From Monosiga brevicollis MX1 (Eukaryota > Opisthokonta > Choanoflagellata > Craspedida > Salpingoecidae): 52,165 nucleotides of DNA. Positions 1 through 52,165 of the stretch are shown piece after piece. The notes under the pieces are model-generated. The model worked only from the letters and a program-made list of their open reading frames with translations, did not search any database and was not told the DNA's origin. The stretch is from contig NW_001865056.1 of NCBI RefSeq assembly GCF_000002865.3, forward strand, positions 5,303 through 57,467, written 5' to 3'. Each line of letters begins with the position of its first letter. Within the stretch, counting starts at the first letter, position 1. Both the position numbers and the translations under genes were made by a program.

Positions 1-2
1 CG

Positions 3-834
3 AACGATCAAGAAGCGTTTGAAATGTTTATGAATCAGGGTGGCTTTGACGTGGATGAGAACGGCGAACTTGTAGCGCTGGATGACGTCAACGTGGCTCT
101 AGATGAAGCTGAACACGAACCTGCTATGCCTCGCGGTCTGCCCGCCGGTGCCGACGATGACGATGATGATGACGACGACGAGGACTTTGTGCCGGGTGAT
201 GTGCGTTCTCTGCCTTGCTGGCGATCGATTCGCTGTCAATCACTTGCTATGTCCATATCAATGGTCTGACCTTCGCGCTTCTCCTCTCTTAGATGCCAGC
301 ATCGGGTGGGGCGGCACCCGGCGGCTTTGGCAGCAGCGGGTTTGGTGATGATTTCGACCCACGTACTGCTGGCGTGAGCACCGATGCCCCTACTGGTACG
401 TCCACGGCTGAACAAACTTCCGCCACTTGTACCCACTTCCCCCTTGGGGCACACCTGAATGTTTTTTGTTTGTTTGTGATGTGACGCTGATGGCACCTCT
501 CTTTGTGGATCTGGCATGATTGCTTGTTGTTTATCCAGAACACGCCACTCTGTCCGAGGTGGCCGAGGCCATTTTTTCAGAGTTGGCCGATGCTGTGGAC
601 GAGGAAGATTGTGTGGGTGGCAACGACGTGCGGCCCATCCTCTTACGCTCGGGCCTGGAGATTTCCATGCTGGGATCCATCTGGATGATGGTGGATGAGG
701 AGCGTCGGGGCAAGCTGGATCGGCAGCAGCTCATTCATGTCCTGGGACTCATAAGCCAGGCCCAGGAGGGCGCTGAGTTGGACGTTGGTACCGTGAAGGC
801 CACCGACCGTGCACCGGCCCTGGATGACCAGTAG
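3..834 (+). CDS. EH-domain-like protein, 3' end (5' partial)
   Basis: The C-terminal part of a larger protein runs in from the left edge. Three exons join in phase: 3-200, 293-395 and 539-834 (stop TAG). The first two give a low-complexity acidic and glycine-rich linker, with a run of nine Asp, then FVPGD and GFGDDFDP segments. The last exon gives a folded helical segment, with LRSGLEISMLGSIWMMVDEE followed by GKLDRQQLIHVLGLI, which has the layout of an EH domain (helix, EF-hand-like loop, helix). EH domains bind NPF peptides in endocytic adaptors such as Eps15 and synergin-gamma. That function is inferred from the fold pattern only. The acidic linker before a C-terminal EH-like module would suit an endocytic or AP-1 accessory protein. 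The N-terminus is outside the window, so the family cannot be named. Confidence 0.6.
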
Positions 835-1590
835 AAACGAGAATGTGGTTGGAAACTGGGGGAACATTGATCTCTTCCAGATCCCATTATTCTACGAGGC
901 CTTGTGTATGCGTGTGTGTCTGATTGCCCTCGGAAAAGCTGGCTCGTGCTTCCGCTTTGTGTTTGTCAGCCATTCCTAGACTCGCTAGACAGAATAGTGT
1001 CGTGTCAGCTGCTTGGGCGTCCCTCATTTTGGTGTAGTTGTGCAGTAGGTTTACATTTGAGTGGAGTCCCCCGCGATTGTTTGCTTGCAACATCCGGTGC
1101 CCTTCCCCGCTCCCTTTTCCCTCCCCCGCACGCGTTCGTTCCCGGCAAAGGGATAGAATTGAGGCTTGCGTTGAAACAATTGTGTGCCATCTCATACCCA
1201 TCCCATCCAAGCGGGTGCAAACCACTGCGCGCGCGTAAAGAGTGACTTCTTGAAGAAGAAGAAACGGACAAATCGCAAATGCGAAGTGAGTGACAATAAA
1301 CTAATCGATCAGAGAAATGTCTGACAATTTGTGCACGCGGTGTGCACGCTTGTGTGCAACAGGTGTTTTCGATCAGTATTTCGCATCAACGTGAAGCGAG
1401 GTTTGAACCTTCTGGCACTTTTTTTTGCCTCTCAAAGGTACCGAACACCACCTGCTGCTTGGACAGAAAGGAAGAGTGAGAAAAAAAAAAAGTCGACGGC
1501 TTTGGCAGCGCTTCGGCGGCAGCCCTGCCAGGAAGCTCTTGGGTGAGGATTGACACTTATCTCTCTGCCTCATATCTGTGACAGGTCATC
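835..1590. other. Intergenic: 3' end of EH-like gene and eS4 promoter
   Basis: No coding exon is supported here. The stretch holds the 3' untranslated region of the upstream gene and the promoter side of the ribosomal protein gene. The sequence ctgtgacag just before the eS4 start codon resembles a splice acceptor, so a 5'-UTR intron is possible. Open frames here have no family resemblance. Confidence 0.5.
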
Positions 1591-2975
1591 ATGGCTCGTG
1601 GACCGAAGAAGCACTTGAAGCGCCTGGCCGCCCCCAAGCACTGGATGCTTGTGCGTAAAACCCTGTCTCCTTGCTAGTTCGGCTACCTGATGGCGGTGCA
1701 GCAGATGTGTGTGCGCCAGTCCAGATTCGCGCGACACATGTGTGGTCTTGGACTGGCGAGGCCATCTGCTACGTCTCTTCCGGTGCCTGCTGCCCTCCCC
1801 ACAGGTTGCCATGGCCGTCATTGCACTCATGTCTTCTCTTGGTGCGCTCTCGGGCTCGTGGTCCCTTCAACCATGTCGATGCGGCTGGTGGCGGTGTGGT
1901 TTGGGATCTTTTAGGACAAGCTGACCGGTCGCTATGCTCCCCGCCCGTCGACTGGTCCTCACAAGCTCCGTGAGTGCCTTCCTCTGGTCATCTTCCTCCG
2001 CAACCGCCTCAAATACGCCCTGACGTACCACGAGGTCAAGATGATCCTGAAGCAGCGCAAGGTATGATGACGAGTTGGTGGCCCGAAATTTTCCGGGCTT
2101 TGGGACGTCGAGCCCTGTACCATGCTATTGCGCTAGAAATGTGTTGTAGCGTGAACACACGTCGATGAATTGTGCTTGCTTTTCTTATCCACGCCCCAGG
2201 ACTCGTCCATGCTCACGTTACTTTGTTGCCTGCTGGTTGGTGATGCTTGATTTAGGTGTACGTTGATGGCAAGGCTCGCACCGACCTTACCTTCCCCACC
2301 GGTCTGATGGATGTCATCTCCATCCCCGACACCAACGAGCACTTCCGTCTCCTGTTCGACACTAAGGGTCGCTACACCGTCCACAAGATCCAGGATGACG
2401 AGGCCTCGGTACGTTGATTCTTTTCAATACGCCCAAAAAAAACGCTGCTCTCGTGGCGCGCAATGCTTGTCCTTTAGCTGCTGGTCATGTGTGTTGATCC
2501 TGACAATCTGGCGCGCATCTGTGTTGTTCGGCTTCTGTAGTTCAAGCTGTGCAAGGTCAAGCAGGCTGCCATTGGCCCCAACGCCGTCCCCTACGTTGTG
2601 ACCCACGATGGCCGCACCATCCGCTACCCTGACCCTCACATCAAGGTCAACGACACCGTCAAGGTTGACCTCGACAGCGGTCGCATCACCGATTTCATCA
2701 AGTTCGACATTGGCGTCCTTGTGCTTTGCACTGGCGGCCGTAACATGGGCCGTGTTGGTACGCTCATGTCGCGTGACAAGATGATGGGTGCCACCGACGT
2801 CGTCCACGTCCGTGACTCCGCTGGTCAGCAGTTCACCACTCTGCTCAGCAACGTCTTTGCTGTCGGCTCTGGCAAGAAGCCTGCCATCTCGCTTCCCCGC
2901 GGCAAGGGTGTCCGTCTCACCATTGCCGAGGAGCGCGATCGCCGCCTCAAGGACAAGGCCAAGGCCGCCGCGTAA
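1591..2975 (+). CDS. RPS4: 40S ribosomal protein eS4 (RPS4)
   Basis: Structural protein of the small cytosolic ribosomal subunit. Four exons, 1591-1650, 1915-2061, 2256-2408 and 2541-2975, are all joined in phase 0 and give 264 residues, against about 263 in animals. The start [20 protein letters not shown] is the typical eS4 N-terminus. It is followed by the S4 RNA-binding region ([19 protein letters not shown]), the central eS4 domain, and a C-terminal KOW-like segment ([15 protein letters not shown]). The protein ends in a basic tail. Introns are 264, 194 and 132 bases, with donors GTGCGT, GTATGA and GTACGT. Identity is secure because every exon aligns with the family in order. It lies head-to-tail with the EH-like gene and the SH2 gene. 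Confidence 0.97.
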
Positions 2976-3664
2976 ATTTGCTCCCTTTTTCTTTGCTGTT
3001 TATTTTCGCGACGACCCCCTTAGCCAAAACGCGCGAGGTTTTGAAGTGCTTTATCGAGCAGCAAATCCCCAAAATCGAGCCATCAAAAAACCTCAGACAC
3101 TCCCTTGTTTCCTCGCTCTCCTTCAATCACGTCTGAGCTGAACGCGATGGTTCACCGGCCTTGAAAGCGCCTGCCACTTTGCTCACGCACATGTGACCTT
3201 CCACCCTCTTCCACTTGTCCTTTGCAGCTCCGATCTTATTGAGCGCAGGGTAGTTTGTCGTTCTATGACATTCTTCTTGTCGAGCTGAGATGGAAGCTGC
3301 TGGGTGCTTTGTTGGAACAAAGAGAAGAAGGAAAGACCTTTTCTCTCTCTCTCGAAAAACCTCTCAAACCTCTCTCAAACCTCTCTCCTCTCTTCTCTCT
3401 CTGAACTTTTTTCTGCTTTTTTTTTTGGTCGCAGGCGTTGTGGTGGTTGTGCAGAGGGAGGCGTTGCTGTACCTGCCTGCGTGGCGAGAGGAAGGTGGCT
3501 TGGTATTGGATGGGAGTAGCCTGGCCAAGGCGGGGCGGCGGCACCCAGCCGGCAAGGTTTTGAGTGCGCGTGCACACACGTTTTTATTATTATCCAGCAG
3601 GCTTGTTGTTTAGCCTCCTGACCTTCGCGTTGGTGGGCGTACAGTCGTGCCGTCCACGAGCACC
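2976..3664. other. Intergenic: pyrimidine-rich spacer before the SH2 gene
   Basis: No exon is supported. Around 3340-3425 there is a CT-rich stretch containing repeated ctctcaaacctctc, a motif that recurs in other spacers of this window (near 10590 and 12720). A T-run and an acagtc acceptor-like site precede the next start codon. Confidence 0.45.
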
Positions 3665-4640
3665 ATGTCTGGTCGCATCTTCCCCTGGTTCCATGGCAAG
3701 CTGAGCCGGGACGAGGTCGAGAGCCGCCTCAAGGCTGTCTGTGCGGGTCGTGACTATGATGATGTCGTCTACCTCGTCCGCGAAAAATCCGATTCCGATC
3801 GGGTAGGGTCCGCCCCTTTTCGCCCGCCCCCTTTGCCTTTGGTGCCTCACAAACCTAACAGCCTCCCCTTTGCTTGACCCTGGACATAGGACCTGGTCCT
3901 TTCCTGGATGAATGTCAAAACCCAGAGTGCAACTCACTTTGTGGTCAAAATGATGGGCGCGGGCAGGTGCGTGCTCCGCCCAGCCACCCCGGGTGCGGTT
4001 TGGTGTGCGTGCTGTGATTTGTCAACCCCCTCCTTTGCTGTCCCACAGCGACAAGATGTACGTTCTGGACGCACAGGTGGAAGGGCGTACCAGCTACTTT
4101 TCCGAGATCCAAGAGCTTTTGGACCACTTTCACGTTCGTTCGTCGCCGCTCGTCCGTCACCATGACTTCTGGCACCATGACTTCTTTTGTCTCTCAACTT
4201 TGAGAGTAAAAACGACCTCGAGTTTAAAAAAAAACCCCTCGATTCAAATAACACCCCCGTCTCACGTCTGACCGTGTCGCCAATCTTTTCGGCGGTACCG
4301 CGCACCCGTGATGCAGAAGGAAGATGGAGGTTTTCCTGGTGGACCTCTCAGCTTTGCCGTGCCTTCGCCAGCCCCTTGCCCCTTGCCCGAGCCCGAGGGC
4401 ATCTCCATCCCTCCGCCGGAAACGGGTGGCCCCGCCCCCGACTTTGGCAATCTTCGTATCAACCCCAACAACTCACGTCGTGCTTCACAGCTCATGCAAG
4501 GTAGCTCCTCCAGCCCTGTGCCTGCCGCCGGTAGCCCCAATGCGCCGCCGCCCATTCCCACATCTCGTCGCCCACACGAAGCCGAAAGCTCCGATGCCCC
4601 CACCCCCGCACCCAAGAAGAAAGGCTGTATTCTGTTATGA
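3665..4640 (+). CDS. SH2-domain protein with C-terminal CAAX box
   Basis: Four exons, 3665-3802, 3890-3966, 4049-4133 and 4317-4640, join in phase and give 207 residues. Residues 8-115 form an SH2 domain. It opens with PWFHGKLSRDEVESRL, has the phosphotyrosine-binding arginine (R39) in YLVREKS, and continues through THFVVKMM, MYVLDAQ and YFSEIQELLDHF. The domain is followed by a proline- and serine-rich linker. The protein ends PKKKGCILL, a CAAX box with leucine in the last position next to three lysines. By known prenyltransferase rules this predicts geranylgeranylation of Cys204 and membrane anchoring. No kinase, SH3 or other catalytic domain is present. It probably acts as a membrane-tethered phosphotyrosine adaptor, which is inference. 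The start at 3665 was chosen because it is the first ATG; an in-frame GTG lies 18 bases upstream. Confidence 0.88.
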
Positions 4641-5472
4641 TGGAAATCCACCACCTGGAGACGAGGACAGGCGGTATTGCCCGAACCGTGCGAGTATCTC
4701 ACCCCCAGCTGGAATGACACCCCGACCCTTCCACGCACGCGCAAAGCGCACACACCGTGGCTTCTTCATGGGTGGATCTTCTCCCTCACGCCCCCACGCC
4801 ACCAAGTGGTATTTACCTCGCGTGCCTTTGTTCATGAGTCGACAAAAATATCCGTTGGCGCACGTTTGAGTTGCGGCAGCTCAACAATCTAGCACTGTAA
4901 TTATGACTCTGATGAGTAAGCTTTTCTACACTAGACTGGCAAGCTCAAGGCCTTGCCTCGGCTTTGTGCCCAACGTGTCAAAGAAGAGCATCGATTTTGG
5001 TGTGATTCTAGCATATTATGACAAGAGTGTGAGCAGAGGCTTGAGACCGCCTAGAGTGCACGCTTTTGTCGGACAAAACAAACAGGAAAGAGGGGGCACG
5101 AAGAGGTGTGTAAAGGTCAGTCAAGCGATGGCATAGCACATCATCAAAAGAAACTGGTGGTCTCGCTGAAACCGTGGCACAGGGCTTGATCCATCGTACT
5201 CGGATCCAATGGTTGACCAGTGCATAGTACAAGAAAGAGGAAACACGGGCCCATTCAACAAATGACCACAGCCAATCCATCTTCCCCCAACCACAGACGC
5301 GAGCCAAAACTCAAAGGGAGGAGAATGCGAGCGAGACGGGTGACGGCTGGTGTCGCGGGGCAGACACAGCTCAAAGACCAAAGCAAACAAGAAGCAAATC
5401 CGAAGCTAAACCCCAAATGCAAGTAGCTGCCTCAATGCTGACCCTTGCGGCAAGCCCTTAAGTGACGGGACT
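4641..5472. other. Intergenic between convergent SH2 and ORP genes
   Basis: Both neighbours end toward this stretch, so it should hold their two 3' untranslated regions. No coding exon, RNA gene or repeat of note was seen. Confidence 0.5.
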
Positions 5473-7602
5473 TCACCACAAGGGGGGCAGGCTCTTGATC
5501 GACTGCTCCTTCTTCTGACGCCAAAAACCACCCTTGTACAGCCACTCGGCGCGCTCAGCCTCGCGAGAGAGTGCGGGAACACCCGAGGGGAGCTGCGCCG
5601 GCTTGGGGGCGGGGACACGACGATACTCGAAGAAACGAGGCTCGTGTTGTTTGCCCTCCGCCTCGAGCTCCTGTCGCCGCACCCGCTGCAGCTCTTCCAC
5701 GCGCAGTTTCTCTGCTCGTACAAGTTTGGATGGAGCGCATACATGAGAAGGAAGTGAAAGATGCGAGCCCAACCAGACATGCACATGCACATGCACTAGA
5801 CGCGGCGAGACAAAGGCAGCAGATGAGGACTCGTACCTTCGGCGGCAGCCTCTTCCTTGGCCTCTTCCCAAAGGCGCTGATCCGGGCGATTGCGCGAGTC
5901 GGTGGCCAGCAGCAAATCGCGTTGTCCATTGCCCTCGGGCGGCAGTTCATTCAGCTCCATGGCAAACTTTGTAAAGCCAAACTCGTGATCAATGGATTCT
6001 GTCGATGCGTGCCAAGTTGGGTGGGCGGTTGAGCAGAGGCGTGGGAATTGTTGGGCAGGCTTTGAAAATACATGAGAATACCTTGTTCAGGCACGGGATT
6101 GGTCCACAACTCCTCCTGGGTGTCATCGCGCACCAGCTGCACGAAAATTCATTTCAGCGCCAAGGGACCATGGTCCGCAAAGAAGAAGCGTAAGATAAAA
6201 ACCAAGCGCACCAACCAAGCGACGGGGACCTGACCACCGCAGCCACCATGATGACCCACCTTTTCGTTCCATTTGCCGGAAAAGGTGGCAAACGGCTTTT
6301 TAGGGTTAGCCACGTCAATGACCGTGCCCTTGACGGCATACTTTTGACTCTTCTTGAAGCGCGAGTACTGGAAGAGCTCGACCTTGCACGTATCACCCGT
6401 GCGACAGTTGACGACACACATCCGGCCGTGGTGGTCGACCCACTTGTTGCCTTGAAAGCAGACCAGGACAACCAAGCGCAGGGGAAGGATGAGGCCACAG
6501 GCCATACCAGACATGGGGGGGGGGGGGGGGGGGATGGAGAGGGCAGCCTGGTGAGGCAGCCCAGCCAGACCAGCCACCCAGCTCGAGTCGAGGAGCCCTG
6601 CATCTGCAAAGCAACAACATACCGGAAACAATGTCTTCCACGTGTGTCACCACTTTTTGCCACTCGTAGGTCTGAACACCGGGCATGATGGGTGGGTGAG
6701 TAAAATAGCAAAGCAAAGTGCGTGGCTGGCAAGGAAATCCCATTCATGGATATGTGCTCAGGGGATGGGGTTCATCAATCTCGGAAGTCGGGAGCGGATC
6801 GGGGCCGTCAGCGACGCACCTCATCGTACGCGGGAAAAGAGACACGAATAAAGCCCTGGGGAGTAACCTTGAGGCTGGAGGGACGGAGAGAGGACTTGAC
6901 ACCCGCCTCTTGATAAAAGGTCCAGAGGGAGGATTCGGCCACGCACACGCTAATGGGCGGGTGATGGCTAACTTGCTCCGCAAAAAAGCGAAAGCCGCGC
7001 TCGGGCCGGACTTCGTCAAAAGTCTCGCCAAGAATGGGATTGAAAGGTTTACGCCCGGAGCGAAAATGAGAGCTGCCGTACGAGGCAACGGCAAAAGCGC
7101 CCACCCACATGAGGCGCTCGCGAGGATCGGCAGCAGCCGCAGCATTGTCGAGGAGGTGGCTGTGCTCAAGCTCTTCGCAGAGGCGCTGCAGAGCGCTGAG
7201 GGGCTCGTTGAAGGTGACGGGCATGGCAATGTGGGAGAGTTTCTTGCCAATGTTCTTCTTCAAAACCCCCCAGAGGGAGTTGCTCTGCAGTGCATGGTCG
7301 TGCTTGACCGAGAGGTGGCTACGGCGCTCGTAATCGTTATCGGCAGCCCAGCGCAGGCTCTCGCCAACCGGCTCGTCCTCGGCCAGATCCAAGGCCCCCG
7401 CTTTGGCCTCGATACCGATTGACTCGTCCAGCTCGTCATCCTGTTCATCGTCCAACACGGCCACCTATCGGATTGACGCGGCCACTTTCAGTCAGTCTGC
7501 AGGCAGGTTGGCCAGTACGCGCAGGCTCAAAGAGCTCAACGGGGGTCGAGGAACGAGGCACCGTACGTCCGTGCTGGCCGCCAACACCTTGCTTTCCGCC
7601 AT
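5473..7602 (-). CDS. Oxysterol-binding protein-related protein (ORP), lipid-transfer domain only
   Basis: Seven exons on the minus strand, 7602-7567, 7464-6820, 6671-6623, 6450-6260, 6136-6082, 5998-5837 and 5711-5473, close in phase and give 458 residues. This is the size of a short ORP. The hallmark EQVSHHPP is present, preceded by KPFNPILGETFDEVRPERGF and followed by the sheet strands of the ORD barrel. ORD proteins carry sterols or phosphatidylserine against PI4P at membrane contact sites. There is no PH domain, ankyrin repeat or obvious FFAT motif in this model. The C-terminus (YKGGFWRQKKEQSIKSLPPLW) is the usual ORP end. The 12-residue first exon, MAESKVLAASTD, is the least certain part. 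A run of 19 G at 6515-6533 lies in an intron. Confidence 0.93.
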
Positions 7603-9056
7603 TGAATCCGGTGAGTATTGGGACACAAGGCTTGTGGGAGGTTGCAACTTTGAGGCTTGCGGTGGCACCAAAGATCAAGAAAAAAAAACACTCGCTGAGG
7701 CCTGGCCTAAAACAAAGATCGCACTCTTTGGACCTAGAGCTGCTGCGACAGACACACGACACACACCAAAAGTGAGACTTGCGCCTTCATGAGCAGAGCA
7801 TACCAAGAGACAGCACCAGACACGGCACAAGATAACACAGGCGGAGGGCGGGGGGCGGGCAGCCACAAGCTCGGGTGCCTCGCCATGATTTCTGCCGTAT
7901 CACGACTTCCGCCCCCCGTTCCGCCCTTGCTCTCCTGTATTCTCCAAGACTGCCCACCCCTGTCTAGCTCTCTCGTTAACTGAACCCAGCACGAGCCAAG
8001 CACACACACCACCACTGCCACTGCCACTGCCACCAGTCCCACTGCCTGGCTGTCCACTGAACCCCGACTGCCCTTTCACACACACACACACACGGAACGT
8101 GGAGGCGTTACCCGCACACACACACACACACACCAGCAGATTCAGTAAACTGCGATATCTGCCCAACTTTCTTCATAAAGTCAAACCAATTTGCTTAACA
8201 TATCTGCATAAAGTGTAACTGAAGTAACAAAAACTCATTGGAAAGCGCTCTGCCAAGGGAGACATTCTTTTTGTTGATGTTGTTGTTGGAGACGACCGTG
8301 CTACCAAGTGTCAGTGGTTCTTGATCATGCTGACATTTCGACGGCTGCTGCTACCAGATGCCAGTAAACAACCGGGAATTGTCAGCAGGCGTGAGCTTGC
8401 ATCAAATCTGACTGGTAAAGACTTGCAATGAGTGAGTTCGTGTTCAAGGGTGTGGGGATGCAATACCGCGAGTATGACACAGCCTGCACACATGTGTGGC
8501 TGCTACTACAACGATACCATTCAACCCACGCACCTGCGTATACCAAACCCTGTTTGCACGTGTGGTGGCAACATCCTGCAAGTGTGCGCACATGTCGAGT
8601 CTTAAGCAAACCATTTGTGTGAATTTTCTTTTTTTTTTTCTGGAGCTGCTGTGTGTGTGTGTGCGCGCGCTTCGAGTTGAGCTCGGCAGGATTTGATCGC
8701 AGCGGGCTGACGGCATCGCTGCTGTTGCGGGACTTGGGCACACGTCGCTGATTGACTTTGACTACTCCTTCTTTTGACAAGAGGGGGAGAGCTGCCAAGT
8801 TTAAGGTTGGTCAGCGGTGCGGCAGAGGGTTGGATGGTCAGCCAGTGCGCTTGACTGTCGGGTGTGTGCATCTGTGAAAGCTGGGACCGTGTCCAGTCGC
8901 CTTCTGGAGGAAGGGCTGGTCGTGCAGGCATGGTCGGTGTTGGGGCGAAGCTCCGACGGCGCATCGGTGCAGCTGGGTTCGTGTTGCAAAGGCACTCCCC
9001 CCATCTCATTGGCTGACATTTGGTCGTAGGAACCAGACAGTACGCAACCGCGCACA
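7603..9056. other. Divergent promoter region between ORP (-) and 4-TM (+) genes
   Basis: About 1.45 kb separates two divergently transcribed genes. It contains two CA/GT microsatellites (about 8081-8093 and 8116-8133). A caagtgtcagtgg/accagatgccagt pair of similar segments lies near 8304-8365. A further TG tract occurs near 8648. No exon is supported. Confidence 0.5.
8081..8133. repeat. Paired (CA)n microsatellites
   Basis: Two short CA runs are separated by about 20 bases of unique sequence. They lie in the intergenic region upstream of both the ORP and the 4-TM genes. Confidence 0.8.
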
Positions 9057-10118
9057 ATGGCGGGTCCCTCGGATCGGGTGCCGCTGCTGGCCGGTCACGA
9101 CTATCCCTCGTATTTTTACCGCCGTCTGTTTGCCGGCTTTTCCGTGCTCGTGGGCGTTGCCGGCGCGGCCGCCTTTCTTCTCCAGTTTGGCCACCGCTGG
9201 CAGGTCCGAGCTCCTCCGCCTTTGAGTGTTCAAACTCCCCACTCGCTCCACCCCCCCCCCAGCCCTGGATGGGTCATTCAATCCCTGATGCCTCCATTCT
9301 GCACGCTGCTCGCCTTTCCAGGTTGCCGTGCTGGCCCTCATGCAGGGTGCTGTAGCTCTCATCAACTACATTGGTTTGTTGTGCCTGCCCTCGAACCGTG
9401 GCAACTTTGTTCCCTTGTCAAAGGCACAGCAGGCGCGCTCACTTCAGCAACGCTCGACTTGTCGGCTCGGTTCGTCCACAGAGGCGCACTACCGTAGCAA
9501 GTGCTTTCGTGACAACAAACTGCCCAACAACCATGCCATCGGCATGCGCAGCGTTGGTGCGTTTGGGTGCTTTTCGTAATCATAGTTGCCCCCGGGCCAC
9601 CCGCGCTACTGGTGGCCTTGATCCGACCCGCGGTCCGGATTCTCTTCCTCATCTTGCCTTGTTGGCCCCGTGCTTGGCCCTCCACGTTTTTGTCATCCCC
9701 TCGTTTGTCTACCCACAGGTGCTTTTGCGACGACGGTGGCGCTGCTGGTGGTGCTGACCTATCTCACTCTTGCCATCCAGCGCAAGGACCAGCTGACGGG
9801 CGAGAGCTACTGGATCAACGCGATCTGGGGCTTCCTCCTCGGCAAATGGGGCATTGTCACCTTTGCCTTTGGCGAGCACATCTCCACATATGATGCAGAA
9901 CTGGTGCGACCCAAGGCTAGCTGGCCCGACCTCTCTCCGCTGCACGTGCTGGTTGTCTTGCTGAATTGTTTTTTCGCCCGGACGTTGTTGTTGCTGCGTC
10001 GCTGCCTCACTCATGCGTCCAGTACCATTTGCAGCAAACGGACCCGCTTCACGTCAGTGTACAGGAGAATCGGGAAGATTTCGGCACTACGCACATTTAC
10101 TCGGGCCTCGAGGTCTAA
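9057..10118 (+). CDS. Four-span membrane protein with endolysosomal sorting motifs, family unknown
   Basis: Four exons, 9057-9203, 9322-9556, 9719-9903 and 10023-10118, join in phase and give 220 residues. Four hydrophobic spans are visible, at about residues 24-45, 50-71, 128-148 and about 165-180. A hydrophilic stretch rich in Arg, Lys and Cys separates spans 2 and 3. The N-terminus holds DRVPLL, a perfect acidic dileucine signal ([DE]xxxL[LI]). The C-terminal tail ends in IYSGLEV, a YxxPhi motif. Both are established AP-complex sorting signals for endosomes and lysosomes, so an endolysosomal membrane location is inferred. The last exon was chosen over reading through to a stop at 10209. 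It removes an odd basic extension and leaves a clean polar tail. I do not recognise the family. Confidence 0.72.
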
Positions 10119-10502
10119 GCGTGCTCTTCCCTCCAACGCTTGGGGACTTGATAATCTCCGTAATCTGCAGCGCCATCCGCTTGTTACCTTGTCGAGCGTT
10201 CTTGTTTAATTGTTTGCGGGGCGAGGCTTGACTGTTTATGCCCTTTCAACCTCTGTGATTACACCATGTCGATTTGCGGTCTTGCTTGACCTTGTTTCCC
10301 GTTGGTGTCATGGCCAGACCGCCATCTGTACGCTCTCTGCCTTGCCCTTCCCCACTCTTCCCGCCTTAAGACGCGGCCCTTAGTCCGTGGCCATGACCAT
10401 TGTAATTCAACCCATATCTCCCCATCTCCCTCCCTCTCCCCGTCTCATCCGATGCCAACAGGACCCTCCGACAAACAACAGAAACGAGCGCGCGCGTGTG
10501 AA

Positions 10503-10592
<90 letters not shown>

Positions 10593-10653
10593 CTCTCTCT
10601 CTCTCTCAAACTCTCTCTCTCAAACTCTCTCTCAAACTCTCTTTCTCTCTCTT

Positions 10654-10707
<54 letters not shown>

Positions 10708-11341
10708 ACTTTTGCTGACAATTATTTCACAATTGGTCAAAAGCAACTGTCAACGTGTCACGCGAGATCCAGAATGTGATCACGTTTCATCTCTGATCCA
10801 AATTCATCGTGACAGTGTGTCTCTGAATGGGTCGTCCATGCCATACTTCCTCTCTGAAATCGTATGGCATGCTTCACTATTTTGAACACCTGTCCGGTTC
10901 GTCTCTCTGGAACAAACGTTGGTTTATACTCCTTTCTCTCAAAATTCGGTCAAGGCTCAACCAATCTCTCGCTACATCACATTTTGTCCCCTCGTGCTCT
11001 GCCGTCGCTGCCGTCGCTCGCTGCCGTCGCGTTTGCCATCTAGGTCAGTTACAATGCGCTCCGCTGCGACCAATTTGCGTCAAAACATGCGCTCTGGCTG
11101 AAAGTTTCCAGGCTGTCATCTTGTCTGGTTCAACGGCCACCCTCATCTTGTTTGTTGCTTGTGCGCTTTGCATCTCGTGCCAGAATACTCGAAACAGCGT
11201 CAAGGTCGGTTTGAGCCCCCCCCGGCTGGCGCCAAGCTCGCTACTTCTCTGAGCTTGTGTTGCTTGGCCACATCGTTACTGATTCACATCATCGCGTTAC
11301 GGTGCTCATCCGCACCTGCTTTGCTCAACGGCCCCGGCTAG
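10119..11341. other. Intergenic with long CT microsatellite
   Basis: The spacer between the 4-TM and TLC genes is dominated by a CT tract at 10506-10705. Open frames here are either translations of that tract or unsupported. No exon or RNA gene was recognised. Confidence 0.5.
10506..10705. repeat. (CT)n microsatellite with CTCTCAAACTC interruptions
   Basis: About 85 bases of pure CT are followed by CT blocks broken by AAA at regular spacing (ctctcaaactctc) and then by CTTT blocks. The strand asymmetry (pure pyrimidine on +) is strong. Confidence 0.95.
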
Positions 11342-12696
11342 ATGACCGCTCCAGACTTGGATGTCCTCAAGTGGTCTGCCATCACCATCTGGGTGGGCCA
11401 CTTCATCCTCGACTATGTCTTCCATCGCATCCCCGCCACAAAGGCCAAGTCTGGCATTATGGCCTTTGAGGTCATTGCTGGTAAGCAGGCTTGATCCCCA
11501 GCCCATGCGCATTTATTTCTCTGCGCCCCCCAGCCTCTGCTCGCTGCCCTTACCGCCAATCACGGTGCGTCAACGTGCCTCACAGGGCTCTCCGTGGCCT
11601 ACCTCTCCTGGCACGGCTTCATCGGCGAATACTTTGCTGCGGATGAAACCGTTGAAGACAAGGTTCGCTCGTTCTCTGGCCCAGGACACCCGATACTTCT
11701 TCCTGATATCACACTGCGAGACTGACTTAATCCGTGGTCGTGCTTGTTGGTCATGACTCACGCTCACTGTCGGGCTGGACAATGCACAATTGCCCTTTTC
11801 CGTTTTCGCCTAGGTGTATGGCTTTTTGCCCCGGGCTCAGCACATGGCTGAGGTAAGCCGCACAGCTCGCCCTTGTGTGCCATTGCGAAAGAGAATTGGC
11901 ACACTCACACAAGAATGACGCATCCGCCCGTCGCAGGTGATGATCATGTATCAGCTTTATGATCTCCTGGTCATGTTCATCTATCCCTCCCTTTTCACCA
12001 TGCCCATGCTGATTCACCATGTGCTTGCTGGTACCCTTGCCCTACTCGGCTCCTTTGGCTACATGCACGGTTCGAACTGCCTTCCTACCTTGTGGTTTTC
12101 CTGCCTCAGTGCCATCAATCTCCATACGAGCGTTGACTCTATCTGGTAACCTAATGATCCTTTTTCTCGTCTTTGGCACAGGCTTTTGCTTCTTCTTCTT
12201 TGGTGTGATCGAGTGCACCAACGTCCCGCTCACGGCAATCGACATTTTCAAGCAATTTCCCCAGCTCATCAAAGCCTATCCCTCGCAATACACGACCCTG
12301 CGCTTTGCCTTTGCCCTGAGCTTCATCGTGTTTCGCCTTATTATGTGGCCGACTTTTTGCTTCCAATTCTGGCAAGCGCTGTTCGCCACTTACAGTGACG
12401 GTTCCATCGCCGCAGGGCGCGCCTTTGGCAACCCCTACATTGAGGTATCGCCCGCACTCGCCCATGCCAGGTGCTCTCATGGCCACCGACCCGTGCCCGT
12501 TTTCTTTGCCTAATGCAACGTGCCGCCCATGCCCTTGACACTTTAGACCTTTGCTGCTGTAACATTCTTCCTCGCCAACCTCGCGCTTACCCTCCTTCAG
12601 CTCCTGTGGGGCCAGACCATCATCCGTGGCGTTCTCAAGCAAGTGGGTATCATCAAGCCCAAGCCCAAGACCAGCAAGCCCGCCAAGAGCGAGTAA
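11342..12696 (+). CDS. TLC-domain (TRAM-LAG1-CLN8) membrane protein
   Basis: Six exons, 11342-11480, 11586-11662, 11814-11852, 11937-12069, 12182-12444 and 12547-12696, join in phase and give 266 residues. The protein is strongly hydrophobic with about six or seven spans. It carries the TLC signature, a His-His pair at the start of a span (MLIHHVLAGTLALLG). This is followed by the charged FGVIECTNVPL segment, typical of TLCD proteins. The C-terminus is lysine-rich (KPKPKTSKPAKSE), consistent with cytosolic exposure of an ER protein. TLC proteins include ceramide synthases and the TLCD1-5 regulators of membrane lipid composition. The length and lack of a homeobox-like region point to a TLCD-type rather than a ceramide synthase. 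Exon 1 is only 46 codons but agrees with the family N-terminus. Confidence 0.88.
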
Positions 12697-13154
12697 CTCG
12701 CTTTCTCTTTTTCTCTCCCCCTCTCCCTCAAACTTTCAAACTCTTGGCCATGCCCTAAAGTTGGCCGGCTACGCTTCGGAAGCCCTTCCTGTCTTTCGTT
12801 GCTGTCGGTGGTTTTCGTCTGTTGTCGCGTTTTTATTGATTTTTTTTTTTTTTCCTTTTCTTTTTTTCCAACTCCCTTGCTCCTTGGTTGTTAATTTGTG
12901 ATTGTTACTCCAAAGTGAGTTGCAACTTTGGCTTTGCCCAATTTTGCTTCCTCTGATCTTGATACCTTAGAACATCCTTCGGGCTGCCTTGATCGTTCCC
13001 TGCGTTTTGGCAAGAGTGCCCACTTGCTCGATCGGCATACGCTGGCAATTGCATCATGGTTAGCCCTGAACCTTCGATTCTGTGCCGGTCTGGATATCTA
13101 CCTTTCACAGAGCAAAGCAAAGCAGTGGTTGCTGCGTGTCGGCCTCCTTTGGAT
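12697..13154. other. Intergenic between convergent TLC and glycosidase genes
   Basis: This holds the 3' ends of two convergent genes. A T-rich stretch at 12840-12868 could be part of the TLC gene's 3' untranslated region. Nothing else was recognised. Confidence 0.5.
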
Positions 13155-16100
13155 CTACTGCAAGATGGCCACGGCCGTGGCATAGGGACCGAGTGTCACC
13201 TGATTCTCATCGGACACATCCAGCTTGCGAGGCGGGCCATCTCCAGATATCTCATCGACCACGCGCACACTTGTCATGGTCTCGGCTGAATGTGAACAAG
13301 CGCCTGTGATGAGTGCACAGAGCAGCCCGAGCATTTCGTACAACTTTTGGGGCACATCATACCTGCAAGCTCTACGGAGACAGTACCAGGGGTCTTATTC
13401 ACCATCAACACCTGTCACACACACGCGCGTGCGCGCATGAGACTCTCGGCACCCAGCACGCCACTAGAAATGGGCCTCTCGTACCTTCTTGGTGCCGTCT
13501 ACCGTGAGGTATGCTTGCGCAAAGGCTGGGGTGTTGTCAGAGTCTGAGGGACGCGCCACACCTGGGCCCTGCGAGCACGTGGCCTGGATGACCAGATCCT
13601 TGTAGGTCTATCAAACAGGCCCAACATGGTTGATGACATGCACGAGCATTTTTCGCCGGCGCTGTTGCACCGTCATTGATGCAGTCAACCTACCCCATAA
13701 CATGGATCCCCAAAGGTGGCGTCGGACACAATTGTGCATTCACGCTGCCCAACGCACGCCTTTTGGACATAGCTCGTCACATTGGAGGCATCACAGGTGC
13801 TACCAGCCCCTCGCACCCAATGAAGAGCAACATAAAAAAATTATCAGACATCGCGATGGTACTGCCGAGGATTGAAGCCAGCCAGTCGCAAAGCGGTACG
13901 CAATCGGGCCAAACGTTTCAAAGGGAGGATGCACTCACCCATGTTGATAATTACCGCACGAGCCCGTTGGGGTGCCAAAAGCAGCAAACTGAACATCAGC
14001 AATCACAGCACCCTCGGCCAAACAAGCGAGGCTCAGGTTGCCGTATCCCAAGACACCTCGCACCTAACCGGATCCGTCAGGGTGGCCAAAGGGCTTCAGA
14101 CATAAGATAAAGTCAACCACTACTCCAAACATCAGATGGGACAGACGTACGCGCCCACAAAGAAGGTTGGAGGTGTTGGCGGTTTGAATTGGCGAGGTGT
14201 ACAAGAGCTGGTCTCCTGCTCCAAACTGTAGGCAAAACAAGGAGTATCCACCGGCGCGCATGTAATACATGAACTGCAAAAATCAAATTGCCAGATCGTC
14301 AAATGAATGAAAGCCGAGCCCCACCTCTTCCAGAAACATTTTGAGAACCCAATAGCGAGGATTGCCTGCCCGGTTGCATGTGACATGCGGAGCGTTAGAT
14401 ATGGCTTTGGGAACACGCCTCTACCAAAACACCCCAACGCCAATAAATTTCCAGCTACCTTGACCAGACGTCCAATTGACGAGCGTGACTGAGGGGTATT
14501 GGGGGTCAGGGATATCCCACTCTGGAATGGGCGGACTGCCTGCCAACTGACTTGCTCCCAGGACCTGGGACGAGAGAGGGCATGATCAATTCGAAATCAA
14601 CACATGGGTAAGATGCATCAAGCGCCTACTCAAGAAACCCATGAGCAAATTATGTGCCAGCAACGGGATGACGCACTTACGTTGACACCCAGTTTTGTCA
14701 TGTGAGGAACCAGGTAGGCGTACATGGCACCAGCCGCGACAAAATATATTTGCGGTGGGATGGCAGCGGTTGGATCGTTGTCATTGGGCAGAATGACCCC
14801 CATCTCATTACAGCTGAGCGCGGTCATCGGGTTGAGTTGGTCGCGCGCCGCAGCAATCTGCACCACCTCTTGCAAAAAGCCGTCGGCGTCCCTAAGAGCA
14901 TACAAAACAAAAATACACGCTTGAGGCCTCGAATGACCAAAATCGTTGAAATCGTCGTATACGCCAGCCAACTACAGGAAAAGAGTTGTCCACCGAACAT
15001 ACGAGAAGAACTGTTGATAGGCGTTTGGATCGGTGCGATTGGCGGAAGAAGCGTAAAAGTGAAAGGACACGAGGTCGATGGGCGTGTCCGGGGCGTGGTT
15101 GGAGGCGTTGAGGAAGGGCTGAATCCACTCCATGGAGCGGTCTTGCAACGCCAGGCCCACAAACTTGATGCGGTGTTCTGGATCGACTTTAGCCCGGATC
15201 CCATTGACAATGGCATCGTACTAGCGAGATGGTTTGAAAGAGCAAGAGATGAGTACTGCGTTATGCGGGTCACGCAACAGAGCATGGATGTCATTTGGCG
15301 CAGGGATTGATTCAAGCACGACATTGGAACGTTCAGACCTGAGCAATGTAGTCAAAGACGGTCGTCAAACCATGACAGTTTTCAGGCTCGTTGAACACCT
15401 GTTGGCGCAATGCCGTGGTGCATGAAACGGAGCATCCTCTTTGCGCGACTTGATATCCACATGTGGAGATGAGCGTGCCATTCCAGGCATACCTCCCAGT
15501 GAGTCAAATTGTAGCGAGGGCCGCCACCGATGACTTTGCCGTACTCATCGATCATTTCACCTGAGCAAGCGCGGGGCACTCGTCAGTATGTGATATTGTA
15601 CGCAAATTACAACCCAAGCACGAGTACCCATACCCGTGATCAGCCACGAAACAAGACGAACGTAGTAATCAACAAGCTGCACACGCGGAATGCGACATGG
15701 ACCAGATGAATGGGCATGGCCGGAAAAAAAAAAAAAAAACACCGACACCGACACCGACACCGATTTTGCGCGGGAAACTGTGAGAGCGAGACGCACAAGC
15801 TTGGTTGTGTTGGGCGTTGGATTGCCTCGAGCATAGCCAAAATCGACCGTATTGGGATCCTCGGGATAAGACCAATCATCAGTGTCATACTACCACGAGA
15901 CGAACAGTTGACGATGTGAATGGGAGCGAATGAATGAAAGGCTGAAGCCGCTGGTCGGCAAGCGAGCGCGAGGCATAGGGCATCGAGGAACAAACCATCC
16001 AAGTTGGTTTTGTGCTGAAGGTGGCGAGCACACGCTTGCCACGGGCATAGGTGGCGTTCATGAAAGGCTCGAACATGTCCATCAAGTTTGTAAAGTCCCA

Positions 16101-16669
16101 GCTGGTCGTGCGAGTGGTCGCATTGGGCGGGTCGAGCTCCGCCACGCTCAGCTTGGGGTAGGGATACCAGGCCGCTACAACAGCATCAATCCCCACCCAT
16201 CCCATTGGTACGACACAAGCCGAGGTCAGCTGATCGTGCTGGATCAGGCAGATGTGGGGCCAGACATAAGGCGGTCGCATGGGCTGGGATTACCATAGCG
16301 CACGAGATCTGCCTCAAGGGCGGCCAGGCTTTGGAAAAAAGCCGAGGCCACGGGTGATGTCTTGGTGTTGAGAAGCGGATTGGTGACCACCTGCAACCAC
16401 GCGCGTGATTGAGCAAAAGGCCTGCCCAGCCGCCGAGGGCAAGAAACTTGGCCAGTTCCGCACGATACCTGCAGCGTGGTGATGGTGTTGGAAACGACCT
16501 CTGTCCGTGTCCAATCCACTTCAAACACGGTAACCACCTCACCAGCCCGTGCCACCTGCACCCCTCCACACAGCAGCGCTGTCGCCACCACAACCAACCA
16601 CAAACCAGCCCGCGATCGCAATCGCGATCGCGATGCCATCCTCCGCACCCCGCCTCGATCCCCTGCCAT
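13155..16669 (-). CDS. Secreted clan GH-A glycoside hydrolase (GH39-like) with SUEL lectin domain
   Basis: Seventeen minus-strand exons close in phase and give 633 residues: 16669-16469, 16390-16294, 16174-15996, 15889-15797, 15676-15634, 15560-15493, 15398-15339, 15220-15003, 14891-14681, 14564-14459, 14365-14325, 14273-14151, 14063-13939, 13799-13694, 13607-13562, 13543-13485 and 13280-13155. An N-terminal hydrophobic signal (AGLWLVVVATALLCGG) precedes a TIM-barrel-like catalytic region. That region includes WYPYPKLSVAELDPP, KPTWM and YPEDPN. The probable acid/base is Glu231 in VFNEPENCHG, and the probable nucleophile is Glu349 in SCNEMGV. Residues about 488-568 match a SUEL galactose/rhamnose-binding lectin: LSLACLAEGAVIADVQFAAF, GTPTGSCGNYQHG, YVQKACVG, DATFGDPCYG and TCSQ, with conserved cysteines. 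A secreted or lysosomal/phagosomal glycosidase acting on bacterial or matrix glycans is inferred. The GH family number and the last exon are the least certain points. Confidence 0.85.
15725..15762. repeat. A-run plus (CACCGA)n in a glycosidase intron
   Basis: Seventeen A are followed by four copies of a CACCGA hexamer on the plus strand. They fall in the intron between the fourth and fifth exons of the glycoside hydrolase. A related hexamer array occurs near 45505-45545. Confidence 0.85.
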
Positions 16670-17208
16670 CGTGCTCCACTGAAGAAGAAGAAGATGAAAA
16701 CATAAACATGCTGACATTTTGTTTTTGTTGTTCTTGCTTTTTTCTTTGATCTGCTTGTGTCACTCCGTGTGTGTCTGTGTGTCGCTGTGTGTGTCTGTGT
16801 CGCCGTGTGTCTGTGTCGCTGTGTCGCTGTGGCGTTGTGGCGTTGTGTCGCTGTAGCCACATGAAACAGCCTGTGCGTGTGTGGCCTCTCAGCCCCAATG
16901 GCTCCCACCCCCTTTTCTTTCTCGACCCCTTCTGCTGCCGGCAGCTGTGACGGCCCACACAACATGTTCGATTCAAAGCATGCGGCAACTTGCAAGAGGA
17001 GAAACTGTTTTGATGCTGGATTGATACGCAAGACAGTCGACGCATCACATGATGTGCGCGGTGATCCCTCGGGGAGACACTTGGGACAGAAGAGGACTAA
17101 AAGAAAGAGCAACTCAAGCGGTGATACTCGCACATCCGGGGCACACACGCACCCAACAAACATGTGACTCCCAAATGAGAGAAAACGATTCATATCGATA
17201 TAGGGACA
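16670..17208. other. Intergenic between glycosidase 5' end and ammonium transporter 3' end
   Basis: Both neighbours are on the minus strand, so this is the glycosidase promoter side. It contains an irregular TGTGTCGC/TGTCTGTG array at about 16755-16860. No exon is supported. Confidence 0.5.
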
Positions 17209-18796
17209 TTAAACCGAGTCAGTGGCAAAGGCCCCGGTGGACTTGGCAGGAAACTGAGTCTCGGTCGGCTTGGCATCAACATCGTGGTGAGCCGAATGCT
17301 TCAAGGTGTAGGCGTAATCGTAGGCGGGATGGCCATGCTCCTTGTGGTCCAGGCCAGCCATTTCGGTCTCTTCGTCAACGCGCAGCATGTCGAGCTTGTC
17401 AATAACGTAGAACATGACAAGGCTGGTTCCGGTGGCCCAGACAAAGATGACGATGGAACCAGCCAGGTTCCAGCCCAGGCGGCGCCAGGCATCGGCGTCG
17501 CTACCATCATAGAAGATGCCAGTGCGATGGGCGAAGAGGGGCTGGGCGGCGAGACCCCACCAGCCAGCGCCGAGATGCACGGGAACGGCGTCGAGGGCGT
17601 CATCAATGCCAAAGCGCACGAGGGCCACGGACCAGGCAAGGTAGACAAAGCCGGCCACGACACCAATGATGAGTGCGGCCCACGGCATGACCGAGCCGGC
17701 ACCGGCACAGATGGCAACCATGCCCGCAATGATGCCGTTGGCGGTGATGGAGAGGCTGATGTGACCGGTGCGGAACTTGCCCACGAGGCCAGTGATGAGA
17801 CCACCACCGGCAGCAGCCATGATGGTGTTGGTGGCGGCAAGGCCAGCAACGGCACCGGTGGCACCAGTGGGATCCACGATACCCAGGGTGGAGCCAGCAT
17901 TAAAGGCGAAGAAGCCGAAAATGAGAATGAAGGTACCGAGGGCCACGAGCGGTGCCGAGTGAGGATAGAGATCGATGAGCTGGCCGTCGGCGCCCTTGCG
18001 ACGAAGGCGGGGGCCGAGCATGGCCGCGCAGACAAGGGCGCAGGCACCACCAGTCATGTGGACGACACCAGAGCCGGCAAAGTCCGTGTAGCCATTGCCA
18101 TCGCGACCAATCGTCAACCACGGGTTGCCAGACCAGGTCCAGTACACCACCACGGGGTAGATGAAGCCGGTAATGACGAGCGAATAGATAAAGTAGGCGG
18201 TGATGGAGACGCGCTCGGCAGCGGCACCACTCACAATGGTGGTGGCAGTAGCGGCAAAGGTGAATTGGAAGAAAAAGCCGGCATACTCGCAGATATCCAC
18301 GTCGTGAAGCGCAAAACCCACGCCTTCGTCGCCGCCAATGAAATCGTTGCCGCCAAAACCGCCATAGGAGAAGGCAAAGCCGACAAAGAAGTAGATCCAG
18401 GCTCCGACGATAAAATCGTAAAAGTTTTTGACCAAAATGTTGGTTGTGTCTGTCGCGTTTCAGGGTGAGACGACAACGCGCGCGCGCGCGTGAGTGATGT
18501 GATGCCAGCAGAGATGGTTGGGCATGGCGAAGCGCTGCCGGGCTCGTGGGACCAAATCGACATACTCTTCTCATGGACGGTACCCGCCTCCAGCATGGCA
18601 AAGCCTGTGACGGTTTCAGTTTGGAAGTTTGGAATGATTCAAGGCGGAGGGGGCAAGATACCAAAGCGCGGTGGACGCGTGGCAAGCGAGGCAGCGATAC
18701 AGCAAGTCCAACAAGGCACGTACCAGCCTGCAGGAAAAACACGAGGGCACCCATGATGACCAGATAAAACTGGTCGACCGAGTCGGCGCACGCCAT
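17209..18796 (-). CDS. Ammonium transporter, AMT/MEP/Rh family (AMT type)
   Basis: Three minus-strand exons, 18796-18724, 18604-18566 and 18449-17209, close in phase and give 450 residues, a usual AMT length. The first two short exons supply TM1 and FAMLEAGTVHEK, and the third starts with the hallmark NTTNILVKN. AMT signatures follow: FFFQFTFAATATTIVSGA, the first pore histidine in GSGVVHMTGG, and the twin-histidine partner in VPVHLGAGWWGL. The family moves ammonium across the plasma membrane. The cytosolic tail is histidine-rich (KEHGHPAYDYAYTLKHSAHH). The coding strand is unusually GC-rich, which keeps an antisense frame open for 394 codons; that frame is a shadow. A further upstream exon cannot be excluded, but the ATG at 18796 directly precedes TM1. 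Confidence 0.95.
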
Positions 18797-20237
18797 GCTG
18801 CCGGTGAATTATCGATGAAGCAACTCGCACACAGCTGCCAAATGGTCCAAAATCTTGCTTCTCTACATCCAGCCCACAAGACGCCGTGGCAAGATGAGCA
18901 AGCCCGCCGCCGAGCACGCGCAGTTTGATCTGGACGCCGCGATCCCGATCCTGATCTCGATCTCCAACCGTCCCTCAGCCCCGCCCTTTCATCAGACAAC
19001 CGTGCACATGCCCAGCCCAAGAGCAGAGGAGTGCCAAAGCCAAAGCCAGGCACCATCTGAATCACATGTACTCACTTGGCTCACGGAGCGTCTCGAAAAT
19101 GCCAACCACCGCCCGCTCCGCCCCCCGCCCCTTATCAACTTTGCCCTTTTTGAATTTGCTAGTCGTCCCTACTGAACGTTTGACTACTGGATCTCTTGAT
19201 CTCTCTCTCTGTGACTTCTCTCTCTCTCTCGATCTCTCTCTCTCGATCTCTCTCTCTCGATCTCTCTTTCTGCCTTTTCGCTTCTCGTAATTCTCTTCTC
19301 TCAAGGTCTCTCCTCTCTACTCTCTCTCCCTCCTCTCTCACAACAACAAATCCCAGAATCGCAGCTGCACATGTGGGCTTCTCTCTCCTCTCTCTCAAAA
19401 AAAAGCGCATTTTGCGCGTTTTTCACCAGATAGGTAAATGTCCAGATGCTGGACAGTCGTCACTCAAACGCATCACAGTGCCAAACCCCATCTAACCCCT
19501 GATCTGGTTTGATTCTGCACTTGGCATCAAAACGTAGTGTATTGAGCCTTTTGCTGTATGTGATTGACGACGACTGCCTTGGGCAAACCATGTCGCATGA
19601 TCTGGCCTTGGTCTACGCACAAGATGCTACAACTCGAATTGATACACCCGCTGGGGTCGTGTTGTATCTTGGCTCAGGCTGTGTCGACATACAGCGACCG
19701 GTCAACCTGGCGATGTTGCAATCGCCGATCGTCTCCCACTACAAACGCTGGCTGCGCTGGCCGGTGTTGGCACGCGGGAGCGGGAGGAGTGCTCTGCTCC
19801 TCGAGCAAGGCGATCGATCTCGATCAAAGGTGATGGCGTCACGGTGTTTCAAATATTACCGCCTTATAGTAACCTCCGTTTCGCTCAAGTGCATGCCTGG
19901 CCGCGAGAGGCGATCGCCGGTCCCGAGAAAAAATAAAAAAATAAAAAAATCAAGCAACAGTTGTCGGCGACCATCTCAAAGCTCCACCCATGCCTTAGAA
20001 CACCAAGAAATACTCAACACAAGAGCGGCTTCGAGCCCTCCTTTCAGCAGGATTCTAGACAATGCAACCATGCTGCCTGTAGGATCATCAATTGTCGGGT
20101 CAAGGCCTCAATCTCATCAAGGTTGTCCTGGCCCAACCCCGTGTCACATGACCCAGTCTTGGCAAAAAGGGCTGCCAGCAGTCCTTTCTAGCCCAGACTA
20201 GGGGCAGATGCAACCTGTCTCCCACCCCCTAAATGGG
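18797..20237. other. Intergenic, 1.4 kb, CT-rich
   Basis: This lies upstream of the ammonium transporter and downstream of the LRR gene, both minus strand. CT and CTCTCTCGAT repeats fill about 19197-19340. A frame at 19509-20201 stays open for about 230 codons but starts at TTG and shows no domain, no bias and no splice support. Confidence 0.45.
19197..19290. repeat. CTCTCTCGAT-type tandem repeat
   Basis: CT runs are interrupted by GAT at roughly ten-base spacing, giving several copies of ctctctctcgat. It lies upstream of the ammonium transporter. Confidence 0.8.
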
Positions 20238-22666
20238 CTAAGTGAGGCGGATATGGCAATCGGGATTGCTGGCGGTCAGCTGAGATAGACTCCGGTTCAC
20301 TCGTCCCATGTCCGTTAGCCTGTGGTTGTGCAAACTGAGTCCACAAGCCAATCGTGAGAGTAAATCGCACACACGCACGCACACACGCATATTCACTGCT
20401 CTGCAGCTGCAAAAAGACGGGTCTCCAATCACTAACTCGATCGAGAGTTGCGCGTTCCGAGTCGACAACAACACATCGATCATGGCATCGAAGCACGCTT
20501 GGTCAAAATCCGTGTCCGCAAGGCTACGCTCAACCCGGTCAAGAGAAAAATCGTTACCAGCCACCCATGCAGGGCCCCCACCAGCAACAGGCACAGAAAT
20601 GAGGAACAAAGCAACTCAAACCAAATCCCCGCGCTTTTTCCTGAGTCCATTTGTTCAACTCCCGTCACAAACCAGAGTGTGCACTTGTTTTGCCTCAGCG
20701 CATTAAAGACCAGCGTGCGCACGGCTTGGGGCGTCACCCGATTGTTGGCCAACCTAGCGTGGCGTCACCGCGTTGTCAAATCGCCTCCACGGTGCGGATC
20801 GCCCATATGGCCAGGTCTGAGTGCCTGCCATCATACAATGTTGTGCTGCCTCGCGCACTTACCCAAGATAGGTGAGGCGGGAACCGGGAATGCTATAAGC
20901 AAGCTCTGCCATGCCCGGCTCGCTGAGCTCATTGCCTTGAAGCCTGCAAAACCCATCCAGAAGCAGAAACTTTAGTTTGCAGGGATACACGCGCACGCGC
21001 TTGAACCAATGCACCCAGTCGTTGCACGTACTCGAGCTCAGTCACTGCCTTGTTGCGTAGCGCTGGACACAACAATTTAATGTCGGCGTTGCGAAGTTGA
21101 CAGCCCGATAAGCTAAGTGGGAAGCAGGAGTCATCACATGATGAACAAAAAAAAAAAAAAAAATGAATCAAAAAGCAGAGTGGGAAACGCTGGATCGTCC
21201 GCGTGACACTCGGCCCTCAACTCCACTGTCTCAAGCAAGGAAGCCAGGGCAAGGGTTCGGAATAAGGAAAGATGATTTACCCAATGCGCACAAGGCTATG
21301 GGCGCCGTCCCGGATGGCATCGACGAGATGACACCATTGTTCGTCTGAAAAGCACGTGTTGCCCAACCTGCCGTTCACATGTTCACAGGAGAGCCAGGCA
21401 TTGAAGTCAAGTGGGTCACCTTTCTCGCTGGTCTGCTGTGCGTCTGCCGCATGCCGCCCTTGCGCTGGCTGACAACAGCTACGTCGGAATCGGAACTTAC
21501 CAAATGGTGTGCAGGGTGCGGGATCGGGCCACCGCAAGAATTAAATTTTCCACCTCGGATGTCAGTGCGCGCACCAATTGAATCACCTCACGCCCCTACA
21601 CCGCAGATGAGAAACAAAAGCAACCAGTGTTTTTCGAGAAAGGGGCAAGAGGGCATGAAAAACAAGGACGAGCACAAGCCACGGCAACAGCGACATGAGA
21701 TTGTGTTGATTGTCATCGGCACCATGTGTACCAGGGGCTGTGGTCGTACCAGCATGTCGGCGAAGCTCGACGAGGTCACGGAAGTCAAGGCAGGGAGCTT
21801 CCCGGCGTCGGTGGCATAGCTATCGTCTATCTGCAGCTGAGCGCCGAATGATTGTGCCAGTGTATTGTGGGTGTTAGGGCGGCCATCGAGGGTGGAGTAG
21901 ACGTCGCCTGCGGCCTCGGCAGCGGCCACCCAGCTCGGTGGCGCCGAGGACGAGAAAACATAAATGTGTTCACGACCCAGGGTTGGATACCGTCGCCCTG
22001 GATGATCATAGTGCCCACGGCCATCCATGGGCATGTAGGCCGTGTCGGCCTCGCCAACCGTCCTTGTGGGCAGATCCATCGATGCGTAGACTGACTCCAT
22101 GGGTGTTGCATCCTTTCCTTGGTCGTGCACGGGAGGCCCAGTTTGAGGCTGGCGGGCTGGGGCAGGTGTGGCCGAGGTGACCACGCCGCGGACAGAGGGT
22201 CGCGCACGCAAGGTGTCATAGCCGCCACTGTCCTCGCGTGGAGGTAGGGTCGGCGGGGTCACGGTTTCGTAAGTGGCTTGCACAGGCATGTGAATGACGG
22301 GCGAGCCTACTGGCGAGCCGAATCCCGAGGCGGAGGGCGAGCCGTGGTTACTCGGAAAGGCGGGCTTGGCGCTGGAGCGAGCTGGCAGGGGTGAGGAAGA
22401 ACCAGCTGAGCTTCCTCCACTCAGCAACCGCTGCAGGCCCGTGCCCAGGTGCGTAGAGCCTTGCAATAGCCGCATTACGATGCATCATGGGATCAGATGA
22501 CGCGTGCGACGCATGAGCAGCAGAGGGGATAAACCATGGGGAGTAGGAGCCAGCAGGAAAGAGGTCTGGTCAACATACCGTTCACACTCGAGATACTGGA
22601 GCCATGGCCGCTGCCCGTTCGGCCGGGCTTGGTATCGCGTGGCGGACGCGGCGGCGGCGCAGCCAT
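20238..22666 (-). CDS. Leucine-rich repeat protein with tyrosine-motif N-terminal tail
   Basis: Nine minus-strand exons, 22666-22579, 22459-21750, 21595-21501, 21367-21281, 21112-21032, 20943-20863, 20753-20673, 20523-20437 and 20334-20238, close in phase and give 468 residues. Residues 1-266 are proline/serine-rich and disordered-looking, with many tyrosine motifs: YETV, YDTL, VYASMD, AYMPMD and VYSTLD. YMPM fits the known PI3K SH2 consensus YxxM. The C-terminal part is a run of ribonuclease-inhibitor-like LRRs, for example LSGCQLRNADIKLLCPAL, LQGNELSEPGMAELAY, LANNRVTPQAV and LHNHRLTDMG. Each internal LRR is one exon of 81 or 87 bases with the same phase. There is no signal peptide or membrane span. 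A cytosolic phosphotyrosine-regulated scaffold is inferred. I do not recognise a named orthologue. Confidence 0.82.
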
Positions 22667-22982
22667 GGTCGCCTGTCAACCGTCCGCCACAGGCACAGGC
22701 ACAGCGCAACGGAATACAAAAAAAAACTAAAACAAAAAAACGCGGCGCGTCAAGCTACCCTAGTGGTCGAAGGAACCGCAAGCAACGCCGATGAGATGAG
22801 CCCACCCAGTCACTGACGACGTACTTCCCCGCCACTGAACGGCCCTGCAGCAGCAGCATGAGTGCCACCCTTTCCCTTACCCGCTCCTGGCTCCTGGCCC
22901 GTGGCCCGGCGCCGCGCTGACCTGATGATGTAGCTTGTTTTGAATTAACTACAATAACTAAACTATAATCGTCATAAACATG

Positions 22983-23104
22983 TTAGATCTCGGCGAAAAC
23001 TTGCATATAATATGTTAACAAATCTTCATTAACCTCTCTTTCTTCTTCGTATACATCAAATAGAGCCTCTATTTCCTTTGTTTTATCTTCAACAACATCT
23101 TGCT
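22983..23104 (-). other. AT-rich island with a 40-codon acidic open stretch
   Basis: On the minus strand a stretch ending in TAA at 22983 reads about 40 codons of strongly acidic, helix-like sequence (for example EIEALFDVYEEEREVNEDLL). It uses A/T-ending codons unlike any neighbouring gene. The stretch runs upstream into a GT microsatellite without a convincing start. It may be a fragment of transferred or element-derived coding DNA, or a chance frame in an AT-rich regulatory segment. Coding status is unproven. Confidence 0.3.
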
Positions 23105-23149
23105 CGGCGCACACCCACACACACACACCACACGCGCTTTGAGTCCTTC

Positions 23150-23290
23150 GGCTGCTACTATTACTACTACTACCTGCTACTGCTGCTACTACCTGCTGCT
23201 ACTACCTGCTGCTACTACCTGCTGCTACTGCTACTACCTGCTGCTGCTACCTGCTGCTACTACTGCTACAACCTGCTACTACTACTTCTG
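23150..23290. repeat. TGCTGCTACTACC minisatellite
   Basis: Irregular tandem copies of a unit near tgctgctactacc, mixing CTG and CTA triplets, span about 140 bases. The tract is purely intergenic. Confidence 0.85.
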
Positions 23291-24529
23291 TTACCCTCCT
23301 TGATCCTTGACTGCCCGCTTGCCATCTTCTCATGTCAACTGTTCATCATCATTACTAATATGCTCATCGTTTGCTTCACCCGGCTTCAACTCACGAATGA
23401 GGGATGGCACGCAAGCAGGGTGGCGCCCCGATCCTCAACAAGCCGTCCTCTGGCACTCCTCCCGCACGTCAAAACTCCAAGGACCCGAAAAAAAAAAAAA
23501 AGGGGTCGGCTGTCTTGCAACATTGGCTTGCCATGACCTGCCTTGCGTCAGAAGACAGCGCAAGCCTTCATAAGCCTGAACAATATTGCGAGCAGCCAGC
23601 CATCTCGTCGTATGCACCGGTGAGTTCATGAGACGCTTCAAGCAATCAATCGTCCCCATGGGCAGCTAGCTACCCATGGAGCATTGCAGAACCATACGAT
23701 CCTCCTCTGGTCGAGCTTGATGGACGAGCCGCATCGACATCCGTTCCCAACCCACCCATCCAACCCCTACACACATGTACATCCTCTCAGGATGCACGCT
23801 ACCACGCACGCAGCGCTCCTTCACTCGCTGCTGTCGATCTCGTGGCCACCAACTCCCGCTGCCGTTCCATGAGCCATGTCGCAATCAAAACCAATTTCCC
23901 ATACGAATGTTCATCAGAAAGGGAAACTGCAACAACTCCAAAAGTAGCTGCAGAAGCCTGGCATACAATCGTAAGCAAAAGCGTTAGGTGGCATCAATAT
24001 GTGTAGCATACACAACTAAAACTCGCCTCCACCTGCCCGGTATATTAGATAGTAGGGGTTTGTTTATTTTATTTCAAACTGTAATCTGTGTCACACTCTC
24101 GCGTTGTTTGTTGGGAGTCAAGTTGAGGAGTACATGTTCACGTCATCTCATCGTGTTGCATTCTCAATTCCTTGACGACGAGTGTGCCGGGCGTTTTCTC
24201 TCTGCTTTTGCTATTGGTGCGTGTGACGCTGAAACGGCAGCGCCCTCGCGCCTTTGCCCGCCAAGAGGTCCGAGAGGGAGGTTAGCTACAAGGAACTGGG
24301 AAGGTGGATTGAGCTGGATGAAGACAGGATAAGCGCCTGGACGACCATACAGGCCGGCTCACGCCATGCTTTCGCACGCCCAACCGCTTCGATCATCGCA
24401 GACTTGTCATCGCACGCGTGCCCGCGAGCCCTCGGCTCGCTCTCTGCCCTTGTCCATTCACACGACCACGGATCGCCTGTTCTCATTCCCATCAACAACA
24501 GCTGTTGATTTTGATTCACCATCGCCACC

Positions 24530-26887
24530 ATGGCCAAGCAGGTCCTTCAAGGTATGCCCCGCATCGCGCACGCCCCTTCCTTGCTGGCCAGCTTGGTGAG
24601 CCTTGTCTCGGCGCCTCATGGCCGTGTTGCTTCAGTCTTTGAGACATACCAAAAGGCTCGCACCAACTTTGTGCAGACCGTGGCCGAACTCTCTTCGCGA
24701 TCACAAAACATTGATGCCTTGCAGGACGCAGGTGTGGACTCTTTGATGATCGCCTGCTCGCCCGCCTCTGTCAGCGTTGACGTCCCTCGCCCATCCTTCT
24801 TGACCCTGGGTTTATTCGGCACAGGTGTCATGTCGCTCTTGCGACCTCTGTTGATCGACTCTGTCCCCACCATTCAGCAGGTGCGTGCTCCATGTCAGCC
24901 CCTTGAAAAACCGCTTCCCCGTGCTCCTTGTTCTCACCAAGGTGTTCTTTGCCGCCCTTGCCCTCTCGGTTTTTCTTCCAATGGCCAGAGCGCGGCTCTT
25001 GCCCTTGGTCGCCTGGCGAATCACAGCGATGAGCTGGCTGCAGCCGTCGTTACCGATGACATTCTCCCGCAGCTCGTTTACGGTTTGGCCGAGCAAAACA
25101 GGTACGGTCACTCCTCCCCCCGCTCCACCCTTCAACGTCTTTTACGAAAAGAATTTGCCATCCCTCACCGCTCGGCTTGCATGAATCAAACTGCCCCTTC
25201 TTCCAACCTTCCTCTCTCTTTCTCTCTCTCCCCTCTTTCTGTCTCTCTCACTCTCTGGTCAGGTTTTACAAAAAGGCAGCGGCCTTCGTCTTGCGTACCG
25301 TTGCCAAGCACAGCCCCGAGCTGGCGCAGGCCGTCGTCGACTCGGGGGCCGTGGATGCTCTCGTGATCTGCCTCGACGAATTTGATCCTGCCGTCAAAGA
25401 GGCCGCCGCCTGGGCCCTCGGCTACATTGCCCGCCACAACACGCAACTGGCCCAGGCCGTCGTCGACGCGGGTGCCGTCCCCCTGCTTATTTTATGCGTG
25501 CAGGAACCCGAAGTGGCGCTCAAGCGCATCGCTGCCTCGGCCCTGGCTGACATTAGCAAGCACACCCCAGAGCTTGCCCAAACCATTGTTGACAATGGTG
25601 CCATTGCTTATCTTGCACAGCTTCTCGAAGCACAGGACACCAAACTGAAGCGACAGGTCCTGGCCGCGTTGAGCCAAGTGGCCAAACACACCGTCGACCT
25701 TGCCGAGCTCGTGGTGGAAGCCTACATCTTCCCAGCAGTCTTGCCCTCACTCAAGGATCCGGATGAGTACGTGCGCAAGAACGTCGCTACCCTTGTCCGC
25801 GACGTGGCCAAACACTCCGCCGAACTCGCTCAGCTCATCGTCAACTCTGGTGGTGCGTGCTGACTGGTTTGGCACACATGGGCCATCTTACCCCAATGTC
25901 TTCTCCTTATTTTGCTTCTCAACCCCCTGCTTTCCTTTCCCACCCTGCTCATTTGATTAAACCTTCCCACCTTCTTTCTGGATACTGCTGCAGGTGTCAT
26001 GGCTCTGGTGGATTACATCAATGAGGCTCGAGGCAGCTCGCTGATGCCTGCCGTCATGGCTCTCGGCTACATTGCCGCCTTTTCCGAGCGCCTGGCCATG
26101 TCGGTCATTGTGTCGCACGGCGTTGACGCCCTCGCCACCGCGCTGCAAAATGAGGGTGAAGACCACATTCGTGCCGCCACTGCTTGGTCTCTTGGCCAAA
26201 TCGGTCGACATACCCCTCAACATGCACAACACGTCGCCGAGGCCTCCGTCCTGCCGATCCTCCTCGACATCAGCCTGGCTGAGAACGCCAGCCCTGAAGT
26301 GCAGAGCAAGGCGTCTCGTGCTCTGCGCAACATCCTGCAAAAATGTACCTATCTTCCCGCCTTGCAATCCTTGCTCTCCAAGGCTCCACCGGAGATTCTG
26401 GAGAATGTGGTGGGCCAGTTTGCCAAGATCCTGCCCTCCGATGCCAAGGCTCGGAAACAATTTGTTACCTCTGGGGGCCTCAAGAAGGTCCGTTCCTTGC
26501 TTATGGCGCGCCCTTGGTCTGATAGCGTGCTGGCCGTCGCTTGACATTGCCTCACACCTTTTTGTTGCGTTGATACCCTCCTCCCCCCCCCAGATCCAAG
26601 AGATCAAGGCAGATCCAGAGACAGAACTGGGTGACGCAATCATGACCATCAACGAGTGCTTTCCCGAGGAAATTGTTCGATACTACTCACCAGGTTTGTT
26701 CACCCTTGGCGCACCACGCATGCCCCCAAGCATCATGAAACTCTTTGCACGTACACGCAACGTACCCGCTGATTTTTCAATGCCCCTGACTGACACCGTC
26801 CATGCATGTGTTTCCTTAGGCTATTCCAAGACCTTGTTGGAACGACTGGACGATCATACACCAGCCAGCCAGAAGGCGGCGGCCTAA
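24530..26887 (+). CDS. SPAG6: SPAG6/PF16, axonemal central-pair armadillo-repeat protein
   Basis: Eight exons, 24530-24551, 24636-24731, 24825-24880, 24989-25101, 25263-25852, 25994-26487, 26594-26693 and 26820-26887, join in phase and give 512 residues. Animal SPAG6 is about 509. The N-terminus MAKQVLQVFETYQKARTNFV is the family signature. It is followed by about eight armadillo repeats with highly conserved text such as AAALAL-type helices, FVLRTVAKHSPELAQAVV and EAAAWALGYIARHN. The end EEIVRYYSPGYSKTLLERLD is also diagnostic. PF16/SPAG6 stabilises the C1 microtubule of the central pair and is needed for flagellar beating. This tells us the organism makes a motile 9+2 flagellum. The first exon is only 22 bases. 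The gene sits convergent with the kinase gene. Confidence 0.97.
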
Positions 26888-27633
26888 GGCGGACATCCTG
26901 TTGCCATGACCTGCCATCTTTTTTTTTAAAAAAAAAACTTTGGAACAATCCACTGATGCCGCTGGTTGCGACCGTGGCCAGACTGCAGGCTACTCGTGGG
27001 GCGGGCTGGCCCTGCCGCTTCTTCTCGTCTAGGACCCGCTGTACTGACATCCTGGCCGAGGCGAGGTCATTGTGTTTTCCTCCTTTATTGTCTTCTTCTT
27101 GATGCACCGGCGTGGCTCTCTGCTCGCGTCGCCTCCTTTTTATTGTTAAACGATTTGTTCATCTCTTGGAAAGGGGTGGGACGGAAACTGGGTCAGCATC
27201 TCCCCCTCCAAGCGTTTTGACACACAGTGATGTGCTGAGTTTGTTTGTTCGTTTTCTTTTGAATCATGTGCAGCTGGTGGCATGGTTGGCTGCCCGTCTT
27301 GTGCTGATCCTGCATTTCGATGACCCCCCTTGCTGGCCTATGTTGCCACCCACGTTTCAAATTCGATTGCACGTCAAAACAATAATGATTTTTAACTCTT
27401 GTGTCCCGAGGGAAACAATTCACTCAAACGGGTGCAAAATCAAGGTGGACCGGACGCTGATTACACGCGCAGTCCATGAAACCAAAGAGCCACCTTGGTG
27501 CTGCACCAAGATGGAAAGGAGCCAAGCTCAGCTTGGCTCAAGACTTGCCCACAAAGAGGAGGCCAGGCTTTTTACCGCTTCCTGTGGGTCAAGGTCAAGC
27601 ACTCACCCTCAACTGGGCAATTCTCCGAATGCC
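26888..27633. other. Intergenic between convergent SPAG6 and kinase genes
   Basis: This holds two 3' ends. A ttttttttaaaaaaaaa inverted A/T run at about 26921-26938 just after the SPAG6 stop is the only notable structure. No exon is supported. Confidence 0.5.
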
Positions 27634-29364
27634 CTAGCAGGTGCAGACTCGAATAGCCTCTAGAGCAGCTGCCGAAAGCCATGGCTCATCGCATGGAGGC
27701 TTGGCCTCCGTGACCCCATTCGACAGATCAGCATACGCTGCCAGAGGCGGGAGTGGCAAGTGAGGGTTGGAGCCTCGCTCACTCCTATGATGAAGCAATG
27801 CGAGTGAGAGCTGGGCAAGGCTTAGGCTGTTGATCGGGGAACACATTTCCGCAAGCTGTGCCGATCGCAAAGCAAGGTGTGGCGTTTGAGGCAGAAAAAC
27901 CAACTTGGGCACGCCAGAGTGATACAGCGCATGTGCCTTGAGGCAGTTGTAGGCCGCAAACAAGTCATCATGCTTACGCTGCGACACAGGTAAGAGTGCC
28001 AGACCCAAACGCAGGCATCAGTTTGACCAGCAACTGTCAGCCAAAGGCCTGAAAACGCGCTGCTGGGCACCTGAGATAGATAGGCCGATATTCCTGCCTC
28101 GTCGACACCGCACAACTCGCCAAGTCGTCGCGTCGCCTGGGCGCGGGCAGCGCAGAGCTAAGCATGCGGGTGCGTGCACGGACCAGATCGTCGAGGAGGA
28201 GTGAGGTCCGCCGTGTTGAAAGAGGCCATAACCGGCATGCCGGCATCCAACCAACCTGCTTGTCCCAGGCAGCCTCTTGCAGATCAATCTCTTTGCGACA
28301 CCAGACGTGTTCACAGACAACGTCGATCGTTGGTCGAGCCTCGGGTTGAAACTGTCATCACAAGGGATGGGCATCAGTGACCAAAGTCAACAGGCACTGG
28401 TATGTCTGACCCTAATCCCGTAACGCGTCGATGTGCGCCACGCTTTCCCCCCTCTCCCTATCTGATCCCACCCCAGCCGTCCCTGGACATCTTGTGTTCT
28501 CTCCTGTGAACAGCCGCCTTCCACTGCGCCTCCAAAGCGACGGACCTCGAGCATTTGCCGTAAGAGGCGCTCCAGGTCGACGGAGATCCACGGCGGAAAT
28601 TGCACATGTAGGCGACGCCGAGCCCGCCGCATCTTAGCATCCCGCTGCTCCAACTCATCGCGTTGAAGGGAAGTGAGCGAGGCCTGATCCTCGTCTTCGC
28701 CCGCCAAGTCAAAGGGAAAATCGCCCGCGACCATGAGGAAGAGTATGACCCCGAGACTATAGACATCAGCCTTGCGAGGGTTGTAAGTGGAATTGTAGCT
28801 GACTTCTGGAGCACTGTAGCTGCGCGTACCACAACCGGTAGCACTGACAGGCGCGCTGTCATCGGCACTGGGCGCAGCCAGGCCAAAATCAATGAGACAG
28901 CAGTTATCGCCGTGCAGAAGAACGTTGTCAGCCTTGAGATCACGGAGCGCCAAGCCAGCGCGGTGGAATCCCTGCACGGCCAGGGCCAACTGGGCAAAGA
29001 GACGGCGGGCGTCTTTTTCGCGCAGGCGGTGGACTTCGTCAAGGCGGGTGGCGAGGTCGCCACCGGGTGCAAGCTGAAGCACAAAGAAGACGTGAAAATC
29101 ATCCTCGAGCCACTCGATCAGACGAATGGCAAAGGGAACGTGAGTGCCGACGCGCAGGCAGTAGGCCTCGAGGGCAGCGCTGCGGATCTCATCATCGGCG
29201 CGCAACCTGGCCTTGTTAAGAACCTTGATGGCCACAGGACACCGAGTCAGGCGGTGCACTGCTGGGTAAACGGTGGCGAAAGCACCTTCTCCGAGTTGAC
29301 CTTGAGCGCGACTGATCTCATACTTGCGGCTGAGCACCGGGCTGACCCAAGTCGAAGTGGCCAT
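27634..29364 (-). CDS. Protein kinase, Ser/Thr type, with C-terminal extension
   Basis: Four minus-strand exons, 29364-28546, 28351-28256, 28157-28071 and 27978-27634, are all joined in phase 0 and give 448 residues. The kinase domain occupies about residues 14-295. It has the glycine loop GQLGEGAFATV, VAIK lysine, catalytic loop ALRDLKADNVLL, DFGLA, YSAPEV and, across an intron, RPTIDVVCEHVW (subdomain XI). The usual His of HRD is Leu, while the catalytic Asp and the Lys and Asn are kept, so activity is likely. An acidic/basic insert lies before subdomain X (AGEDEDQASL to RARRRLH). The last 115 residues (RKHDDLFAAYNCLKAHALYH onward) match no domain I know. Overall it looks CAMK-like, but the group is not certain. 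Confidence 0.87.
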
Positions 29365-30031
29365 AATCACCCAACCCCGATGGTTCCTGACCCGCTCACC
29401 TGTCTCACTCCAGCCAAACGGCTCGTCCCATCCAGCTTCCGGCTACCAGAAGAGGCATGTCACGACCTCACACGCACACACACGCACACACGCACACACG
29501 CACACACGCGCACACACACGTTCGTCTGCCACCCCCTGCCCTTAGATCAGTGGCAATGGAAACGTCAATGTGAATATGGTGAATGCTTCTCTCTTTAAAA
29601 AAAAAATAAAAAATCTGCAAGGGGCTAGGCCCCTCTGTGACGGTATCTTGCTAGGGCCATCGAATGAAGCAAGTCGGCTAACAAGAGTCAAAAGTAAATC
29701 GACGCCCAGGGCTTTGACCAGGGCTTTGACAGGCAGTTGGGTTGTGATGGTTTCGGGTCGGATAGACTGGATGTGAGCAACGCGTTGAATTGGGTTTTGG
29801 AGAAATCGTTGCGCTCAAACGGGGCTGATTCCGAGAGCTGGTAACTAGGTTTACCAATTCACCAAGCACCAAGCCCGAACAAGAACAACCAAGAAGAGAA
29901 ACAACAACGCCAACGCGGCAGGTGGTCTGTGCATAGAGCCCATCGCGCCGATGTAACGGCTCGCGTCCAGGCCGGCAATCGACGGGACATCCACACACAG
30001 GGCCAGTCTGGCTTTGTTGGGGAAGCAGGTC
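29365..30031. other. Intergenic upstream of kinase, downstream of RPS18
   Basis: It contains a CACACG microsatellite (about 29471-29520), an A-rich run with a ggggctaggcccc hairpin at about 29620-29633, and a duplicated cagggctttgac at about 29706-29730. No exon is supported. Confidence 0.45.
29471..29520. repeat. (CACACG)n microsatellite
   Basis: CA dinucleotides with regular G interruptions run for about 50 bases. They lie 110 bases upstream of the kinase start codon. Confidence 0.85.
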
Positions 30032-30679
30032 TTAACCTCCTTTCTTCTTGGAGACACCGACGGTGCGGCCGCGACGGCCAGTGGTCTTGGTGTGCTGGCC
30101 GCGGACGCGGACACCCCAGTAGTGGCGGATACCACGGTGGAGGCGGATCTTCTTCATGCGCTCAAGATCGTCACGGAGCTTGACGTTGAGGTCGCTGGCC
30201 AGAAGCTGGGAGTAGGTGCCGTCCTTGATGTCTTTCTTGCGGTTAAGGAACCAGTCAGGGATCTTGTACTGGCGGGGGTTCTGCATGATGGTCACCACGC
30301 GGCGCACATCGTCCTCGGTCTGCTCGACGCCAATCACAAAAAAAAAGGCACCAGACGTGAGTCGGCGAGAAAAAAAACGACAGAAACATCCTCAGACCCT
30401 GGCCTGCATGCTTCACTGCACCCTCGCCAAGACACTGTTTGCCCGAGCCCACAGCGGCATGCCCGGCTGCATTGTTCATTGACATCTCGACAAATGCTAC
30501 GCACCAGTTCACCGGCACGGCGGCGGGTGCTGATTTCGGCCTTCTTGAGGCAGAGGTTGGAGTAGCGACGACCAACACCCTTGATGGCGGTCATGGCGTA
30601 CATGATGTTGCGGTCACCAGCAATGTTGGTGTTCATCACACGCAAGATGTGCTGAAAGTTTTCGGGCATTACCATCGAC
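30032..30679 (-). CDS. RPS18: 40S ribosomal protein uS13 (RPS18)
   Basis: Two main minus-strand exons, 30675/30679-30505 and 30319-30032, join in phase 0 and give 152 residues from the ATG at 30675, or 154 if a short upstream exon supplies the start. Family text is clear: [65 protein letters not shown] and the end [10 protein letters not shown]. uS13 sits in the head of the small subunit and contacts the large subunit and tRNA. A tag acceptor lies at 30682-30680, and the bases G TCG ATG that follow would read Met-Ser-Met-Val if the upstream exon ended in AT. That start would equal the animal MSLV start, with the initiation codon split by an intron. The upstream exon was not identified with certainty. 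Confidence 0.95.
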
Positions 30680-31313
30680 CTACGAGCAAGAAGCAAACCA
30701 TGGCAAACCATGAGCATCAAAGCTGAAAGAGGGCAGACTCATGATGCGCGCCGGAAAGCGTTTCCAAGCCCAGCAGATAAATGAAGGAGACAACGTTGCA
30801 CGCAGCAGAGGTAGACCGGTTGCGATGAAAACAGATGATGGATGGTGTGCAGGCGCACAAGGGGGGCCACCAAAGGTCTCGGTCTCGCAGGCCCTCTTCG
30901 ACACACGACGAGGCGCGATTCCGGACCACAGCCCGGGCAGGCGTCACACGCGCTAGCCTCAAGACATGACCCACACCACGCTCTGACTTCATCCCCTCTT
31001 TTGGAATGATCGATCCGAGCGCCAATGCAGGCCGCCGCCCATGTCCACGAGGCAAGCCATCACAAGACCCAATGCCCCGGCGAGCAGCGTTGACCCACGC
31101 GTAGCCCCCCGCGATTGCTTCAAACAGATGCACACATCGTCGCCCACTTGAACAAGCTTTCAACACACACACGCACACTCACACGCACACACACGCACAC
31201 ACAGACGGCCCTGTTCATCCATCCATCATTCACAAACAGGCAGCAATGGCGCTGCCATTTGAACCCGCGCCGCGGGCCAGAAACACAACAAAGGGGGAAG
31301 CAAGGTTACCGAC
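30680..31313. other. Intergenic upstream of RPS18
   Basis: This is the promoter side of RPS18, possibly with a small non-coding first exon. It contains a CACACG/CACACT microsatellite at about 31162-31203. No further exon was confirmed. Confidence 0.4.
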
Positions 31314-31448
31314 ATGGCTGGTGGTTATGCTGTTGAAGTCGCCGTCCGCCTTCAACACGAGCCAGAGAAAAGTAATAGTTTTGACGATGATTTTCCGCAT
31401 CAACCCGATACAAATTTCCGCCCACGAGAAGCTTGCTCAGTCTTCTAG
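31314..31448 (+). CDS. Candidate 44-codon small ORF ending in CAAX-like CSVF
   Basis: An ATG in good context (accgacATGG) opens a 44-residue frame that ends REACSVF and then TAG. The middle is acidic and polar (HEPEKSNSFDDDFPHQ). A Cys-Ser-Val-Phe end fits the CAAX pattern, and NFRPREACSVF faintly recalls the end of G-protein gamma subunits. That resemblance is weak and the protein is shorter than any known gamma. A competing frame is also open across the same bases, and a GTAATA donor-like site lies inside. It may be a real small protein, the last exon of something unrecognised, or chance. Confidence 0.25.
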   Translation: MAGGYAVEVAVRLQHEPEKSNSFDDDFPHQPDTNFRPREACSVF

Positions 31449-31591
31449 TCTCCGCTAGTATCTCATGAGACTCGTAAATTTTAGAAGTGTGATGGATTAC
31501 ACGCTTCCGCTTATACCTGTTTTTTCACTGCTTTCGTCGGCAGTTTCTTGCGCCGAGCCGTTCTGGGGGCGACGACGACGACGACGACACG

Positions 31592-34538
31592 ATGGGCCGG
31601 CCTGGGTGTTGCACGACCGTGCTGGGCCTCATCGCCTTGGCCTACGTGGGCGTAATGGTGGTCAATATTGCCGTCATCTGGTTCCCAACCACGTGTAGCC
31701 TGCCGGACAAGTGTTTGCAGCCGGCCTTTGATTGTGATCAGGCCTTGGATCTATACGTAGGTTCTTCCGCCCCCCCCCCTGCTCGTGTCCCGGCATTGCT
31801 GGTGGGCCGACTCCCAGTGTCCCCGTATTCGTCTGCCAATCATGTTTTGACTTGGTGGATACCCGAACCACAGCTGTACACGGGGCTCCGCGATCGCTTT
31901 TCTTTCAAGAAAATGGCTGAAACCGAGCCTGACCTGAGCATCTTCAATGTTCATCTGAATGAGTCCCGCACTTGGTCTGCGCTGCCCCCGCCTGCTCGAA
32001 TCAACAGACACTGCCACACCTTAGATGCCCCGCCCGACATCCTCTCACCATACCCGTTATCCCACCTCATCTCTGATCTCACGTTCCGGGCCCGTCAGGT
32101 CGGTGAGCCTTGCAGNNNNNNNNNNNNNNNNNNNNNNNNNNNNNNNNNNNNNNNNNNNNNNNNNNTAAAGGGGGGGGCCCCCCAAAAAGGTTTTTTCCCG
32201 GGCCCCGGGGGTTTTCCCCCATGTTTTTTTTCCCCCCCCCCCCCCCCCCCCCCCCCACTCTCAATCTGCCTAGCGTGCTTTGATATGCTGCCAATTTGGA
32301 TGACCACTGACTGACTCGGGCCCTTGCGCCCATGCACGCAAGGCTTTAAAGTGGAAGCTCAACCTGATTACTACGGCCAGATGAAGACGGTCTCTGTGGT
32401 CACACGGCTCACCAAGCGGCGCGTGCGCCAGGATCTCAACAAATCCATGCTTGTGGGCAGCGGTCAGGAAGCAACGGAAGTACAAGCCACAGCTGATCAA
32501 TTGACCGGCATTGATGGACAACCCGTCAATCACTGGCGCCTGCGTGCCCGCATGGAGCTTGTGACGGATGCCAAGGTGCGCTCATGGGCGGGCCGCACGC
32601 ACGGCTGTGCCTCACAGCACAGCTGGACCAGACCTCCTCACCCACATTTTGTGTCACGACATTTGCTGTTCCGATGGTGCCCATAGCTCTATCCGCGATC
32701 ACACAAGGAATGGCCTGTCAACCTGTTTTCGAGCCACGGCCAGTATCGCCCCCCTGCCCACATCAATGAGCTGGCTGCCTCCGAGTTCGATTGGCAGGTA
32801 TAGTCATGCAATGTGGTGGATTGACCAGCCAAACAACAAGGGAGGTCGCAGAAGCGTTGGCACATGTCCCCGTCAACCTAACGTGGCGTGTGGCTTCTCG
32901 TAATCTGGATGAATATGCCTGCAGCTCTTAAGCAGCAACGTGAGCCGCGGCAACGCCACCTTGGAGTTTGAGCTGCGGTGCGTCGTATGCATGGCCTTAC
33001 GCCATACCTATGGCCGGCACTCATGGTGTGCGGCTCGCTGCCGCTGTGATTGCTGATGCCACCTGATAGACCCATCAGCATGGGCCATTTGCGCTTCATG
33101 ACCACCATGGCCGATGCTTTGACCATGCTTCAAGACAACTATGGTTTCTCAGACAAGGTACTGGTCTAGCGCCGTCCAAGATCAGCCAGCCTCGGTTCAG
33201 GGCCACCAGCCTGGTTGCTTGCTCCCTGCCACCTCGTGACCTCTTATCTCCTCATGTCGGAACGTGCCGCTGCATATAGGATCTTGATGACGTCAAAGCC
33301 ATCTTTATCAACACCAACCTCCAGCTCCTTGCCCTCACCTATGCCGTTACCATTCTGCACCTGGTCTTTGATTACTTGGCCTTCAAAGTAGGTTGAGGCT
33401 GCACGCTTCCCCTTGCTCCTGCTTCGGTGGGCCCATCTTGCCTTCACCTTCTCGCTTCTCCGTTTGTGCCCATGCTCAGAACGACATTGGCTTTTGGAAA
33501 GGCCGCAAGGTAGGCCGTGCACGCATGTTTCAAGACCAGTAGCATCCGATGCCCAAGTCGCCGTAGCTTACGCTATGAAACCGTGCCTGCGCGACGATAC
33601 CGGGCCCCTCTATGGGCTCCTTCCAGGATTTGGCTGGCCTCTCGCGTCGTACAATTCTCTTCAACTTTGTTTGTACCCTCATCATCTTTCTCTACTTGCT
33701 GGATAACGACAGCACCAGCATGCTGGTGCTGCTCAGCGTCGGTGTGTCGGTCCTGGTCGACTTTTGGAAGGTATGTACCCCAGCTTGCTGATCAGGGAAG
33801 CTGAATGCAGCTCACGGGCTTTGTGTTGGCGGCTTATAGGTGACCAAAGTTCTTCGTACACAGATCGAATTCAATGGCCTGTTGCCTACCATCAAGTTTG
33901 AAGCTGGTTTGTCCGAGCCTGCTCAAATTCACGCGCCACCCTCTGTATTGAGACTCATCGCTGCTTCGTGAGGAATGGATAGTGCGTAGCCAAGCCGAGG
34001 ATGAAACAGAACAATTCGATGCCACCGCCATGGTCTACTTGGGCTGGGTCAGTACTCAGTCGCTGCCGACGAGCGCGCGCCGTGGCCGAGTCTTGTCAGT
34101 GAGGCGTATCTGACCCATTTGGCTCAAATTGGCTGGTTTAGGTATTGTTGCCCCTGGTGATGGGTGGAGCGCTGTACAACCTCGTGTACACCCCCCACAA
34201 GAGTTGGTACTCCTGGCTTTTGCAAAGCCTTGCCAACGGTAAGTCGCGCGAGTGCCAATACCTGCATGCCACGTGTCGGGTCACCATACTTGGGGCTTGA
34301 AACGCGCGCCCTCTTTTGAAAGGCCGTAGTTGCTTGCTGTTTTGACTCTGACCAGGCCAACATGGCATCCATGCGTGCGCAGGTGTCTATGCCTTTGGCT
34401 TTGTACTCATGACTCCGCAGCTTTTCATCAACTATCGGCTCAAAAGCGTCGCTCATCTCCCTTGGCGTGTCCTCATGTACAAAGTGCGTCCAGTTTTTGA
34501 GCAAAAGTGTTCCCACTACCGCCGGCGCCTCCACTCGT

Positions 34539-34585
<47 letters not shown>

Positions 34586-34996
34586 TGCCTGAAACCCGCT
34601 TTCAATGTCGGGCGGGTCTCGTTATCCGGTTCACGCTCTTATTTCATTCATTTTTCCTTTGCTAGGCGTTCAACACCTTTATTGATGACGTCTTCAGCTT
34701 TATCGTGACCATGCCGACGGCGCATCGACTCGCTTGCCTTCGAGATGACCTCGTCTTTGTGGTTTACCTCTACCAGCGCTGGTAGGAATGACACCCGCCA
34801 TTTTGAATTCTTCGGTGTGCCACCCGCGCTTGCAGACAAAGTGGCTGACACGCGCTGGGTTTGTGTTAGGCAATATCCGGTCGACAAGGCGCGTGTCAAC
34901 GAGTATGGATTTAGCTATGAGAAGGACGATGGCACGCCCGACGTGGCTGCCGTGGACCAAGCGCCCACGTCAGCGGCTGAAAAGAAAGAACAATAG
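31592..34996 (+). CDS. CLPTM1/CLPTM1L family membrane protein, interrupted by an assembly gap
   Basis: The gene starts at 31592 with a signal anchor (VLGLIALAYVGVMVVNIAVI); the first exon ends at 31756. A second exon follows 31873. The gap at 32116-32165 removes part of the luminal domain. After the gap the exons are 32343-32575, 32708-32797, 32925-32977, 33070-33157, 33280-33387, 33480-33509, 33627-33770, 33840-33906, 33983-34047, 34142-34238, 34383-34483, 34666-34781 and 34870-34996; phases close throughout. Diagnostic text includes FDYLAFKNDIGFWKGRK, LVDFWKVTKVLRTQIEF, SWYSWLLQSL, GVYAFGFVLMTPQLFINY, KSVAHLPWR, FNTFIDDVFSFIVTMPT and YPVDKARVNEYG. It is closer to CLPTM1L, which is reported as an ER lipid scramblase acting on GPI intermediates. 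One exon is only 30 bases. Confidence 0.93.
32116..32165. other. Assembly gap (50 N) with low-quality flank
   Basis: Fifty undetermined bases lie inside the CLPTM1L-like gene. The roughly 90 bases after the gap are a run of homopolymers (G, C, A, T and a C-run of over 25). This looks like poor base calling at a contig end and should not be interpreted biologically. The true gap size is unknown. Confidence 0.95.
34541..34582. repeat. Poly-T tract (42 T) in CLPTM1L-like intron
   Basis: An uninterrupted T run lies between the exons ending at 34483 and starting at 34666. It may include the polypyrimidine tract of that intron, although it is about 80 bases from the acceptor. Confidence 0.9.
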
Positions 34997-35828
34997 GCAG
35001 CCTTCAACGTTGACTCCAGCGAGTGAGATCGCCTCAAAGAACATTGCAGATTTGTGCATGGCGTGTCAGACATACCTGCGTGAGAGACCGCCAACATCAA
35101 CGGCCCCGAGTGTGCCCGCCAATTCAAGCGCCGAGCGTACATTCAAATAGATACCGTATTCGAAACCCTCCTTGTAACCTGGTCTCAATTTTCAGTTATG
35201 CTCATTATCGCCCCAAAGGATCAGTCCCGATTGAGGGCTTGGTTGCACGCGTTGCGTTAGCAACCTCGACCCAATTAAGGAGAAGACCGACTGACAGAGA
35301 GCGTCCATTTGTCGATTTCGCCACAAGTAGAGCTCTCAGATTCTCCAGATGGGAGCGCACAGCAATTCCAGTGGGGCTCAGTGTGTAGAAAAGAGCATGT
35401 GTTGCGAGTGCCACTCGATGCAAATGCATCCTCTTCGGCTGCTGCTGAGCGGCGGCAGGTGATACGTCGACCAGCGGCAACCTGCGCTTGCAAAAACAAC
35501 CCTGCGTCATGTTGCTCAGCCTTTGACGGCCACGATTGGAGACGATGCTCGAGGACATGTTGGTGACACTCGCCAACACATCCTCTTCCGTGGTCACAAA
35601 GAGATGAGATGTGTTGGTAATCAGGTCACACATCTCGCTCATCAGTCCATCATCTCCGCCATCGGATCCTCCCCCCTTACCGGCCGCAGCACCGCAAGTA
35701 CCGACACCGCGAGGCCGTCATACTCCCTTCGTGTGTGCATGTGTGTGTCACACAAAATCAAAATAAAACATGACACACCCCTACTGATCGAACCTTCCTC
35801 TTCAAGGTGCATTTTTATGAAAACTGGT

Positions 35829-35838
35829 TTTATATACA
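35829..35838 (+). promoter_or_regulatory. TATA-like element upstream of 5S rRNA
   Basis: The sequence tttatataca lies about 25-30 bases upstream of the first 5S base, within an AT-rich stretch. An upstream TATA-like box assists RNA polymerase III on 5S genes in several protists and fungi. Its use here is inferred from position. Confidence 0.45.
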
Positions 35839-35859
35839 CATTTTACACTCTTAAATATC

Positions 35860-35977
35860 GCCAACGGTCATACCACATGGAATACACCGGCTCTCGTCCG
35901 ATCGCCGCAGTTAAGCCATGTTGGGCCATGCTAGTACTATCGTGGGTGACCAGATGGGAATACATGGTGCTGTTGGC
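35860..35977 (+). rRNA. 5S ribosomal RNA
   Basis: The 118-base stretch from gccaacggtc to gtgctgttggc matches the eukaryotic 5S layout. The ends pair (GCCAACGGTC with the terminal GCTGTTGGC). Loop sequences CATACCAC, CGTCCGATCG and GTACTA are in place. The RNA polymerase III internal control region is present: box A at agttaagccatg, and box C at ggtgaccagatgggaatac. A T-run beginning at about 35984 serves as the terminator. It is a single copy in this window, with no neighbouring 18S/28S or tandem 5S repeats, so it is a dispersed gene. Being an RNA gene it has no frame; open frames across it are shadows. Confidence 0.96.
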
Positions 35978-35979
35978 CT

Positions 35980-35993
35980 TATCTTTTTTTTTC
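35980..35993 (+). terminator. RNA polymerase III T-run terminator
   Basis: A run of nine or more T lies directly after the 5S rRNA 3' end, the normal stop signal for RNA polymerase III on the coding strand. Confidence 0.85.
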
Positions 35994-36601
35994 CCTGTTT
36001 TAAAGGCCGGCTGCGGATGGGCACAACTACCTTGTCCAAACCACTGAGGCATGTGATTGTAGGAGGCGTTTCCGGTGCAGACGCTTGATCCTCCGACCTC
36101 CACCGTACGCTGTTGCTCATGTGCCTCCTCATCGATGACTTCGTTGACCTGACGATGGCAAGAACTCACAAGTCAATTTGTGTCTTCGCAAGTTTTCAGC
36201 TAATTTTTTCATAATTTCCCTTTTTTCCTTTAGACTTCCCTTTGACAAAAGCGTCTGGTGTGCACTGGCTGGTGTAAATGCTCAACAATCCCGAACTCTT
36301 TGCACTACGCTATGCTTGACCTTTTTTTTGCTCGGTCCGGTTACAAGACGCCAGGCACTGGAAAAGTTCAATATGCTAGAGCGTCGATAGCATGGATCCA
36401 AAACAGATACGCGTGTGAATCGGTCCATCACTCCCATTCCATCCCTATAGTCTCAATCCAACCACATCCACAACATGTCTTAGCATTTCAAAAGTAGTCG
36501 AAATAAGAGAGCTGTCGATTTATGGAAAGTTGCAACTGCTGGACAAGCACGACAGGGGTGCAGGGGTGGCAATGAACGGGGCACGATTGGCATAGTGCAC
36601 G

Positions 36602-40117
<3,516 letters not shown>

Positions 40118-40540
40118 GATGCCCACACCAGCGCGCGCGTGCGCGCTGCAATGCAGGCTGTGTGCCACTGCAAGGCCAGGGCGTCTCCCACGCCTGCCGA
40201 CCCAACAGCCACGTTTTAAAGACAATCACTGGCGTAAGCTTCCAGCTTCAAGTCCCTCGCAGCGCTCGGTGGCTGCTGCTTACCCGGATCAACGCAGACC
40301 AGACCTCGTTTCTCTCGAACAAAATTTGAACAGTTGCAGCACAAAATGAAGAAGATGCAGATGCATATCAGGAAATATACGATAAAATAGTGGAAATTGC
40401 AGCAAATATCTGATGACAACGAAAACTAACGGGTAGATGTGCGAACAAAATGAAGATACATACAAGGATATTGAAGCGTACTTATTAGCTTGGGAAGAGT
40501 AAAACGAACAAGAGTGCAGCGGTCTCGTTTGAGCGCCATT

Positions 40541-40573
<33 letters not shown>

Positions 40574-40670
40574 TTGTCGGTGGCAGCGACAGCGGACTGT
40601 GCCCGTGGAAGAGACGCTTGCGCGCGCCGGGCAGGGTGGGGCAGGAGAGTGTGTGCACGTTACCGCTGAA
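40118..40670. other. Divergent promoter between ankyrin/Ig (-) and ZDHHC6-like (+) genes
   Basis: About 550 bases separate the two start codons. The middle (about 40315-40505) is markedly AT-rich, with two short acidic open stretches on the plus strand. One reads QNEEDADAYQEIYDKIVE and stops at TGA; the next reads QNEDTYKDIEAYLLAWEE and stops at TAA. A CT tract follows at about 40541-40575. No start codon or splice site makes these a gene. Confidence 0.4.
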
Positions 40671-43051
40671 ATGCGGGTGTTTGGGAACGGGACCATTTTC
40701 AACTGGGGCCCGCTGATTGCCATTGGACTCATCAGCTTCATTTCCTACGCCACCGTTCTGGTTCATCCCGTGACGGTGCTCTTTCCCGGTGCCTGGCTCC
40801 TCTTTCTGGCCTGGGCACTCGTGGTCGTGGCCATTGTCATATCATTCCTGGCAAGCATTTACGTTGGTCCGGGCTATGTCAAGCTCAAATGGGTCAGTGT
40901 CACGTTGCATTCTTTTGATGTGCAGCGCCGGCCGAGCAGCCATCATGGCTGGCAGCCAGCCAGTCAGCGTCGGTCACTAATGCCGGGATGCATCCTCATC
41001 CTGGTCAACTGAATGGGCATCATTGAACAGGAACCGCCAAACCCAGATAATTTGAAGAAGGTCCAGTGGTGCAAGCATTGCCATGGCTACAAGGCGCCAC
41101 GCTCCCATCATTGCAAGGACTGGTCGGTCTTGCTTTGCGAACAGATGGCTCTCGCTCACCATTGATTTGTGGCGGTACCGCCCTTCACGCCTCACTCCAT
41201 CCGCCCCGCCTACGCCGTCATGATATACCCTGTAGCGGTCGCTGCGTCAAGATGCTGGACCACCACTGGTAGGTCGCGCCCGGCACTGGTGACGGTCGAT
41301 GACCGCCCGACTGATGCGCTCTCGTTGGCTTGCGTGCAGTCCTTGGATCAACAATTGCGTGGGCAATGACAACAAGGTCTACTTTATTGCCTTCACCACC
41401 TCGGTACCCATTGGTGCGTCTTGTTGCGTCTTGCCACGGCCCGGCTGGCTTGCGCCGTCGATTCCATGCCACGCTCATCCCGTTTGGGTCGTATTGCGCG
41501 ACAGGCTGCCTTTATTCGGCATCCGTGCTAGGCACCTTTCTGTGGCGCTATTGGCCATTGCTGCTGCGCTCGCGCCGCAACATGCCCTCACGCGAGTTTC
41601 TCGATTCTTTGCCACGCATCGTTTTTGCCAACCAAGGGCTCTTCAATGGTGCGAGGTCTTCCATCTTCGTGAAGCGCGACAGTGACGCTCATGTGCAAAC
41701 CGTATTCTCACCATGACGCTCGTGACGGCGATCATGGAATCCATTCGGCAGTTTACTCTTTCTTGATGGTACTTGCTGCGTTTGCCTTTGCCATCGGTGT
41801 GGCCTTGGCCGTTGCGGGGCTAGGCGGTGTTCAGTGTCACTCTGTCATCAAGTAGGTCTTCGCGCGCTTCTTGATGCATCAGCCAAACGTGCAGCGGGCA
41901 ATGTTGAGGATTGATTTCCAGGTTTTCTCACGCTTCAACGGGCTTTCTCTTTGCATGGCGCGGTGGTGATGTCGGCTGATAATTTTTCTCAGGAACAAGA
42001 CAGGGATTGAAAACTGGATTCTGAAAAAGGCACGCCACCGTCGTGGAGCCGATAATCCCTTCAAGTATCCATTTGACATGGGCTGGTGGCAAAACATCAA
42101 GTTAGACATCCGGCCCTACGCAAGAGTGTTTCTTCGATGCTATAGCTTGTTCTTAAGCCCCTTCTTGACGACGTTGATGCCGCTCATTGGTTGTCTCATT
42201 ACGCCCACAACAGAAACGCGGTCGACCAGAGCCTGAACGGCGATGGCATTCACTGGCCTGTGCTAGACGGTTTGTCCCGACGCTGGCAGGCAATCGCGGC
42301 ACGCGCCCCTCCACTGCAGTTTCACTTGGCTGTTTCGGGATGGCGCAGGAACGAGCCCATATGATCTTACGGCAGAGCAGGTCGCTCAGAAAGCTGTCAA
42401 GCACAACAGCCGCAGCACCATGCGTGGCGAACAGGACACCGGCTTTTTGGGTACGTTGCACGGTGTGATGCGAGGGGTACCGCATGAGCCGCAGCACGAG
42501 CCATGATGTGTGCGCAATGTCGGCCAGCGAATCGATTGTTTAACGCTTGAACACATGAATGTCTCACGGTATTGTACTTCGGGTAGCCTGGCGTGCCGGA
42601 TTCATGACGATGTTGCGCTGTCCGTGGGAATCCCACATCCGCGTGCGGGTACGTGTTGTTTTGCGTTGGGCTCGCTTGTCGACCAGGGCCTGGCCGGGAC
42701 CTGAAAGACGTGTTGTGACCTGCTCTTTTTCCCACTGCCATTCATGTTTCAGCCTGGAGCCACGTATCAAGTTTGGCGAGGCAATTCTTTGTGGTGGTAT
42801 GGTGAGGCGGTAAGTTTATTCGGGTGGGTGATGGGTTCATCCAGGATCATCAGCTCACATGTGCATGCGTGTTCGCACGTGTCTTGCGTGTCTCTATGCG
42901 TATGTCACTTTCTGGCATCTTTGTTGGGTAGGTGGAGGTGCTGGATAATGGTGTGTGCACAAGCAGCACCCCGCTGGAGCGTGGGTGGTTTCCCAAGACG
43001 GCCGTGTCGGAGGCAGAGCAACAGTTGCGCTACGTGGAAGTACGGCGATGA
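40671..43051 (+). CDS. ZDHHC6: DHHC palmitoyltransferase, ZDHHC6 type, with C-terminal SH3-like domain
   Basis: Twelve exons, 40671-40892, 41031-41122, 41236-41268, 41340-41413, 41505-41648, 41752-41851, 41993-42100, 42214-42269, 42349-42450, 42587-42648, 42753-42809 and 42932-43051, join in phase and give 389 residues. The enzyme S-acylates proteins. The cysteine-rich domain is complete: WCKHCHGYKAPRSHHC, then [20 protein letters not shown]. There are two spans on each side of it. GIENWI, YPFDMGWWQN and DGIHWPV match the ZDHHC6 cytosolic region. The end, QVWRGNSLWWYGEAVEVLDN to ERGWFPKTAV, is the SH3-like domain that marks this subfamily, in which ZDHHC16 palmitoylates ZDHHC6. The catalytic Cys codon of DHHC is split TG|T by an intron. 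Other introns are short. Confidence 0.94.
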
Positions 43052-43329
43052 TAACCTGGCCCGGACGCAACAAGGATCGGGATGCTCAATTGACTTGCTA
43101 CAGGCAGACATCGACAAGTTTAACAATGAAAAGCAAGAAGAGAGAGGGAAAGAAAAATTAAGACAAGGTGCACTATCGCCAGAAGGTCAGACATGGGGCG
43201 GGAGGGGAGACGCGTGCCGTGCGCGCAAGTGTGGCACAGCCAATGCACGGAAGAAGGGCAGGGCGGCTCTTGGAGCTCTCAGCAGAGACTGTCGTCTCTT
43301 CAGATAACGAGCAACAGAAAAAAAAAAGT

Positions 43330-44662
43330 CTAGAGGCGGCGTTGCTTCTTAGGGCGGCAGCCATTGTGGGGCACGGGGGTCAGATCACTGATTGAGCTGA
43401 TACGCAGGCCACCTGCTTGCAAGCCCTTGAGCACATTCTACATCGCAGGTATGGCGGTCCAGTGAGTGGAGCTCGGTCTGCACGGCGGTGAACTGGGGTG
43501 GGTTCATTGTCGAGGGGGTCAAGGAGCAGTAACCTAACCCCAAGAAGCAGCGTCCACAACTTACCGGTCGCGCAGGTCCAATGCCTTTGAAGAGAACACG
43601 CACTTGGCGCACACCTCGATCACGAGCCGCCTGGCAAGGGCATGGCAGGGAGATGCATGTTGTGAGCTGTCATCACCTGCCTGCTGGCCTTGACGATTGG
43701 GTTGGGATGAGGGGGTAGGGGGGCGCAGTCTAGCTGACCTCCGCGGCGCGTTGGCTGGCAACTTGGGCGGCATATGTTGTGCTGCGACGTGCGCCCTTGA
43801 AGCCACACGATCCCTGCAAGGACAACGAGTGCAATTCAGACGCGGACACGGTGATGAGGGGTGTTGATGCGAAAGGCCGCACGCCGAAGGGCGCACGCGT
43901 GCGCGCGATACGAGCCCACATACCGCTGAGGCCCAGTTGAGGGAGTTGCCTGGAGGATTGCAGGTGGCAGAGGTGGGGAGGGAGGGAGGGAGGGGACGGG
44001 GCAGTGATGATGATGAGATTTGATACGAGCAGGTGGGGTTATGCCATCATGACAGAATGCACGCCAGGGTGAAGAGGAAGGGTGGGGCGTGCGCGCGCGT
44101 GTGTGGAGAGGTTGATGGGGAGTCGGCACGGACCGTCGCGGCGGCTGATGGTGACAATGGTGTTGTTGGCAGTCATTTTGACGTGTGCCAGGCAGCTCTC
44201 GAGGTCTTCTTCACGCTCGGCACTCTTGCGACGCTGGCGCAGGGATACCTGGCGCATCCAGTCAGCTGCATCAGCCTCGGACATGCCAGCAATATTGTAT
44301 TGGTTGGTCGGGTTGGCGGTTTTCCCCGTCTCGGGCTGCTCTGTTTTGCTGTCAGAGCTGGCAGCGGCCTCGGGTGACGGCACAGCTTCTTCCACCGGTG
44401 CCGCTGCCGCGGGTGGCTCCTGAGACGCATCACTCGGGCGCTCCTCCTCGGCCCAGACGGGCTGCGCCGTATGCAACGCCGCACTAAGTTGCGGCCGCGT
44501 GAGGCGAGCGGCCTGGTTGGCAGCCGCACTGATGCCACTCCAGCTCCGCATCGACCACACACTCGGCCCTCGAGCAGCAGCGAAGCCCCGCACGGACCCA
44601 GCCGCGAGCACAGGGCTGCCAAATCGCAGCGCCGTGCGCATCACCACCTGCAGCGCCCGCAT
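43330..44662 (-). CDS. MRPS11: Mitochondrial small-subunit ribosomal protein uS11m (MRPS11)
   Basis: Five minus-strand exons, 44662-44134, 43949-43924, 43813-43739, 43630-43565 and 43437-43330, close in phase and give 267 residues. The first about 170 residues are an Arg/Ala/Ser-rich leader ([20 protein letters not shown]), as expected for mitochondrial import, plus an acidic linker. The uS11 core then follows in bacterial style: [76 protein letters not shown] and the basic end KKQRRL. uS11 lines the platform where mRNA leaves the small subunit. The second exon is a 26-base micro-exon supplying NWASA. Without it the core would lack a conserved strand, so I am confident in it. Confidence 0.94.
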
Positions 44663-44936
44663 CGTGAGCCGGTCGGACGTTGACAACACGTGTTGTTCGA
44701 TAAATCCAACTCGCTCGCTACGACAGTCTGATGGTTTTTACACTTTAATGTGTTGAAGCTGACCGTTGCGAGCTGCTACCAATTGTAACAGGCAGAGGGC
44801 AAGGCAGGGTTGTGTGACTGATGAGAGGGTTGATGCCATGGGTCAGGGAAGTACAGAGACATGAGGTGTTCAAGGAGAATGGGCAAGAGGGTGTCACAAA
44901 AATCAATTTCGCGTAAGCTTGGAATCTATGCAAAAA

Positions 44937-45238
44937 CCAGAGGTAAAGCTGAGGACGTCATCTTTCTCCAGAGGCTGACTCTAGCCAGTCCCAAAATTCA
45001 GAGAGTCCTTGAATGTTCTTTCTTCTATCCAGAGGTTTGGCTAACGGTCCTCAAGATCCTTTGTCTCTCGGAAAAAAAGATGAGAGAGGAAGAACGGCAA
45101 AGCGACAACCAGAGAGGTACAGCCGTCTGCATGCGTACTATCCAGAGAGATAATCCCCCCAACGAATAAAGAAATAATTTTACACTAGCAAACTACACTT
45201 ATCCAGAGAGAAGCCATCTCAGCAGCGCTCGATCCAGA
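44937..45238 (+). repeat. Cluster of seven CCAGAG motifs
   Basis: CCAGAG occurs at 44937, 44968, 45029, 45109, 45142, 45203 and 45233, always in the same orientation. Three copies extend to TATCCAGAG, and the last reads GATCCAGAGA. The stretch is more AT-rich than its surroundings and lies upstream of both uS11m and the next gene. It could be a regulatory array. Confidence 0.6.
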
Positions 45239-45550
45239 GATTCGTCCCCCTCGAGAACCTTTTTTAGAGAGTGCGAGAGCAGAGATTCAACAACACATTA
45301 TCAAGAGCGAGAGGACGACGACGACGACGACGACACAGAAACGGCAGCGCGGGAGCACTTACGCGTGAAAGACGTCTCTCTGATCGACGCGTCTACTTGC
45401 CAGAGCATCTCTTGTATTTGGTGAGGGTAAGTGAACGAGTGGGGCAATGATCCACGCCCCCGCCACCCATCGCCTGTCGGCCTTGCGCCTTGATTCACGC
45501 TTCAGACACACAGACACCGACACGAACACCGACACAGAGACACCGAGCCA

Positions 45551-45619
45551 ATGGCTCAACTTTCCGACCACTTGAAGACCCGCTTCTTCCGTTCCCAGCG
45601 CTTGCGTCGGCGCCTGCAT
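45551..45619 (+). CDS. Possible first exon of the BICRA-like gene
   Basis: An ATG in good context opens MAQLSDHLKTRFFRSQRLRR and leads to a CAT|GTATGC donor at about 45619. The text looks coding (basic, helical) but no downstream exon could be joined with confidence. It could instead belong to a separate small gene. Confidence 0.3.
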
Positions 45620-45907
45620 GTATGCCAGGGCTTGGGCAGTGTCTGAGGTTCATACAGCACCTCAGTTACACAGCCCAAGGTCATTCAAACGTGTGAAGTA
45701 CCGCCGCAGGCGGTGTCGGATGGCTGGACGTCGCTCCAGCTCGCAAAGGCTGCTCGGCGCGATGCAGGCGAAAAACTCCACTCGCATAGACTCACACCAA
45801 CCCTCTGAATCAAACCATTTTAAACTCGATCACGCGTGGTGGGAGGCCCTGGTTTCAGGGAGGCATGCCTCCCGCAACCTTGCCACTGCCCTTGCCTTGA
45901 CCGTTAC

Positions 45908-45909
<2 letters not shown>

Positions 45910-45940
<31 letters not shown>
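45910..45940. repeat. Poly-T tract (31 T)
   Basis: An uninterrupted T run in the region upstream of the BICRA-like exons, similar to the run at 34541. Confidence 0.9.
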
Positions 45941-45941
<1 letters not shown>

Positions 45942-46684
45942 ACCCATTGTTCCATTCTTACCTCCTTGAGCCTTTCAGCGTCCAAAGCCTCCGCACACAA
46001 CTGCCCCTTCAGAGCACTGCAAACACTAGGCGTTTCGAAGTATCTTCTGGTCTTCTGCTGTTTAAATTTTTGTGACTCCATTTCCCGCACTGCGCCCACC
46101 CTGTGTAAACCATTCTCTGACTCGACACCACTGTCTGTTTGAACGATTCAACTCGATTTGTGACCAACCTGAATCAGGTAGCGGCCGGGTCTAACTCATT
46201 ATCGTTTGCTGCGTCCTGCTGTTCATTTCCCATAGGTTCCAACTGTTTTCAACGAAGAGGAGCGCGCAAGGCATCTTTTACCCAACAAGACCTCCGGATC
46301 CTCCAACGTGCATCCAACTTGGTGTCTGATAGTGTCAAACACAAATCGTGCACGAATTTGATCCCGCTTCGTTCCCCTTCTTCTTCATCTTTACAAGAGC
46401 AGCCGAGTCCTCACCGTCATGCCTCATTGAGCTGCCCATGAGTGCGTCCTTGACGCGTGTTCCACCATCGGCACCCTCCACGCGCCAGCGGACTCAACAC
46501 CCGCTCCGCTGGCGACAAGGGTTTGGCGGGCTGTTGTTTTGAACTCTGTAACATAATCTCGCCCCGCGCGCCGTGGGCCATCGGCGCAATGGTATGTTCT
46601 TCTAACAACCTAGCCACCCTCGCTCGTCATCTCGCTGAGACGCAGGCCCTTTGCTCAGCGTGAAAATATTCCTGGACACTTTAG

Positions 46685-50608
<3,924 letters not shown>

Positions 50609-51154
50609 ACTTGCAGAAAGTAGTCTGTGCATGATGTTGCGCTGACCTCGCCCGCTTCAAAATTCTTTTCAACTTTTCTTGGCCCAGCTCTTGAACGAGT
50701 GCATTATTTGCTTGTGGCCTTTGCATCATGAACACGGAGGAGAAGCGGGCGTTTGTGTGTTTACTTTTGTTCTGGACGAGTGCCTTCCAGGTGTCTTTTT
50801 GTTAACTACTCACACGGTTGCTAGTTTCTCGCACCACAGCCTATCTTGTGATCGTCGTGCGCTGGAGTGGTGCCTGCTTGCTTTTTTTTCTTTCTGTTCA
50901 ATTTTTTTTTTTGGATTGTTGTTGTGTTACGCTGAGTCCCATTGAGTTTGTGAAACCTGACGACAACTTTGTATCGCTAAGCCTGGGCGAAGTGGCCTGA
51001 GGCTGGGAGTAAAAGAACTTGTTTATTGTAGGCAATGTCGATTGCTAATTTCTGGGGGTCGGTCGCCACGCAGCACGCTCAGCGTGTCAAGCAGGGTCGA
51101 GGAAGCACAATTGCCATCGTTGGAAATATGGGTTCGTTTACGAGGGGACGAAGT
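50609..51154. other. Intergenic between convergent BICRA-like and MATH genes
   Basis: Two 3' untranslated regions. T-runs at about 50882-50890 and 50902-50912 are the only visible structure. No exon is supported. Confidence 0.5.
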
Positions 51155-52165
51155 TCATGGGGATGACGGAACTCCCGCACCCGAGCCATAAAGGGGCAAT
51201 TGGCGTAGGGATTGATGCAGTTCTTCCATGATGGCAAGGTCTTCCTCTGCAAGCACTTGGGCATTCTCAGAGACATCGTGGGTTATCAAGTCAGAAACAC
51301 GGAGCGGGGAGCCTGGCATGGCAGCTGGGTGGTCAGATGCCAAATTGGTCAAGGTTGGGGCTTCATTGGTGCGTGGGGGAATTCTCCATGTAGGCTGCAT
51401 GGGCGCGTGAGGGGTGGCACCGGCACGACCCCGATCACTCCGCAGGCGCGCCGAGGAAGCAGGCTCGATCGCTGCAGGTTGCGTATTGAGCGTAACGGGT
51501 CGGGTTTGGTTGATGGGCCCAGCCGGATTCGCGGTGGATCCAGAGCTTGGATGGGATGATATGGGCGAGGCTTCGGAACCAAGACCACTATGCACTCGCT
51601 CGTGTGCCGACCGTGGGCCATGGCCGGGGCTGGTAGTGACGTGGCGGGTGGGCGGTGACGTGTTGGCCGAAGGTGTGATGGATGGGGTCAAGTTGAGGGC
51701 GGGATTGGGCGTGGAGCTGCTGCCTGTGTCCGTTTTGCCACTTGTGCGGCGCACTTGAGCTAGTTCGAGCTGTAGCGCTCGAGCCTGAGTGGCATGCATG
51801 GCGGCAAGCACGCGAAAGGAATGGGGGCGTAGGCGAAAGCGAAAGCGCAGCTCCTTGCGATCCGATTGCAGAAAGCCCTCCGCCTCCAAGTCGTCACGCT
51901 GATAAAACTTATCAAAGCCCCAACACTCGTGCAGCGCAAAAATGTTACTTCCCTGCCGCTGAACGGGCCGCGCAGAAGAGGATTCCTGTGGCAACAGCTC
52001 AATGCTCCAGTCGATAAGCAACTACCGAAGCGCGGATCGAGGCATGTACAGAGAAGAGGCGAGTGATGTTCATGCGTCATGGTGGGGGAGGTAGCAAGAG
52101 TAGAACGAGCCAGCGGCATGGCGCACCGGAACGTCAGGGTCGCCATGAGGACAGGCGCGCAGCTC
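51155..52165 (-). CDS. MATH (TRAF-like) domain protein, 3' end (5' partial)
   Basis: Two exons lie inside the window: 52165-52128 (the continuation is off the edge) and 52021-51155. The junction gives GDPDVP-LLIDWSIELLPQ. Together with SNIFALHECWGFDKFYQRDD and AEGFLQSDRKELRFRFRLRP, this matches the second half of a MATH domain: the strand with the charged turn, W-G-F-x-K-F, and the final beta strand. The remaining 200 residues are Ser/Pro/Thr-rich and look disordered, ending SLRQLPLYGSGAGVPSSP. MATH domains bind short Ser/Thr-rich peptides in TRAF, SPOP and TRIM37-type ubiquitin ligases. Any RING, B-box or BTB domain would be N-terminal and outside the window. The class is therefore open. Confidence 0.75.

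Follow-up and report, generated by a model that had tools for sequence, protein, structure and literature searches.

A putative membrane-anchored SH2 adaptor with a polybasic CAAX tail in the choanoflagellate Monosiga brevicollis

Introduction

As a rule, it is the phosphotyrosine ligand that recruits SH2 adaptors to membranes. In the case of the adaptor SLAP, a myristoylated N terminus is reported to serve membrane localisation (PMC4905456). For the tyrosine kinases of Monosiga brevicollis, domain combinations that have not been seen in multicellular organisms are reported (PMC3082566).

Here we describe a gene of M. brevicollis that lies within a window of 52,165 nucleotides (the whole stretch of DNA that was analysed, in whose numbering all positions below are given). 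The gene is predicted to encode a protein of 207 residues with an SH2 domain at its N terminus and a lysine-rich CAAX tail at its C terminus. The component parts look ordinary, and it is the combination of SH2 and CAAX that looks unusual. We put the probability that the product is a geranylgeranylated, membrane-anchored SH2 adaptor at roughly three in four.

Gene structure and SH2 domain

Four exons, when spliced in silico, gave 624 nt that are translated into 207 residues and a stop codon, and all three introns have GT-AG boundaries (Table 1). The start codon has an A at position -3. When codon preference was followed along the plus strand in 120-base steps, no stop-free step scored above zero from 2980 to about 3640, upstream of the SH2 start codon, or beyond about 4660. 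Regarding the neighbourhood, the end of a 40S ribosomal protein S4 gene (2541-2975, plus strand; Pfam 40S_S4_C and Ribosomal_S4e) lies ~690 bases upstream of the SH2 gene on the same strand. On the other side, three stretches at 5473-7461 of the minus strand match Oxysterol_BP (Pfam) and are probably parts of one multi-exon oxysterol-binding protein gene, convergent with the SH2 gene.

Table 1 Predicted features of the SH2 gene, with codon scores and splice-site scores
Feature	Position in window	Strand	Description
Exon 1	3665..3802	+	Start codon and first half of SH2 domain (Arg15, Arg39); codon score 0.175
Intron 1	3803..3889	+	GT-AG, 87 bases; donor 4.7 bits, acceptor 2.2 bits
Exon 2	3890..3966	+	Middle of SH2 domain (His62); codon score just -0.06
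Intron 2	3967..4048	+	GT-AG, 82 bases; donor 9.9 bits, acceptor 6.4 bits
Exon 3	4049..4133	+	Later part of SH2 domain, up to LLDHFH; codon score 0.057
Intron 3	4134..4316	+	GT-AG, 183 bases; donor 7.6 bits, acceptor 3.2 bits; codon score of read-through -0.278, noncoding-like
Exon 4	4317..4640	+	Probable end of SH2 fold (GGPLSFAVPSP), proline/serine-rich linker, KKK (residues 200-202), CILL and stop; codon score 0.168
CAAX box C-I-L-L, residues 204-207	4626..4637	+	In the predicted frame; followed by TGA at 4638-4640

Residues 8-99 matched the SH2 family of Pfam (PF00017) over the entire profile (1-77 of 77) with 32.7 bits, well above the cut-off of 21 (E = 8.1e-8), and no other domain scored above the Pfam cut-off in the 207-residue protein, SH3 included. 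Among solved structures, two matches were found at E <= 0.001, both of them weak (RASA1, 1.2e-4; Grb14, 2.1e-4). The arginine of the FLVR motif, which is conserved and binds phosphate, is kept as Arg39 in YLVRE. Arg15 and His62, which occupy positions that presumably also line the phosphotyrosine pocket, were confirmed at these positions, as were Arg39 and, in the tail, Cys204. The loop after Arg39 reads EKSDSD, in which Lys41 and two aspartates depart from the usual SH2 pattern (many SH2 domains carry Ser at the position of Lys41), so that we call the domain a putative phosphotyrosine reader. Given this altered loop and the modest Pfam score, one could imagine a degenerate SH2 domain that does not read phosphotyrosine, in a protein that would then be a membrane-bound carrier of a proline-rich peptide. 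However, Arg39, Arg15, and His62 are all kept, and we consider such degeneration quite unlikely; as to the membrane anchor, it overlaps with the membrane-anchored adaptor that we prefer.

A sequence-only reading of this DNA had proposed an SH2 domain with its binding arginine in YLVRE, a proline-rich linker, and the ending PKKKGCILL. The first of these proposals is borne out by the Pfam match and by Arg39, and both the linker and the ending are present in the joined 207-residue product.

Codon preference and splicing of the last exon

That exons 1-4 form one gene encoding one protein is very probable in our judgement. The alternative is two separate proteins, with the SH2 exons in one and the CAAX exon apart from them: reading would continue through the last intron to a stop codon at 4269-4271, giving 145 residues without a CAAX motif, and the last exon would either be used alternatively or form a small gene of its own. 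Consistent with this alternative, the read-through frame is open until that stop codon, and an ATG at 4311 is in frame with the last exon.

Codon preference was scored with a synonymous-codon measure for which 60 SH2 and Ras stretches from the M. brevicollis genome, some of them overlapping, served as the training set. In leave-one-out scoring, coding pieces had a mean of 0.191 (n = 59, sd 0.126), and random codons had a mean of -0.297 with a 99th percentile of -0.073. For the frame of exon 4 that ends in CILL, the score was 0.180 in the 5' half and 0.155 in the 3' half, while the other five frames ranged from -0.518 to -0.011. The exon is thus coding-like on this measure, whereas the read-through of intron 3 is noncoding-like, which argues against separate proteins; the frame entered from another acceptor, at 4371, scored -0.268. 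The measure was less clear elsewhere in the gene. One reverse frame of exon 2 (0.019) outscored the SH2 frame, and in the 120-base step from 4540 to 4659 the frame ending in CILL scored 0.03 versus 0.10 in another stop-free frame, so that the very end of the gene is undecided by codons alone. An earlier version of the codon test also placed the CILL frame at the top of the six frames of exon 4 (-0.013), with the read-through at -0.276 and a reverse frame above the SH2 frame in exon 2.

Splice sites were scored with a matrix fitted to 22 introns of the genome (24 exon pairs were tried, two of which yielded no candidate). The donor at 4134 is the best-scoring one between 4060 and 4339 and joins 4317 in phase 0, and 8 of the 22 training donors score 7.6 bits or less; these results also speak against separate proteins. 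The acceptor at 4316 is weak, as separate proteins would lead one to expect, and falls below all 22 training acceptors (lowest 3.3 bits). From 4134 to 4370, no other acceptor exceeds 2 bits. The acceptor at 4371 outscores that at 4316, with 4.5 bits, but changes the frame.

The SH2 domain itself scores alike in both forms, which leaves room for the read-through. With a profile built from 17 SH2 domains of the genome and extended beyond the domain end, the spliced form reached 26.9 bits (rank 21 among 94 candidate forms) and the read-through 27.1 bits (rank 17), and with Pfam the read-through (34.2 bits) stood slightly above the spliced form. Since the SH2 profile does not separate the two endings, our case for the last junction is built on splice-site scores and codon preference. 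By eye, however, the spliced ending GGPLSFAVPSP is like the final strand in several of the genome's other SH2 domains. Taken with the codon and donor scores, this makes two separate proteins unlikely. The model with exon 3 joined to exon 4 (4133/4317), as initially drawn from the DNA, is favoured by the sequence tests, its weak points including the acceptor at 4316.

Linker and C-terminal tail

A proline/serine-rich linker of roughly 80-90 residues stands between the SH2 domain and the CAAX tail. Linker residues 154-157 (window 4476-4487) read RRAS and are followed by Q, presumably a sequence type preferred by PKA-type kinases, through which the anchored adaptor could be regulated. Directly before TGA, four codons encode C-I-L-L, and PKKKG precedes them. 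In the predicted reading frame, with the splicing that we infer, the protein ends in a CAAX motif (C-terminal Cys-aliphatic-aliphatic-X). A leucine at the X position usually directs such proteins to GGTase-I.

We scanned for tails of the form C-[AVILMTSC]-[VILM]-X before a stop, counting those whose codon score was positive and whose frame was open over 25 codons or more. Within the window, the only one of 2882 stops that passed was that of the SH2 gene itself. Around 37 other SH2 loci of the genome none of 6901 stops passed, in a partial survey with some overlap and mostly 1.5-kb flanks, by which distant last exons are missed. The genome searched (39.47 Mb, 57 contigs) contained 114 SH2 matches at E <= 0.001, counted per exon, a list that misses split genes such as the CILL-ending SH2 gene. 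Thirty of the 37 loci were drawn from this list, and seven were added separately. Around 30 Ras loci (of 90 Ras matches; some overlap), the scan returned 17 entries. Ten entries, which represent seven different places, are at Ras-family genes and contain a basic run, and Ras-family tails of the genome include QKKKGGCIIL, ITKKRSGCMIL, EKKRGCVLL, and TKKKGGCSLL. Judged from position and strand, each basic CAAX tail would be the last exon of its Ras-family gene. The other seven entries (five distinct places) are chance-like and have no basic run; the tail criterion therefore has false positives, none of which is like PKKKGCILL.

These five places also bear on the possibility that the four exons encode one protein, with CILL as a chance ending that is not prenylated in the cell. 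A CAAX-like tetrapeptide was found before 69 of 18498 stops (all strands and frames of the window and the sampled loci, with overlapping loci and the SH2 gene's own loci counted more than once), a genome comprises thousands of genes, and the present case was selected for being striking. However, both the lysine run and the leucine at X have their match in Ras-family tails of the same genome, and the five chance-like places all lack a basic run. Furthermore, the DNA pattern for K-K-x-C-a-a-L-(TRR) had only three matches in the whole genome, and its backwards control had none. The three were the SH2 gene, a Ras-family locus on contig C56 (KKKCVIL), and a T-rich run in which TGG takes the place of the stop. 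We regard an unprenylated chance ending as very unlikely, and the tail pattern suggests that CILL is more than chance. The geranylgeranylation-type signal beside a polybasic patch, which had been predicted from the letters of this locus, is therefore favoured, being like the Ras-family tails of the same genome.

Prenylation machinery

Prenyltransferase beta-type matches were found at four places in the genome. The first best matches geranylgeranyltransferase-I beta (PDB, E = 2e-34), the second is farnesyltransferase beta-like (E = 1.9e-19), the third looks by eye like Rab GGTase beta, and the fourth is counted as beta-type only. PPTA alpha repeats occur at three places, and both ICMT and an RCE1-like protein match above cut-off. 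Of 14 prokaryotic control genomes, 5 had matches to the ICMT family and 11 to the RCE1-like family, so that a family match alone is no proof of CAAX enzymes. At the level of such matches, a CAAX-processing set composed of GGTase-I beta, farnesyltransferase beta-like, PPTA, ICMT, and RCE1-like proteins is found in the organism's own genome.

In another choanoflagellate, Salpingoeca rosetta, a KRas polybasic-CAAX tag is reported to reach the plasma membrane (PMC12633465), which makes membrane anchoring of the SH2 protein plausible in choanoflagellates. By analogy, the SH2 protein may be held permanently at a membrane.

Proposed mode of action

As a membrane-anchored adaptor, the single gene would give rise to a small protein with an N-terminal SH2 domain, a flexible proline/serine-rich linker, and the polybasic tail KKKG-CILL. 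GGTase-I would attach a geranylgeranyl group to Cys204, an RCE1-type protease would remove ILL, and ICMT would methylate the new C-terminal end. The lysines would favour a negatively charged inner membrane, and the membrane-seated SH2 domain would capture tyrosine-phosphorylated receptors or scaffolds there. Because no further domain was found, the adaptor may act as a competitor for phosphosites or as their protector, or it may serve as a scaffold via the linker.

If this is true, a prenyl-anchored SH2 adaptor would reverse the order of recruitment, and it would represent another use of the phosphotyrosine toolkit by unicellular relatives of animals. More tentatively, as one possibility and with some doubt on our part, the protein may stand for a natural class of SH2-CAAX adaptors, in which choanoflagellates joined a Ras-type lipid anchor to a phosphotyrosine reader that is on the membrane before the signal arrives and might be switched when the RRAS serine is phosphorylated.

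Comparison with known systems

A protein search of the genome revealed no close paralogue: the four matches at E <= 0.001 were the gene's own exons, in a search of short reach that missed other SH2 genes too. At another SH2 locus of the genome (L025), the SH2 domain is followed by FSGFSNPMYAV, which contains FSNPMYA; a cadherin-SH2 gene model of Monosiga brevicollis is reported to include FSNPMYA (PMC3082566). A literature search, mostly outside subscription journals, returned no description of a natural SH2-CAAX protein. A Legionella review names SH2 proteins and CAAX proteins separately, and other papers retrieved deal, by their titles, with Ras-type GTPases, RAS-driven cancer, or lipidation in general. 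An SH2 protein with its own prenyl anchor had been called unusual in the sequence-only reading, which holds as far as the 37 other SH2 loci and this partial literature go. Since choanoflagellates are known for odd domain combinations, the SH2-CAAX protein would be a variant and not a new kind of protein. Compared with the tyrosine-kinase architectures of M. brevicollis, it is a lipidation motif that is joined to SH2 here.

The polybasic CAAX tail is of the same kind as the seven basic tails at Ras-family loci of this genome, and in this respect the protein is like the Ras-superfamily GTPases. Unlike them, it has no GTPase domain, and the module to be anchored is an SH2 domain. SLAP and SLAP2 are likewise small SH2 adaptors that have a lipid anchor and lack a kinase domain, the anchor of the present protein being predicted from sequence. 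Membership in the SLAP family was rejected, as no SH3 precedes the SH2 domain and the protein begins with Met-Ser-Gly and so has no Gly2. SLAP has an SH3 domain and an N-terminal myristate, whereas the M. brevicollis protein has no SH3 by Pfam, and its predicted lipid signal is C-terminal. Most likely, then, the predicted protein works like the myristoylated SLAP but is no SLAP.
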